64,000 nt of DNA from Lacunisphaera limnophila (GTDB taxonomy: Bacteria > Verrucomicrobiota > Verrucomicrobiia > Opitutales > Opitutaceae). Positions 1 through 64,000 of the stretch are shown piece by piece; position 1 is the stretch's first letter; each line of letters begins with the position of its first letter. Under the pieces are notes generated by a model. It saw only the letters and a list, made by a program, of their open reading frames with translations, searched no databases and was not told where the DNA came from. A program made the position numbers and the translations under genes. Location: assembly GCF_001746835.1 (NCBI RefSeq), contig NZ_CP016094.1, forward strand, positions 2,619,501 to 2,683,500. The letters are read 5' to 3'.

Positions 1-108
1 TGCCGGAAAAAATCAGCGTTTTTTTGCTCAAGTTTGCCTGCAACCGGTCGCCGGATACTAAAAATTCTAAGTGTTGGAGCACAAGGGTTAGCGAGTGGTA
101 CGGATTCC

Positions 109-126
109 TTGGCATCTGCGTTGCTA
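109..126 (+). promoter_or_regulatory. Sigma-54 (-24/-12) promoter for flhB
   Basis: The sequence TTGGCATCTGCGTTGCTA matches the sigma-54 consensus TGGCAC-N5-TTGCW, with the invariant GG (111-112) and GC (123-124) exactly 10 bases apart. Transcription would begin near 135, only about 9 bases before the flhB ATG. The upstream bases 1-108 show no gene that can be supported; they may be the end of a preceding operon. The activator is not in this window. Confidence 0.7.
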
Positions 127-143
127 TTTATCGGATCACACCG

Positions 144-1247
144 ATGTCCGATACCGACCAAGACCAAAAAACCGAGCAGCCCACCGGCAAGCGCCTCAGC
201 GAAGCCGCGGACAAGGGGCAGTTTGCGAAGAGTCAGGAACTGTCGGTGCTGTTCAGCCTGGCCGCGGCGCTGGGGGTGCTGGGTTTCACCACCAACACCA
301 CCGCCAGCAGCGTCGCCGAGTACACCGTCGGCGTGTTTTCCAGTTTCGCCCGGAGCCCCGTCGAGCTTACCACGGTGCCGGGCTACCTGCGTGACCTCAT
401 GCTCGTCGCGGGTGGCGGCCTCCTGCCGGTCCTCCTGGCCTGCGCCACCGCCGCCGCCCTCGTTGGCGGCATCCAAAGCGGTTTCCAGATGTCCCCGAAG
501 GCCGTCGGCTTCAAGCCCGAGAGCCTCAACCCCGTCGCCGGTTTCCAGCGCATCTTCTCGAAGACCACGATGGTCCGGGCCGGGCTCGATCTGCTCAAGC
601 TTATCGCCATCGGTTTCACCCTCTTCCTCGGCGCCCGCACCCTGCTGGGTGATCCGCTGTTCAGCGCGCCGGTCGAGGCCGCGTATCTCGGCACCTTCCT
701 CAACAACGCCGCGCTCACCTTCTTCAGCCGCCTCCTGCTCTCTCTCGGCGTCATCGCCGCCCTCAGCTACGCCTGGGAGAAGTACAAGACCAACCAGGAC
801 CTCATGATGACCAAGCAGGAGGTCAAGGATGAGCACAAGAACCAGGAGGGCGACGCGCACGTCAAGGGCGCCATGCGCCGCATGGCCCGCCGCCTCATGC
901 AGAAGCAGATGCTCGACTCCGTCGCCACCGCCGACGTCGTCGTCACCAACCCGACCCACTTCGCCGTCGTCCTCAAGTACGAGCGCGGCAAGGATAAGGC
1001 CCCCGTCGTCCTCGCCAAGGGCGAGAATCGCTTCGCCCAGCGCCTCAAGGCCCTCGCCGCCGAGCACGGCGTGCCGATGGTCGAGAACAAGCCCGTCGCC
1101 CGCCTGCTCTACGCCATGGGCGAGGTGGGGGAGGGCATCCCGCCCGATCTCTACCAGGCCGTGGCCGAGATCCTCGCGGTCGTCTACCGCACCCACCGTT
1201 ACTACTTCCACCAGCTCAAGACCCGCCGGCTCGAGACCGCCGCCTGA
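144..1247 (+). CDS. flhB: Flagellar export apparatus protein FlhB
   Basis: FlhB is the membrane switch of the flagellar type III export apparatus; it changes substrate specificity from rod/hook to filament proteins after self-cleavage. The 367-residue product has the hydrophilic N-terminal start with KTEQPT..KRL, four hydrophobic segments, and a cytoplasmic C-terminal part with the autocleavage motif NPTH (in VVTNPTHFAVV). The frame is open back to position 24, but the sigma-54 promoter at 109-126 lies inside that extension and the family N-terminus begins at MSDTDQDQ, so the ATG at 144 is chosen. There is no Shine-Dalgarno sequence. flhA follows after a hairpin repeat. Confidence 0.96.
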   Translation: MSDTDQDQKTEQPTGKRLSEAADKGQFAKSQELSVLFSLAAALGVLGFTTNTTASSVAEYTVGVFSSFARSPVELTTVPGYLRDLMLVAGGGLLPVLLACATAAALVGGIQSGFQMSPKAVGFKPESLNPVAGFQRIFSKTTMVRAGLDLLKLIAIGFTLFLGARTLLGDPLFSAPVEAAYLGTFLNNAALTFFSRLLLSLGVIAALSYAWEKYKTNQDLMMTKQEVKDEHKNQEGDAHVKGAMRRMARRLMQKQMLDSVATADVVVTNPTHFAVVLKYERGKDKAPVVLAKGENRFAQRLKALAAEHGVPMVENKPVARLLYAMGEVGEGIPPDLYQAVAEILAVVYRTHRYYFHQLKTRRLETAA

Positions 1248-1254
1248 GCCAACC

Positions 1255-1348
1255 AAGTAAGAATTAAGAAGTAAGAAGGAATAAATCCGAACCACCACCC
1301 AAGCCTCCGCTCCGCCACTGCTTAATTCTTCCTTCTTACTTCTTCCTT
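1255..1348. repeat. Purine/pyrimidine hairpin repeat, copy 1 (flhB-flhA spacer)
   Basis: The left arm AAGAAGTAAGAAGGAA (1266-1281) pairs perfectly over 16 bp with TTCCTTCTTACTTCTT (1329-1344). The loop carries CCGAACCACC. The pyrimidine arm ends just before the GTG start of flhA. Related copies sit at 3524-3615, 12381-12474 and 13318-13418. Confidence 0.9.
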
Positions 1349-1356
1349 TCCCTCCC

Positions 1357-3516
1357 GTGCCCGTTTCCAGTTCCAACTCCATCACCCGCCTGCTGCAGCG
1401 CGCCGACCTGCTCTTCGCCTTCGGCCTGTTCGGGACGGTGCTGCTCCTGGTGCTGCCGGTGCCGCCGTTCATCATCGACGTGCTGCTGGCCCTCAACATC
1501 GGCATGTCGCTGCTCGTGCTGTTGGCCATCGTCTACGTGAAGGATCCGCCCGAGTTCTCCGGCTTCCCCGTGATGCTCCTCGGCCTCACGCTCTTCCGCC
1601 TCGCGCTTAACATCAGCTCCACCCGCCAGATCCTCGCCACCGGCTACGCGGGCGAGATCATCGAGTCCTTCGGTCACTTCGTCATCCAGGGCAACTACGT
1701 CGTCGGTGCGGTGGTGTTCATCATCCTGGTTTTGATCAACTTCGTCGTCATCACCAAGGGTGCCGGCCGCATCGCCGAGGTGAGCGCGCGTTTCACCCTC
1801 GATGCCCTCCCCGGCAAACAGATGGCCATCGATGCCGAGCTCAACGCCGGCATCATCGACGAGGTCACGGCCACCGCCCGCCGCCTCAAGGTGCAGAAAG
1901 AAGCCGACTTCTACGGCGCGATGGACGGCGCCTCCAAGTTCGTGCGCGGCGATGCCGTCGCCGGCATCCTGATCACCCTCGTCAACGTCCTCGGTGGCTT
2001 CGCCATCGGCGTGCTTCAGATGGGCCTGTCCCTCGGCGAGTCGCTCCAGAAGTTCACCCTCCTCTCGATCGGTGACGGTCTCGTCTCGCAGATCCCGGCC
2101 CTCATCATCTCCATCGGCGCCGGCCTCCTCGTCACCCGCGCCTCCGACAACAACAACATCGGTGCCCAGATCGCCGGCCAGATCGTCCGCTACCCGCGCG
2201 CCCTGAAGCTCGCCGCCGGGTGCATGGCCGTCTTCGGCCTCATGCCCGGCATGCCGCTCATCCCCTTCATGGGCCTCGCCGGCCTGGCCATGTTCGCCGC
2301 CCGCTCCTTCAAGGATACCGAGGGTGGGGAAGCAGAGCTGGCCCCCGTGGCCGCCAAGCCCGGTGCCAAGGGCACCGCCACCCCCGCCGGCAAGCCGGGT
2401 GAGGCGGGGACCACCGCGACCGCCGCCCCCGCCACCGAGGACGTCCGCAAGCTCACCGAGGTCGACACCTTCTCCATCGAGATCGGCTACGGCCTGCTCC
2501 CGCTCGCCGAGGTCCGCAACGGCGGCGACCTGCTCGCCCGCGTCACCGGCGTCCGCAAGACCCTCGCTCGCGAGAAGGGCATTGTCGTCCCGCCGGTCTC
2601 CGTGCGCGACAACCTCGAGCTTGAGGCCAATGACTACCGCTTCCTGCTCCGCGGCAAGCCGCTCGCCCGCGGAACCATCCTGCCCGGCCGCCTCCTCGCC
2701 ATGAATGTCGCCGGCAGCACCATCAAGCTCCGCGGCCAGCCCACCCGCGAGCCCGTCTTCAACCTCGAGGCCACCTGGATCGACGAGGGCGAACGCAAGA
2801 CCGCCGAGCTGAACAATTTCACCGTGGTGGATCCGTCGTCCGTCCTGATCACGCACCTTTCCGAGACCCTCAAGGCCAACTCCCACCTGCTGCTGGGCCG
2901 CCAGGATGTCTCCTCGCTCATCGACCACCTCAAGGGCTCGCATGCCGCGCTCGTCGCCGAGCTGCTGCCCGATCTCGTCAACCTCGGCATCATCCAGCGC
3001 GTCCTCCAGAACCTCCTGCGCGAGGGCATCGCGATCATCAACCTGCCCATCATCCTCGAGGGCATCGCCGACTTCGCCTCGCTCTCGAAGAATCCCGATG
3101 ACCTCAGCGAACTCGTCCGCCGCCGCCTCGGCATCTACTTCGTCCCCGAGCTGGAATCCCGCCCCGGCGCGCTCCGCGCCATCACGCTGGATCCGCGCTT
3201 TGAGCAGGTGCTCGGCACCAAGGTCCACCGTTCCCCGACCGATGTCGGCCTCTCCCTCGACCCGGCGACCGGCCGTCACCTCATCGACCAGCTCAACCGC
3301 CACATCGCGACCCTCACCACCGCCGGCGCCGCCGCCGTCCTGGTCGTCTCCACCGAGAATCGCCTGCCCGTGAAACGCTTCCTCGAGCCGTCCTTCCCGC
3401 GTCTCACCGTGCTGGCCTACCAGGAGCTGCCGGCCTCCACCGAGATTGAGAACGCCGGCATCATCCCGCTCCCGCTCCACCTCCAGCGCCAGGAACCCGT
3501 GAAGGCCGCCGCCTAA
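1357..3516 (+). CDS. flhA: Flagellar export apparatus protein FlhA
   Basis: FlhA forms the nonameric ring of the flagellar type III export gate and docks export chaperones with their cargo. The 719-residue length is normal for the family. The first half (about residues 20-320) is membrane-embedded, with the conserved FHIPEP-type core including the stretch around PGKQMAIDAEL. An Ala/Pro/Gly-rich linker (about 330-365) leads to the cytoplasmic domain. The start is a GTG directly behind the pyrimidine-rich arm of the hairpin repeat, without a Shine-Dalgarno sequence. It is flanked by flhB and flhF, the usual order. Confidence 0.97.
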   Translation: MPVSSSNSITRLLQRADLLFAFGLFGTVLLLVLPVPPFIIDVLLALNIGMSLLVLLAIVYVKDPPEFSGFPVMLLGLTLFRLALNISSTRQILATGYAGEIIESFGHFVIQGNYVVGAVVFIILVLINFVVITKGAGRIAEVSARFTLDALPGKQMAIDAELNAGIIDEVTATARRLKVQKEADFYGAMDGASKFVRGDAVAGILITLVNVLGGFAIGVLQMGLSLGESLQKFTLLSIGDGLVSQIPALIISIGAGLLVTRASDNNNIGAQIAGQIVRYPRALKLAAGCMAVFGLMPGMPLIPFMGLAGLAMFAARSFKDTEGGEAELAPVAAKPGAKGTATPAGKPGEAGTTATAAPATEDVRKLTEVDTFSIEIGYGLLPLAEVRNGGDLLARVTGVRKTLAREKGIVVPPVSVRDNLELEANDYRFLLRGKPLARGTILPGRLLAMNVAGSTIKLRGQPTREPVFNLEATWIDEGERKTAELNNFTVVDPSSVLITHLSETLKANSHLLLGRQDVSSLIDHLKGSHAALVAELLPDLVNLGIIQRVLQNLLREGIAIINLPIILEGIADFASLSKNPDDLSELVRRRLGIYFVPELESRPGALRAITLDPRFEQVLGTKVHRSPTDVGLSLDPATGRHLIDQLNRHIATLTTAGAAAVLVVSTENRLPVKRFLEPSFPRLTVLAYQELPASTEIENAGIIPLPLHLQRQEPVKAAA

Positions 3517-3523
3517 CGAACCC

Positions 3524-3615
3524 AAGTAAGAATTAAGAAGGAAGAAGGACGAAACTAAGCCACCCGAACCGGAAACCGACCCTTTCTTAATTCTTCCTTC
3601 TTACTTCTTCCTTTC
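3524..3615. repeat. Purine/pyrimidine hairpin repeat, copy 2 (flhA-flhF spacer)
   Basis: The left arm (3524-3549) runs AAGTAAGAATTAAGAAGGAA and onward; the right arm (3584-3615) is its imperfect complement built from TTCTTCC/TTACTTC units. The loop again contains CCACCCGAACC. The right arm stops 7 bases before the flhF ATG. Confidence 0.88.
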
Positions 3616-3622
3616 TCCCCTC

Positions 3623-4732
3623 ATGTCTTCCGCCACCCTCAACGCCGCCCCCGGAACTTGCTACAAGTTCACCGTGAACAACGCCCACGAGGCCGCCGCG
3701 GTCATCCGTGAGCGCCTCGGCGAGCACGCCCGCGTGCTTTCCGTGCGGCAGGTTGAACCCTCCGGCCTTCGGGGGCTCTGGGCCAACCCGAAGCTCGAGG
3801 TCATCGCTTCGCTCGATCAACCCGAGCCGGCCCCGGCAGCTTCGCCCGCCCGGCACCTGCTCGCGACCTCCGACGAGGCGGCCACCCCGGTCGCGGTCGC
3901 CAGCACCCCGACCGTGCTCCGCGCCGCCCCGCGCGCTTCCCGCATCGAACTCGCGCCCCTGCTGCGCCGTTCCGGTTTCTCCGAGGCCATCCTCGCTCGG
4001 CTCGAAAGCTCCCCGGCCTGGCCCTCCCTGCAGGAAATGCCCCTGCACCGCGCCCTCGTCGAAACCGGCCGCTACCTGCGCCGCGTCGCCGGCGCCCGCC
4101 GCGCCGTCGCGCCGCTCACTCGCGCCGCCTTCTTCGGTCCCGCCGGCACCGGGCGCACCACCGCCCTCTGCAAGTGGCTCGCCACCGAGGTCTCCCGCCG
4201 CGCCCGCACCGGCCACGTCGTGACCGCGGAGTTCGACCAGCCCGTCTCCCGCGGCGCCCTGCCGGTCCTCTGCGAGGCGCTCGGCATCCCGCTCGCGCAC
4301 TTCCCGGCCTCCACCCGGCCCGCCACTCCCGGCGGCTTTGTCTACTTCGACCTGCCCGCGCTCTCCCTCCGCGATCCCGCCGCCAACGTCGCCCTCGCCG
4401 ATTTTCTCTCTCGCGAGCAGATCACCGAGCGCGTCCTCGTGCTCAACGCCGCCTACGGCCACGCCGCCCTCCGCGCCGGTTATGCCCGCGGCCGCGAACT
4501 CGGCGCCACCCACGTCATCTTCACCCATCTCGACGAGCTCGCCCAGTGGGGTGGCCTCTGGGACTACCTCATCGACGGCGGCCTCGAGCCGCTCTTCCTC
4601 TCCACCGGCCCCGCCCTCACCGGCGACGGCGAGGACGACGTCTTCGACGCTCTCACCCGCCGCACCCTGCCCATCGTCGCCGACCCCGAGCCCGCGCCGG
4701 ACGCCGACGACTCCACGGAGGACGCCGCATGA
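3623..4732 (+). CDS. flhF: FlhF-like flagellar SRP-type GTPase with degenerate G motifs
   Basis: FlhF proteins are SRP-family GTPases that set flagellar position and number. The 369-residue product has the short N-terminal B domain (about 14-64), a Pro/Ala-rich linker (65-105) and an NG-like domain (110-350). The P loop reads GPAGTGRTT (172-180), so the catalytic lysine is arginine. The region normally DTYRIxA reads AEFDQPVSRGA (202-212), the DTAGR motif is replaced by FDLPALSLRD (242-251), and TKLD reads THLD (301-304). Position after flhA and before fliA supports the identity. GTP hydrolysis is doubtful. The neighbour usually encoding FlhG is not present; a small membrane ORF overlaps its stop instead. 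Confidence 0.82.
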   Translation: MSSATLNAAPGTCYKFTVNNAHEAAAVIRERLGEHARVLSVRQVEPSGLRGLWANPKLEVIASLDQPEPAPAASPARHLLATSDEAATPVAVASTPTVLRAAPRASRIELAPLLRRSGFSEAILARLESSPAWPSLQEMPLHRALVETGRYLRRVAGARRAVAPLTRAAFFGPAGTGRTTALCKWLATEVSRRARTGHVVTAEFDQPVSRGALPVLCEALGIPLAHFPASTRPATPGGFVYFDLPALSLRDPAANVALADFLSREQITERVLVLNAAYGHAALRAGYARGRELGATHVIFTHLDELAQWGGLWDYLIDGGLEPLFLSTGPALTGDGEDDVFDALTRRTLPIVADPEPAPDADDSTEDAA

Positions 4733-4980
4733 AATTCGTCTTCCTTTGCGGCGGGGCCCTCGGGTTCGGCGTCGGCCTGGTCACCAGCTGGCTCCTCGAC
4801 CACGCGCCCGACCGCGTGCTCCTGGACGCCGCCGTCGGCTGCCTCGCCGGCGCCATGCTCTTCCGCTGGTTCTGGACCATCGTGCTCGCGGGTCTCCGCG
4901 ACACCGTTCTCGCCCGCTATCACGCCTCTCTCGCCACCCCGGCTCCCGCCCCGACGGCTCCCGCCGCCAAGGCCAAGTAA
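4729..4980 (+). CDS. Small two-helix membrane protein in the flhG position
   Basis: This 83-residue protein is not recognised. It has two hydrophobic segments, about residues 3-22 (VFLCGGALGFGVGLVTSWLL) and 33-55 (AVGCLAGAMLFRWFWTIVL), and an Ala/Pro-rich tail ending in KAK. The ATG overlaps the flhF stop (ATGA) and is preceded by GGAGG inside flhF, so translation is probably coupled. fliA follows after 26 bases. In many flagellar loci this slot holds flhG (a MinD-like ATPase), which this is not. Its conservation beside flhF in related genomes would decide whether it is a flagellar component. Confidence 0.75.
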   Translation: MKFVFLCGGALGFGVGLVTSWLLDHAPDRVLLDAAVGCLAGAMLFRWFWTIVLAGLRDTVLARYHASLATPAPAPTAPAAKAK

Positions 4981-5006
4981 TCCCTTCCTCAACCCACACC
5001 TGAATC

Positions 5007-5816
5007 ATGAAAACCGCTGCTGCTCTAAAAACCCAAGACGGCGGCATGGATGCCACCAAGCCCGCGACCGCCGCCTGGCGTGTCTATCAGGGCGTAACCA
5101 CCGGCGCAATCGATGAAAAGGATTTGATCGTGCGCTTCCTCCCGCTAGTCCGCAATGTTGTGGACCGCATCAAGCTGACGCTGCCGCCGCACATCGATGC
5201 CGACGACCTCTACAGCGTGGGCGTCACCGGCCTGCTCGCCGCCGTCCGCAAATACAATCCCGAGCAGGGCAACACCTTCGCCGGCTACGCCGCCACCCGC
5301 ATCCGGGGCGCCGTGCTCGACGAGCTCCGCCGCCTGGACTGGTGCCCGCGCCGCGCCCGGGCCCGGGCCCGCAAGCTCAAGGAATCCATCAACGACCTTG
5401 AGCAACGCCTCGGCCGCACCGCCACCGAGGACGAGATCTGCGAGGAAATGGGCGTCAGCCAGGCCGAATACCGCAAGTGGCTCGACGAATCCCGTCCCCT
5501 GACCTTCGTCGCCCTCGATTCCCACGCCGCCGGCGAGGAGTCGGAAGGCGCTTCCCTGCACGAGTTTCTGGCCGACGACAACGACGTCACCGGTCGCGAG
5601 ACCCTCGAGAAGGAGGAGCTCCTCAAACTTCTCACTCAAAGGATGGCCGATCTGCCCGATATACCACGGAAGATACTTGCCATGTATTACTTCGAAAAAA
5701 TGCGGCTCGCCGAAATCGCCGAGGTCTTCGGTCTCACCGAGTCCCGCATCTGCCAAATCCATTCCCAGACCATCCTGGGCCTGCGGTCCTACCTCGGTCG
5801 CGCCCGCAACAAATAG
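5007..5816 (+). CDS. fliA: Flagellar sigma factor FliA (sigma-28)
   Basis: FliA directs RNA polymerase to late flagellar genes. The 269-residue protein shows the sigma-70 family regions of the FliA/WhiG group: region 2 (about 45-110, with LPPHIDADDLYSVGVTGLL), region 3 (about 115-165, with LDELRRLDWCPRR), and region 4 with the helix-turn-helix LAEIAEVFGLTESRICQIHS near the C-terminus. A second possible start is Met14 (5046). No anti-sigma factor FlgM is seen in the window, and no clear sigma-28 promoter was recognised near motA, csrA or fliC. Confidence 0.95.
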   Translation: MKTAAALKTQDGGMDATKPATAAWRVYQGVTTGAIDEKDLIVRFLPLVRNVVDRIKLTLPPHIDADDLYSVGVTGLLAAVRKYNPEQGNTFAGYAATRIRGAVLDELRRLDWCPRRARARARKLKESINDLEQRLGRTATEDEICEEMGVSQAEYRKWLDESRPLTFVALDSHAAGEESEGASLHEFLADDNDVTGRETLEKEELLKLLTQRMADLPDIPRKILAMYYFEKMRLAEIAEVFGLTESRICQIHSQTILGLRSYLGRARNK

Positions 5817-5865
5817 AGAAACCGTTTTTGCACCCTCCGTTCCCACTATCGCCTGACCACGACCG

Positions 5866-5887
5866 GGCGGGATCCCTGTATCCCGCC
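5866..5887. repeat. Palindrome of the GGCGGGAT type
   Basis: GGCGGGAT (5866-5873) and ATCCCGCC (5880-5887) form a perfect 8-bp stem around CCCTGT. The stem resembles the GTAG-headed REP elements elsewhere but lacks the GTAG. It lies between fliA and motA. Confidence 0.7.
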
Positions 5888-5940
5888 TCCGGGCGTTCCC
5901 GCAGCGGTTCCCGGCCGGCTTTTTTCACTCCCCTCCCACC

Positions 5941-6804
5941 ATGCTGATCCTCATCGGGGTATTCATCGTCTTTGCCGCCACCATCGGCGGTTTCATGATG
6001 GCCGGGGGCCACCCGGGCGTACTGCTGCATTTGTCGGAATTCGTCGTGATTCTCGGCATCGCCCTGGGCGTGCTGGTCATCGCCACCCCGATGCACGTCA
6101 TGATGGAGATCATCCACAAGACGAAGGACGCCCTGGCCGGCAAGACGCCGGTCAAAAAGGATTTCTTCGAGCTGCTCAAACTGCTCTACGAGCTGTTCAT
6201 GACCGGCCGCCGCAACGGCCTCATCGCCCTCGAGGAACATGTGATGGACCCGTCCAAGAGCGCCCTCTTCCAACGATACCCGTCCGTCCTCGCCCACCAC
6301 GAGCGCCTCCACTTCCTCATTAACGGCCTGAAACCCGTCATCGACGGCAAGATCAAGCCCGACCAGCTCGAGGACCTCATGGCCGCCGAGCTCAAGGCCA
6401 AGGAGCTGGAGATGGACCACCCGGTCCACGCCATGCAGATGATCGGCGACTCGCTGCCCGCCATCGGCATCGTCGCCGCCGTGCTCGGCATCATCAACAC
6501 CATGTCCGCCATCGCCGAGGGCCCCGAGGTGGTCGGCGAGAAGGTCGCCGCCGCCCTCACCGGCACCCTGCTCGGCATCTTCGTCGCCTACGGCTTCGTC
6601 AATCCCCTCGCCGGCCGCATCCGCTCCAACAACGCGTCTGACATGCTTTGCTTCAATTGCATCATGCACGCCGTCGCCGGCTTCGCCAAGGGCCTCGCCC
6701 CGCTGACCGCCATCGAGGTCGCCCGCCGCTCGCTCGACGGCTCCGTCCAGCCCGGCGCCGACGAACTCGAGGCCGCCGTCAAGGGCCTGGGCACCGGCAA
6801 GTAA
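5941..6804 (+). CDS. motA: Flagellar motor stator protein MotA
   Basis: MotA forms, with MotB, the proton-driven stator that turns the flagellar rotor. The 287-residue protein begins with a transmembrane helix pair (1-20 and 31-55), followed by the large cytoplasmic loop with the charged stretch RRNGLIALEEHVMDP that contacts FliG, and a second helix pair (about 160-220, including SLPAIGIVAAVLGIINTM). The start is preceded only by CACTCCCCTCCCACC, with no Shine-Dalgarno sequence. motB follows after a 102-base spacer that carries a degenerate AAGTATCAAGTAACAAGGA repeat. Confidence 0.97.
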   Translation: MLILIGVFIVFAATIGGFMMAGGHPGVLLHLSEFVVILGIALGVLVIATPMHVMMEIIHKTKDALAGKTPVKKDFFELLKLLYELFMTGRRNGLIALEEHVMDPSKSALFQRYPSVLAHHERLHFLINGLKPVIDGKIKPDQLEDLMAAELKAKELEMDHPVHAMQMIGDSLPAIGIVAAVLGIINTMSAIAEGPEVVGEKVAAALTGTLLGIFVAYGFVNPLAGRIRSNNASDMLCFNCIMHAVAGFAKGLAPLTAIEVARRSLDGSVQPGADELEAAVKGLGTGK

Positions 6805-6906
6805 CCCAAGAACCATGATGAAGTATCAAGTAACAAGGATCAGGACTGCTGTCTGCGCCTCCCGCGTCGGGATGGCTGCTGGGCTTTCCTGTCACTTCTC
6901 CTGACC

Positions 6907-7737
6907 ATGGCCGGAGGAGGTGGAGCATGGAAAGTGGCTTTCGCGGACTTCATGACCGCGCTGATGGCGCTTTTCCTGGTGCTGTGGATCTCCGCCCAGG
7001 ACAAAAAGATTCTCATCGCCACCTCCAAGTATTTCCAGAGCCCCTTCAGCTCCCCGATGGACGACCACTCGGGCATCATGCCCTTCAACAAGCAGAGCGA
7101 CAGCAACAGCAGCCCCAAGGAATCCGAGGACTCCGCCGGCGAGGAAAAGCCCTCCAGCAAGGACAAGCAGATCGAGCTCAGCTTCCTCAACTCCGTCGCC
7201 GCCGATTTCTACCGCCTGCTCCACCTCGACCAGACGCTCGACCAGAAACCCATCGACGTCCAGGTCACCTCCGATGGTCTCCGCCTCACGCTCTTCGACC
7301 GGCCCAACCAGCCGCTGTTCAAAAACGACGGCGTGGAGTTCACGGAGTGGGGCATCCATCTGTTGCAGTCCATGGCCTGGCTGATCGACCGGCACCGCTT
7401 CCGGGTCACGATCGATGGTCACACCCGGGCGGGCCTCGTGCTGCCCCGGGAGGAATATACCGCGTGGGAACTCTCGTCCGATCGGGCCAACGCCGCCCGC
7501 CGTCTGCTCGTGTATTATGCGGTCGAGGCCGAACTGATCGAACGGGTCACCGGCTACGCTGCAACCGTGCCCCTCCCCAACGAGGACCCGGCTGCGGAGG
7601 CCAACCAGCGCATCACTCTCAGCCTCGCCCTCGGCCAGAAGGCCCGCGAGAAACTCAAGACCGCCGGCGCCACGACCCTTCCGGCGGCCCCGCCCGCCGG
7701 GCCGGCCCTCAAACCCGTGGCCGCCCTCGCTCACTGA
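6907..7737 (+). CDS. motB: Flagellar motor stator protein MotB
   Basis: MotB anchors the stator to peptidoglycan and carries the proton-binding aspartate. The 276-residue protein starts with a short cytoplasmic tail and one transmembrane helix (about 10-30, FADFMTALMALFLVLWISAQ) in which Asp14 is the expected proton carrier. A Ser/Lys-rich linker (about 50-85) leads to an OmpA-like peptidoglycan-binding domain (about 120-255, with VTIDGHTRAG and SSDRANAARRLL). An Ala/Pro tail closes the protein. It directly follows motA. Confidence 0.95.
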   Translation: MAGGGGAWKVAFADFMTALMALFLVLWISAQDKKILIATSKYFQSPFSSPMDDHSGIMPFNKQSDSNSSPKESEDSAGEEKPSSKDKQIELSFLNSVAADFYRLLHLDQTLDQKPIDVQVTSDGLRLTLFDRPNQPLFKNDGVEFTEWGIHLLQSMAWLIDRHRFRVTIDGHTRAGLVLPREEYTAWELSSDRANAARRLLVYYAVEAELIERVTGYAATVPLPNEDPAAEANQRITLSLALGQKAREKLKTAGATTLPAAPPAGPALKPVAALAH

Positions 7738-7760
7738 CCCGCCCCGCGGCCCTTTTTTCC

Positions 7761-7979
7761 ATGAAGCCCTTTCTCTCCGGCAAGCGGACCCACGAAACCG
7801 CCCCGCTCCGTTCCCTGCATCTCCATGCCGCCAGCACACCCGTGCGTCCGGCCAACCCCGCGCCCGAGGGCCCGGTCGTCGAGGTCATCAAGGAGGGCGA
7901 CAAGGTTGTCCGCATCCTCGTCACCTGCGCTTGCGGGGAGAAAATCGAGGTCGACTGCCTCTATCCCGTCGGCAGCTGA
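7761..7979 (+). CDS. Small hypothetical protein with a CxCG...C motif
   Basis: This 72-residue protein is not recognised. The N-terminal half is basic and Pro/Ala-rich; the C-terminal half, EVIKEGDKVVRILVTCACG and then EKIEVDCLYP, looks like a small beta domain with three cysteines that might bind a metal. It follows motB by 23 bases in the same direction and is probably cotranscribed. It starts with an ATG preceded by CCCTTTTTTCC. Coding potential rests on codon bias and context only. Confidence 0.6.
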   Translation: MKPFLSGKRTHETAPLRSLHLHAASTPVRPANPAPEGPVVEVIKEGDKVVRILVTCACGEKIEVDCLYPVGS

Positions 7980-8268
7980 GCGCATAAAGCGTTGTCAGTA
8001 TTCGGGCTGAGGTTGGTCCAGCGAACCGGGGGAAGCGCCCCCCTGGTGTGCGCTTGATGGATTAATTGGCTCACGCCCCGCCTCGTGTCCTTTTCCCGCC
8101 CTAGCGTTCTCCGTGCCCCTTTGCGCGAGGCAGGATGTCGGGCAGGCGAATCCTCGCTCAGGCAAGAATTGCCGGCCGAGGTCTGGCCCAGCCCCCAAGT
8201 GAAACGGGCCCGGATTTAGATATTTTTAAGTCATTATCCGTAAGAGGGTAGGGTGGGTGGCAAAGTCC
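7980..8268. other. Gene-free spacer before the flgF operon
   Basis: No convincing gene lies here. The last 60 bases are locally A+T-rich (TATTTTTAAGTCATTATCCG at 8221-8240) and precede the sigma-54 promoter, so activator binding sites are plausible, but none could be identified. Confidence 0.5.
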
Positions 8269-8286
8269 TTGGCACCGACAGTGCTA
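8269..8286 (+). promoter_or_regulatory. Sigma-54 (-24/-12) promoter for flgF
   Basis: TTGGCACCGACAGTGCTA contains the full TGGCAC -24 half and a TGCTA -12 half, with GG (8271-8272) and GC (8283-8284) exactly 10 bases apart. The expected transcription start is near 8296, so the flgF ATG at 8300 would have an almost absent leader, as at flhB. Confidence 0.7.
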
Positions 8287-8299
8287 AAGTCGGGTTCAC

Positions 8300-9049
8300 A
8301 TGAACATCGGGCTATACCAGAGTGCCGCCTCCCTTGCCGCTTTAGAGCGGTGGCAGGAGAATGTTTCCCAAAACATCACCTCGGCCCAGACCTCCGGTTA
8401 CCGCAAGCGCACGATCCAGTTCAGTACGGAGAACGCGGGTGAGATCCGCCCCGACAACAACAGCAAGACCGGCGTCGATGCCGGCGTGCCCGCCATCTTC
8501 CCCCGGACTTCCGCCGGCATCAACTTCCTGTCCGGTGAGACGATGCCCACCCGCCGCGAACTCGACATCGCCATCCAAGGCGACGGCTTCTTCGAGGTCC
8601 AGATGCCCGACGGCGAGAAAGCCTACACCCGCAGCGGCGAGTTTCGCCTGCGCCCCGACCGCACCCTGGTCACCTCGGCCGGTCTGGAGGTCTTGAGCAA
8701 CTCCGGCGACCCCTTTGTCCTCCTCCCCGGTGGCGGCCCCGTGGTCGTCAACCAGGACGGCACCCTCTTCCAGGGCAACACCGCCCTCGGCAAACTCTCG
8801 ATCCAGCGTTTTGGCAACACCGCCGCCCTGATGCCGACTTCCGGCGGCATGTTCAAGGCCGGCCCCGGCGCCGCGATGGAAGAGGTGGAGGAACCCGACC
8901 TCATGCAGGGCTACCTCGAGCAGAGCAATGTCCAGCCCCTCCGCGAGATGGTCGACCTCGTCCTCATCTCCCGCGCCTACGAGGCCAACCAGAAGATGAT
9001 CACCGCCATCGACCAGCAGATGGAGAAGGCCCTCCAGGCCCTCGGTTGA
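8300..9049 (+). CDS. flgF: Flagellar basal-body rod protein FlgF
   Basis: FlgF is a proximal rod protein. The 249-residue product has the rod/hook family N-terminus (MNIGLYQSAASLAALERWQE with the VSQNITSAQTSGYRK stretch) and C-terminal helix (YLEQSNVQPLREMVDLVLIS and AYEANQKMI), with the LDIAIQGDGFFEVQ motif between. It differs from the next gene in a less canonical N-terminal motif, which fits FlgF rather than FlgG. It is the first gene after a sigma-54 promoter. Confidence 0.88.
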   Translation: MNIGLYQSAASLAALERWQENVSQNITSAQTSGYRKRTIQFSTENAGEIRPDNNSKTGVDAGVPAIFPRTSAGINFLSGETMPTRRELDIAIQGDGFFEVQMPDGEKAYTRSGEFRLRPDRTLVTSAGLEVLSNSGDPFVLLPGGGPVVVNQDGTLFQGNTALGKLSIQRFGNTAALMPTSGGMFKAGPGAAMEEVEEPDLMQGYLEQSNVQPLREMVDLVLISRAYEANQKMITAIDQQMEKALQALG

Positions 9050-9167
9050 GCCGCCCCCCTTCCATGAATTCCCCATACAGACAGCCGCAATCACGACTGC
9101 ATGGCCGCGCCCGGTATGGGGCCGGGCCGGCCCCAATTTCCCCGTCAGCGTTCCGCTCCTCCCTCCT

Positions 9168-9950
9168 ATGAACCTCTCGCTCTACTCCGCGGCCACGGGC
9201 ATGGAGGCCCAGCAGCTCAACCTCAACACGATCGCCAACAACCTGGCGAACGTGAACACCCCCGGCTTCAAGCGCAGCAAGATCGAGTTCCAGGATCTGC
9301 TCTACCAGAAGCCCCGCGCCTCGGGCTCCGACTCCGGCGGCGGCAACATCGTCCCCACCGGCATCGAGGTCGGCAACGGCGCGCGCGTCGCCGCCACCTC
9401 CAAGGTTTTCACCCAGGGCCAGCTCACCAACACCGGTGAGAACCTCGACGTCGCCCTCCAAGGCGACGGCTTCTTCGAGATCCAGCGCCCCGACGGCACG
9501 CTCGCTTACACCCGCGACGGCTCCTTCAAGATGAATGCCCAAGGCGCGGTCGTCACCATCGACGGTCTCCCCGTCCTCAGCGGCTTCCAGCCCATCCCCG
9601 CCGGCACCACCTCCATCTCTCTCTCCGAGGACGGCAACGTCACCCTCCAGTCCGCCGGCGGCAGCCAGACCTTCCGCCTCACGCTCACCCGCTTCTCCAA
9701 TCCCGCCGGCCTGCGCTCGCTCGGCGGCAACATGTACGAGGAGACCGCCGCCTCCGGCACCCCCGAGACCGGCAATCCCGGCGAGGCCGGCTTCGCCCGC
9801 ACCATCCAGGGCTACATCGAGGCCTCCAACGTTAACATCGTCGAGGAGATGGTGAACCTCATCGTCGCCCAGCGCGCCTACGAGGTGAATTCCAAGTCCA
9901 TCCAAGCCTCCGACGAGATGCTCCAGAACGTCGCCAATCTCAAACGCTGA
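9168..9950 (+). CDS. flgG: Flagellar distal rod protein FlgG
   Basis: FlgG builds the distal rod. The 260-residue protein has the canonical N-terminal rod motif (ANNLANVNTPGFKRSKIEFQ), LDVALQGDGFFEIQ, and the C-terminal family helix (YIEASNVNIVEEMVNLIVAQ). Length matches the family. Upstream, an 8-bp perfect hairpin (9117-9135, arms TGGGGCCG/CGGCCCCA) lies between flgF and flgG; its role is unclear. The start follows CTCCTCCCTCCT, with no Shine-Dalgarno sequence. Confidence 0.96.
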   Translation: MNLSLYSAATGMEAQQLNLNTIANNLANVNTPGFKRSKIEFQDLLYQKPRASGSDSGGGNIVPTGIEVGNGARVAATSKVFTQGQLTNTGENLDVALQGDGFFEIQRPDGTLAYTRDGSFKMNAQGAVVTIDGLPVLSGFQPIPAGTTSISLSEDGNVTLQSAGGSQTFRLTLTRFSNPAGLRSLGGNMYEETAASGTPETGNPGEAGFARTIQGYIEASNVNIVEEMVNLIVAQRAYEVNSKSIQASDEMLQNVANLKR

Positions 9951-9955
9951 CCGCC

Positions 9956-10657
9956 ATGCGTCGCCTCCTTTTCCTGCTCACCCTCCTCCTGGCCGCCTCC
10001 GCCCGCGCGGACGCGCCGGTTTCGCCCGGCCCGCTTACCCAGGACGCCTTCGTCGGCGCGATCACCCGCGAGCTGGTTTCCCATTTCAACCTCGAGGGCG
10101 ATCTCCAGCTTGAGCTGCTCCGCCCCTGGGCATCGCCGGCGTCATTGGCCCGCGACTGGCAGGTCGTCATCACCGAGTATCCTTCCGTCGCCACCGCGGC
10201 CATGCTCCTGCGCTGCCGCGTGCTGGCTGACGGCGAACCCTCGTCCGATCTCACCATCACCCTCCGCGCCGCGCTCTGGCGCGATGCCTGGTCCGCCCGC
10301 CAGCCGCTGGCCCACCAAGCCACCTTCGATCCCTCCCTGCTCGAGGTCCGCCGCGTCGACCTCTTCCGCGACCGCGACGCCCTCCCGGCCGCCGTCGGCG
10401 ACGCCTCCTACTTGTTTGTCCGCGCCGTGCAGGCCGGCCGCATCGTCACCTGGCGCGACATCGCCCGCCGCCCCCTTGTCAAGAAGGGCGACATGGTCGA
10501 AGTCAGCGCCGCCGAGGGCAGCCTGGTCATCTCCATGAAAGCCCTCGCCCTCCAGAGCGGCGCCCAGGGCGAGGCCGTCACCCTCCGCAATCTCGAATCC
10601 CGCAAGGATTTTACCGCCTTTGTCATCGATGAAAACCGTGTCCAAGTCCGCTTCTAA
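9956..10657 (+). CDS. flgA: P-ring assembly chaperone FlgA
   Basis: FlgA is a periplasmic chaperone for P-ring (FlgI) assembly. The 233-residue protein has a signal peptide (MRRLLFLLTLLLAASARA), a variable N-terminal region, and a C-terminal SAF domain with the features VTWRDIARRPLVKKGDMVEV and ALQSGAQGEAVTLRN. It starts 5 bases after the flgG stop, and its end overlaps the flgH start by 29 bases. Confidence 0.92.
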   Translation: MRRLLFLLTLLLAASARADAPVSPGPLTQDAFVGAITRELVSHFNLEGDLQLELLRPWASPASLARDWQVVITEYPSVATAAMLLRCRVLADGEPSSDLTITLRAALWRDAWSARQPLAHQATFDPSLLEVRRVDLFRDRDALPAAVGDASYLFVRAVQAGRIVTWRDIARRPLVKKGDMVEVSAAEGSLVISMKALALQSGAQGEAVTLRNLESRKDFTAFVIDENRVQVRF

Positions 10658-11261
10658 GCACGCGGCTTGCGCCGCGCTCCTCCTCACCGCCGCGGTCACC
10701 GCGTCGGCCAGCTCGCTCTGGCCGGCCCAGAACACCCGCGGCATGCTCGCCGACCGCCGCGCCTCCCGCGTGGGCGACATCATCACCGTCGTCGTCTCTG
10801 AGATCGCCACCGCTTCCAGCAACCAGTCCAAGTCATCCAACCGCGACTCCAGCCTCGAGGACGCCATCGGCCAGTTCGTCTTCAGCCAGGCCGCCTCCGG
10901 CCTGCTCACCCACAAGGGCGAACTGCCCGCCACCAGCGCCACCGGCACGGCCAACTACAGCGGCGGCGGCCAGGTCAACAATTCCCAGACCCTGATCGCC
11001 CGCGCCGCCGTCCTCGTCACCGACGTCCTGCCCAACGGCAACCTCGTCATCGAGGGCGCCCGCCAGGTCTCCTTCTCCGGCGAGACCCAGTATGTCGTCC
11101 TCCACGGCCTCGTGCGCCCGGACGATGTCACCGCCGCCAACACCGTCCTTTCCAGCAACGTCGCCGACGCCCGCGTCGAGTTCCTCAGCGAGGGCAACCT
11201 CACCGATGCGCAGAAGCGCGGCTGGCTCGCCAAGGTCTACGAAAAGCTCCGCCCCTTTTAA
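10629..11261 (+). CDS. flgH: Flagellar L-ring protein FlgH (no evident lipobox)
   Basis: FlgH forms the outer-membrane L ring. The product has 210 residues if the ATG at 10629 is used; a TTG three codons upstream is the other option. The family core is clear: SLWPAQNTRGMLADRRASRVGDIITV, GGGQVNNSQTLIARAAVLV and LPNGNLVIEGARQVSFSG. The N-terminus (AACAALLLTAAVTASASSLWP) is a signal peptide, but there is no cysteine at the expected cleavage site, whereas FlgH is usually a lipoprotein. It overlaps the 3' end of flgA by 29 bases. Confidence 0.93.
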   Translation: MKTVSKSASKHAACAALLLTAAVTASASSLWPAQNTRGMLADRRASRVGDIITVVVSEIATASSNQSKSSNRDSSLEDAIGQFVFSQAASGLLTHKGELPATSATGTANYSGGGQVNNSQTLIARAAVLVTDVLPNGNLVIEGARQVSFSGETQYVVLHGLVRPDDVTAANTVLSSNVADARVEFLSEGNLTDAQKRGWLAKVYEKLRPF

Positions 11262-11276
11262 ATCCCTCCAGCTGTC

Positions 11277-12383
11277 ATGACACGGATGTTGCCCAGACTG
11301 CTCTCCCTCGCCCTCGCGCTGCTCACCACCGGCGCGCTGCAGGCTTCGCGCGTGAAGGACCTGACCCTCATCGAGGGCGGGCGCGACAATCAGCTGGTCG
11401 GCTACGGCATCGTGGTCGGCCTCGCCGGTGACGGCGACAGCAACGCGGTCTCCACCCTCCGCGCCGTCTCCAACATCCTCTCCCGTCACGGCCTCAACGT
11501 CGACTCCACCGAAATCAAGGCCAAGAACGTCGCCGCCGTCATGCTCACGGCCGACATCGCCGCCTTCCTCAAGCCCGGCGCGCGCATCGATGTCACCGTT
11601 GCGGCCATGGGCGACGCCAAGTCCCTCCAGGGCGGCGTGCTCCTCCAGACCCCGCTCATCGGTGCCGACGGCCGCGTCTACGCCGTCGCCCAGGGCCCCG
11701 TCGCCATCGGCGGCTTCCTCGGCGGTGCCGGCGGTGCCGGCGGCGCCACCGTCCAGAAGAACCACCCGACCGTCGGCAGCATCAGCAACGGCGCCATCGT
11801 CGAGCGCGAGATCGCCGCCGAGTTCGTGACCGACAACACCCTCCGCCTTCTCCTGCACAACCCCGATTTCACCTCCGCCGCTCGCATGGCCGACGCTATC
11901 AACGACCGCTACCCGGGCTCCGCCCATGCCGTCGACGCCGCCACCATCAAGGTCGGCCTCCCCGCCGAATACGCGGGCCGCGACGTCGCCTTCCTCGCCG
12001 ACCTCGGCACCGTCCAGGTCGAACCCGATACCCTCGCCCGCATCGTGATCAACGAGCGCACCGGCACCATCGTCGCCACCTCCACCGTCCGCCTCTCCCA
12101 GGTCGCCATCGCCCACGGCTCGCTGACGATCACCGTCACGTCGAACGTCGGCGTCAGCCAGCCCAATTCCTTCAGCCCGAACGGCCAGACCGTCGCCGTC
12201 CCCACCACCCAGACGGCCGTCAGCGAGGGCAAGGGCGGGTTCACCGTCCTCAACGAGTCCCCGAGCATCGAGCGCCTCGCCGCCGCCCTCAACTCCCTCG
12301 GCGTCTCCACCCGCGACATGATGGCCATCTTCCAGTCCCTCAAACGCTCCGGCGCCCTCCAGGCCGAACTGGTCATCAATTAA
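11277..12383 (+). CDS. flgI: Flagellar P-ring protein FlgI
   Basis: FlgI polymerises around the rod in the peptidoglycan layer. The 368-residue protein has a signal peptide (MTRMLPRLLSLALALLTTGA, then LQA) and the conserved start of the mature protein, SRVKDLTLIEGGRDNQLVGY, followed by GIVVGLAGDGD. The family C-terminus (SIERLAAALNSLGVSTRDMM) is intact. A short Gly/Ala stretch (GGFLGGAGGAGGATVQ) is present. The TAA stop is part of the left arm of a hairpin repeat. Confidence 0.96.
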   Translation: MTRMLPRLLSLALALLTTGALQASRVKDLTLIEGGRDNQLVGYGIVVGLAGDGDSNAVSTLRAVSNILSRHGLNVDSTEIKAKNVAAVMLTADIAAFLKPGARIDVTVAAMGDAKSLQGGVLLQTPLIGADGRVYAVAQGPVAIGGFLGGAGGAGGATVQKNHPTVGSISNGAIVEREIAAEFVTDNTLRLLLHNPDFTSAARMADAINDRYPGSAHAVDAATIKVGLPAEYAGRDVAFLADLGTVQVEPDTLARIVINERTGTIVATSTVRLSQVAIAHGSLTITVTSNVGVSQPNSFSPNGQTVAVPTTQTAVSEGKGGFTVLNESPSIERLAAALNSLGVSTRDMMAIFQSLKRSGALQAELVIN

Positions 12384-12474
12384 GAAGTAAGAAGGAAGAA
12401 TTAATAAGTACCGAACCACCGAACCGAACCACCGCCTCCAAGAATTTCTTCCTTCTTACTTCATCCTTTCCTCC
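12381..12474. repeat. Purine/pyrimidine hairpin repeat, copy 3 (flgI-flgJ spacer)
   Basis: The left arm TAAGAAGTAAGAAGGAAGAA starts at the flgI stop codon itself. The right arm (12446-12470) includes TTCTTCCTTCTTACTTCATC. The loop repeats the unit CGAACCAC (CCGAACCACCGAACCGAACC). The right arm ends just before the flgJ ATG. Confidence 0.88.
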
Positions 12475-12475
12475 C

Positions 12476-12814
12476 ATGTCCGCCGTCGCACCCATCAGCC
12501 CGAACACCGCCGCCGCCGCCGCCCTCGCGGGCAGCGGCAAGCCCGCCGCCCTCCGCGCCCTGCCGAAGAGCGAGCAGGTTCGCGCTGCGGCCGGGCAGTT
12601 CGAGGCGATCATCCTGCGCCAGCTGCTCTCCGACAGCGTCGGCAAGATCATGGGCGATGGTCCCGCCGGCAACATGTACGGTTTCATGCTCACCGACGTC
12701 ATCGCCAGCAAGCTGAGCGAGGGTGGGGGGCTCGGTCTGTCCGGCATGCTCACGCAACAACTCTCGCCCCGCGCCTCCCTCGCCGAGGCCGACCCGACGG
12801 AGGATTCCAAATGA
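12476..12814 (+). CDS. flgJ: FlgJ-type rod-binding protein (no muramidase domain)
   Basis: The 112-residue protein corresponds to the N-terminal rod-binding domain of FlgJ: EQVRAAAGQFEAIILRQLL, then GPAGNMYGFMLTDVIASKL and GGGLGLSGMLTQQL. FlgJ caps the growing rod. The C-terminal peptidoglycan hydrolase domain of enterobacterial FlgJ is absent, as in many other phyla, so another enzyme must open the wall. The stop overlaps the flgN start. Confidence 0.88.
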   Translation: MSAVAPISPNTAAAAALAGSGKPAALRALPKSEQVRAAAGQFEAIILRQLLSDSVGKIMGDGPAGNMYGFMLTDVIASKLSEGGGLGLSGMLTQQLSPRASLAEADPTEDSK

Positions 12815-13311
12815 ACGAAGCCTGGCCCATTATCGCGGAGTCCCTCCGCACCGAGATCGCCGGCTTCGGCGGCCTCCTCAACCTCTTCGAGCGGCAGCAG
12901 CAAAGCCTCTTCGCCCGCGACACCGAGGCCGTCCTCCACCTCAGCGGCGAGATCGAAGCCCATACCCGCGTCATGGCTGAGCACCGGGCCAACCGCGAGC
13001 AGATCGTCGGCGCATTTGCCCTGGCCCACCAGCAGCCCGCCACCGCCACCCTCCGCTCCCTGCTCTCCTTCATCCCCGCCGACGCGCGCCCGCTCCTCGA
13101 GGCCCTCATCGACGAGGTCAACGTGCTCATCCATCGCGTCCGCCGCCTCACCCGCCAGAACCACAGCCTCCTCGCCCGCACGGTCGAGACGCACCAGGAA
13201 CTCCTCCGCACCCTCCGGCCCGACGCCTTCCTGCACACCTATTCCCCCTCCGGTCGCAAGAGCCTCACATCCAACGCCCGCACCGCCGGCACGTTGCAGG
13301 CCGCTGGCTGA
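12811..13311 (+). CDS. flgN: FlgN-family flagellar export chaperone
   Basis: FlgN-type chaperones bind the hook-filament junction proteins FlgK and FlgL before export. The 166-residue product is mostly helical with heptad-like character (LLNLFERQQQSLFARDTEAV, RVRRLTRQNHSLLARTVETH), and it sits directly before flgK and flgL, as is usual. Sequence conservation in this family is low, so the call rests on size, helicity and position. The start (ATGA overlap with flgJ) has a GGAGG 8 bases upstream, unlike the non-overlapping genes around it. Confidence 0.75.
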   Translation: MNEAWPIIAESLRTEIAGFGGLLNLFERQQQSLFARDTEAVLHLSGEIEAHTRVMAEHRANREQIVGAFALAHQQPATATLRSLLSFIPADARPLLEALIDEVNVLIHRVRRLTRQNHSLLARTVETHQELLRTLRPDAFLHTYSPSGRKSLTSNARTAGTLQAAG

Positions 13312-13317
13312 ACCAAC

Positions 13318-13418
13318 CAAGTAAGAATTAAAAAGTAAGACGGATGAAAATCCGACCCACCGAACGAAACCCTTCCCCTCAGATTTCTTAATTCTTCCTT
13401 CCTCCTTCTTAATTTTCC
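13318..13418. repeat. Purine/pyrimidine hairpin repeat, copy 4 (flgN-flgK spacer)
   Basis: The left arm (13318-13340, CAAGTAAGAATTAAAAAGTA and onward) faces a right arm (13384-13418) with TTCTTAATTCTTCCTTCCTC. The pairing is more degenerate than in the other copies. The loop keeps CCACCGAACG. The flgK ATG follows after 4 bases. Confidence 0.83.
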
Positions 13419-13422
13419 TCCC

Positions 13423-14823
13423 ATGTCCGGCCTATTCTCCACCCTCAATTCCAGCTCGATGGCGCTCGATGCGCACAGTCGTGCCATTGAGACCAGCGGC
13501 AAGAACCTGGCCAACGTCAACAACCCCAACTACGCCCGCCAGCGCGTGGTCTACGGCGACCGCGGCACGGTCGAGACCCCCGACGGCGTGCAGAGCCTCG
13601 GCCTCGAGGTGCTGGCCGTCCGCCAGCTCCGCGACATCCTCCTCGACCGCCAGCTCATGCGCGAGATCGGCCTCGGTGGCTCCCTCGACGCCGAGCAGCA
13701 GGCTCTCCAGCGCGCCCAGGCCGGCCTCGGCCAGAACATCGACGGCAGCTCCGCCCTCACCGGTTCCTCCACTGGCGGCCTCGCTGCCGGTCTCGATAAT
13801 TTCTTCAACGCCTTCCAGAGCCTCGCCGCCCGGCCCACCGACATGGGCACGCGTCAGACGCTCCTCCAAAAGGCCGCCATCCTCACCGACTCCCTGCAGG
13901 AGGCCGACACCCGCCTGAGCCAGGTGCAGAGCGACATCGACGCCGGCATCGGCGCCGAGGTCAGCGAGGTGAACACCCTCCTCGACACCCTGGCGGGCCT
14001 CAACGCGCAGATCGCCCGCTTCGAGGTTTCCCGCCCTGGCATCGCCGTCGACCTCCGCGACCAGCGCCAGGCCCGCCTCGAGGAACTCGCGGCCATCCTG
14101 CCCGTCGAGGTGCGCGACATGGGCGACGGCCAGGTGCGCCTCGTCGCCAAGGACGCGGGCAACACCGACATCATCCTGCTCGAGGGGCCGACCGTGAACG
14201 GCACGATCGCCTTCAACGGGACCGCTATCACCGGCGGTTCCCCCGCCACGACCATCGCCCTCGGCTCCGGCTCCATCCACGGGGCGCTCGCCGCCCGCGA
14301 CGGCGCGGTCCAGACCCTCCGCGACAACCTCGACCTGCTCGCCGAGCAACTCGTCACCTCGGTCAACGCCGCCTACAATCCCTCCGCCACCCCGGGCGCG
14401 GACTTCTTCGCCCCGGCCGGCACCACCGCCGCCACCATCGCGGTGCGCAGCGGCCTCACCGCCTCCAGCCTCGTCACCGGCACTGGCGCCGCGGGCGATA
14501 ACACAATCGCGATCGCCGTGGCGGGCCTCGCGAACCAGACTTTCTCCACCGGCTCCGGCGATCTCATCGACGGCACCCTCGGCCAGTTCTATTCCCGCTC
14601 CGTCAGCGACCTCGGCCAGGCCCTCGCCACCGCCACCGCCCGCGCCGCCGACCAGGACAAGATCCAGCAGCTCGTCCGCAACCAGCGCGACACCGTCAGC
14701 GGCGTCTCCCTCGACGAGGAAATGGCCGACCTCGTGCGCTTCCAGCGCGCCTTCCAGGCCTCCTCCCGCGTCTTCTCCGTCGTCGACGAGCTTCTCGACA
14801 CCATCGTCAACCGGCTCGGCTAA
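13423..14823 (+). CDS. flgK: Flagellar hook-associated protein 1 FlgK
   Basis: FlgK forms the first hook-filament junction zone. The 466-residue protein has the N-terminal family motif (SGLFSTLNSSSMALDAHSRA then GKNLANVNNPNYARQRV) and the C-terminal helix (SGVSLDEEMADLVRFQRAFQ then ASSRVFSVVDELLDTIVNRL). The middle is variable and Ala/Gly/Thr-rich. It is followed 8 bases later by flgL and preceded by its presumed chaperone gene flgN. Confidence 0.95.
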   Translation: MSGLFSTLNSSSMALDAHSRAIETSGKNLANVNNPNYARQRVVYGDRGTVETPDGVQSLGLEVLAVRQLRDILLDRQLMREIGLGGSLDAEQQALQRAQAGLGQNIDGSSALTGSSTGGLAAGLDNFFNAFQSLAARPTDMGTRQTLLQKAAILTDSLQEADTRLSQVQSDIDAGIGAEVSEVNTLLDTLAGLNAQIARFEVSRPGIAVDLRDQRQARLEELAAILPVEVRDMGDGQVRLVAKDAGNTDIILLEGPTVNGTIAFNGTAITGGSPATTIALGSGSIHGALAARDGAVQTLRDNLDLLAEQLVTSVNAAYNPSATPGADFFAPAGTTAATIAVRSGLTASSLVTGTGAAGDNTIAIAVAGLANQTFSTGSGDLIDGTLGQFYSRSVSDLGQALATATARAADQDKIQQLVRNQRDTVSGVSLDEEMADLVRFQRAFQASSRVFSVVDELLDTIVNRLG

Positions 14824-14831
14824 CGCCCCCC

Positions 14832-15728
14832 ATGAGAATCGCCTCCAACACCATCCAGGATAACATCGTCCGCCAGATCCAGTCGCTGGGCGTGCAGACG
14901 GCGAAGCTGCAGAACCAGGTGGCGTCCGGCCAGCGCATCACGCAGGCCGATGAGGATCCCGCGGCCGCCGGTCGCGTGCTCAACCAGCAGAGCGAACTCC
15001 GCCGTGTCGACCAGTTTGACCGCAACGCCACCCGTGCCCTCGAGATCAGCCAGGCCACGTTTGCCGGGCTCGGCGACGTGAAGGAGATCTCCACCCGCGC
15101 CGGCGAACTCGCCACCCTCGGCCGCTCCACCGCCGGCCCGGACGCCCTTCAGGCCTACTCCGCCGAGGTCAACCAACTCATCGAACAGCTGCTGCAGGTC
15201 GGCAACACCCGCCTCGGCAGCGATTACCTCTTCGCCGGGACCGCCGTCGACACCCCGCCGTTCTCCGTCACCCGCGACGGCGCCGGCAATGTCACCGCCG
15301 CCACCTACGACGGCGACAACGCGACCGCCAACATTCCCCTCTCCGAGGTCGCCAGCGTTTCCCCCTTCAGCAGCGGCGCGACCAACCAGTCCGTGCGCGA
15401 CTTGCTCAACCAGCTGGTCGGCCTGCGCGACGCCTTCAACGCCAACGACAGCGCCGGCATCGCCACCGCCCAGGCCGCCCTCATCAACGGCGAGGACGAC
15501 CTCGTCTCCGCCCTCGCCAACACCGGCGCCGTCCAGATGCGCATCGAGGTCAACCGCACCCAGCAGCAGGCTCGCGGCGACAGCCTCGTGAGCCTCGTCG
15601 CCGGCGAGACCAGCGCCGACCTGCCCGATACCATCGTGCGCTTGAACCAATCGCAGGTCGCCTACCAGGCCGCCCTCCAGTCCGCCGCCAGCATCATGAA
15701 AATTTCCCTCCTCGATTACATCCGCTGA
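14832..15728 (+). CDS. flgL: Flagellar hook-associated protein 3 FlgL
   Basis: FlgL forms the second junction zone between hook and filament. The 298-residue product has the flagellin-like N-terminus (MRIASNTIQDNIVRQIQSLG, then QNQVASGQRITQADEDPAAA) and C-terminus (DTIVRLNQSQVAYQAALQSA then ASIMKISLLDYI). The central domain contains GNTRLGSDYLFAGT, typical of the family. The gene lies directly behind flgK. Confidence 0.94.
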   Translation: MRIASNTIQDNIVRQIQSLGVQTAKLQNQVASGQRITQADEDPAAAGRVLNQQSELRRVDQFDRNATRALEISQATFAGLGDVKEISTRAGELATLGRSTAGPDALQAYSAEVNQLIEQLLQVGNTRLGSDYLFAGTAVDTPPFSVTRDGAGNVTAATYDGDNATANIPLSEVASVSPFSSGATNQSVRDLLNQLVGLRDAFNANDSAGIATAQAALINGEDDLVSALANTGAVQMRIEVNRTQQQARGDSLVSLVAGETSADLPDTIVRLNQSQVAYQAALQSAASIMKISLLDYIR

Positions 15729-15781
15729 GCTGCTGCTCCCTCTGCTTAACCTCCCACCCTGATACCCTTCCACCACCCGCC

Positions 15782-16246
15782 ATGAAAGTCCTGCCTGACC
15801 TCCCGACCACCGCCGTGATGACCCCGCCGCCCGCCGCCAACAGCTTCGAGCTGCCCCAGGGCATCATCGGCTTCAAGGAATACACCCGCGCCGAGATCCT
15901 CTACGTCCCGGACCACCTCCCGTTCCTCTGGCTCAAGCTCCACCGCGCCGCCGATGCCGTGCACTTCATCGTCATCGAGCCCGCCGGACTCGTCCCCGGC
16001 TACGTGCCCGAGCTCTTCGATTCCGACGCCGAGGCCCTCGACCTGCGCAGCGCCTCCGAGGCCATGCTGCTCAATATCGTCACCCTCAAGAACCAGAACC
16101 CCCTCGACGCCGTCGTGAACCTGGTCGGCCCCATCGTGGTCAACCGCCGCACGCGGATCGCCCGCCAGCTCGTCATCTCCAACTACTCGCAATACAGCGC
16201 CCACTGGCCGCTGGTCGACGCCGCCACCACCCGCGCCACCGCCTGA
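15782..16246 (+). CDS. fliW: Flagellar assembly factor FliW
   Basis: FliW binds flagellin and, when flagellin is exported, binds and inhibits CsrA. The 154-residue protein has the family features FELPQGIIGFKEYTRAEILY near the start and VTLKNQNPLDAVVNLVGPIV with NRRTRIARQLV near the end. It stands directly before csrA and fliC, the three partners of the partner-switch circuit. No Shine-Dalgarno sequence precedes the ATG (CTTCCACCACCCGCC). Confidence 0.94.
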   Translation: MKVLPDLPTTAVMTPPPAANSFELPQGIIGFKEYTRAEILYVPDHLPFLWLKLHRAADAVHFIVIEPAGLVPGYVPELFDSDAEALDLRSASEAMLLNIVTLKNQNPLDAVVNLVGPIVVNRRTRIARQLVISNYSQYSAHWPLVDAATTRATA

Positions 16247-16349
16247 GTCGCTCCGCCACACCCGGACCGACCTGCCACCCACCACCTAACCTTCTACGAT
16301 CAGATTACTGGACCCAAGCCCGACGGATCCCAGCCCTGATCTTACTCAA

Positions 16350-16652
16350 ATGCTCGTCTTATCCCGCAAGGCCAATGAGGCCATCATCATCGGTGATGGC
16401 ATCGAGATCCGCATCAACCGCATCGAAGGCGACGTGGTCAAGATCGGCATCATCGCCCCCCGTGACGTGCCGATCTTCCGCAAGGAAGTGCACAGCGCCA
16501 TCGTTGCCAGCAACCAGGCCGCCGCCCTGCCGCACTCCGCGCAGACCCTGCCCGCCCTGCCCAAAATTTCCCGGCCCAAGGATTTAGGACCGGTCTCACC
16601 CCCCATGGATGGCGTCAAACCTGCCGGTCGCCGCAATGGCGCGGCGGCATAA
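16350..16652 (+). CDS. csrA: Carbon storage regulator CsrA with C-terminal extension
   Basis: CsrA is a dimeric RNA-binding protein that represses translation at GGA motifs; in the FliW circuit it restrains flagellin synthesis. Residues 1-60 form the standard domain ([36 protein letters not shown]), including the conserved Arg in PIFRKEV. The protein continues to residue 100 with a Pro/Ala/Lys-rich tail, longer than the usual 60-75 residues. fliC starts 24 bases downstream. Confidence 0.95.
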
Positions 16653-16676
16653 AACCACAGAACCCACGCCACCACC

Positions 16677-17561
16677 ATGAGCGTCATCAATACCAACATC
16701 CAGGCCATCGCGGCTGCCCGCAACCTCAACGCCTCTCAGGAAATGCTCGGCCGCTCGCTGTCGCGCCTTTCCTCCGGCTCCAAGATCGTCAACCCGTCCG
16801 ACGACGCCGCCGGCCTCGCCGTGTCCGAGAAATTGGACGCCCAAGGCCGCCGCGTCAAAGCGGCCATCACCAACGTCCAGAACGCCGTCTCCTATGTGCA
16901 GACGGCCGACGGCTTCATGTCCGGCATGACCAAGATCCTCTCGCGCATGAGCGAGCTCGCGATCCTGGCCAAGGACGTCACCAAGAACTCCACCGACATC
17001 GACCTCTACTCGCAGGAGTTCACCGCCCTGCAGGACCAGCTCCGCGCCACCATCGGCGGTTCCTCCGCCGACATCGGCGGTACGGCTGACATCTCCGCCC
17101 CGCTCGGTGCCTTCAACGGCATCTCGCTCTTCGGCTCGACCACCGGCGGCGGCCTCACCGTCACCATCGGCCAGGCCGTCGGCCAGGAGATGACCATCGG
17201 CGCCTCCGACCTGCGCACCGGCGACATGCTCGCCATCATTGACCAGGACGGCACCGGCGCCTACTCGCTCGGCCTGTCCGACACCAACGCCATTGAGGCC
17301 ATCACCGACGCCATCCAGCACGTCGCCACCGAGCGCGCCTCCCTCGGCGCCTCGCAGTCCCGCCTCGAACTCGCCGCCACCACGCTGCAGGTCGAATTTG
17401 AGAACCTCAGCTCCGCCATCTCACGCATCCGCGACGTGGACGTGGCCGAGGAATCCACCCAGTTCGCGAAGTACAACATCCTCGTGCAGTCCGGCACCGC
17501 CATGCTCTCGCAGGCCAACCAGACCCCGCGCAGCGTGTTGCAGCTCCTCCAGCAGGGTTAA
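16677..17561 (+). CDS. fliC: Flagellin FliC
   Basis: The filament subunit. The 294-residue protein has intact D0/D1 ends: MSVINTNIQAIAAARNLNAS, LSSGSKIVNPSDDAAGLAVS at the N-terminus and IRDVDVAEESTQFAKYNILV with SQANQTPRSVLQLLQQG at the C-terminus. The variable centre is short (about 130-220), giving a small flagellin. The leader is ACCCACGCCACCACC with no Shine-Dalgarno sequence and no GGA within the csrA-fliC gap; the nearest GGA is inside csrA (CATGGATGG near 16605). A strong terminator follows. Confidence 0.97.
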   Translation: MSVINTNIQAIAAARNLNASQEMLGRSLSRLSSGSKIVNPSDDAAGLAVSEKLDAQGRRVKAAITNVQNAVSYVQTADGFMSGMTKILSRMSELAILAKDVTKNSTDIDLYSQEFTALQDQLRATIGGSSADIGGTADISAPLGAFNGISLFGSTTGGGLTVTIGQAVGQEMTIGASDLRTGDMLAIIDQDGTGAYSLGLSDTNAIEAITDAIQHVATERASLGASQSRLELAATTLQVEFENLSSAISRIRDVDVAEESTQFAKYNILVQSGTAMLSQANQTPRSVLQLLQQG

Positions 17562-17581
17562 TCCCTGACCTTTGATTCCCC

Positions 17582-17623
17582 GGCCGGACCTTCCCCCTAA
17601 CCGGGCGGGTCCGGCCTTTTTTT
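17582..17623 (+). terminator. Intrinsic terminator of fliC
   Basis: GGCCGGACC (17582-17590) pairs perfectly with GGTCCGGCC (17608-17616), followed by seven T residues. It closes the flagellar locus. Confidence 0.92.
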
Positions 17624-17652
17624 GCCCGCTCCGCTCTCACCCTGGAGCGTGG

Positions 17653-17714
17653 GCGACCCCGCCCGCGATTACGTCCACCCACCCACCGCCCGCCCGACCC
17701 CACGGCGGGGTCGC
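17653..17714. repeat. Inverted repeat GCGACCCCGCC / GGCGGGGTCGC
   Basis: Perfect 11-bp arms at 17653-17663 and 17704-17714 enclose a 40-base loop. The arm sequence matches the stem of the GTAG-headed REP elements at 57943 and 63492, so this is probably a relative of that family. It lies between the convergent fliC and histidine kinase genes. Confidence 0.7.
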
Positions 17715-17801
17715 TGTGACTCCATAACTGCCCACCGGCCCCATCTGACTCGGATGCCCGGGTGGAAACTCACCTCAGGGCTGGTTGGCCCGCCGCCCTC
17801 C

Positions 17802-21482
<3,681 letters not shown>

Positions 21483-21589
21483 CCATATCGGCACAACGCC
21501 TGGGAAAGTTAAACCCTATTTGTGGACCCGGACCGGCCAAGAAATGCGCTTAATTGCCGCGTGATTGTGACGAATCCAAGGCACGCAGC

Positions 21590-21937
21590 ATGAAAACCAG
21601 AACCATCCTCATCCTCCTCTTCGTCACCCTCGGTCTCTGTCAGCTTCCCCTTCGTGCCGCCGATGGCATGGAGCCCCCGGTACCCGTGCGTACCGTGCCC
21701 CCCGTGTTTCCCGACGAACTGCGCCGCGCCGGCACCTCCGGCGTCGTGACCGTCAGCATCCTCATCGATGAAAAGGGCAACGTGCAGGAACCCAAGGTCA
21801 TCAAGACCACCCACGAGGCCTTCTCCCAGCCGGCGATGGACGCGCTGTCCAAATGGAAGTTCAAGCCCGCCAAGCAGGCAGGCGAGGCCGTGGCGATGCG
21901 CGTGAACATCCCGATCCAGTTCAACAACAAGAGTTAA
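21590..21937 (+). CDS. Secreted TonB C-terminal domain protein
   Basis: The 115-residue product has a signal peptide ([20 protein letters not shown]) and then a single TonB C-terminal domain: [37 protein letters not shown] and [20 protein letters not shown]. There is no membrane anchor or Pro-rich linker, so it is not a full TonB energy transducer; many Verrucomicrobia and relatives encode such stand-alone domains of unknown role. The Met at 21590 is chosen over an upstream frame extension because the signal peptide starts there. The chemoreceptor gene follows after 29 bases. Confidence 0.85.
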
Positions 21938-21966
21938 TTCGGCTCCTGCTTTCCCGACCCCACCCC

Positions 21967-23919
21967 ATGCAATTCAGCTCCCTCACCATCGGCCGGCGCA
22001 TCGGTCTCGGCTTCTGTCTGATCCTGACCCTGCTTGCCGCCGTGGCCACGACGGCGTGGCTGGCCCTCGGCACCTCCGGGAAACGCCTCAACCAGTACGC
22101 GGGCAGCACTGAGGAGACCAACAAAGTCGCCGGGGTCGAGGCCGCGATGCTGGCGGTCAAACTCAGCGTCAACGAGTTCCTCGCCACCGGCTCGGAAACG
22201 AGCGCCGCCGCCTACCAGCAGGCCAAGACCGGCCTCGACGCCGCCATGGGCCACGCCCTCGAGTCGATCGCCGACCCGACCCGCACCGCCGCCCTCCGCG
22301 AGGCCGCCGCCTTGATCGCCAAGTATGACGCGTCGTTCCAGCGTGTCATCGCCACCACCAACCAGATGGCCACCGTGGTGCAGGACCGCCTGATCCCGCA
22401 GGGCCAGGGCATCGCCAAGGGCCTCGAGGAAATCCTCGCTGCCGCCCGCAACAACGGCGACATGAACGGTGCGTTCCAGGTCTCCACCGCCCTCAAGAGC
22501 TATTTCGAATCCAGCAGCAACGCGAACTCCTACCTCCTGACCTCACGGGCCGCCTACGCCGAGGCCGCCCAGGGCCAGATCAAGGCCGTCGCCGCCGCCG
22601 TCACCACCCTGCAAAACGACCAGGCCGAGCTCGTGAAGCTCGACGAAACCCTCAAGGACCCGGCCAAGGACGCGCTCCTCGTCGCCGCCGCCGCGGCCAG
22701 CGCCGGCTACGGCAAAAGCCTGGAGGAGATCATCGCCCTCAAGCAGCAGCGGACCACCATCCTCAAGGACGAACTCGACGTGATCGCGCCGCAGTTCACC
22801 GCCGCCCTTGGCCGCCTCCGCGAGGCCGTCACCCAGTTCCAGTCCCAGCTCGGCCAGTCCGGCCGCTCGGAGCAGACCCGCAGCGAGACCATCGTGCTCG
22901 GCTGCACCATCGGCGCCGGCCTCCTCGGCCTCGTCGTGGCCTGGTTCATCATCCGCGGCATCACCGTCCCCATCCTCAAGATCGCCAAGCAGCTCGCCCT
23001 CGAGTCGAGCCAGACCCACGCCGCCGCGCTGCAGGTTTCCTCCGCCAGCTCCTCCATGGCCGACGGCGCCAGCCGCCAGGCGGCTGCGCTCGAGGAGAGC
23101 AGCGCCTCCCTGCACGAGATGGCCAGCATGACCGCCCGCAATTCCGAGAGCGCCCAGTCCGCCAAGGGCCTCGCCGCCGAGGCCCGCACCGCCGCCGACG
23201 ACGGCGCCCGCGACATGACCGCCATGCGCGACGCCATGACCGCGATCAAGTCGTCCAGCTCCGAGATTTCCAAGATCATCAAGACGATCGACGAGATCGC
23301 CTTCCAGACCAACATCCTCGCCCTCAATGCCGCCGTCGAGGCCGCCCGTGCCGGTGAGGCCGGCGCCGGTTTCGCGGTCGTCGCCGAGGAGGTTCGCAAC
23401 CTCGCCCAGCGCAGCGCGCAGGCCGCCAAGGAGACCGCCGTCAAGATCGAGGACGCCTCCGCCAAGAGCGAGCAGGGCGCCACCATCAGCGGCCAGGTCG
23501 CCGGCAGCCTCGACCGGATCGTCGAGCGTATCCGCCAGCTCGACGAGATGGTCGGCGGCATCGCCCAGGCTTCCAGCGAGCAGAGCGAGGGCATTGGCCA
23601 GCTCAACCAGGCCGTCGCGGGTATGGACAAGATCACCCAATCCAATGCGGCCCTCGCGGAACAGTCCGCCAGCTCGGCCGACGAGATGAAGGCCCAGTCC
23701 GCGCAGGTGAAGAACGCCGTCGACGACCTGCTCCACATGGTCCAGGGCTTCGCCGACCAGCCGGCCACCGGGGCGATCGTCTCGCCCGCCCGGCCCGTCC
23801 GTCAGGAGCACGCTGCCGCCCCGGCCCCGGCCAAGACCAAGACTTCCGCCATCAAGACCCCCGTGCTCCCGTCCGCGCGTTCCTCCGCGCAGCCGGCGAC
23901 CATGGAGTGGAACGACTGA
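21967..23919 (+). CDS. Methyl-accepting chemotaxis protein lacking a full HAMP domain
   Basis: A 650-residue chemoreceptor. The first transmembrane helix (about 13-32) is followed by a long helical periplasmic domain (about 33-310), a second helix (about 315-335, [17 protein letters not shown]) and the cytoplasmic signalling domain with the hairpin tip [20 protein letters not shown]. Only the first HAMP-like helix ([12 protein letters not shown]) is visible after the membrane; the second is not recognisable before the methylation helices. The C-terminus (MEWND) is not a canonical CheR pentapeptide. No che genes lie in the window. Confidence 0.93.
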
Positions 23920-24001
23920 GCCGCACCCTATAGCGGTGGTCCCGCCCGCGTTTGATCACGCTCTTGCCTTTGCGGACGTCTCCCGGCACTCGTGCCCCCC
24001 T

Positions 24002-24634
24002 GTGGCTGACTACCTGCCGGAATTCTTCACCCTCGCGCTCGCGCACGCCCTCGCCGTGGCCAGCCCGGGGCCAGACTTCGCCATTGTGCTCCGGCAAAGC
24101 CTCCACCACGGGCGCCGCACCGCGCTCTGGACCAGCGTCGGCATCGGCTGCGGGCTCTCGATCCACATCACCTATTGTCTGCTCGGGCTCGGCCTGTTTC
24201 TGAAAAACTCCCCGGCGGCGCTGCTCACGGTTCAGGCGCTCGGCGCCGCCTACCTCGCGTGGATCGGCCTGCAGGCACTGCAGGCCCGGCCGCGGTCCGG
24301 CGACATCGACCTGGCCGGCGGCCCCGCCGAACCCTCCGCCCGCGCTGCGTGGACCACCGGCTTCCTGGTGAACCTCCTCAACCCGAAGGCCGCGCTCTTC
24401 TTCATCGCGCTGTTCCCGCTCGCGGTGAGCGCCACCACGCCCCGGCTCGTGCAGGTTGGCTACGGTGTCTGGATGACGGTCACGACCGTGGCCTGGTTCA
24501 GCTTTGTATCGGTCGTGTTCGCCCGCGAAAGCGTGCGCCGCGCCTTCCTGCGCCACGGCCACTGGATCGACCGCGCCCTGGGCGTGGTCTTCCTGGGTTT
24601 CGCCGTGAGCCTCGCCCTGGCATCGCTGGGGTAG
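24002..24634 (+). CDS. LysE/RhtB-family amino acid exporter
   Basis: Members of this family export amino acids and derivatives. The 210-residue membrane protein has the N-terminal family motif ALAVASPGPDFAIVLRQSLH, six hydrophobic helices and the NLLNPKAALFFIALFP motif typical of the family. The frame is open to 23936; the GTG at 24002 (VADYLPEFFTLALAHA) gives the normal family N-terminus. Substrate cannot be told. It stands alone between the chemoreceptor and a convergent oxidoreductase pair. Confidence 0.85.
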   Translation: MADYLPEFFTLALAHALAVASPGPDFAIVLRQSLHHGRRTALWTSVGIGCGLSIHITYCLLGLGLFLKNSPAALLTVQALGAAYLAWIGLQALQARPRSGDIDLAGGPAEPSARAAWTTGFLVNLLNPKAALFFIALFPLAVSATTPRLVQVGYGVWMTVTTVAWFSFVSVVFARESVRRAFLRHGHWIDRALGVVFLGFAVSLALASLG

Positions 24635-24642
24635 GGGGCGAT

Positions 24643-24668
24643 GTAGAGCGGGATTTCCGAATCCCGCC
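24643..24668 (+). repeat. GTAG-headed REP element
   Basis: GTAG is followed by AGCGGGATTTCCGAATCCCGCC, a near-perfect stem around TTTCCG. It matches the copies at 27142 and 27353. Confidence 0.85.
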
Positions 24669-24737
24669 TTGCTCGCCGGCGGCACTGCCTCGCCATCTAC
24701 GCCAAGCCTTCGTCGGCGATGCCGCCCTACACCCCGA

Positions 24738-25328
24738 TCACAAATGCCGGCTCGGGGGCGTGAAGAAATACCGGTCGCCCTTTCGGTACGGCATGTTGCC
24801 GTCGAAGCGTCCGGGCGCCTCCTCATAGACGAGCACCTGCGCGGCGCCGATCTCCGACGTGAAATACCCGAGGACCGTGAGCTGCTTCATCAACTTGAAG
24901 AAATGCGCCGGCGCGGCGGCGGCCTTGGCGGCCTGGTGCGCCCGCTGCTCGGCGTCGAGGGCGTTCAGCCGCGCGGTGCGCGCGGCGGGCGTTGCGACCA
25001 GGAAACCCTCGGCGCGCAACTGCGCGAGCCCGGCCGCGAAGGCGGCGTGATGGGCGTCGTCGTAACAGTCCGTGACCATCATCGCCATGAAGGCGCCGAC
25101 GCCCGCCGCCTTGGCGCCGGGGGTCTCGGTCGCCGGGATGATCGTCTCGGCGATCTCATCGAGCAGGACGAGGTCGTCGGCCGTGAAGCCGGGGCGGGGG
25201 GCCTTGCTGGCGAGCGTGCCGCCGCGCAGCCAGGTGTCGCCGCCGATGAGCGCCCCGCCGAGCAGAACGCCAAGGCGCGCGAGCATTTCACGCCGGGAAA
25301 GGGTGGTGGGGTGCGTGACAGGATTCAT
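24738..25328 (-). CDS. Gluconate 2-dehydrogenase subunit 3-like Tat protein
   Basis: The 196-residue product has a twin-arginine signal (SRREMLARLGVLLGGALIGG) and the family body (LVLLDEIAETIIPATETPGA, VLGYFTSEIGAAQVLVYEEA). Such small subunits accompany periplasmic GMC flavoenzymes and help their Tat export. The ATG at 25328 overlaps the stop of the flavoprotein gene by one base (TGATG); a GTG one codon earlier is possible. No cytochrome c subunit gene is adjacent. Confidence 0.85.
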   Translation of the reverse strand: MNPVTHPTTLSRREMLARLGVLLGGALIGGDTWLRGGTLASKAPRPGFTADDLVLLDEIAETIIPATETPGAKAAGVGAFMAMMVTDCYDDAHHAAFAAGLAQLRAEGFLVATPAARTARLNALDAEQRAHQAAKAAAAPAHFFKLMKQLTVLGYFTSEIGAAQVLVYEEAPGRFDGNMPYRKGDRYFFTPPSRHL

Positions 25329-27010
25329 CACAGGTTCTGTTTCTTGAGTTCATCCACCGCGAAGGCAGCGGCGCGGGCCGTGAGGGCCATGTAGGTGAGC
25401 GAGGGGTTCACGCAGGCGGCGGAGGTCATGCAGGCGCCGTCGGTCACAAAGACGTTGGGCGCGTCCCACACCTGGTTGTGGCCGTTGAGCACCGAGGTCT
25501 TCGGGTCGCGGCCCATGCGGGCGGTGCCCATCTCGTGGATGCCGCGGCCGAAGTTGTAGCCGGCGCTGGTCTTCTGGACCTGCTTCATGCCGGCGGCCTC
25601 GAGCATCTCGGCGGCGTCGTTTTGCATGTCCTTCCGCATCTTCCACTCGTTGTCCTGGATGGCGCAGTCCATCGCCAGGACCGGCAGACCCCACTTGTCC
25701 TTGGTCGAGTGGTCCAGGCTGATGCGGTTCTCGTGGTACGGCAGGGTCTCGCCGAAGCCGGTCATGCCAATGGTCCAGGGACCGGGCTCGCTGAGGGCTT
25801 CCTTGAGCGGGGCGCCGATGCCGAGTTCCGGCACCTCGCGTTCCCAGCCGAGTCGGCTGGCGGCGCCCTGGTAACCGAAGCCGCGGAGGTAGTCGCGCTT
25901 GTCGTCGAACAAATTTTGGTAGCGCGGAATGTAGAACCCGCCCGGGCGGCGGCCGGCCACGATGCGGTCCTGGTAACCCTCGGCGTAGCCAAAGGCGCCG
26001 ACGCGGAAGTGATGGTCCATGGCGTTGTGCCCGAGTTCGCCGCTGCTGCTGCCCAGGCCGCCCGGCCAGATGTCCGTGGCCGAGTTCATCAGCACCCACG
26101 TGGAATTGAAGGCCGAGGCGCAGAGGAAGACGATCTTCGCCGTGAATTCCGTGACCTGGTGCGTCGCGGTGTCGAGCACCTCGACGCCGGTGGCGCGCTT
26201 GGCGTCCTTGTCGTAGAGCAGGCGGGAGACGAGGGAGTCGGGCCGCAGCGTGAGGTTGCCGGTGGCGACGGCCGCGGGGAGGGTGGCCGACTGCGTGCTG
26301 AAGTACGCGCCGAACGGGCAGCCGAGCCAGCACTTGTCGCGGAACTGGCAGTTGACGCGGCCCGCGTGGGGCACGCTGAGGTTGGCCAGGCGGCCCATGA
26401 TGAGGCGGCGGCGGTCCTGGTAATGGGTCTTGATGCGGGCGGCCACGTCCTTCTCCACGCAGTTGAGATCGAAGGGCGGCAGAAACTTGCCATCGGGGAG
26501 CTGGGGCAGGCCCTCGAGCGAGCCGCTGATGCCGGCGAAGGACTCGACATGGTCATACCAGGGCGCGACATCGGCGTAGCGGAGGGGCCAGTCGACGGCG
26601 ATGCCGTCCTCGGCGTTCGCTGCGAAGTCGAAATCGCTCCAGCGGTAGCTGTGGCGGCCCCAGAGGAGGGAGCGGCCGCCGACCTGGTAGCCGCGGAACC
26701 AGTCGAAGGGTTTGGTTTCGGTGTAGGGGCAGTCTTGCTCGTCGGCCCACCACTCGGCGTTGGCCTCGTGGAGGAGGTCGCGGTTGGAGATGGGGCGCTC
26801 GGCGATGAGCTCGCGGGATTTTTTGCCGCGGTGCGGGAGTTCCCACGGGGCCTTGAGGGCGCTGGGGTAGCCGGTGATGTGCTCGACGTTGGGGCCGCGT
26901 TCGAGGAGGAGGACCTTGAGGCCCTGTTCGGTGAGTTCCTTCGCCGCCCAGCCGCCGGAAATGCCGGAGCCGACGACGATGGCGTCATAGGAGTGCGTGG
27001 AAACTGCCAT
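25328..27010 (-). CDS. GMC-family oxidoreductase (gluconate dehydrogenase-type flavoprotein)
   Basis: A 560-residue FAD-dependent oxidoreductase. The dinucleotide-binding motif is VVGSGISGGWAAKELTE at residues about 11-27, with LLERGP further on. GRHSYRWSDFDF, the cysteine pair in CWLGCPFGAYF and the C-terminal histidine/asparagine region (GTARMGRDPKTSVLNGHNQV, CVNPSLTYMALTARAA) match the gluconate/fructose dehydrogenase large subunit group. It likely oxidises a sugar or polyol in the periplasm, carried across with its Tat partner encoded next. Substrate unknown. The frame is open further upstream, but the family N-terminus begins at the ATG at 27010. Confidence 0.9.
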   Translation of the reverse strand: MAVSTHSYDAIVVGSGISGGWAAKELTEQGLKVLLLERGPNVEHITGYPSALKAPWELPHRGKKSRELIAERPISNRDLLHEANAEWWADEQDCPYTETKPFDWFRGYQVGGRSLLWGRHSYRWSDFDFAANAEDGIAVDWPLRYADVAPWYDHVESFAGISGSLEGLPQLPDGKFLPPFDLNCVEKDVAARIKTHYQDRRRLIMGRLANLSVPHAGRVNCQFRDKCWLGCPFGAYFSTQSATLPAAVATGNLTLRPDSLVSRLLYDKDAKRATGVEVLDTATHQVTEFTAKIVFLCASAFNSTWVLMNSATDIWPGGLGSSSGELGHNAMDHHFRVGAFGYAEGYQDRIVAGRRPGGFYIPRYQNLFDDKRDYLRGFGYQGAASRLGWEREVPELGIGAPLKEALSEPGPWTIGMTGFGETLPYHENRISLDHSTKDKWGLPVLAMDCAIQDNEWKMRKDMQNDAAEMLEAAGMKQVQKTSAGYNFGRGIHEMGTARMGRDPKTSVLNGHNQVWDAPNVFVTDGACMTSAACVNPSLTYMALTARAAAFAVDELKKQNL

Positions 27011-27105
27011 GGGGTGCCTTCCAGAGAGGTCAGGATTCCCCCGGAAGCAATCCCGGGTTTTCATGATGATACCGTGATCAGTCCTCCCCCCGACCCGCGC
27101 CATCT

Positions 27106-27128
27106 GTAGCGGCGGTCTATGACCGCCG
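27106..27128 (+). repeat. GTAG-headed REP element (GGCGGTC stem)
   Basis: GTAG, then a stem GGCGGTC/GACCGCC around TAT. It is like the elements at 49277 and 59497, with GGCGGTC in place of GGCCGGTC; several stem positions differ in a compensated way. Confidence 0.8.
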
Positions 27129-27141
27129 ACTCCGCTATCCT

Positions 27142-27167
27142 GTAGGGCAGGATTTCCAAATCCCGCC
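27142..27167 (+). repeat. GTAG-headed REP element (GGGATTT stem)
   Basis: GTAGGGCAGGATTTCC followed by AAATCCCGCC; one mismatch in the stem relative to the copy at 27353. Confidence 0.85.
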
Positions 27168-27228
27168 ACGCCCGCCGGCGGCATGCGGAGATGTCGCCCT
27201 TCACAACCCCGCCAAACCCCAGAGTATT

Positions 27229-27337
27229 GCCGCAAAAAGTCACAAGTACCCGGCCGCGGATGAAGCCTTCAAGGCGACTATAGTCGCGCGGAAGATTTGC
27301 GAGTGCAGGACGAAAGCCTTTTGCGCCTCTTTGCGGC
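27229..27337 (+). repeat. ~110-bp structured dispersed element, copy 1
   Basis: The ends are inverted copies: GCCGCAAAAAGTCACAA at the left and the complement of GCCGCAAAGAGGCGCAAAA at the right. The centre (27274-27287) is the perfect palindrome GCGACTATAGTCGC, followed by GCGGAAGAT. A second copy in opposite orientation is at 45217-45326. No open reading frame is carried, which suggests a MITE-like or other structured element. Confidence 0.85.
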
Positions 27338-27352
27338 TAACCTTGCCTTGCT

Positions 27353-27378
27353 GTAGGGCGGGATTTCCAAATCCCGCC
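27353..27378 (+). repeat. GTAG-headed REP element (GGGATTT stem)
   Basis: GTAG, then GGCGGGATTT pairing with AAATCCCGCC around CC. It abuts the 3' end of the VOC gene on the opposite strand. Confidence 0.87.
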
Positions 27379-27783
27379 TCACGCCCCCGGCGGCATGGCA
27401 TTCATGTGCAGCAGGCCCCAGCCGTGGCCGTCGGGATCGAGAAAGCTATGCGTGTACATGAAGCCGAAGTCCTCCGCCTTGTCGTAGGTTGAGCCGCCCG
27501 CCGCGAGGGCCTTGGTCACGAGATCGTCCACCTCCTGGCGGCTTTCGCAGGTGAGGGTAAAGAGGGCTTCCACCGCCTGGGACGTGTCACAGACGGCCTT
27601 GGGCGTGAACTGGCGGAACTTGGCGTGGGTCGAGAGCATGACGGACAGCGTCTCGCTGATGCTGACGCAGGCGGCCGTGTCGTCGCTGAACTGCGGGTTG
27701 GGCGTATAGCCCAGGGCTTGGTAGAAGGCCAGCGACTTGGGCAAATTGGCGACCGGAAGGTTGAGGAAGAGCTGTTTGTTCAT
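27379..27783 (-). CDS. VOC-family (glyoxalase/bleomycin-resistance fold) protein
   Basis: A 134-residue protein with the two beta-alpha-beta-beta-beta modules of the VOC superfamily: FLNLPVANLPKSLAFYQALG at the start and FGFMYTHSFLDPDGHGWGLL near the end, where DPDGHGWGLLHM supplies typical metal-site residues. Its closest relatives are probably uncharacterised extradiol dioxygenase-like proteins. Function cannot be assigned. It reads away from the GNAT and kinase genes and abuts a REP element. Confidence 0.85.
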   Translation of the reverse strand: MNKQLFLNLPVANLPKSLAFYQALGYTPNPQFSDDTAACVSISETLSVMLSTHAKFRQFTPKAVCDTSQAVEALFTLTCESRQEVDDLVTKALAAGGSTYDKAEDFGFMYTHSFLDPDGHGWGLLHMNAMPPGA

Positions 27784-28027
27784 GGGGGAGGGGAGGCGAA
27801 TACACCCTCAACGAACGATCCCGCGGAGGGCGGACAGGGAGGGTGGAAATCTTCAGCGATCAGGCAAAATCGATGGATTAGAACGGGGTCTGGCTCGAGC
27901 TGCATTAGCGTTGGAGTACAAAAGAGTCAGGCTGCGGATAGTGATATCAGGGCTGGAATGCTCGCTTACTATCATGAACTGCCGTCCGACCCGACTGCCG
28001 GATCTGCTGATAGGTTTTTTCATGTGG

Positions 28028-28546
28028 CTATGGCCTGCATGATCGGGCCATCACGACGTCCCGCTGCCGATCCGCTCCGAGGGTGAAAATATGCTCACCG
28101 ACCTCAGTGAAGCCGCACTTTCTGTAGAAGGCGATCGCCCGCGGATTTCGCTCCCAGACGCCTAGCCAGACTACGTCGATTTGACGGCGAATCATCTCGG
28201 CGATGCACGCCTGCATGAGGTCGTGAGCGATGCCCGCACCCTGCCACGCTTTCGAAACATAGAGCCGCTGAATTTCGCCAGGTGCTTCCGCCATGACACA
28301 GGTAGGAGCATGCCCCCAACGCAGTTGCGCGTAACCGACCAGCTCGTCCGCGTCCTTGCTGAGCAGCGTAATCATCCCCGGGTCGGCAATCTCTTCTGCT
28401 TGAATATCCTGGCTGTAACTTTTCGAACAATGCGCGTCCATGTTTGCACGGCTATTATCGGCTTCAAACGTGTCGCGAAAGGTTCTTTCGGCGAGATCCG
28501 CGAGTCGCTTGGCGTCGCGGATACTTGCTTTTTGGATTATGCGCAT
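28028..28546 (-). CDS. GNAT-family N-acetyltransferase
   Basis: A 172-residue acetyltransferase. The acetyl-CoA-binding region is GEIQRLYVSKAWQGAGIAHD (the R/QxxGxG/A motif reads KAWQGAG), and the C-terminal ERNPRAIAFYRKCGFTEVGE is typical of the family. The ATG at 28546 (MRIIQKASIRDAKRLADLAE) is preferred; the frame is open to 28591. Base composition is clearly lower in G+C than the neighbours (four 60-base lines counted by eye average about 54%), which suggests recent acquisition. The 244-base spacer downstream shares this composition and holds nothing recognisable. Confidence 0.85.
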   Translation of the reverse strand: MRIIQKASIRDAKRLADLAERTFRDTFEADNSRANMDAHCSKSYSQDIQAEEIADPGMITLLSKDADELVGYAQLRWGHAPTCVMAEAPGEIQRLYVSKAWQGAGIAHDLMQACIAEMIRRQIDVVWLGVWERNPRAIAFYRKCGFTEVGEHIFTLGADRQRDVVMARSCRP

Positions 28547-28632
28547 GGGCGGAGAGGGTCCATAGCCATTCGGCTGCTGATTCTGATGCAAGGTTTAGCA
28601 CCACATGAGCGCCCGACGCCGAATATCTTCAC

Positions 28633-30906
<2,274 letters not shown>

Positions 30907-31111
30907 GGGCGTTGAAGCCTGCACCCCACACTGCCGGAGGAGCGGGCCTTGTAAAGCCCGGGGCTCGGGGAAGGGGATGGACCTGGCGCGGGGGAACGCG
31001 TGGTGGCGGAGGGTGCGCGTTGACAAACCGGCGCGGAGCGCAGATTCGACCGGGTAGAGTCGCTTCGAGCCTGTGCCTTCGGGGCAGGCTCTCCACCACA
31101 GCCCGAATCGC

Positions 31112-32251
31112 TTACGCGAAGACGGCGCCGCCGAGGAGCTGTTCGCCCCGGTAGAGGGCCATGATCTGGCCGGAGGCGAGGGCGCGCTGGGGCGTGGCGA
31201 AACGGATGCGGGCGGAGGCCGGCGGGATCGCGGTATCCGGCCCACCCGGGTCCGGCGTGAACGTGATGGCGACGCGCGGGTCGCGGTAGCGCACGCGGCA
31301 CTCGATTTCCGCGGGGGCGGTGAGCGGGTCGCCGATGAAACTCAGGCTGTGCACGCGCGCCTCGCTCGTCCACAGGCCGGGGGCGGCCGGGCCGTCGAAG
31401 GCGACGAGCAGGGCGTGATCAGCGGCGCGTTTGCCGACGACGACGTAGGCCTCGTTGTCCGTGTTCGACGGGATGCGGATCCCGCGGCGCTGGCCGATGG
31501 TGTAGTAATGGAGGCCGCGGTGTTCGCCGAGGACCCGGCCGTCGGTGGCGCGGACGATCGGGCCGGGGTGGTCGGGGACGTAGGCGCGGAGGAAGTCGGC
31601 CATCTTCACCTCGCCGATGAAGCAGATGCCCTGGCTGTCCTTCTTGCGGGCGTTGGGCAGCCGGGCGTCCGCGGCCAGCTCACGCAGCGCGGGCTTGGCA
31701 AGGTGGCCGATGGGGAAGAGGGCGTCGCGCAGCTGCGCCTGGGCGAGGAGGGCGAGGAAGTAGGACTGGTCCTTGTTGGGGTCGAGGCCTTCGAGGAGGG
31801 CGAAGGTGGAAGGCGTTGCCCGCAACGCGTTCGGATCGGAAAGCGCGTTGGGGGCAACGCGCTCCACCCGGCGGGCGTAGTGGCCCGTGGCCACGGACGC
31901 GAAGCCCTCGGCCCGGGCATAGTTCAGGAACACGCCGAACTTCATCTCGCGGTTGCACATCACGTCCGGGTTCGGCGTGAGGCCGCGCTGGTAGCCGTCG
32001 AGCAGGTAGTCCACCACCAGCCGGCGGTAATCCTGCATCAGGTTGACCACGCGGAACTCGATCCCGATGGCCTCGGCGGTGGCGCGGGCATCTTCGATAT
32101 CCTGCATCCACGGGCAGTGACCGAGGACGTTGTCCTCGTTGATCCAGTTCTTCATGTAGGCGCCGACGATGTCGTGGCCCTGCTGCTTGAGCAGGAGCGC
32201 GGCGACGGAGCTGTCGACTCCGCCGGACATGGCGACGAGGATGCGGGACAT
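31112..32251 (-). CDS. mnmA: tRNA-specific 2-thiouridylase MnmA
   Basis: MnmA thiolates U34 of Glu, Gln and Lys tRNAs. The 379-residue protein has the PP-loop [20 protein letters not shown] at the start, the catalytic cysteines in [13 protein letters not shown] and [10 protein letters not shown], and [10 protein letters not shown]. The frame is open upstream but MSRILVAM is the family N-terminus (ATG at 32251). Between GHYARR and [11 protein letters not shown] lies an extra stretch, [19 protein letters not shown], encoded by a palindromic repeat (31806-31869) that also occurs between genes at 39665-39737. Confidence 0.96.
31806..31869. repeat. Palindromic repeat inserted in frame in mnmA
   Basis: The segment runs from GTGGAAGGCGTTGCCCGCAA to GTTGGGGGCAACGCGCTCCA and can fold on itself. 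The right part is nearly identical to that of the intergenic copy at 39665-39737. Confidence 0.82.
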
Positions 32252-32522
32252 CCGTCCACAGAAACCATGAATGGGCCCGAATGAACACACATTTTGCAGG
32301 CAGCGGCGGATACAGCACAAGGCCCTGAAAAATTTCATTGGGAGCGGATGGCTCGGGCGTGGGAGGGGCTTTGCGCCCCGATAATTCGCGTTCGTCGCCG
32401 GGAAAGGCGGGACCCGGAGCCCCTGCCTTGATCCCATCCCCAAAGCACGGCCGGTGACTTTGCCGAGTTGTCCCAGCACGGCCCGCACGAGTCTAAGGAG
32501 AGCGCAAAGCGCACGCTTGCGG
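32252..32522. other. Spacer between divergent mnmA and GH13 genes
   Basis: No gene is supported. It must contain the promoters of both genes; only the sigma-54-like site at 32523-32539 could be pointed to. Confidence 0.5.
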
Positions 32523-32539
32523 TGGCGTGGCATCTGCTA
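32523..32539 (+). promoter_or_regulatory. Possible sigma-54 promoter for the GH13 gene
   Basis: TGGCGTGGCATCTGCTA has GG (32524-32525) and GC (32536-32537) 10 bases apart with TGGC and CTGCTA halves. The match is weaker than the two flagellar ones, and chance matches are expected in high-GC DNA. Confidence 0.3.
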
Positions 32540-32564
32540 GAAAGTATCGAGACCAACGCCACTT

Positions 32565-35039
32565 GTGAACACCCGCGCCCCTTTCAACCTTGAGCTGGCC
32601 CATCGCATCGCGCGGGCGTGGCTGACCTCGACCTCGTCGGGCATCATTGAGATGGGGGCCGACTGGACGGCCGAGTCGCTGCCGCTGCTGACGCCGGGCG
32701 ACAAGGCCTTTGAGTTTTCCGACCTGAGCCCGGCGGAGCCGTCGCTCTATGCCGACGAGGCCGCCTACTACGTGGACGATGCCGGCCAGGTGGTCTTCAT
32801 GCTCGATCCCGCCGAGCACAGCTGGGTCAACTTCACGGAAATGCCCGTCTACGTGGCGGGTGATTTCAACGGCTGGCAGGCCGCGGTGGGGCAGCCGGAC
32901 TGGTCGATGGTCTGGGGCGACCTGAACGGCCGTCGGGTGCTGCTCCTGCGCAAGCCGGCCGCGGGGCTCCTCACCGAACCGCCGGCGCAGTTCAAGTTTG
33001 TGACCGGGGACGGCCGCTGGCTGGACCTGCCGCGTGACGCCACCAACGTGGTGGCGGGGGAGGGCGGACGCACGAACCGCCTGCTCAAGCGCCACCGCAC
33101 GGGCCGCAACCTGTTCCGTTTCACCACGGCCGAGCCGGTCCTCCTGAACCAGACCTACTCGGTGATCCTCGTGCGCGAGGGCCGGGAGCCGCCGAAGGTC
33201 CGGGTGCGGCTGGGCAAGTTTTTCCACGCGCTGCGCAGCGACCTGCCGCTGGGCGCACGGGTGAGTCGCGGCGAGACGACGTTCCGGCTTTTTGCCCCGC
33301 GCGCCAAGCACGTGCGGCTGTTCCTCTGCGAGAAACTCGAGGACCAGAACAAGGCCTTCGGCTACGAGCTCGACCGGCGCACGGAGGATCACGGCTGGTC
33401 CGGCGTGTGGGAGGCGCATCTCAACCGCAACCTGCACGGCTGGTATTACTGGTACTCGGTCAGCGGCCCGCACGATGTGTTCGGCCACTTCCACCCGACG
33501 CAGAAGATCCTCGATCCCTATGCGCTCGCCGCCGTCAGCCGGGACGGCCCCGGCATCGTGCTGGATCCCGCGTGGGTGGGCCGCGCCGACCGCTCCTTCG
33601 CCACCCCCGCGTGGCAGGACCTCGTGATGGTGGAGGGCCACGTGCGCGACCTCGCGGCGCACGCCCCGCTGCCGCTCACCGCCGACGAGCGCCTGGGTTT
33701 CACCGGGCTGACCAAGTGGGTGGAGAGCCCGGATTTCTACCTGAAGAAGCTGGGCGTGAACTGCGTGGAGCTGCAGCCCGTGCACCAGGCCGACAACACC
33801 GCCCGCGGCGAGTATTTCTGGGGCTACATGCCGGTGAGCTATTTCGCGCCGGCGGCGGATTACGGCTTGGATGGCGCCCACGCGTCCCAGGTGAAGGAAT
33901 TGCAGGCACTGGTGGCGGCCTTCCACCGGCAGGGCATGGCGGTGGTGATCGACGTGGTCTACAACCACGTCGGCGTGCCGGCGCACCTGATGTTCATCGA
34001 CAAGCTCTATTACTTCGAGGTGAACGACGAGGGCGTGCTGGCCAACTGGAGCGGCTGCGGCAACGACCTGCGCGCCCGTTCGGCCATGGCGACGCGCCTT
34101 ATCATCGACAGCCTGGTACACCTGATCGAGGTCTACGGTGTGGACGGCTTCCGGTTCGACCTCGCCGAGTTGATCGGCGTGGACGTGCTGCGGGATATCG
34201 AGGCGGCGGTGAAGCGGGTGAAGCCCGACGTGATCCTGATCGCCGAGCCCTGGAGCTTCCGCGGCCACATCGCCGCCGCCCTGCGACCGACCGGCTACGC
34301 CTCGTGGAACGACAACTATCGGGACTTCGTCCGCGGCTACGTGCACGGCCGCGGCGCCGCCGACACACTCGAGTATTTCCTGAAGGGTTCGCCCTGGCAC
34401 TTCGCCTACTGGCCCGCGCAGACGGTCAACTACACGGAGTCGCACGACGACAGCACATGGATCGACGTCATCACCGAGAATCCCGGCCACAACGGCCACC
34501 AGCCCACCCAGAACGACCGGCAGCGCACGCACCTGATGGCGGCGATCCTGTTTTCCTCCGTCGGCATCCCGCTGGTGTCGGCAGGGCAGGACTTCCTGCG
34601 CAGCAAGCACGGCGTGAACAACACCTACCTGCGCGGCGACCTGAACGCGCTGGACTACCGCCGCGCCGCCCGTTTCCCGGCGACGCACAAGTACTTTGCC
34701 GACTGGATCGCGTTCCGGCGTTCACCCCGCGGGCAGCTGATGCGGCTGTGGGCGCGGCCCTCGGAGGGCTATTTCCAGTGCTTTGGCCGCGCGGGTCACC
34801 CGGCGCTGATCGCGATCTACAATGCGGACGGGAGCCACGGGCCGCAGAAACTCATGTTCGCCATCAACCCCCACACCGACGACACCACGATGCCGATCGG
34901 GACTTTCACGGAGGCCGGCTGGCGGATGGTGGCCGACCATGAATGTTTTTACCCGGAGGGCACGGACGGACCGCTCCAGGTGGGCCCGGAGGGTGTGTAT
35001 ATCCCGGGTCTGGGCTGCAGCTTGTGGATCGCCGGCTAA
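32565..35039 (+). CDS. GH13 alpha-glucan debranching enzyme (pullulanase type)
   Basis: An 824-residue alpha-amylase-superfamily protein, probably cleaving alpha-1,6 branches of glycogen or similar glucans. The N-terminal 270 residues contain a CBM48-like segment (VYVAGDFNGWQ) and a second beta domain (TTFRLFAPRAKHVRLFL). The (beta/alpha)8 barrel has DVVYNHVG, the nucleophile Asp532 in GFRFDLAEL, the acid/base Glu561 in LIAEPWSF and Asp628 in NYTESHDDS. No signal peptide is seen, so it is likely cytoplasmic. The start is a GTG. Type I pullulanase is the best fit by the YTESHDD motif; a branching enzyme is less likely. Confidence 0.85.
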   Translation: MNTRAPFNLELAHRIARAWLTSTSSGIIEMGADWTAESLPLLTPGDKAFEFSDLSPAEPSLYADEAAYYVDDAGQVVFMLDPAEHSWVNFTEMPVYVAGDFNGWQAAVGQPDWSMVWGDLNGRRVLLLRKPAAGLLTEPPAQFKFVTGDGRWLDLPRDATNVVAGEGGRTNRLLKRHRTGRNLFRFTTAEPVLLNQTYSVILVREGREPPKVRVRLGKFFHALRSDLPLGARVSRGETTFRLFAPRAKHVRLFLCEKLEDQNKAFGYELDRRTEDHGWSGVWEAHLNRNLHGWYYWYSVSGPHDVFGHFHPTQKILDPYALAAVSRDGPGIVLDPAWVGRADRSFATPAWQDLVMVEGHVRDLAAHAPLPLTADERLGFTGLTKWVESPDFYLKKLGVNCVELQPVHQADNTARGEYFWGYMPVSYFAPAADYGLDGAHASQVKELQALVAAFHRQGMAVVIDVVYNHVGVPAHLMFIDKLYYFEVNDEGVLANWSGCGNDLRARSAMATRLIIDSLVHLIEVYGVDGFRFDLAELIGVDVLRDIEAAVKRVKPDVILIAEPWSFRGHIAAALRPTGYASWNDNYRDFVRGYVHGRGAADTLEYFLKGSPWHFAYWPAQTVNYTESHDDSTWIDVITENPGHNGHQPTQNDRQRTHLMAAILFSSVGIPLVSAGQDFLRSKHGVNNTYLRGDLNALDYRRAARFPATHKYFADWIAFRRSPRGQLMRLWARPSEGYFQCFGRAGHPALIAIYNADGSHGPQKLMFAINPHTDDTTMPIGTFTEAGWRMVADHECFYPEGTDGPLQVGPEGVYIPGLGCSLWIAG

Positions 35040-35115
35040 GGGAGGGAAGTCACACCTAAGAGGCGGCCAAACGCAGGTATTTTCCTGGTATTTGGACCCT
35101 TGATCCTTGTCTCTT

Positions 35116-35133
35116 CCCGGCCATCCGGCCGGG
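35116..35133. terminator. Hairpin after the GH13 gene
   Basis: CCCGGCC and GGCCGGG form a perfect 7-bp stem around ATCC. No T-run follows directly (TAGCTCTGTTTATT), so termination is possible but not certain. Confidence 0.45.
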
Positions 35134-35178
35134 TAGCTCTGTTTATTACGCAAATATTGGCCACTGCTGGGCGGATAA

Positions 35179-36315
<1,137 letters not shown>

Positions 36316-36332
36316 GGCGGCGTCCCGCCGCC

Positions 36333-36427
36333 AGTAGCGAGCATCGAGGAGCGAGTAGCGAGCAGACCAAGCTCCTACTCGCTTTCTTTTTTATCCTGCT
36401 CGCTACCCGCTACTCACTACCCGCTAC
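36333..36427. repeat. GTAGCGAG hairpin repeat, copy 1 (gap-pgk spacer)
   Basis: The left arm (36333-36364) is built of AGTAGCGAG/AGCGAGC units; the right arm (36398-36427) of GCTCGCTACCCGCTACTCAC units, so the two can pair. The right arm leads into CTCCTCCTCCCCCC before the pgk ATG. Confidence 0.88.
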
Positions 36428-36441
36428 CTCCTCCTCCCCCC

Positions 36442-37716
<1,275 letters not shown>

Positions 37717-37723
37717 TATCCAT

Positions 37724-37810
37724 AGCAGCGAGTAGTGAGTAGCGAGTAGCGAGCATCTCGCGATTCCTACTGAATTTCTACTCGCTACCCACTACTCGCT
37801 ACTCACTACT
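37724..37810. repeat. GTAGCGAG hairpin repeat, copy 2 (pgk-tpiA spacer)
   Basis: Left arm (37724-37754) AGCAGCGAGTAGTGAGTAGC and onward; right arm (37778-37810) TACTCGCTACCCACTACTCG and onward. The arms are complementary with few mismatches. The spacer has nothing else. Confidence 0.9.
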
Positions 37811-37821
37811 TCAAAAATCCC

Positions 37822-38589
37822 ATGATCCGCAGAAAACTTATCGCTGGTAACTGGAAGATGAACAAGACGGCCGCCGACGGCGTCGCGCTCACCAAGGACA
37901 TCGTGGCCGAGATCGGCCGCATCGGCTCCGTCGACGTCGTGCTTTGCCCGCCGTTCACCGCGCTCGAAAGCGTCGCCAAGGCCCTCGAGGGCCAGAGCAT
38001 CAAGCTCGGCGCGCAGAACATGAACCCCGAGAAGGGCGGCGCCTTCACCGGCGAGGTCTCCGCCGAGATGCTCCGCGGGCTGTTCGTGTCCCACGTGATC
38101 CTCGGCCACAGCGAGCGCCGCACGTTCTTCGGCGACACCGACGCCTTCGTGAACAAGAAGGTCATCGCCGCGCTGGCCAACCAGCTGAAGCCCATCCTGT
38201 GCGTCGGCGAGACCCTCGCCGAGCGCGAGGCCGGCTCGACCCTCGCGGTCGTGCAGCGCCACGTGGAGCAGGGCCTGGCCGGCGTCACCGCCGAGCAGAT
38301 GGCCGCGGTCATCATCGCCTACGAGCCCGTCTGGGCCATCGGCACCGGCAAGGTCGCCACCACGGCGCAGGCGCAGGAGGTCCATGCCTTCATCCGCGAC
38401 TTGCTGACCAAGCTCTATGGCGCCCCCGTGGCCCAGAAGGTCCGCATCCTTTACGGCGGCTCGATGAAGCCGTCCAACGCCCCCGAGTTGCTCGCCGAGA
38501 AGGACATCGACGGCGGCCTGATCGGCGGCGCGGCGCTCGAGGCCCGGTCGTTCATCGACCTGGTCAAGGCGGCCGAAGCGGCCCACTGA
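37822..38589 (+). CDS. tpiA: Triose-phosphate isomerase
   Basis: Interconverts dihydroxyacetone phosphate and glyceraldehyde 3-phosphate. The 255-residue TIM barrel has the substrate-binding RRKLIAGNWKMNKT at the start, the electrophilic histidine in VILGHSERR, the catalytic glutamate in AYEPVWAIGTGKVAT and the phosphate-binding YGGSMKPSNA and GLIGGAALE. It completes the glycolytic trio; the preceding spacer carries only the repeat. Confidence 0.98.
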   Translation: MIRRKLIAGNWKMNKTAADGVALTKDIVAEIGRIGSVDVVLCPPFTALESVAKALEGQSIKLGAQNMNPEKGGAFTGEVSAEMLRGLFVSHVILGHSERRTFFGDTDAFVNKKVIAALANQLKPILCVGETLAEREAGSTLAVVQRHVEQGLAGVTAEQMAAVIIAYEPVWAIGTGKVATTAQAQEVHAFIRDLLTKLYGAPVAQKVRILYGGSMKPSNAPELLAEKDIDGGLIGGAALEARSFIDLVKAAEAAH

Positions 38590-38665
38590 GCCGGCGACCG
38601 CCCCGGGATCCCGTCCGGCTGATCCGGGCTTGCCGCCTTGTGGCCGGCCCGGCTTAGTGCCGTCG

Positions 38666-39649
38666 ATGCGCCGTTCCGCAGGCCTCCACTGCCTCCTGCT
38701 CTGCGCCGTGTTCCTGGGTACCCAGGCCGGCGCGCAGGTGTTTGCCGAGCCCGACTGGGCGATCGAGGCGCGGTTTCCCGGTGCGCCGAAGTCGGATGGC
38801 ATCCTGACGCCCTCGCCGCAGGGTGACGTGAAGGTGCGGCGCTTTTTCTGGGAGCAGGGCGGCCAGCATTTCCTGCTGGCCCGTTTTGAGTACCCGATGG
38901 CCATGCTGCCCGGGGAGGAGACCGGGCTGTACGACAAGTCCATCGGCGACCTGATGAAATCACGGCCCGGCCAGATGCGGGCGCGGGAGCCCTTCACGCT
39001 CGGGCCGTATTATGGCGAGCGGATCGTCGTCGCGCAGCGCCGCGAGCGCTCCCTGCGCGAGGTCCGTTTCCTGGCGGTCGCCTCCGTGCTCTACATGATG
39101 AGCGTCGAGTGGCCGGAGCAGGCCAAGGGCGAGGCCGCGGCCGCGCAGTTTTTCGACACCATCCGGGTGGCGGCCGCGTTTCAGAACGCCCGGGAGGTCG
39201 AGACGGCGGCCCGCTGGCGCGAACTGACCGCCGGTCATTTCACGCTGCGTTACGATGCCTCGCGCTGGTACCGCGACCCGTCGGATGCGGAGCCCGGCAT
39301 CTTCAACCTGCTGCGCACCGACCAGCGGGCCGAGGCCCAGCTGATCGCCGAGCCGCATCCCGTGGAGGGTGGGGACATCGAGCAGGCAGTCCTCGCCACG
39401 GTGCGCGAGACCGCTGAGACCGTGAGCATCCGCCGGCGCGGCCGCAAGCTGCGCGGCGCGGCCGAGGTCACGGAATTGGAGTTCGCGGTCCGGGTGGACG
39501 GCGCCTCGTACATCAACCACGGTTATTTCTACAGCGGCCCCGAGGGGTCGGTCCAGTTGCGCGGCTGGTCGGAGGAGCAGGATTTTCGCGACGTGGCGGG
39601 CGATATCGACGAGCTGCTGGACGGGCTCGAGGTGCGGCGCGGGCGGTAG
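38666..39649 (+). CDS. Secreted hypothetical protein with a duplicated domain
   Basis: A 327-residue protein with a signal peptide (RRSAGLHCLLLCAVFLGTQA, then GAQ). The first half ends with FLAVASVLYMMSVEWPEQAK and QFFDTIRVAAAF, a pattern seen in periplasmic PsbP-like or lipoprotein-associated domains that end in a FxxSF-type helix; the second half (about 190-327) begins LTAGHFTLRYDASRWYRDP and ends DIDELLDGLEV, and may be a related second domain. Function unknown. It starts 76 bases after tpiA and may or may not be cotranscribed. Confidence 0.75.
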   Translation: MRRSAGLHCLLLCAVFLGTQAGAQVFAEPDWAIEARFPGAPKSDGILTPSPQGDVKVRRFFWEQGGQHFLLARFEYPMAMLPGEETGLYDKSIGDLMKSRPGQMRAREPFTLGPYYGERIVVAQRRERSLREVRFLAVASVLYMMSVEWPEQAKGEAAAAQFFDTIRVAAAFQNAREVETAARWRELTAGHFTLRYDASRWYRDPSDAEPGIFNLLRTDQRAEAQLIAEPHPVEGGDIEQAVLATVRETAETVSIRRRGRKLRGAAEVTELEFAVRVDGASYINHGYFYSGPEGSVQLRGWSEEQDFRDVAGDIDELLDGLEVRRGR

Positions 39650-39664
39650 ACCGACGCGGCGTCG

Positions 39665-39737
39665 GGGTGGAGCGGCTTGCCCCCAATACGCTGGTTCGGG
39701 TGGCGGCGCAACGCGTTGGGGGCAACGCGTTCCACCC
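39665..39737. repeat. Palindromic repeat (GCGTTGGGGGCAACGC family), intergenic copy
   Basis: GGGTGGAGCGGCTTGCCCCC at the left pairs imperfectly with GGGGGCAACGCGTTCCACCC at the right. It fills most of the spacer between two convergent genes. The same family is inside mnmA (31806-31869). Confidence 0.83.
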
Positions 39738-39749
39738 GGGCTCCGCCGC

Positions 39750-40223
39750 TCAGGCGGGGCGTCGGAATTCCGCGAGCAGTTCCGCCACGGGCGCGTGCAA
39801 CTCGGCGGGGTCGAGCGCGGCGGTGAGGCGGTTGATCAGGGCGATCGCAGACGCATCGGCGGGATGTTCCAAGGCCACGACCAGACTGGCGTAGAGCGCC
39901 ATCTGCCGCGCGCCGGCGGCCAGATCGTCGCGGCCCTTCAGGTCGTAGAGCTCAGCGGTCTCGGCCAGCAGGCCGGCGTAGCTGAGGCACTTGTCGCGGG
40001 CGGCCGCGGGCGGCTCCAGGTGGCGCAGCGCCGTGATCTGGGCATCCAGGTCCAGGCGAAGAAACTCGGCCGGGGGCAGGGGGAGGAGTTTTTCCTGCAG
40101 GTGAAATGACAGCAGCAAGGCCTCCTCCAGCTCCCGGTCGGTGCGTTGGCTGGCCAGGCGCGCGATGAACTGGCGCAGCAGCGCGATCTGCCGCAGCACG
40201 TAATCCTGGCGCTGGATCGACAT
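39750..40223 (-). CDS. Hypothetical helical protein downstream of the polyprenyl synthase
   Basis: This 157-residue protein is not recognised with confidence. It is entirely helical in appearance (QDYVLRQIALLRQFIARLAS, ELEEALLLSFHLQEKLLPLP, LLAETAELYDLKGRDDLAAG), and the opening DYVLRQI..L.QFIA resembles the start of small proteins of DUF6483 type. It begins 3 bases after the synthase stop, so it is very probably in one transcript with it. No catalytic motif is visible. Confidence 0.7.
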   Translation of the reverse strand: MSIQRQDYVLRQIALLRQFIARLASQRTDRELEEALLLSFHLQEKLLPLPPAEFLRLDLDAQITALRHLEPPAAARDKCLSYAGLLAETAELYDLKGRDDLAAGARQMALYASLVVALEHPADASAIALINRLTAALDPAELHAPVAELLAEFRRPA

Positions 40224-40226
40224 GCG

Positions 40227-41150
40227 TCAGCTGGTGCGACCGGTCAGCGACCCGACGAGCGCGGTGAGGAAGGTCTTGTCCCCGGGGAGCAACGCCAATG
40301 CGGCGAGAGCGGCGTCGGTGTGTTCCCGGGCCAGCTGGCGGGAGGTCTCGAGGCCGTGCAGTTTCACGTAGGTGGTCTTGCCGGCCTGGGCATCCTTGCC
40401 GGCGGTCTTGCCGAGCGTCGCGGTGTCGGCGGTGGCGTCGAGGATGTCGTCCACGATCTGGAAAGCCAGACCGAGGTGGCGGCCGGCGGTGCGCAGCCGG
40501 TCGAGCTGCGCGGGGGTGGCGCCGCCGCAGAGTCCGCCGGCGACGAGGCAGACGGTGAGCATGGCGGCGGTCTTGTTGAGATGGATGAACTCGAGGTCCG
40601 CGGCGGTGGCGTCGGCCTTCTGCTCGGCGAGCAGGTCCTCCATCTGGCCGCCGATGAGTTTCTCGCTGCCGGCGGCGTCGGCGATCTCGCGGGTGAGGGC
40701 GGCACACAAGGCCGGCGTGGCCGCGTAATGTTGTCCGACGAGCTGGAAGGCGAGGGTGAGGAGGGCGTCGCCGGCGAGGAGGGCGGTGGCCTCGTCGAAC
40801 TGCCGGTGGGTCGTCGGCCGGCCGCGGCGGAGGTCGTCGTCGTCCATGCACGGCAGGTCATCGTGCACGAGGGAGTAAGTGTGGAGGCACTCGATCGCGA
40901 CGGCGGCGGGCAGGGCGTCGGCGATCTCAGATTTGAAATTGGAGATTTGAGCTTCGGGTGCACCGGCGCGGGCAAACAGATCGGCGGTGGCCAGGGTGAG
41001 GATGGGCCGGAGGCGTTTGCCGCCGCCGAGCAGGGCGTAGCGCATGGCCTCGTGGAGGCGGGCGGGGCGGGTGGTGGCGGCGGGCACCAGCCGGTCGAGA
41101 CCCTGTTCGGCCCGGACCCGGTAGGCGGGGAGTTGCGCGGCGAAATCCAT
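40227..41150 (-). CDS. ispA: Polyprenyl diphosphate synthase (farnesyl/geranylgeranyl type)
   Basis: Condenses isopentenyl diphosphate with allylic diphosphates to make the C15-C20 precursor of quinones and carrier lipids. The 307-residue protein has GGKRLRPILTLATADLF, the first Asp-rich motif VHDDLPCMDDDDLRRGRPT, and the second in FQIVDDILDATAD. The residues before the first Asp-rich motif and its spacing fit the IspA group. Between RAGAPEA and LPAAVAIECLHTYS sits QISNFKSEIADA, encoded by an A+T-rich repeat found also in uvrA. The frame extends upstream over the fmdB region, but the ATG at 41150 is the family start. Confidence 0.93.
   Translation of the reverse strand: MDFAAQLPAYRVRAEQGLDRLVPAATTRPARLHEAMRYALLGGGKRLRPILTLATADLFARAGAPEAQISNFKSEIADALPAAVAIECLHTYSLVHDDLPCMDDDDLRRGRPTTHRQFDEATALLAGDALLTLAFQLVGQHYAATPALCAALTREIADAAGSEKLIGGQMEDLLAEQKADATAADLEFIHLNKTAAMLTVCLVAGGLCGGATPAQLDRLRTAGRHLGLAFQIVDDILDATADTATLGKTAGKDAQAGKTTYVKLHGLETSRQLAREHTDAALAALALLPGDKTFLTALVGSLTGRTS
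40926..40951. repeat. A+T-rich repeat coding ISNFKSEI in ispA
   Basis: CTCAGATTTGAAATTGGAGA and the following TTTGAG are built of 7-10-base units also found four times in uvrA. On the coding strand it reads QISNFKSEI. Confidence 0.8.
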
Positions 41151-41267
41151 GCAGGCGCAATTTCCGCCCGGGTGGGGTGGTTGGCAAATGGATTGTGAAG
41201 CGCGGGTTGCGGACGAGAACAGACTCGCCTTGCGGCCCGGCCCGCTTTCAATCATGGGTTTCCCGCG

Positions 41268-41528
41268 ATGCCTACCTACGATTATGTCTGCGCCAAGTGC
41301 GGTCACGAGCTTGAGGTGTTCCAGTCCATGAAGGACGCGCCCCTGACCAAGTGCCCGGCCTGCAAGAAGGCCGGCTTGAAGCGTCAGGTCGGCGGTGGGG
41401 CCGGGTTGATTTTCAAGGGCACCGGATTCTACATCACGGACTACAAAAAGAAGTCCGGCGAGAAGAAGGAAACGGCCGCTCCCGCCCCCAAATCCGAAAC
41501 CAAGCCGGCGCCTGCCGCGGCGAAATAA
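41268..41528 (+). CDS. FmdB-family zinc ribbon protein
   Basis: An 86-residue protein beginning with the FmdB/CxxC_CxxC regulatory-domain signature: MPTYDYVCAKCGHELEVFQS with the second pair in TKCPACKK. The glycine-rich GGGAGLIFKGTGFYITDY follows, then a Lys/Ala/Pro-rich tail. The fold probably binds zinc. Its role is not established in most bacteria. The next gene starts 12 bases after its stop, across a run of C residues. Confidence 0.9.
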   Translation: MPTYDYVCAKCGHELEVFQSMKDAPLTKCPACKKAGLKRQVGGGAGLIFKGTGFYITDYKKKSGEKKETAAPAPKSETKPAPAAAK

Positions 41529-41529
41529 T

Positions 41530-41540
41530 CCCCCCCCCCC
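41530..41540 (+). repeat. Tract of eleven C residues before a start codon
   Basis: Eleven consecutive C residues fill the gap between the fmdB-type gene and the ATG at 41541. Such a homopolymer can change length by slippage. Confidence 0.9.
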
Positions 41541-42224
41541 ATGGCTGACAAGAAAATCGAAAAAGCCCTCTACGGTCCCAGCACCACGGAAGTCGCGCTT
41601 GGCGCCGTGCTCGGTTTGGGCGCCGGCCTGCTGGCCGCGTGCGTATTTCTCGTGTTCAAGCCCGTCGCGCAGGTCCGCGAGGTGCCCAAGGAGCCCGTGC
41701 GGGGCACGGTCTATTACGTGCCGGGCGGGGATTCCAACGCCAAGAGCCGCCAGTGGACGGCCAAGCAGAAGCAGTTTCTCGCCGGGCAGACGGTCGAGGT
41801 GGTGGAGGACGAGCTCAACGCGTGGGCAGTCGGCGCCTTCGCCGCGGCCGCCCTGGAACCGGGCAAGCCCGGGGCCGCGCCCGCCGCCGACGGCGGCATC
41901 TTCCAGCCCGGCAAGCCCAATTTCAAAATTGCCGACGGCAAAATCCGGATCGGTTTCCCCTGCTTCATCAACTGGTACGGCCTGGGCCGGGAGGTCTTCG
42001 TCATCACCACCGGCAGCATCACGCGGACGGGCGATCGCTTCGGGTACGTGCCGGAAACCATCTACCTCGGGTCCTGCCCGATGCACCTGTTGCCGGCCGT
42101 GACCGGTCCGCTGGTTTCACACCTGCTGGGCAAGCAAAAGCTGCCCGATGAGCTGAAGTCGGCCTGGGCCAAGGTGGATGACGTGACCATCGAGGGCAAC
42201 AAGCTCAAGCTCGTCATCCAGTGA
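41541..42224 (+). CDS. Hypothetical membrane-anchored protein
   Basis: A 227-residue protein not recognised. One hydrophobic helix (about 17-40, TEVALGAVLGLGAGLLAACV then FLVFKP) anchors it near the N-terminus; the rest is predicted outside the membrane and contains a Pro/Ala/Gly linker (about 105-125). PNFKIADGKIRIGFPCFINW and FGYVPETIYLGSCPMHLLPA each carry a single cysteine. It is probably translated from the same transcript as the zinc-ribbon gene. murJ follows 77 bases downstream. Confidence 0.75.
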   Translation: MADKKIEKALYGPSTTEVALGAVLGLGAGLLAACVFLVFKPVAQVREVPKEPVRGTVYYVPGGDSNAKSRQWTAKQKQFLAGQTVEVVEDELNAWAVGAFAAAALEPGKPGAAPAADGGIFQPGKPNFKIADGKIRIGFPCFINWYGLGREVFVITTGSITRTGDRFGYVPETIYLGSCPMHLLPAVTGPLVSHLLGKQKLPDELKSAWAKVDDVTIEGNKLKLVIQ

Positions 42225-42301
42225 CCGTCCGTCGCCGAGCCTTTGGACGGCAGGCCCGCGCAGTCCGGTGGCAGGCGGGCGGGCGGCACGGCTGATCCAA
42301 C

Positions 42302-43891
42302 GTGTCGAAGAGTCTGAAAAACATCAGCGTCGTCGCCTTCGCCACCGTGGTGTCGCGCGTGTTGGGGCTGGTGCGGGAGATCTTCATCGCGGCGGCCTTC
42401 GGCACGAGCGCGCTGAACTCCGCGTTCGTGTCTGCCTTCACGCTGCCGAACCTCTTCCGGCGGCTGCTCGGCGAGGGCGCGTTGACCGCGGCCTTCGTGC
42501 CGACGCTCACGCAGGAGCTGGAGCACCGGCAGCGGGCCGCGGCCTTCGCGCTGGTGAGCAAGGTCACGAGCTGGCTGCTCGTCGTGACGGTGGCCGTGGT
42601 GGCCCTCGCGATGTTGGCCAGCACCCAGGCCGGTGGGCTGCTCCGCGTCCTGGGCGACCTCGGGCCGGCGGCGGCGACGGCGCGTCGTTTTCTGTTGGCG
42701 GCGGACCTGGCCGTGATCCTGTTCCCATACATGATTTTTGTCTGCCTGGCGGCGGCCTTCAGCGCGGCCTGCCAGGTGCTCGGCCGCTTCAGCGAGCCGG
42801 CCCTGTCCCCGGTGTGGCTGAACCTCGCGATCCTCGCCGCCCTCGGCCTGGGGGGCGTCTGGGCCTGGGGGGACACGGCGCGGATGCACCTGTTGTGTGC
42901 CGGCGTGCTGGTCGGCGGATTTTTCCAGATGGCGGTGCCCGCCGGCGTGCTCTGGCGCGAGGGCTGGCGGCCGGTCTTCGACCTGCGGGTCGACGACCGG
43001 GTGCGGGAGATCACCCGGCTGATGGGGCCGACCGTCATCGGTTCGGCGATCTACCTGATCAACATCGCGGTCTCACGGCTCATCGGGCTGTCGTTGAACG
43101 ACCAGGCCAACAGCGTGCTCAACCTGGCCACGCGGGTGATGGAGCTGCCGATCGGCGTGTTCACGATCGCGATCGCCACGGTGGTCTTCCCGCTGATCGC
43201 GCGGCACGCCGCCCGGGCCGACTGGGTGAGCTTGGGCGTGGATTACCACAAGGGCCTGCGGCTGGTGCTGCTGGTCAATATCCCGGCGGCGCTTGGTCTC
43301 GCGCTGCTCAGCGAGCCGGTCACGCGGTTGCTGTTCCAGCGGGGCGAGTTCACCGCCGGCGACACCGCGCTGATGACCCCGGTGCTGGCGGTGTATGCGT
43401 GCGGCCTGCCCTTCCTGTCGTTCACCACGGTGGCCCTGCGCGGGTTCTACGCGCTGAAGGACACGGTCACGCCGGTGCGGGCGGCGGGCCTGAGTTTCGT
43501 GGTGAACCTGGGGCTGAGCCTCCTGCTGATCCGTTGGTTCTCGACGGTCGGCCTGGCGTTGGCGGGCAACCTCGCCGTGCTGGTGCAGGCGTGGTACCTG
43601 CAGCGGCGGCTCGCGCTGCGGCTGCCTGGCCTGGGTTTCGGGCCCTTGCTGCCCAATCTCGGCAAGATCGTGGTCGCGAGCGTCCTGATGGGGGCGCTGG
43701 TGTGGGGCGGACAGCTCGCGGTGGCGGGTGCCGGTTTCGCCCCGCGGGTGCATGATCTCGTGGTCATCGCCGGCCTCATTCCGGTGGCGGCGGCGGCCTA
43801 TGGCGGGTTGCTCTGGCTGATGCGAATCGAGGGGCGGGAGGAGCTGGCCCGGATCATCGACAAGCTGCGCGGCAAGGCCGCCCGCGAGTGA
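42302..43891 (+). CDS. murJ: Lipid II flippase MurJ
   Basis: MurJ moves lipid II across the membrane for peptidoglycan synthesis. The 529-residue protein has about 14 hydrophobic helices and the family N-terminus (VVSRVLGLVREIFIAAAFGT, FTLPNLFRRLLGEGALTAAF) and the charged cavity motif RLLFQRGEFTAGDT. The start is a GTG preceded by GGCTGATCCAAC. Its stop overlaps the start of the following small GNAT gene. Confidence 0.96.
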   Translation: MSKSLKNISVVAFATVVSRVLGLVREIFIAAAFGTSALNSAFVSAFTLPNLFRRLLGEGALTAAFVPTLTQELEHRQRAAAFALVSKVTSWLLVVTVAVVALAMLASTQAGGLLRVLGDLGPAAATARRFLLAADLAVILFPYMIFVCLAAAFSAACQVLGRFSEPALSPVWLNLAILAALGLGGVWAWGDTARMHLLCAGVLVGGFFQMAVPAGVLWREGWRPVFDLRVDDRVREITRLMGPTVIGSAIYLINIAVSRLIGLSLNDQANSVLNLATRVMELPIGVFTIAIATVVFPLIARHAARADWVSLGVDYHKGLRLVLLVNIPAALGLALLSEPVTRLLFQRGEFTAGDTALMTPVLAVYACGLPFLSFTTVALRGFYALKDTVTPVRAAGLSFVVNLGLSLLLIRWFSTVGLALAGNLAVLVQAWYLQRRLALRLPGLGFGPLLPNLGKIVVASVLMGALVWGGQLAVAGAGFAPRVHDLVVIAGLIPVAAAAYGGLLWLMRIEGREELARIIDKLRGKAARE

Positions 43892-44178
43892 TGGCTGACC
43901 CGGTGCCAGTCCAGCACAACGTCGGGGCGAGTCGCTACGAGGCGGCCGTGGAGGGATTTTTGTCCGTGTGCGAATATGAGCGGGACGGAGAGCGGCTGGT
44001 TTTCACCCACACGCTCGTGCCCCCGGAACTGCGGGGCCGGGGGATCGCGGAACAGTTGGTGCGGACCGCCCTGGCGGACGCACGGGCGGCGGGGCGCCGG
44101 GTGGTGCCGGCCTGTTCGTATGTCGCCCGGTTCATCGAGCGGCACCGGGAATTCCAGGATCTGGTGGATCGGGACTGA
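43891..44178 (+). CDS. YjdJ-type small GNAT protein
   Basis: A 95-residue stand-alone acetyltransferase fold of the COG2388 type. It shows VFTHTLVPPELRGRGIAEQL (acetyl-CoA loop RGRG) and VPACSYVARFIERHREFQDL, the hallmark end of this group. The physiological substrate is unknown. The ATG overlaps the murJ stop by one base (TGATG), so translation is probably coupled; a GTG one codon upstream is an alternative. Confidence 0.88.
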   Translation: MADPVPVQHNVGASRYEAAVEGFLSVCEYERDGERLVFTHTLVPPELRGRGIAEQLVRTALADARAAGRRVVPACSYVARFIERHREFQDLVDRD

Positions 44179-44193
44179 GGGAATCACGCGGCG

Positions 44194-44268
44194 CGGGTGG
44201 TACCGGGCCTCCGGACCGGTTTGATTGTCGCACGTTCGAGCAACCCGTCCGGAGGCCGGGTTCCACCC
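44194..44268. repeat. Long palindromic repeat (CCTCCGGACCGG family), copy 1
   Basis: GGGTGGTACCGGGCCTCCGG at the left and CCGGAGGCCGGGTTCCACCC at the right form a stem of about 20 bp with few mismatches. The right part recurs at 60912-60966. Confidence 0.85.
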
Positions 44269-44290
44269 TTCGACATTCTCCCGGTTCAGC

Positions 44291-45019
44291 TCAGCTGACC
44301 GGGGTCAGGGCCGTGACGCGATCGAGCATGGCTTGCAGGACCAGGTGGGCGGCGCTGGCGGGCGGAATATGGGCGGTGTTGATCACGAGGTCGTAGGCGT
44401 GCGGGTCGTTGATGTCCTGGTCGAAGTTCGTCCGCACATGACGGGCGCGGGCCTGGTCGTTGTCCTGGATGAAATTCGCGGCCATTTCCCGGCCGGCGGC
44501 CTGCATGGCTTGGGCGCGGCGGATGCGGGTTTCCAGCGGCGCGATGAGCCGCACATGGATCCCGCCCGGGAGATCCCGGGTGATGAGATGAGCGGCGCGG
44601 CCCGAGAGGATGACGCGGCCGAGCTGGGCGAACTTGTGGATGGCTTCGGCCACGCGGTGTTCCAGTTCCCACAGCGGGGGGTGCAGGCCCACGATTTCGC
44701 CGATGAGGCCCTTGATCTCGGGGAGGCGGTCCTCCGGGAGGAACTCGGCGAGGTTTTCCGGCAGGTGGTGGTGGCTGAGGGCCTGGTGGATGAGATCCTT
44801 GTCGAGGAACATCCAGCTCCGGCCTTCCTCACCCAGTTGGGTGTTGAGGAGTGGCGCCAGGTGCTGGCCGAGGGTGGTGGCGCCGGCGCAGGTCTCGCGC
44901 GAGAGGGTCACAAACGGCGCGGGCGGCTGCCCGGGGTGCGTGGCGAAGGGCGAGCGGGAGGGCGTGAGGCGGGCGCGCAGGATGGTCAGCCCGTGATGCA
45001 GGTAGGGATGCGTTGTCAT
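44291..45019 (-). CDS. Cytidylate kinase-like family protein
   Basis: A 242-residue protein of the cytidylate-kinase-like family. The P-loop region reads VTLSRETCAGATTLGQHLAP, without the canonical GxGK[ST] lysine; this is usual in the family, whose members start with SRExGSGG. FLDKDLIHQ, GRVILSGRAAHLITRD and the Arg-rich VRLIAPLETRIRRAQAMQ match the expected NMP-binding and lid regions. Enzyme activity on CMP is not established. It reads toward the repeat at 44194-44268. Confidence 0.85.
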   Translation of the reverse strand: MTTHPYLHHGLTILRARLTPSRSPFATHPGQPPAPFVTLSRETCAGATTLGQHLAPLLNTQLGEEGRSWMFLDKDLIHQALSHHHLPENLAEFLPEDRLPEIKGLIGEIVGLHPPLWELEHRVAEAIHKFAQLGRVILSGRAAHLITRDLPGGIHVRLIAPLETRIRRAQAMQAAGREMAANFIQDNDQARARHVRTNFDQDINDPHAYDLVINTAHIPPASAAHLVLQAMLDRVTALTPVS

Positions 45020-45169
45020 GGCGATGGGGGGTTGGGGGTAAGAACAAGTTGGCCTGACGGGTGCCCGGGGAACCGGGTTCCCTCACTGGGAAGCATACGC
45101 CTGGGACCGCCGGGGCGCCACGGGAATTCCTGCGCATGGGTTGCGGTTCGCGGTATGCGGGGGCCGCGA

Positions 45170-45195
45170 GGCGTGATTGGGGAATCGCGCTCTAC
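45170..45195 (-). repeat. GTAG-headed REP element
   Basis: On the minus strand it reads GTAG, then AGCGCGATTCCCCAATCACG and CC: an imperfect stem like that at 24643. Confidence 0.75.
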
Positions 45196-45216
45196 AACAA
45201 GGCATCAAGCGGGTTG

Positions 45217-45326
45217 GCCGCGAAAAGGCGCAAAAAGGGTTTGGTCCGGCTAGCCCCGATCTTCCGCGCGCCTATAGGCGCCTTGAGAGCTGCACTCGCG
45301 GCCGGGTATTTGTGCCTTTTTGCGGC
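45217..45326 (-). repeat. ~110-bp structured dispersed element, copy 2 (inverted)
   Basis: On the minus strand it begins GCCGCAAAAAGGCACAAA and ends with the complement of GCCGCGAAAAGGCGCAAAAA. The central palindrome is GCGCCTATAGGCGC (45268-45281), differing from copy 1 by a paired A-T to C-G change, and is followed, as there, by GCGGAAGAT. Confidence 0.85.
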
Positions 45327-45353
45327 AATCCTCCGGGGCTTGGTATTGGCGGA

Positions 45354-45376
45354 CCGGGGTGAGCGACCCCGGCTAC
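45354..45376 (-). repeat. GTAG-headed REP element
   Basis: On the minus strand GTAG, then CCGGGGT/ACCCCGG around CGCTC. Confidence 0.75.
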
Positions 45377-45427
45377 AGGATTCCGAAAGGGCTCCGGGTC
45401 GGGGGTGAACGGCTGGATCCGGCCAAC

Positions 45428-45459
45428 AAAAAACCCGTCACGGCGAACCGGGACGGGTT
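45428..45459 (-). terminator. Intrinsic terminator of rpmB
   Basis: On the minus strand AACCCGTC (45459-45452 complement) pairs with GACGGGTT and runs into a T-tract (complement of the A-run at 45428-45433). Confidence 0.85.
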
Positions 45460-45479
45460 GGAAAGGGACGGGGAGGGAC

Positions 45480-45710
45480 TCAGGCCTTCTGGACGAGGCC
45501 GGCCTTGATGGCCTTGACCGAGACCCACATGCGCTTGGTGCCGCCGTTGGGGAGCTTGACCTTGATCCACTGCAGGTTCGGGCGGAACTTGCGGGTCGTC
45601 ATGCTGGTGACGTGCGTGCCGATGCCGCCGCTCTTCTTGGACTGACCCTTGCGGTTGATGATTTTGCCCATCGTGGGGCGTTTACCGGTGATTGCGCAAA
45701 TTCGTGCCAT
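45480..45710 (-). CDS. rpmB: 50S ribosomal protein L28
   Basis: A 76-residue basic protein starting MARICAITGKRPTMGKIINR, the L28 signature, with TRKFRPNLQWIKVKLPNGGT and the conserved end VSVKAIKAGLVQKA. Only one cysteine is present, so it is not a zinc-binding type. It has its own terminator and is not in an operon with rpmG here. Confidence 0.97.
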   Translation of the reverse strand: MARICAITGKRPTMGKIINRKGQSKKSGGIGTHVTSMTTRKFRPNLQWIKVKLPNGGTKRMWVSVKAIKAGLVQKA

Positions 45711-45795
45711 GGTGTTTCTTGAGTTAAAGGGTCAGGAGTAAAGGACGGGCTTTCCCCTTAGCAAGGGTAAATTCGGTTTCCGGCCCGCGAAGTCG

Positions 45796-46782
45796 TTATT
45801 TTCGTAAAGCGTAGAGGGCCTGAAACTTCTGGCCCATGTTGGCGGGGTGCAGCAGTTGCATGACCATGCGTTTCCGGAGACTGAAACTGCCGGCCTCGGC
45901 TGCGGTGATCGCAGCGAGGGCCTTGGCGGCGTGATGCATGAAGAATGCCTCCTGGGAATCGACCCGGGATTCGCCGAAACCGGCGCGGACGAGGCCGTCC
46001 TCCAGCCAGTCCCAGCAAATATGGCCCGTGAGGTCCTGTTTGCCCGGGCGGGCGTAGATATCGTTGCCCATTTTCTGCCGGTGGTAGGTGCGGATGGTGC
46101 CGGAGGGGATGTGCTCGGCCAGTTCCTGCCAGAACTTGCCGTAGTCGAAGGCGAGGAAAAGGCCGCTCCATTTCTGGCCGATGATGCGCTCCAGCAGGGG
46201 CACGGTGCGCAGGGGGAGGTCGATGTAGTAGTTTTCCCGGTTCGGGGGCGGCAGGCGGTCGCCGAACGCGGCGAGTTCGGGCGTGAACTCCGGCAGCTCG
46301 ACCTCGCGCAGGTGGCGGCCGTGGAGGACCACGCCCAGCTCGCGCCAGCGGCCCTCGCGGCAGACGACCCGGTGAAAGGGCTGGGCGTCGAACAGCTCGT
46401 TGGAAAATACCACGGCGCGCTCCGGCAGGGTGAAGGGCTGGCCGAGGGAGATGGTGCGGTAGGAGCGGAAGGGGTGGGGCAGGTCGCGGAGGATGCCGCC
46501 GCCGGGCTCGGCGCCGATCTCCACGAAGTCGAATTCCGCCGGCGTGGCGGGCTCGAGCAGGCGGACCGTCGCAGCCAAGACCAGTTCGCCGAAGACCGGG
46601 TTGAAGGAGGTGGCGGTGAAGAAGTCCGCCTTGTTGTCCCGGCCGACGCGTTTGAAATCCCGCGTATAGTAGCCCGCCGTCGGATGATACATCGCCAGCT
46701 CCATGTAACGGGCGAAGGACACGCCCGTGAGCGCCCCCGGTTCGGTGGAGAAGATTTCAAAAAAATCTGACGAGGAAGCCAT
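45796..46782 (-). CDS. MidA/NDUFAF7-like SAM-dependent methyltransferase
   Basis: A 328-residue protein of the COG1565 family, whose mitochondrial member methylates an arginine of complex I. The N-terminal FARYMELAMYHPTAGYYTRD and the SAM-binding FDFVEIGAEPGGGILRDL are clear, and VVFSNELFDAQPFHRVVCRE with LFLAFDYGKFWQEL follow. The bacterial substrate is not known. The ATG at 46782 lies 34 bases from the start of the divergent protease gene, so both share a very short promoter region. Confidence 0.88.
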   Translation of the reverse strand: MASSSDFFEIFSTEPGALTGVSFARYMELAMYHPTAGYYTRDFKRVGRDNKADFFTATSFNPVFGELVLAATVRLLEPATPAEFDFVEIGAEPGGGILRDLPHPFRSYRTISLGQPFTLPERAVVFSNELFDAQPFHRVVCREGRWRELGVVLHGRHLREVELPEFTPELAAFGDRLPPPNRENYYIDLPLRTVPLLERIIGQKWSGLFLAFDYGKFWQELAEHIPSGTIRTYHRQKMGNDIYARPGKQDLTGHICWDWLEDGLVRAGFGESRVDSQEAFFMHHAAKALAAITAAEAGSFSLRKRMVMQLLHPANMGQKFQALYALRK

Positions 46783-46816
46783 TTGCCAAGGGAAGCATTT
46801 GTGCCCAGTGAAAGCC

Positions 46817-48127
46817 ATGACTTTCCGGCCGGCGACCTTCCGCGGGTCGGAAACACCCTCCCTTCCCTTGTCCCCGCTCCTCCGCCGCTCCCTCCTCGTA
46901 CTCCTCGCTGCCGGCGCCGGCTTCGGCCTGGCCCAGCTGGTCGGGCGGCAGGCCGGGGCCCCGAGCTGGTGGCCGGACCGCGAGCGCGATCGGCAGGTGC
47001 GCTATTTCAAGGAAGTCCTGCAGCTGGTGAAGGAAAACTATGTCGGGGACGCGCCGGCCGATTACGCCAGCCTGACCCGCGCCGCGCTGGACGGCATGGT
47101 GGGTCAGCTGGACCCGCATTCCGCCTTCCTGCCGGCCGAGGAATACCGCGAGACCGAGGACGAACTGGCCAACGCTTTCACGGGGGTGGGTATCCAGGTC
47201 GAGCAACGGGACGCGCACATCGTGATCATCGCGGCCATCCCCGGCACCCCGGCCGACCGGGCGGGGCTGCAGCGGGGCGACCGGCTGGTGAAGATCGACC
47301 AGCAGCCGCTCGTGAACCCGACCCTCGAGAGCACGGTCAGCCTCGTGCGGGGCGAGCCGGGCTCGCTCGTCACCCTCACGGTGTTCCGCCCCGCCCAGAA
47401 CCGGCACATCGACTACCCGGTCCGGCGCGAGCGCATCCGGCTGGAGAGCGTGCGGCTGGCGGCGGTGCGGCCGGGCGGCATCGGTTACCTGCAGATCACC
47501 CAGTTCAGCGAGCGCACGGGCCGGGAATTCCGGACGGCGCTGGCGGGGCTCGAGCAAACGGGCATCCGGGCGCTGGTCATCGACCTGCGGGACAATCCCG
47601 GCGGCCTGCTGGATGCGGCCATCGACGTGTGCAGCGAGTTTTTCGATCAGGATGAACTCGTGGTCTACACCCAGGGCCGGGATGTGGACTCGCGGGAGAA
47701 TTTTTATGCGGACAACGGCCATCCGCGCCGCACCTATCCGATCGCGATCCTGGTCAACGGCGGCAGCGCCAGTGCGGCGGAGATCGTGGCCGGGGCGATG
47801 CGCGACACGCGACGGGCGGTGATCGTCGGGGAGAAGACCTTCGGCAAGGGCTCGGTCCAGAGTGTGATCGAGCTCGATCAGGGCGAAGGGTTGCGGCTCA
47901 CGACGGCGCGGTATTACACCCCGAGCGGCGTCACGATCCACGAGCAGGGCATCATGCCGCACGTGGAGCTGGAGGTGAGCGTGGAGGACGAGTCGCGGAT
48001 CCGGCTGCAGCAGCTGCGGCCCGACCTCGCCGCCTCGCCCGAGGAGGATTTCAAACCCATCGGGGATGTCCAGCTGGCCGCCGCCGAGGAAGTGCTGGCT
48101 GGCGTGCTGGCCGCGGGAGGGAAATGA
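46817..48127 (+). CDS. S41-family C-terminal processing protease
   Basis: A 436-residue periplasmic or membrane-tethered serine protease. A hydrophobic segment (about 19-41, LLRRSLLVLLAAGAGFGLAQ) is followed by the N-terminal helical domain, a PDZ domain (about 112-195, with GVGIQVEQRDAHIVI) and the catalytic core with VNGGSASAAEIVAGAM (nucleophile Ser) and VGEKTFGKGSVQSV (general base Lys). These proteases process the C-termini of secreted proteins. The ATG at 46817 is chosen because the upstream in-frame extension overlaps the divergent gene. Confidence 0.94.
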   Translation: MTFRPATFRGSETPSLPLSPLLRRSLLVLLAAGAGFGLAQLVGRQAGAPSWWPDRERDRQVRYFKEVLQLVKENYVGDAPADYASLTRAALDGMVGQLDPHSAFLPAEEYRETEDELANAFTGVGIQVEQRDAHIVIIAAIPGTPADRAGLQRGDRLVKIDQQPLVNPTLESTVSLVRGEPGSLVTLTVFRPAQNRHIDYPVRRERIRLESVRLAAVRPGGIGYLQITQFSERTGREFRTALAGLEQTGIRALVIDLRDNPGGLLDAAIDVCSEFFDQDELVVYTQGRDVDSRENFYADNGHPRRTYPIAILVNGGSASAAEIVAGAMRDTRRAVIVGEKTFGKGSVQSVIELDQGEGLRLTTARYYTPSGVTIHEQGIMPHVELEVSVEDESRIRLQQLRPDLAASPEEDFKPIGDVQLAAAEEVLAGVLAAGGK

Positions 48128-48151
48128 TGAGGCCGGGCGAATTGATTTATT

Positions 48152-48228
48152 GGAGGCGGGGTGCCCTCACCCGGCATGGCTTTCGCTCCGGGCTTGATAT
48201 CCTTCGGGGTGGGGGCACCCCGCCTCCA
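48152..48228. repeat. Inverted repeat GGAGGCGGGGTGCC
   Basis: GGAGGCGGGGTGCCCTCACC at the left pairs with GGTGGGGGCACCCCGCCTCC at the right. The right half also appears inside uvrA at 54691-54715. It fills the spacer before tsaD. Confidence 0.87.
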
Positions 48229-48242
48229 TCGACCGAAATCTC

Positions 48243-49280
48243 ATGATCCTCGCGCTTGAAAGTTCCTGTGATGAGACGGCGGTGGCGGTCTTTGACCCGA
48301 CGGTCGGTCTGACGGGCGAGTGGGTGCACAGCCAGATCGCGTTGCACGAGGCTTACGGTGGCGTGGTGCCCGACCTGGCCAGCCGGGAGCATCTGGCTCA
48401 TTTCGGTCCGTTGCTGCAGCGGGCGCTCGCCACGGTGCCGCCGGAGCAGGTGACGCGGATCGTGGTGACGCAGGGGCCGGGCCTGGCGGCCTGCCTCGCG
48501 ATGGGCCTCGCCGCGGCGAAGAGCCTGGCGCTGGCGTGGCGCGTGCCGGTGGCGGGCGTGAATCACCTGCGGGCGCACGCCTTTTCGCCCTTCATCGGGT
48601 TGCACGCGGCGAACCCGGCCGCCTTCGATGACGAGTTGGCGAAGTTGCTGCCGCACCTCGGGCTGCTGGTGTCGGGAGGGAACACGGCGCTCTTCACCAT
48701 CGACGAGACCCGGCGCATCACGCTGCTGGCCTCGACGATGGATGATGCCGCCGGCGAGGCGCTCGACAAGGGCGCCAAGCTGATGGGGCTGGGTTATCCC
48801 GGCGGGCCGCAGGTGGAGAAACTGGCGGCGGCGGGACGGACGGATGCGTTTCAATTTCCCAAGGCGGTGGCGCAGCGCTCCACGTTGGAATTCAGTTTCT
48901 CGGGGTTGAAGACGAGTCTGCGGTATCAGCTGGAGAAAATGCCGGCGGCGGAGATTGAGAGCCGGAAGGCGGATCTGTGTGCGAGTTACCAGGCGGCGGT
49001 GTTCGAGGCGTTGGTGCGCAAGGCGCGGCTGGCGCTCGAGCGGGGGGCTTATCGTTCCTTCGGTCTGTCGGGCGGCGTGGCAAACAACCGCACGCTGCAG
49101 GGGTTGCTGGAGCAGGTGGCCCAGGCGCAGAATGTGCCGTTCCTGCGGGCCCAGGCGAAGCACACCGGCGACAATGCCGGCATGATCGCCTTCGCGGCGT
49201 GGGCGGAACGCGAGGCGGGCGGCGTGGACGAGTCCGGGCTGGAGCTGGAAATCGCGCCAAGCCTGCCGCTGGCGAAGTAG
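48243..49280 (+). CDS. tsaD: tRNA N6-threonylcarbamoyladenosine transferase TsaD
   Basis: TsaD transfers the threonylcarbamoyl group to A37 of ANN-decoding tRNAs. The 345-residue ASKHA-fold protein begins MILALESSCDETAVAVFDP, has the metal-binding histidines in NHLRAHAFSP, LLVSGGNTALFTID, and the C-terminal SGGVANNRTLQGLLEQ and HTGDNAGMIAFAAW. The TAG stop is formed by a REP element head (GTAG at 49277). Confidence 0.97.
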   Translation: MILALESSCDETAVAVFDPTVGLTGEWVHSQIALHEAYGGVVPDLASREHLAHFGPLLQRALATVPPEQVTRIVVTQGPGLAACLAMGLAAAKSLALAWRVPVAGVNHLRAHAFSPFIGLHAANPAAFDDELAKLLPHLGLLVSGGNTALFTIDETRRITLLASTMDDAAGEALDKGAKLMGLGYPGGPQVEKLAAAGRTDAFQFPKAVAQRSTLEFSFSGLKTSLRYQLEKMPAAEIESRKADLCASYQAAVFEALVRKARLALERGAYRSFGLSGGVANNRTLQGLLEQVAQAQNVPFLRAQAKHTGDNAGMIAFAAWAEREAGGVDESGLELEIAPSLPLAK

Positions 49281-49299
49281 GGCCGGTCTTTGACCGGCC
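49277..49299 (+). repeat. GTAG-headed REP element overlapping the tsaD stop
   Basis: GTAG followed by GGCCGGTC/GACCGGCC around TTT. Its TAG is the stop codon of tsaD. The element at 59497 is identical over these 23 bases. Confidence 0.88.
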
Positions 49300-49354
49300 T
49301 GGAGGGAGGCGAGGGTGGGGCCAGTCGGTGACCCTGCCCGCCTGGCCAAACCGG

Positions 49355-50188
49355 TTACTGGGCGGTCTGGCTCGCGAAGAAGGCCTTGGCTTCGCTGACG
49401 AGGCGGTTCGGGTCCTCGGCGAAGGCCTTGCTGTCGGTCTCGATGGCCATGACGCCGGACCAGCCGCTCTTTTTAATCTCAGCGAATAGGCCGGTGTAGT
49501 TGGCGGCGCCCTTGCCGATCTCGGTGTCGAGCGGGACTTTTTTCCCGTCGGCGGAGGTCTCCACGACCTTGTCCTTGAAATGGATGTCGAAGACTCGGTC
49601 GCCGTAGGCGCGGAACGTCTCGGCGGCGTCGAAGCCGGCGGCGGTGATCCAGCCGACATCAAGACATACGCCGATGCGGGCGTCGCGGGTGGCGAGGATC
49701 TGGCGGATGGTGGCGGGATCGCCGTAGACAGTGCCGGTGCCGTGGTTGTGGATGGCGAGCTTGATGTCGTATTCCTTCACGAGGGCCTCGAGGTTATCCC
49801 ACTCAGCCTGGTCCTTCGGCTCCACCACGATGACGGCGATGCCCATGAGCTTGGCGAATTCGAACAATTTGCGGTTCTCCTCCTTGTCCTTCGAGGTGCC
49901 GGCGACGCCGAAGGTGTAGGCGGTGAGGCCATGCTGGTCGAGGATCGCCTTCTTGCGCAGGCTTTCCGCGGGGGAACCCTTGGGGTCGAGGTGGCTGCCG
50001 ATGAGCTGGAGGCGGGTGATCCCGTGTTTCACGGCGAAGGCGACCACCTGGTCGAAATTCATGTTGCGGCAGGTCCAGGTCTGCAGCCCGAGGCTGGGAC
50101 CGGTGGCCGGGGCCGCGGCCCGGCCGAAGGGCAGGGCGGCGCAGGCAATAAGGATCAGGGTGAGACGCAGGAGGGGTAGAGAGCGCAT
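49355..50188 (-). CDS. Secreted sugar phosphate isomerase/epimerase-like protein
   Basis: A 277-residue xylose isomerase-like TIM barrel with a signal peptide (MRSLPLLRLTLILIACAALP then FGRAAA). Conserved features are GLQTWTCRNMNFDQVVAFAV, LAIHNHGTG, IGVCLDVGW and FDIHFKDK with the acidic IETDS near the end, giving the likely metal ligands Glu/Asp/His. Secreted members are common in Verrucomicrobia and Planctomycetes, and their substrates are mostly unknown. It lies 41 bases downstream of uvrA on the same strand; the frame is open upstream into uvrA but the signal peptide sets the start. Confidence 0.86.
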   Translation of the reverse strand: MRSLPLLRLTLILIACAALPFGRAAAPATGPSLGLQTWTCRNMNFDQVVAFAVKHGITRLQLIGSHLDPKGSPAESLRKKAILDQHGLTAYTFGVAGTSKDKEENRKLFEFAKLMGIAVIVVEPKDQAEWDNLEALVKEYDIKLAIHNHGTGTVYGDPATIRQILATRDARIGVCLDVGWITAAGFDAAETFRAYGDRVFDIHFKDKVVETSADGKKVPLDTEIGKGAANYTGLFAEIKKSGWSGVMAIETDSKAFAEDPNRLVSEAKAFFASQTAQ

Positions 50189-50229
50189 GAGGCCAGATTG
50201 GGTGGCCGCGTGAAAGGAGGCAAGGCCGG

Positions 50230-53200
50230 TCAGAGACCCGCCTGACCCAATTTCTCGCGGAGGTACGGCGCCGTGGGGCTGCGTTTCACCTTCAGCAGGC
50301 CGGCTAGCTCGCCTTGGTAGAGGATCTCGCCGCCGCGGGGGCCGCCGCCGGGACCGAGCTCGAGGATGTAGTCGGCCTCGGCGAGGAGGTCGAGGTGGTG
50401 CTCGATCACGACGACGGTGTGGCCCTGGTCCACCAGGTTGTGGAGGACCTTGATGAGCTTCTCGCAGTCGCTGAGGTGCAGGCCGATGGTCGGCTCCTCG
50501 AGGAGGTAGAGATTGCGGATGGTGATGTTGCGGGAGCGTTCCTGGTAGCTTTGCAGGCCCTTGGTCAGCTCGGTGACGAGCTTGAGTCGCTGAGCCTCGC
50601 CGCCGGAGAGCGTCGGGCTGCTCTGGCCGAGGGTCAGGTAACCAAGGCCGCAATCGATCATCAGCTGGCACACCTGCGAGAGCTGCGAGTGGAAGTCGAA
50701 GAACGCCGCGGCCTCGTCGAAGGTGAGTTGCAGGACCTGGCCGATGGTTTTGCCCTTCCAGGCGATGTCGGCCAGTTCGGGTCCGAAGCGGGAGCCACCG
50801 CAGGCATCGCAGGGCAGGTAGGAGTCGGCCATGAAGGCCATCTCGAGCTTGATGCGGCCGGCGCCGGAGCAGGTCTCGCAGCGGCCGCCGGCGGTGTTGA
50901 AGGAGAAGCGACCGGCGGTGTAGCCGCGCATCTTCGCCTCGGGCAGCGTGGCGAAGAACTGGCGGATGAGATCGAAGATGCCGAGGTAGGTGGCGGGCGT
51001 GGAGCGCGGGGTCTTGCCGATGGGGGCCTGGTCGACCTCGATGACGGATTTGAAGACGTTCGCGCCGGTCAGGGTGGCGAAGGGTTCCACGCTGGGTCGC
51101 GGGCGACCCCGCCCGCGGGCGGGCGTGCGCGGCGAGGTCGCCGCGCCTCCATCAGCATCAAATTTCGCGAGCTTCACGAATTCCTTGCCGGTGAGCTTGG
51201 CCTTGCGGTGCTTGATGGCGCAGGTGACGGCGGGGTGGAGGATGTCGCGGAAGAGCGTGGACTTGCCGGCGCCGCTCGGGCCGCAGGCCATGATCAGGCG
51301 GCCGGGCGGGAGGCGCAGGGACTGGTCCTGGAGGTTACGGTAATTGATGCTGGTGAGCGTCAGGGAATTTGAGATGTCAGATTTGAGATTTGAGAGGGGG
51401 CGATACGAGCCGCGGAGCGGGTGCTTGATCCCCTTCGCCAGGAAAAGACCGGTCAGGGAGGTGTCGCTGGCCTTGATTTCGGCGGGGGTGCCGTTGGCGA
51501 GGATGCTGCCGCCGTGGACGCCGGCGCCTGGGCCGAGGTCGATGATCCGGTCGGCGCGGGCCATGAGGACATCGTCGTGCTCGACGACGAGGAGCGTGTT
51601 GCCCTTGGCGCGGAGCGACTGGAGGGTGTCGATCAGGCGGTCGTTGTCGCGGGCATGGAGGCCGATCGAGGGTTCGTCGAGGACGTAGAGCACGCCGGAG
51701 AGGTTCGAGCCCAGCTGGGCGGCCAGGCGGATGCGCTGGGCCTCGCCGCCGGAGAGGGTCTCGGTCGGGCGTTCCAGCGAGAGGTAGTCGAGCCCGACGT
51801 GCCCAAGGAATTTCAGGCGTTCCTCGATCTGGGGCACGATGTCCTGCGTGATCAGCTTGGTGCGCGCATCGAGTTGGAGGCCGCGCAGGGTGGCGATCAG
51901 CTCGCCCGGGACGAGGCGGAGAAGCTCGGGCAGGGAGATCGTGGATTTGAAATTAGAGATTTCAGATTTGAGATTTGCGCGCAGCGGGAGCCGGACGGCA
52001 CGGGCGATGCGATTCAGGCGCTCGCCATGGCAGGTGGGGCAGGCGGAACCGTGGGACGCCGGGTCATCGGGGTCGAACGCGCGGAGGGCGTCGGCGACCT
52101 CGTCGGACCGTTCGTCGTCCTCGTCGGGCTGTAGCATCCAGTCGTAGATACGGCCGTGGCCGCGGCAGGTCGGGCACCAGCCGCGCGGGGAATTGAAGGA
52201 GAACTGCTTCGGGTCGAGTTCGGGGAAGGACTCGCCGCTGGCGATGTCGGTGCGCGTGGTGGAGAACCAGCCGAGGACCGCGCCGGAGGGCAGGGCAATG
52301 AAGCAGGAGCCCTTGCCCAGCCGCAGGGCGGTGGCCAGTTGCTCATGCAGCCATTTGGGGTTGGCCGGATTTTTCAGGTCGGCAATCACGACCTCGATGT
52401 CGTGTTCCTTGTAGCGGTCGAGTTTCTGGAAGGTGTCGGTGCGGAGGAGGCGGCCGTCGGCGCGCATGAGCGCGTAGCCCTGTTTTTCGATCCACTTGGC
52501 GATGGGCTCGTGGTGGCCCTTGCGGCCGCGGACGAGCGGGGCGCAGAGATACAGATGCTTCGCTTTTTTGGCCGGCGGAGTGGCGAGGGTTTTGGTGAGC
52601 AGCGCGCGGAGCTGGCTGGGGGAGAGCGGGGTGACGGGTCGGCCGGACTCGGGGTGGTGCTGGACGCCGGCGCGGGCGTAGAGCAGGCGCAGGTATTGGG
52701 CGACCTCGGTGATGGTGGCGACGGTGGACTTGCGCGAGCCGCGGGTGATGCGCTGCTCGATGGCGACGGTCGGCGGGATGCCGGTGAGGCGGTCGATGTC
52801 GGGGCGCGGCAGTTGCTCGACGAACTGGCGCGCGTAAGGCGACATGGATTCCATGAAGCGGCGCTGGCCCTCGGCGAAGATGATGTCGAAGGCGAGGGTG
52901 GACTTGCCCGAGCCGGAGACGCCGGTGACGACGGAAAGCTGGCGGTGCGGAATCGAGACGGAGATGTTCTTCAGGTTGTTCTCGCGGGCACCGATGACGT
53001 TCAGTTCGCTGGTGTTCATCACCAAACCGGTGCGGTAGGGGGCCGGGTCCTCGGCGGCTTGCAAATCGAAGGCGGGGTTCGGCGACCCCGCCCTACAGTT
53101 CAGGGCATCCCGGAGGAAGGGGGAGGTGGCGGTGTCGGCTTGGGCGATGAGCTCGGGCGGGCCTTCGGCGACGATGCGGCCGCCGCCCGAACCGGCCTCG

Positions 53201-56200
53201 GGTCCGACCTCGAGGATCCAGTCGGCGGATTTCAGGACGTCGAGATTGTGTTCGATGACGATCACGCTGTGGCCGCGGTCGACGATGCGCTGGAGGACCT
53301 CGAGCAGGCGCTGCACGTCGTGGCGATGGAGGCCGGTGGTCGGCTCGTCGAGGAGGAGCAGGGCACCTCCTTGAATTTCAGATTTCAGATTCGAGAGTTG
53401 AGGATCGGCGCCGGTATAGTCGGAGAGGTAACGGACGAGCTTAAGGCGTTGGGATTCGCCGCCGGAGAGGGTGTTGAGCGGCTGGCCGAGGGGGAGGTAG
53501 CCGAGGCCGACGGCCTCGAGGGAGGCGAAGCGGGTGCGGATGCTTTCGAGGGCGGCGGGGGTGTCGCGAGCGATCTCGCTCCGATTCTGCGGCGCAAAGA
53601 AGGCAATGGCGTCGGTGATGGTGGTGCGGAGGAGGTCGTCGATGGATTTGCCGTGCCAGCGGATGGCGAGCACCTCGGGCTTGAAGCGGCGGCCCTCGCA
53701 GATCGGGCAGGGGACGAAGACGTCGGAGAGGAACTGCATCTCGACGCGTTCGCTGCCGAGGCCCTGGCAGTGGTCGCAGCGGCCCTCGCCGCTGTTGAAC
53801 GAGAAGCTGGAGGCGCTGAAGCCGGCCTCCTGGGCGGCGGGGGTCTGCGCGTAGAGTTCGCGGATGAAATCCCAGGCTTCGCAGTAGAGGGCGGCGTTGG
53901 AACGCGGCGTGCGGCTGAGCGGCGACTGGTCGACGAGGACGATCTCGGGAAAGGCCTGGTCGCCGGTGATGGCCTCGATGCTGGCCGGATCCTCGGTCAT
54001 CTGGTTCCGGTGGGCGAGCAGGCCCTGGTGGATGACGTGGTCGAGGAGGGTGGATTTGCCGGAGCCGGAGACGCCCGAGAGGCAGACCAGCCGCTGCAAG
54101 GGCAGGGAGAAAGTCAGGTTGCAGATGTTGTGCTTGGAGGCGTTGGTGAAGGTCAGCCAGGGAGCCGTTGATTTTGGCTTAACTCGCGGCCCAGCTGGAG
54201 CTGGGCCCTCCACGGGGCGGCGGTGGGCGGGGGTGGGGATGTCCTGGCGGCCGGAGAAGTAGGCGCCGGTGATGCTGGGGGCGGAGCGGAGCATCTGGGG
54301 GACGGTGCCCTGAAAGACGACCTCGCCGCCGCGGGCGCCGGGCTCGGGGCCGATCTCGATGACGTGGTCGGCGGCGCGGATCATGGCTTCATCGTGTTCG
54401 ACCACGACGACCGTATTGCCGGTGTCGGTGAGTGTACGGATGATGCCGAGCAGGCGGTTGATGTCGCGCGGGTGGAGCCCGACCGAGGGCTCGTCGAGGA
54501 CGAAGAGCGTGTCGACGAGCGAGGTGCCGAGGCAGGAGGTGAGGTTGACGCGCTGGACCTCGCCGCCGGAGAGGGTGCGCGAGCTGCGGTCGAGCGTGAG
54601 GTAGCCGAGGCCGACCTGCTCGAGGTAGCGGAGGCGGGTGACGATGGAATCGTAGGCGAGGTCGCGCTGGTGGTGGGTGGCCGCATTCTCGCGGGGTGGG
54701 GGCACCCCGCCTCCATGGGATTGGACGAGGGCGAGGAGCTGGCTGACGGGGAGCTGGTAGAGCTCGGGGAGGGTGTGGCCCTGCCATTTCCAGCAGAGGG
54801 ACTCGGGCTGGAGGCGGGTGCCGTGGCAGTCGGGGCAGGGGTTGTACGAGCGGAAGCGCGAAAGGAAGACGCGCACGTGCATCTTGTAGGTCGTCTTCTC
54901 AAGATAGCGGAAGAAGCCCTTGAGGCCGTACCACAGCTTGGGCCAGTTCTTGGCCGGGTTGTCGCTGTCGTAACCGGGCGAACCTTCGATCACGAAGGTC
55001 TGTTGCTCCGGGGTGAGGCGGGCAAAGGGGACGTTGGTCGGGATGCCGAGTTTCTTCGTGAACTGGAGCAGGTCCTTCTTGGATTCGCCGTAGACCTCGC
55101 CTTCCCAGGCCTTGATGGCGCCCGCCTCGATCGAGAGGGAGTGGTCGGGGATGGCGAGGCGGTAGTCGATGTCGATGACGCGGCCGAAGCCGCGGCACTT
55201 CGGGCAGGCGCCGAGCGGGGAGTTGAAGGAGAAGAGCCCGGGCGAGGCGGGGCGGAAGGTGCGGCCGGTTTTCGGTGAATGCAGCCCGCGGGAGAAGTGG
55301 CCGGCGGGGGTGAATTGGAGATCTGAGATTTCCGATTTGAGAGGCGTTTCCCGTTGCGGCGTGCTCGCCGCCCGGGATGCGTCCGCAGAACTCGCGCGCC
55401 ATTCGTCGCGATTCTGCGGCGCAAAAAGATGAACTTCGCCCTTGCCGAAATGGAGGGCGGTCTCGGTGGCCTCGAGGAAACGGGACTTGTTCTCGGCGGC
55501 GAGGCGGAGGCGGTCCTGGATCACGAACACGGCTGAGCTGCTGGAGTCCAGCGATTGAGATTTGGGGGCGGCCAGCAGGTCCTCGATCTTGTGCAGGGCC
55601 AGATCGGATTTGGGCTCGGGCTGTTGGGATGGGGCGTTGGCATGTCCCAGCAGTACGCGCGTGTAGCCCTGGCCTTTGAGGCTGGTGAGGATCTCAGGCC
55701 AGGTGAGGTTGTCGGGTTTGGTGATGCGGAAGCAGAGCAGGAGGGTCTCAGCCGCGTGGGCGGCAGAGGTCTTGGCCCAGATGGTGGCGGGGGAGTCGTC
55801 CTCGACGGGCTCGCCGGTCTCCGGGTCGAAGCAGCCGGCGACGTGGCTGAACCAGACTTTGAAGTAGTCGGTCAGCTCGGTCATCGTGCCGACGGTGGAG
55901 CGCGAGGTCTTGACCGTGTTGGTCTGGCTGATGGCGATGGAGGGGCGGATGTTCTCGACGGAGTCGACCTTGGGTTTGTCGAGGAGGTCGAGGAACTGGC
56001 GGGTGTAGGCGCTGAACGTCTCGACGTAGCGGCGCTGGCCCTCGGCGTGGAGGGTGTCGAAGACGAGGGAGGACTTGCCCGCACCACTCAGGCCGGTGAC
56101 GACGACGTAGCGGCCGAGGGGGACGTCGAGGTCGAAGCCCTTGAGGTTGTTCTGGCGGACGCCGCGCAGGCGGATGGCTTCGGGGGCGGGAGCGGGGCGG

Positions 56201-56217
56201 GAGGCGGCGGGAGGCAC
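50230..56217 (-). CDS. uvrA: Tandem-fused excinuclease UvrA (class III), with repeat-derived insertions
   Basis: UvrA recognises DNA damage as a dimer with UvrB. This 1995-residue protein is two UvrA units in one chain (about 1-1050 and 1067-1995), with four ABC modules. Walker A sequences are GLSGAGKSS (42-50), GVSGSGKST (twice) and GPSGAGKST; signature motifs are [24 protein letters not shown] and LSGGEAQR. Zinc-finger CxxC pairs occur in both halves (CPKC, CDHC, CPIC; CPTC, CETC, CDAC). Eight insertions match dispersed genomic repeats, at about residues 293, 502, 670, 940, 1041, 1414, 1608 and 1690. A canonical shorter UvrA may exist elsewhere, freeing this copy to tolerate them. It could be a resistance-type or stress paralog. 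Confidence 0.93.
51095..51150. repeat. Repeat-derived segment in uvrA (GGTCGC/GCGACC hairpins)
   Basis: GGGTCGCGGGCGACCC is itself a hairpin, and GCGCGGCGAGGTCGCCGCGC is a second one. Together they encode the insertion [20 protein letters not shown] and following residues. Confidence 0.7.
51365..51394. repeat. A+T-rich repeat coding [11 protein letters not shown] in uvrA
   Basis: GAATTTGAGATGTCAGATTT and GAGATTTGAG on the plus strand; one of four copies of the same family in this gene. Confidence 0.85.
51943..51978. repeat. A+T-rich repeat coding [12 protein letters not shown] in uvrA
   Basis: GGATTTGAAATTAGAGATTT followed by CAGATTTGAGATTTGC: the longest copy of this family in the window. 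Confidence 0.87.
53071..53096 (-). repeat. GTAG-headed REP element inside uvrA
   Basis: On the minus strand GTAG is followed by GGCGGGGT/ACCCCGCC, identical to the intergenic element at 63492-63521. It is translated as part of [12 protein letters not shown] in the linker between the two UvrA halves. Confidence 0.88.
53371..53400. repeat. A+T-rich repeat coding LSNLKSEIQ in uvrA
   Basis: TTGAATTTCAGATTTCAGAT and TCGAGAGTTG on the plus strand, encoding [10 protein letters not shown] just before the Walker B region of the second ABC module. Confidence 0.85.
54188..54207. repeat. Palindrome GGCCCAGCTGGAGCTGGGCC inside uvrA
   Basis: A palindromic 20-mer encoding part of GPAPAGPRV in a linker. 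The adjoining GGGCCCTCCAC recalls the repeat at 56318-56390. Confidence 0.7.
54691..54715. repeat. GGGGTGGGGGCACCCCGCCTCC repeat inside uvrA
   Basis: The same palindrome as the right half of the repeat at 48152-48228. It encodes [10 protein letters not shown]. Confidence 0.83.
55312..55341. repeat. A+T-rich repeat coding [10 protein letters not shown] in uvrA
   Basis: GAATTGGAGATCTGAGATTT followed by CCGATTTGAG on the plus strand. Confidence 0.85.
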
Positions 56218-56317
56218 AGCGATGAGAAAGGGCGGGATTCGGACGAAGGCAAATCAGCGTGGGCGGGCGGGTCGGACTGCTGACATAGGGATGTCAGGAA
56301 GTCGGAGAGCTGGTCGT

Positions 56318-56390
56318 GGAGGGTCCGTGTCCCTGCGGACCGGGATTGAGTCGTGGTCGCGAAGACGGCCCGCAGGGGCGCGGGCCCTCC
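56318..56390. repeat. Inverted repeat upstream of uvrA
   Basis: GGAGGGTCCGTGTCCCTGCG and CGCAGGGGCGCGGGCCCTCC pair over about 17 of 20 positions. It fills most of the spacer between the glycosyltransferase gene and uvrA. Confidence 0.8.
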
Positions 56391-56401
56391 AACAAGACAC
56401 C

Positions 56402-57487
56402 TCACCCCTTGGTCAGTTCGCGGAAGAGGTTGAGGTGGGCCTGGACCTGGCGCTCGGGCACAAAGTTGGCCGAGGCGTGGCGGCGGCCGTGGTCGGCGAA
56501 GCGTTTGCGCAGGGCGGGTTCCCGGATGAGGCGGTCGAGGGCGGCGACGAAGGGGGCCTGGTCCTTGTTCTTGATCAGGATGCCGGACTTGTCGGGCACG
56601 AAGCACTCGCCCACGCCGACGATGTCGTAGGCGACGGCGGGCAGGCCGTGGAGCTGGGCCTCGATGAGGAAGTTCGAGAGGGACTCGCTCTGGGAGGCCA
56701 GCAGGGCCACATCGGCGGCGAGGTAGAGCGGGACCGGCTCGGGCTGGTAGCCGAGGAACTTGATGCGGCCGCCCAGGCCGAGGGCGTGGGCGAGCTGTTC
56801 GCATTTCTTGCGGGCGGGGCCGTCGCCGGCGAGCCAGAGCTGCCAGTCGAGGTAGCCGGGGAGGCGGGCGCAGAGCTCGATGAGTTCGCGCTGGTTCTTC
56901 TCGGGGCGGAACATCGCCACGTTGAGCAGGACGACGGTACTCGGGTTGGCGCCGTGGTAGCGGCGGAGGGCAAGGTTGCGGGCGGCGGACTCGTCGGTGA
57001 ACCCGAGGACCGGGTTGTGGATGACGGTGATCTTGTGCGCGGGGATGTCGTGGTCCTCGTGGATGACGCGCTTGGCCACATGGCTGTTGGCGATGATGTG
57101 GCGGCAGAGGCGGAGGGAGCGCACGAAGAGCCAGGGCAGGAGCTTGCCGGTGCGCATGGTGCAGATCACGGCGGCGCGCGGCAGGCGGGCCTGGATGAAG
57201 CCGGCGTAGCAGTTGGCCATGCGGCCCATGCAGAGCACCAGGTCGGGGGCGGCCTCGGCGGCGGTGCTGAGCAGGCCGGGGGCGAACCAGTCGAGGCGGG
57301 TGTCGAAGGACTGGAGGGAGCGGAAGGCGAAAGGTTGCTGCTCGTCGTCGAGCTCAAGCACCCCGCGCGGGCGGAAGGTGAGGAGGGTGACCTCGTGGCC
57401 GGCCTTGGCGAAGGCCGAGGCCATGAAGACGGATTGGCGCTCGGTGCCGCCGCTGCGGAGATAGTCCTGGACGATGAGAATTTTCAT
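56402..57487 (-). CDS. GT4-type glycosyltransferase
   Basis: A 361-residue glycosyltransferase of the GT-B fold. The N-terminal MKILIVQDYLRSGGTERQSV carries the GGTER acceptor-side motif, and the C-terminal half has the nucleotide-sugar region VVLLNVAMFRPEKNQRELIE, FLGYQPEPVPLYLAADVALL and the Glu-containing SQSESLSNFLIEAQLHGLP typical of GT4. Acceptor and sugar are unknown. The ATG at 57487 is the family start; the extended frame upstream overlaps the divergent gene region. It stands alone before the uvrA repeat. Confidence 0.92.
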   Translation of the reverse strand: MKILIVQDYLRSGGTERQSVFMASAFAKAGHEVTLLTFRPRGVLELDDEQQPFAFRSLQSFDTRLDWFAPGLLSTAAEAAPDLVLCMGRMANCYAGFIQARLPRAAVICTMRTGKLLPWLFVRSLRLCRHIIANSHVAKRVIHEDHDIPAHKITVIHNPVLGFTDESAARNLALRRYHGANPSTVVLLNVAMFRPEKNQRELIELCARLPGYLDWQLWLAGDGPARKKCEQLAHALGLGGRIKFLGYQPEPVPLYLAADVALLASQSESLSNFLIEAQLHGLPAVAYDIVGVGECFVPDKSGILIKNKDQAPFVAALDRLIREPALRKRFADHGRRHASANFVPERQVQAHLNLFRELTKG

Positions 57488-57528
57488 TGCTCCGCGGGGG
57501 CCCGCGGCAAAAGTTTGCCCATCATTCA

Positions 57529-57939
57529 ATGAACAACGCGTTCGTCAACCTGCTGATGCGGTGGCTGATCCTCGCCCTGGGGGTGCTGCTCAGCGCCCAG
57601 TTGCTGCCCGGCATCAGCTATGACAGCGGTTCGACCCTGGTGGCGGTCGTGCTGGTGCTGAGCCTTTTCAACGTCGTGCTCAAGCCGTTGCTGCTGCTCT
57701 TCACCCTGCCGTTCATCGTGCTGAGCCTGGGGCTCGGCATCTGGCTGATCAACGCGGTGTTGTTCTATTTTGTGGGCCGCCTGGTGGACGGATTTCATGT
57801 CGCCGGCTTTGGCTCGGCCCTGCTGGGCGCGCTGATCGTAAGCGTGACCAACCTGGTGATGAACCGCTTGCTGATGCCGCCGAAGCCGCCCGCGGGGCCG
57901 TCGGGCGGGGCGAAGCGGGATGATGTGATCGATATCTGA
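57529..57939 (+). CDS. Small four-helix membrane protein (phage holin family / YvlD type)
   Basis: A 136-residue membrane protein with four hydrophobic segments (about 4-24, 31-50, 56-79, 91-116) and the COG1950 signature FNVVLKPLLLLFTLPFIVLS. The family is called phage holin family 4 in databases but is chromosomal and unrelated to prophage here; no phage genes are nearby. Function unknown. It starts 41 bases from the divergent glycosyltransferase and is followed by a REP element. Confidence 0.86.
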   Translation: MNNAFVNLLMRWLILALGVLLSAQLLPGISYDSGSTLVAVVLVLSLFNVVLKPLLLLFTLPFIVLSLGLGIWLINAVLFYFVGRLVDGFHVAGFGSALLGALIVSVTNLVMNRLLMPPKPPAGPSGGAKRDDVIDI

Positions 57940-57942
57940 GTT

Positions 57943-57962
57943 GTAGGGCGACCCCGCCCTAC
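57943..57962 (+). repeat. GTAG-headed REP element (short)
   Basis: GTAGGGCGACCCCGCCCTAC, a shortened relative of the element at 63492, missing the loop half. Confidence 0.75.
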
Positions 57963-58029
57963 AGCGGCCGGAGTTTCAATTTGACGCGCCCCCGCGCGGG
58001 GCGACTTTGCCCCCTCACACAATCCAACT

Positions 58030-59424
58030 ATGTCAGACGCAATTTACGACTTGGTGATCATCGGCGGCGGTCCCGCCGGCTATGTGGCGGCGATCCGTGC
58101 CGGGCAGCTCGGCAAGAAGGTCGCGGTCATCGAGATGGAGCGCGCCGGCGGCACCTGCCTCAACTGGGGCTGCATCCCGACCAAGGCCCTGCTCAAGAGC
58201 GCCGAGCTCTACCGCTCCTTCCAGAAGGCGGACGCCTACGGCCTGAGCGCGACCGGGGTGTCGTTTGACTTCGCCAAGGTGGTCGAGCGTTCGCGCGGCG
58301 TCGCCGCGACGATGGCCAAGGGCGTCGAGTTCCTCTTCAAGAAGAACAAGGTCGACTACTTCGTCGGCAAGGGTTCGGTCGTGATGGCCGGCATGGTCGA
58401 GGTCACCGCCGGCGAGCACAAAGGGAAGTTCTTCAAGACCAAGAACATTTTGCTCTGCACGGGCCAGAAGCCGAAGCAGCTGCCCGGCCTGCCGGCGGAC
58501 GGCGTGCGTGTGATGACCTCCCGCGAGGCGCTCGCCGCCAAGGCGCCGCCGAAGTCCATCGCCATCATCGGTGCCGGCGCCATCGGCGTGGAGTTTGCGT
58601 ATTTCTTCAACGCCTTCGGCTCGAAGGTGACGCTCATCGAGATGCTGCCGCAGGTGCTCCCCGTCGAGGACGAGGAGGTCGCCAAGGTTCTCGAGCGCAG
58701 CTTCACCAAGCAGGGCATCGCGATCCACACCGGGACGAAGTGCGAAAACATCCGCTCCGGCGCCACGAGCGTGAAACTCGACCTGGTGAAGGACGGCACG
58801 AAGACCGAGCTCGAAGTCGAGACGATCCTCGTGGCCATCGGCATCACGGCCAACCTTGAGGGACTCGTTTCGCCGAAGGTGAAGCTCGAGCTCGACCGTG
58901 GCTTCGTGAAGGTGGACGCCACTTATCAGACCAGCACGCCCGGCATCTATGCCGCCGGCGATATCCAGGGCCCGCCGTGGCTCGCGCACGTGGCTTCGTT
59001 CCGCGCCGTGCAGGCCGTCGAGGGCATGTTCGGTCACGCCAAGCCGAAGCTGGTGGGCAATTTCCCGGGCTGCACCTACTGCCAGCCGCAGGTCGCCAGC
59101 ACGGGCCTGACCGAGAAGCAGGCCAAGGAAAAGAAACTCGACTACAAGGTCGGCAAGTTCCCATTCACCGCCGTCGGCAAGGCCGTCGCGGCCGGCGACA
59201 CCGAGGGCTTTGTGAAGGTCATCGCCGACGCCAAGACCGGCGAGATCCTCGGCGTGCACATCATCGGCAACGAGGCCACGGAGCTGATCGCCGAGTACGG
59301 TCTCGCGATGAGCCTCGAGGCGACGATCGACGAGATCCACGACTCGATCCACGCGCACCCGACGCTGTCGGAAGCGCTGGGCGAGGCGGCGCTCGCGACG
59401 CACGGCAAGGCGATCCATATCTAA
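58030..59424 (+). CDS. lpdA: Dihydrolipoyl dehydrogenase
   Basis: The FAD-dependent E3 subunit that reoxidises lipoamide in 2-oxoacid dehydrogenase complexes or the glycine cleavage system. The 464-residue protein has the FAD motif LVIIGGGPAGYVAAIRAGQL, redox disulfide in GGTCLNWGCIPTKALLKSAE, NAD motif SIAIIGAGAIGVEFAYFFNA, and the C-terminal catalytic HAHPTLSEALGEA. No E1 or E2 gene is adjacent, so its partner complex is unknown. A terminator follows at once. Confidence 0.95.
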   Translation: MSDAIYDLVIIGGGPAGYVAAIRAGQLGKKVAVIEMERAGGTCLNWGCIPTKALLKSAELYRSFQKADAYGLSATGVSFDFAKVVERSRGVAATMAKGVEFLFKKNKVDYFVGKGSVVMAGMVEVTAGEHKGKFFKTKNILLCTGQKPKQLPGLPADGVRVMTSREALAAKAPPKSIAIIGAGAIGVEFAYFFNAFGSKVTLIEMLPQVLPVEDEEVAKVLERSFTKQGIAIHTGTKCENIRSGATSVKLDLVKDGTKTELEVETILVAIGITANLEGLVSPKVKLELDRGFVKVDATYQTSTPGIYAAGDIQGPPWLAHVASFRAVQAVEGMFGHAKPKLVGNFPGCTYCQPQVASTGLTEKQAKEKKLDYKVGKFPFTAVGKAVAAGDTEGFVKVIADAKTGEILGVHIIGNEATELIAEYGLAMSLEATIDEIHDSIHAHPTLSEALGEAALATHGKAIHI

Positions 59425-59439
59425 CGTCCGATCGAGCCT

Positions 59440-59466
59440 TCGCCACGAAGGCACGAAGACACGAAG
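59440..59466. repeat. CACGAAGG tandem-like repeat
   Basis: GCCACGAAGGCACGAAGACA and then CGAAGG: three imperfect copies of CACGAAGG/A, a motif common in intergenic regions of many environmental bacteria. Confidence 0.6.
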
Positions 59467-59490
59467 GCCGGCGATACCGCCGGCATTTTG
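59467..59490 (+). terminator. Intrinsic terminator of lpdA
   Basis: GCCGGCG (59467-59473) and CGCCGGC (59478-59484) form a perfect 7-bp stem around ATAC, followed by ATTTTG. Confidence 0.7.
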
Positions 59491-59496
59491 CTTGGG

Positions 59497-59556
59497 GTAG
59501 GGCCGGTCTTTGACCGGCCGCGGGGCGCGAAGGGGCCAGGCGGGGACTGGCCCTAC
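59497..59556 (+). repeat. GTAG-headed REP element, extended palindrome
   Basis: The first 23 bases are the same as the element at 49277. A second part follows, ending GGCCCTAC, complementary to the GTAGGGCC start, so the whole 60 bases form an outer palindrome. Confidence 0.85.
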
Positions 59557-59563
59557 TTGTTGC

Positions 59564-60730
59564 TCACCCGATCTTCTTCGCGGCGGCCTGGGCCTTGAGG
59601 CAGAGCTCGGCGGCTTTGAAGGCGTGGGCCTGGGTCATGGCTTTCTCGGTGCGATTGATGCAGTCGAGGATCAGCTCGCCGAAGAAGCGGAAGCCGACTT
59701 GGCCGTCCACGTTGATGTAGCGTTCGCCCTCCTGGTCGACGATGTAGACATTGTCGCCCTTCCTGTCGCGGCCGACGTCGACATATTTGCGGAGTTCGAT
59801 GTAGCCCTTCTCGCCGAGGATGATGGTGCGGCCGTCGCCCCAGGTGCTGAGGCCCTTGGGGGTGAACCAGTCGACGCGGACGTAGTTCGTGGCACCGTTG
59901 TTGCCGAGCAGGTTGGCCTCGCCGAAATCGTCGAGCCCGGGCTGGTCGGGGTGGGCGTAGTTGGCGACGGCGGCGTGCTGGATGGTGGCGTCGGTGGCGC
60001 CGGTGTAGGTGAGGAACTGCTCGAACTGGTGCGAGCCGATGTCGCAGAGGATGCCGCCGTAACTCTCGCGGTCGTAGAACCAGTCGGGGCGGCCCGTGCC
60101 CTCGCGGTGCGGCCCGAGGCCGATGACCTGCAGCACGCGGCCGATGGCGCCCTGCTGGACGAGGTCGGTGGCGAACATAGCGGATTCCACGTGCAGGCGT
60201 TCGCTGTAGTAGACCATGAACTTCTTGCCGGTCGCGGCCGCCACTTTTTTGGCCTCGTCGAGTTGGGCGAGGGTCGTGAAGGGGGGCTTGTCGGTGAAGT
60301 AGTCTTTGCCCGCCTGCATGACCTTGCAGCCGATCGGGCCGCGGAATTTCGGAATCGCGGCGGTGGCGACGAGCTTCACCTCCGGGTCGGCGAGAATCTC
60401 GTCGAGCGAGGCGGCGACCTGGGTGCCGGGGTAGGCCTTGAGGAAGGCTTCAAGTTTCTTCGGGTCGGGCTCGTGGACCCACTTGAGCGTGCCGCCGGCC
60501 TCGATGAGGCCGTTGCACTGGCCGTTGATGTGGCCGTGGTCGAGGTGGGCGGCGGCGAAGACGAACTCGCCGGGTTTCACGACGGGGTTGGGTTTGCCCT
60601 TGGGGGCGTAGTTCATGCCGTCGGCTTTCTGGGTCATGGGCGCGGGGGTTTGGGCGGAGGCGGAGACGGCGACGGTGGCGGCACCGACGGCGAGGGTTTT
60701 CAGGAAATGGCGGCGGGGTTGGTCGGACAT
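59564..60730 (-). CDS. Gfo/Idh/MocA-family oxidoreductase with Tat signal
   Basis: A 388-residue NAD(P)-binding oxidoreductase, probably acting on a sugar derivative. The N-terminus has a Tat signal (QPRRHFLKTLAVGAATVAVS). The Rossmann part includes VAASLDEILADPEVKLVATA and the family lysine in AGKDYFTDKPPFTT; GGILCDIGSHQFEQFLTYTG carries the catalytic histidine of the second domain. It ends the minus-strand carbohydrate cluster with a DUF6807 gene and an MFS transporter. A cofactor-bearing protein would explain folded export by Tat. Confidence 0.9.
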   Translation of the reverse strand: MSDQPRRHFLKTLAVGAATVAVSASAQTPAPMTQKADGMNYAPKGKPNPVVKPGEFVFAAAHLDHGHINGQCNGLIEAGGTLKWVHEPDPKKLEAFLKAYPGTQVAASLDEILADPEVKLVATAAIPKFRGPIGCKVMQAGKDYFTDKPPFTTLAQLDEAKKVAAATGKKFMVYYSERLHVESAMFATDLVQQGAIGRVLQVIGLGPHREGTGRPDWFYDRESYGGILCDIGSHQFEQFLTYTGATDATIQHAAVANYAHPDQPGLDDFGEANLLGNNGATNYVRVDWFTPKGLSTWGDGRTIILGEKGYIELRKYVDVGRDRKGDNVYIVDQEGERYINVDGQVGFRFFGELILDCINRTEKAMTQAHAFKAAELCLKAQAAAKKIG

Positions 60731-60911
60731 GGCAGGATGGGGTGAAGCGGGGCCGGGGCCAATGAGGAAGTCTGACGGGAGTTTGGCGAGGGGCCCGGGA
60801 GGTTGACTGTTCACTAGACGCCCGGGTGGTGGGCGGCGAGCTTGCCTGTTCGACAGGCTCAGGGCCTTGAGCAGGTCGAAAGGCTCGCGCCACGCCGGCG
60901 GCGGACTCGCG

Positions 60912-60966
60912 GGACCGGTTTAACGCCCGCGCATCGGATCAACCCGTCCGGAGGCCGGGTTCCACC
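60912..60966. repeat. Palindromic repeat (CCTCCGGACCGG family), copy 2
   Basis: GGACCGGTTTAACGCCCGCG and the following AACCCGTCCGGAGGCCGGGT closely match 44212-44266. It lies between the Gfo/Idh and DUF6807 genes. The upstream part of this spacer also shows GTTCGACAGGCTC facing GAGCAGGTCGAA. Confidence 0.83.
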
Positions 60967-60977
60967 TTTCGGCCTGT

Positions 60978-62180
60978 TCAGATTTCCGTCACCGCGGCCG
61001 CGGCCGGCTGGGCGTAGCCTTGCCAGCAGGCTTCCAGGAGGGCGGCGTCGGCGGGGCCGTCGGTCACGACGAAGCGGTAGCGCATGACATACGGCCGGCC
61101 GGGCTCGATGCGGAATTCGCCGAGTTGGGACGGGGCGAAACACACGAAGGGTTCGGTGGGGTGGAGGCGCAGCGGTTGCGGGGCGCGGAAATTGTCGGGA
61201 TGGCCGAGGATGCCGAGGCCGGCGGTGGCACCGTCGATCCGGCCGCCGATGTGCACCCAGCGGGCGCGGCTGGTATTGCCCTTGATGCGGTCGGTCTCGC
61301 CCTCGGACGTGAGGAAGGTGGCCTGGTCCGCCCCGTTCCACTGGTCGTGTCCGCGGAAGCCCAAGCCGCCGTAGCGATACTCGGGCAGGATCAGCGGATC
61401 GGAGGTCGCGCAGGTTTGGGTGATCACGAGGTCGAAGATGCGCATCGGGACCTGGTCAGGCACATCATAGGTGGTCAGTTCCCAGGTCTCGTTCAACGCG
61501 GTCACCGGAGTGGGCGCGGAGAGGTCAACCTGACGCTGCTGCGCCACGAAGCCGCCGTGTACCGGTCCGCTCCAGGTGCGCGACAGGGCCACGAACTCTA
61601 CCTTCCCGGTGAGGTCGCCCATGTTCCAGAAGTCGGGTTTTCGGCCTTGGAACTCGGTCTTGGTCCACGGGGCCCAGATGCCGTGGTGGTGGAGGTGATT
61701 GGCCGGGTAGCTGGCGGTGATCACGACCCCGCCGGGTGACCGGACGGGATGGATGTGGCCGCTACGCAGGAATTTCTTGGGTACCTTGTCGTTGGGCAGG
61801 GGTTCCTCGGCGGTCCAGTAGTCGAGGACCGGCACGCCCCGGACAAGGAGGTTTACCTGGCGGTCACTGGTCACGCTCTCGACGACTTTTGCCTCGGATG
61901 GAACCGCGGTGAGCGTGAACACGGGAGCTTGGCCCGCGGCCAGTCGCGGAAGGAGAAACCGGGCCGTCCCATCAGGATCGACCTGCAGCGCGGCGGTTGG
62001 GAGACCCTTCGAGTCCTGCAGCAGGCCTGTCCGCGGTGCCCCCGCGGGCAGAGGAAAGGACACCACCACGGCCACGCGGTCGACCTCGGCCGCAGGCACG
62101 GTGACTCGCCAGGCCGGTGAAGCCCAAGCGAGACCCGGCAACGCAACACACAGGGCAAGAAGGCGGGGGAGTGGGTGCAT
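60978..62180 (-). CDS. DUF6807 (PmoA-type) secreted protein
   Basis: A 400-residue protein with a signal peptide (MHPLPRLLALCVALPGLAWA). The body matches the DUF6807/PmoA group: RSGHIHPVRSPGGVVITASY, NHLHHHGIWAPWTKTEFQGR and LPEYRYGGLGFRGHDQW. The many histidines in NHLHHHG suggest metal binding. Such genes accompany Gfo/Idh oxidoreductases in carbohydrate loci of Verrucomicrobia and Planctomycetes; biochemical role unknown. The MFS gene ends 7 bases upstream, so the two are probably cotranscribed. Confidence 0.86.
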   Translation of the reverse strand: MHPLPRLLALCVALPGLAWASPAWRVTVPAAEVDRVAVVVSFPLPAGAPRTGLLQDSKGLPTAALQVDPDGTARFLLPRLAAGQAPVFTLTAVPSEAKVVESVTSDRQVNLLVRGVPVLDYWTAEEPLPNDKVPKKFLRSGHIHPVRSPGGVVITASYPANHLHHHGIWAPWTKTEFQGRKPDFWNMGDLTGKVEFVALSRTWSGPVHGGFVAQQRQVDLSAPTPVTALNETWELTTYDVPDQVPMRIFDLVITQTCATSDPLILPEYRYGGLGFRGHDQWNGADQATFLTSEGETDRIKGNTSRARWVHIGGRIDGATAGLGILGHPDNFRAPQPLRLHPTEPFVCFAPSQLGEFRIEPGRPYVMRYRFVVTDGPADAALLEACWQGYAQPAAAAVTEI

Positions 62181-62187
62181 GGGCAGA

Positions 62188-63462
62188 TTACTCCGGCAGG
62201 GGCTTGCCGCGGGTCTCGGGGGCGAACCAGATGAGCACGAGGCCGAAGACATAGATCAGGGAAATCACCGCGCCGGCCTGGGCGTAGCTGCCGTCGAAGG
62301 TTTGCATGAGCGCGCCCATCTGCAGCGCGCCGACAGCGGCGAGGATGCGGCCGGCGTTGAAGGAGAGGCCCTGGGCGGTGGCGCGCACGCGGGTCGGGAA
62401 GAGCTCCGGCAGGTAGAGCGGCATCCAGCCATAGAAAGCGGCGGTGACGGTGCCGACGACGAAGGTGAGCGTGAGGAAAGACGCGCCGTAGCTGTCGATC
62501 CCGCGGAAGAGCCAGGCGCAGGAAATCAGCGAAACGAGGCAGAGGAGGAAGTAGGCGGGGCGCCGGCCGAACTTGCCGCCCATCCACGCGCCGAGCAGAC
62601 AGCCGAAGACCGAGCCGAGGGCGGACAGGAATTGCGTGTAGGCCTTGGCCTTGGGCAGGTCGGGGCCGGCCATCTTGTCGGCCCAGAGGGGCAGCCATTG
62701 CACGGAACCCCAGGTGCCGATCAGGGCGACCGAGGCGAGCAGGGTGGCGATCAGGAGCGGGCGGATCAGGGCCGGGCTGGAGAAGATTTCCTTCATCGGC
62801 TGCGTCGGCTTTGCGGCGGCGGCGTGCTGCCATTTTTCCGACTCCGGAACGAAGAGCCGCACAAAGAAGGTGAGGGCGGCCGGCAGGGCGCCGATGACCA
62901 CGACGTAGCGCCAGGTCTCCTGGGTGACGGCGTAGAACATGCCGACCGTGGCGATGAGGGCGAAGCCGATGTTGGCGGCGGCGCCGATGATGCCGGCGAG
63001 CATCGGGCGGTTCTTCTCGGGCCAGACCTCCATGACAAGGGCCACGCCGAGGGCCCATTCGCCGCCCATGCCGAGGGCGGCGACGAAGCGCAGCGCGGCG
63101 AGGTGCCAGGGCTCCGCGGCGAAATACACGAGGCCGGTGAAGATCGAGTAACAGAGGATCGCCATGCTCATCGCGCGGACGCGGCCGACCTTGTCCCCGA
63201 GCCAGCCGAAGAGGAGGCCGCCGCCGGCGGCGCCGAGGAGGAAGGCGGCGGTCACCCAGCCCATCCAGTGGCCGACGAACTTGTCATCCATGATGCCGTG
63301 GTTGGCCTGCATCTGCTGGAGAGCCGGCCGGGCGATCAGGGGGAAGATGCCCATTTCGAGGCCGTCAAACATCCAGCCGAGGAAGGCCGCGAGGAGGACC
63401 ATGCCGCGGCGTCCGGCGGTGGCGGGGGTGGAGGCGGGGGGAGGGGATGTGGGTTCGGTCAT
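62188..63462 (-). CDS. MFS transporter (sugar/organic acid type)
   Basis: A 424-residue transporter with 12 hydrophobic helices. The loop 2-3 motif GWLGDKVGRVRAMS and the RXAXGXGXGG-like RFVAALGMGGEWALGVALVM place it with sialate/aromatic acid:proton symporter type MFS proteins; GGKFGRRPAYFLL repeats the pattern in the second half. Substrate unknown, but the cluster suggests a carbohydrate or sugar acid. The start ATG is at 63462. Confidence 0.92.
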   Translation of the reverse strand: MTEPTSPPPASTPATAGRRGMVLLAAFLGWMFDGLEMGIFPLIARPALQQMQANHGIMDDKFVGHWMGWVTAAFLLGAAGGGLLFGWLGDKVGRVRAMSMAILCYSIFTGLVYFAAEPWHLAALRFVAALGMGGEWALGVALVMEVWPEKNRPMLAGIIGAAANIGFALIATVGMFYAVTQETWRYVVVIGALPAALTFFVRLFVPESEKWQHAAAAKPTQPMKEIFSSPALIRPLLIATLLASVALIGTWGSVQWLPLWADKMAGPDLPKAKAYTQFLSALGSVFGCLLGAWMGGKFGRRPAYFLLCLVSLISCAWLFRGIDSYGASFLTLTFVVGTVTAAFYGWMPLYLPELFPTRVRATAQGLSFNAGRILAAVGALQMGALMQTFDGSYAQAGAVISLIYVFGLVLIWFAPETRGKPLPE

Positions 63463-63491
63463 GGGGTAGGGGGGGCGTGGGGAGGGAAATT

Positions 63492-63521
63492 GTAGGGCGG
63501 GGTTCGGCGACCCCGCCCTAC
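63492..63521 (+). repeat. GTAG-headed REP element
   Basis: GTAGGGCGGGGTTCGGCGAC followed by CCCGCCCTAC, a full palindrome with outer GTAG/CTAC. The same element is inside uvrA (53071-53096). Confidence 0.88.
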
Positions 63522-63540
63522 AGGGCTTTAGAATGCGTGA

Positions 63541-64000
63541 TCATACTTTCACCGGCTGGCCGGATTTGGCGGATTCGTAGATCGCATGGACGAGGGCGAC
63601 GGCGCGGCGGCCCTCGCGCGCGCCGATGGCGGGGGGGCGGTGCTCGCGGACGGCGGCGACCAGATCGGCGATCTGGCGGAGGTGGCCGGTGAGGGAAATG
63701 CCGCCGGGGGTGCCGGCGCCGGAGCCGAGCGCGGGGTCGCGTTTGGCCGCGCGGATGGCCTCATCGCCGGGCTCCGGTTGGACGAAATCCCACTGGGCGA
63801 TGTGGTCGTCCTCGAGGCAGATCGAACCGTGCTCGCCGCAGAGTTCGATGCGGCGCGACCAGCCGGGCCAGAGGGCGGTGCTGGCCTCGATGGTGCCGAG
63901 GGCGCCGTCGGAAAACTGCAACGTGGCGACGGTGGTGTCGTCGGCCTGGATGCCGGTGTGGACGCGACGCGTGAAACGGCCCGAGACTTCGGTGGGCAGG
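63541..64000 (-). CDS. Gfo/Idh/MocA-family oxidoreductase, C-terminal part
   Basis: The coding frame stays open to the right edge of the window, so only the last 152 residues are present and the start is outside. The visible part begins LPTEVSGRFTRRVHTGIQAD and DTTVATLQFSDGALGTIEAS, typical of the second domain of these oxidoreductases, and ends HLRQIADLVAAVREHRPPAI then IYESAKSGQPVKV. It is probably the first gene of the cluster that continues with the MFS transporter, separated by a REP element. Confidence 0.85.
   Translation of the reverse strand, partial: LPTEVSGRFTRRVHTGIQADDTTVATLQFSDGALGTIEASTALWPGWSRRIELCGEHGSICLEDDHIAQWDFVQPEPGDEAIRAAKRDPALGSGAGTPGGISLTGHLRQIADLVAAVREHRPPAIGAREGRRAVALVHAIYESAKSGQPVKV

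Follow-up and report, generated by a model that had tools for sequence, protein, structure and literature searches.

Two related segments of about 110 bp lie on opposite strands of a 64,000-nucleotide stretch of the Lacunisphaera limnophila genome and carry matched base changes in a central palindrome, which raises the question of whether they are copies of a mobile DNA element or of a structured RNA. The whole stretch (hereafter, the window) corresponds to bases 2619501-2683500 of a one-contig genome of 4,199,284 bp (G000). Sequence comparison within the window and the genome placed copy 1, arm to arm, at positions 27229-27337 of the forward strand and copy 2 at positions 45217-45326 of the reverse strand. 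The kinship of the two segments, already noticed in a preliminary description, was confirmed at these positions with an E value of 3.6e-13 within the window and of 1.8e-22 in the whole genome, at 81% identity. They form by far the longest inverted pair of the window, with 111 nt at 81% as against 45 nt at most for the rest of the pairs listed. The similarity reaches past the arms, to about 140 bp; with these semi-conserved outer ends the copies occupy positions 27214-27353 on the forward strand (2646714-2646853 of G000) and 45201-45341 on the reverse strand, which is the span of the covariance model used below.

Each copy contains 18-bp inverted arms and a 14-bp central palindrome. In copy 1 the left arm is found at 27229-27246 (alignment pair columns 20-37) and the inverted right arm at 27320-27337, both on the forward strand; in copy 2, read in the orientation of the element on the reverse strand, the left arm is at 45309-45326 and the right arm at 45217-45234. 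The central palindrome reads GCGACTATAGTCGC in copy 1 (27274-27287, forward strand; 5-bp stem and TATA loop) and GCGCCTATAGGCGC in copy 2 (45268-45281, reverse strand), each then followed by GCGGAAGAT; these sequences and the arms are as first described. The neighbours of copy 1 are a glyoxalase-like gene and a GMC-oxidoreductase gene, which match separately in relatives, and those of copy 2 are rpmB, encoding ribosomal protein L28, and a cytidylate-kinase-like gene.

Other repeats were observed in the same region. GTAG-tagged hairpins, which we take to be REPs, adjoin both copies (27106-27129, 27140-27167, 27351-27378 and 45354-45376), and short stretches matching them recur many times in congeners. 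Spacer repeats of the AAGTAAGAATTAAGAAGTAAGAAGGAA type are found at 1234-1285, 3503-3554, 12350-12401 and 13298-13349, and repeats of the AGATTTGAGATTT type at 51365-55344, inside a 1995-aa open frame (ORF 50230-56217, reverse strand). A 29-nt inverted pair (36397-36425 and 37727-37755) brackets ORF 36442-37716.

The search for further copies, which the preliminary description had proposed, was carried out with a covariance model (R1) built from seven copies of the window genome. At E ≤ 0.01, R1 matched 24 of 57 genomes, the window genome among them. The others were 14 of 20 congeners, 7 of 16 genomes from other Opitutaceae genera and 2 of 20 from the order, several of the matches outside the genus being weak; no match was obtained in 6 of the 20 congeners, several of whose genomes are incomplete. 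In the window genome 11 loci matched with E values from 9e-38 to 6.3e-10, with weaker ones below. Match counts per congener, both strands being counted, ranged from 0 to at least 56. Among the matches listed, at least 19 were in G012 and at least 87 match positions were in Opitutaceae strain TAV5 (G025; chromosome published, PMC4358385), as model matches whose core was checked in part. In a sample of the phylum, 18 of 288 genomes matched at E ≤ 1e-5, and the best locus in each of the eight matching genomes outside Opitutaceae had the arms and lacked the core.

The exact 18-bp core pattern was searched in a collection of 84,980 species and was found in at least 120 stretches. Together with one viral contig (L446), which has the core plus both arms, these stretches contain 127 core occurrences, of which 119 have both arms, five have one arm and three have none, whereas the two-arm architecture was present at 7 of 800 random positions. 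Among the matches listed, the core without arms was seen in a Roseinatronobacter MAG and in a Patescibacteria MAG (the latter a single site, counted on both strands). The other core-bearing titles among these matches were Opitutaceae, Opitutae, Opitutia and Verrucomicrobia, with one given only as 'bacterium', and genera such as Lacunisphaera, Oleiharenicola, Opitutus, Rariglobus and Cephaloticoccus. Six stretches titled Akkermansia or Akkermansiaceae (L326, L363, L381, L409, L432 and L439) have an Opitutaceae-type core and both arms; these titles may be wrong. Plasmid and phage collections gave no match at E 1e-5. The two segments of the window belong to a dispersed element of Opitutaceae that is non-coding and imperfectly palindromic. 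Among the titles listed for repeats of Opitutaceae and Verrucomicrobia none concerned this family, and four of its motif strings occurred in none of the papers searched.

The consensus of 89 copies, chosen by hand and aligned, reads T-N-GCCACAAAAAGGCACAAAA, an interior of about 25 nt, GCGCC-TATA-GGCGC, GCGG, about 35 nt and TTTTTGTGCCTTTTTGTGGC-N-A. Each arm, of about 18-20 bp, consists of two units with a spacing of about 10 bp (CCACAAAAAG and GCACAAAAA), and the arm consensus, GCCACAAAAAGGCACAAA, is not self-palindromic and has no GTAG tag. Between the arms there are a poorly conserved interior and the central hairpin, whose stem is variable but complementary and whose loop is TATA. Of 91 anchored copies, 89 measure between 106 and 112 nt; this variation by single bases, from which alone coding capacity was judged, fits the earlier statement that no ORF is carried. 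For counts on the arms 125 copies were used (134 fetched, minus seven that could not be anchored and two longer than 116 nt).

Pairing was evaluated on the 89 aligned copies. In arms and core together, 94.0% of the cells are standard pairs, as compared to 35-56% when the structure was slid along the alignment. Double-changed cells were 97, against 34.3 (sd 4.6) after shuffling, a number reached in none of 500 shuffles; related sequences may exceed such shuffles even without structure, and the slid structures served as the second control. The core helix is paired in 99.5% of its cells, with stem variants GCGCC, GCGAC, GCGTC, GCCTC, GCATC and GCGCT facing their complements and a few unpaired cases. 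The central stem is therefore compensated throughout. A lack of further copies, or palindromes varying without compensation, had been named in advance as the outcomes that would speak against the proposal; with more copies at hand and compensation in the central stem, neither was obtained.

In TAV5, the arms co-vary between copies with similar interiors, being GCCGCGAAAGGGCGC or GCCACGAAAAACACG. The nearest relative by interior shares the arm type in 19 of 22 copies, so that few arm switches are needed, and the 80-95% identity of these 22 interiors to their nearest relative reflects a recent expansion. The base outside each arm (T-N-GCC / GGC-N-A) is complementary in 19 of 96 congeneric copies, which is below chance (1 of 20000 shuffles was as low); in TAV5, opposite to the genus, it is paired in 16 of 22 copies. 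The outer motif CCAAGGCAG was considered as a separate repeat used as a target, and this was rejected: in 11 of 15 locus matches (two of them being one site), drawn from loci mostly chosen for the element, it adjoins the arms, and for this reason it is treated as a semi-conserved end.

The gene context of 127 anchored copies was determined with a home-made codon-usage caller. Seventy-one copies lie in gaps between tandem genes, 26 between divergent and 15 between convergent genes, 14 at contig edges and one inside a called gene. In the tandem gaps the element is nearer to the upstream stop than to the next start in 58 of 71 cases (medians of 20 vs. 61 nt), and its orientation relative to the genes is even (36 same, 35 opposite). 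No replication-strand bias was observed among the matches listed (59/108), a set that is incomplete below about 47 bits.

Sites without the element, which the preliminary description had suggested looking for in sister strains, do exist: presence and absence differ between species at orthologous positions. Beside a gene which, from its first codons, we take to be gltX, three species have the element and six do not, of nine readable on both flanks. This gap is not simply empty, since it contains a different palindrome in G008 (L459/L470) and yet another in G003 (L455) and G014 (L456), with two arm types. At the rpmB site R1 detects the element in the window genome only; in the corresponding loci of 18 congeners (about 3.4 kb each), four of which align on both sides, it finds nothing. 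At a third site the element is present in G011 and G018 and absent from G003. Where an orthologous copy was found with both flanks (20 pairs, which share members), identity was 83% in the arms and 90% in the core vs. 56% in the interior, indicating drift in the interior and retention of the arms and core; the pairs were found through the model, and decayed copies are consequently under-counted and intact ones over-represented. Unrelated copies of other congeneric genomes gave 82%, 90% and 44%, respectively.

The same orthologous sites revealed that the interior can be reversed. When the interiors of 21 pairs (non-redundant by element sequence and representing about 19 sites, three pairs sharing one) were aligned with the flanks fixing the orientation, 16 were direct and five aligned better inverted. 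The score differences ranged from -16 to -38.5 for the inverted pairs and from +8 to +38.5 for the direct ones, with none between, and in a smaller set 5 of 19 pairs were inverted. In the L357/L400 pair, for example, the interior is reversed and the arms and both flanks align in place. The arms, in turn, change in concert: in 20 orthologous pairs, 19 arm pair-sites had changed on both sides, as compared to 9.0 expected if the sides were independent, and 10 of these 19 are Watson-Crick in both species. In the core, two such changes were counted vs. 0.2 expected. One-sided arm differences were 75 as compared to the 19 two-sided ones, so homogenisation would be partial. Template switching has been described as homogenising the arms of inverted repeats and inverting their spacers (Abraham and Hazkani-Covo, 2021; PMC8604942), and the interior inversion together with the excess of two-sided arm changes resembles this double signature. 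A dedicated recombinase that flips the interior at a specific site, switching the neighbouring genes, would also produce the five inversions; however, these were seen only between species whose flanks are 71-84% identical and therefore look slow, which makes a switch of this kind very improbable.

Compensatory changes in bacterial repeats are usually taken as evidence of RNA structure. A folded RNA tolerates G-U and not A-C, whereas in DNA the two are one mismatch, read on one strand or on the other. When tandem copies were read on their transcribed strand, the ratio of G-U to A-C cells was 57:54 in the genus (57 copies), 2:4 in TAV5 (nine copies) and 61:60 overall (68 copies), and in the core alone it was 4:6; the mismatch cells are non-independent and clustered at few positions, and the test is indicative. 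On the model strand, the ratio was 82:106 in the genus, 25:5 in TAV5 (22 copies) and 8:4 in G035, and the total of 115:115 results from the sum of opposite group tendencies. The G-U excess of TAV5 is due mostly to two positions of one left-arm variant. The near-equal numbers on the transcribed strand and the even orientation argue that RNA folding is not the general cause, less clearly so in TAV5, and the paired exchanges resemble a feature of DNA more than one of RNA. An mRNA 3'-end stabiliser, processing site or terminator, maintained by selection on RNA folding, would account for the compensated stems, the nearness to upstream stops and the TAV5 model-strand excess, and REP and ERIC sequences are reported to act in mRNA (PMC3733652; PMC2229807). 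Nevertheless, of the 112 copies that could be classified 26 are flanked by divergent genes, and an Rfam 15 covariance search of the window gave no match at gathering score (the best sub-threshold match at copy 1 had an E of 0.36), and we consider an RNA of this type unlikely. Folded as DNA, the two window copies were no better than shuffles (z of 0.09 and -0.64).

Selection might instead act on a chromosomal protein-binding site, architectural or regulatory, with the arms as operator and the core as a second site. Within the arms certain positions are fixed and others vary freely, a pattern that pairing alone does not explain, arms and core remain family-like at orthologous sites, and the low complementarity of the arm-adjacent base in the genus is in line with this. 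A housekeeping site, however, would not be expected to range from 0 to at least 56 matches between congeners, the letters of the core stem are free to vary if paired, and the distribution over replication strands is unbiased; such a role is thus rather doubtful. The inverted ends, variable interior, extragenic position and length of about 110 bp recall a REPIN of a RAYT system, and Y1 transposase genes were found in 37 of the 57 genomes, in addition to the putative GTAG REPs beside both window copies. On the other hand, the arms are not GTAG-tagged hairpins, no arm pair surrounds the Y1 gene at any of 50 Y1 loci (a subset of the Y1 matches, both of those in G000 included), and in G019, which is 91% complete, the element was matched but no Y1 gene was found. 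Arm-like matches at these 50 loci amounted to one with a single mismatch, more than 1 kb from the gene, and to others with two mismatches at four further loci. Mobilisation by a RAYT or TIRYT enzyme is therefore unsupported at these loci, and that the family is a true REPIN set seems improbable.

Direct marks of transposition were also sought. Target-site duplications, suggested in the preliminary description, did not appear: no offset or length of flank repeat stood out in 125 copies, though old copies could have lost one. No longer autonomous element was seen in the closed G000 (31 arm matches) or in G012 (74), allowing up to one mismatch, and neither genome has, within 8 kb, a facing pair of arms that are otherwise unpaired. 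In G012, every arm pair separated by up to 7.1 kb either includes an arm of an element of about 110 bp or is part of a shorter palindrome.

Palindromes without the core, whose arms are of the same type and often have three units, also occur in the genus and elsewhere in the phylum. At one site aligned between G003 and G017 (both flanks 86-88% identical), the core-bearing element of G003 corresponds to a core-less palindrome in G017. Close by, in the same loci, the reverse is seen: the palindrome of G003 lacks the core, and in G017 a core-bearing element precedes a sequence resembling the old right arm. The change at this second site was no clean exchange. On account of the presence and absence of the core at these two sites, the element might be composed of two separable modules: widespread decamer-arm palindromes acting as long-lived landing sites, and a mobile hairpin core, TATA-looped and specific to Opitutaceae, that enters them, flips within them and leaves. 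We regard this as possible and put it forward tentatively; if true, it would represent a mobile DNA hairpin that targets palindromes. In G012, repeat-like sequences of the TGTCATCCTGAGC type are seen between or beside the arms of core-less palindromes (L264, L268 and L275), those in L264 with GGGCGTGTTTGCAAAAT ends.

ERIC (IRU) sequences share a palindromic character with the element. They are described as small (127 bp), non-autonomous intergenic repeats of enterobacteria, with a 7-bp TIR, TA termini and a target-site duplication (PMC2229807), and on this description they differ from the Opitutaceae element, which has 18-bp arms and no duplication signal. Among known kinds, REPINs and MITEs come closest. 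REPINs, as described by Bertels and Rainey (2011; PMC3116915), have a pair of conserved, inverted ends and a spacer of lower conservation, may form a long hairpin and are extragenic, multi-copy and proposed to be non-autonomous mobile DNA, all of which the element resembles; it differs in having arms that are not GTAG REP palindromes, a conserved central hairpin and no repeat beside a RAYT gene at the 50 Y1 loci. MITEs are defined by TIRs of 15-30 bp, a length of 70-300 bp and no coding capacity (Di Nocera et al., 2013; PMC3733652). The 18-bp arms, the length, the lack of coding capacity (as judged from length variation alone) and the sites with and without the element agree with this, whereas target-site duplications (125 copies) and an autonomous relative (G000 and G012) were not found. 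Since defining features of both kinds are missing, the element is assigned to neither, and is compared to them only in the way it works. The TIRYT families in the same source are likewise dispersed TIRs, some of them in genomes with GTAG REPs, and O. terrae is called highly enriched in GTAG repeats; there, however, the TIRs flank a tyrosine transposase gene, an arrangement not found with the element arms at the 50 Y1 loci. The template-switched inverted repeats of PMC8604942, similar in arm homogenisation and spacer inversion, are coding repeats of yeast with 2-5 bp changed in inverted spacers, whereas the interiors concerned here measure about 70 bp and belong to a repeat family.

On the whole, we think it probable that this is a dispersed, non-autonomous REPIN/MITE-like element, with arms partly homogenised and an interior flipped by template switching. 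It would spread as non-autonomous mobile DNA in the manner of MITEs and REPINs, through a putative activity for which the arms would be recognition sites at the DNA level. During chromosomal replication, template switching from arm to arm would sometimes copy one arm onto the other, giving rise to the 'compensatory' changes, and may sometimes flip the interior. Since template switching alone would not keep the letters of the arms, recognition or selection would also be needed. Of the two possibilities left in the preliminary description, the non-autonomous element fits best, and the structured RNA is disfavoured by the equality of G-U and A-C on the transcribed strand; similarly, where selection on a structure or its copying had been proposed for the paired exchange, copying better suits the sites with and without the element, the interior inversion and the concerted arm change. 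Compensatory changes without G-U preference on the transcribed strand, together with the inversion of orthologous interiors, point to a DNA process. With well over a hundred copies, some of which are orthologous, the family represents a natural series in which bacterial template switching and palindrome turnover can be measured.
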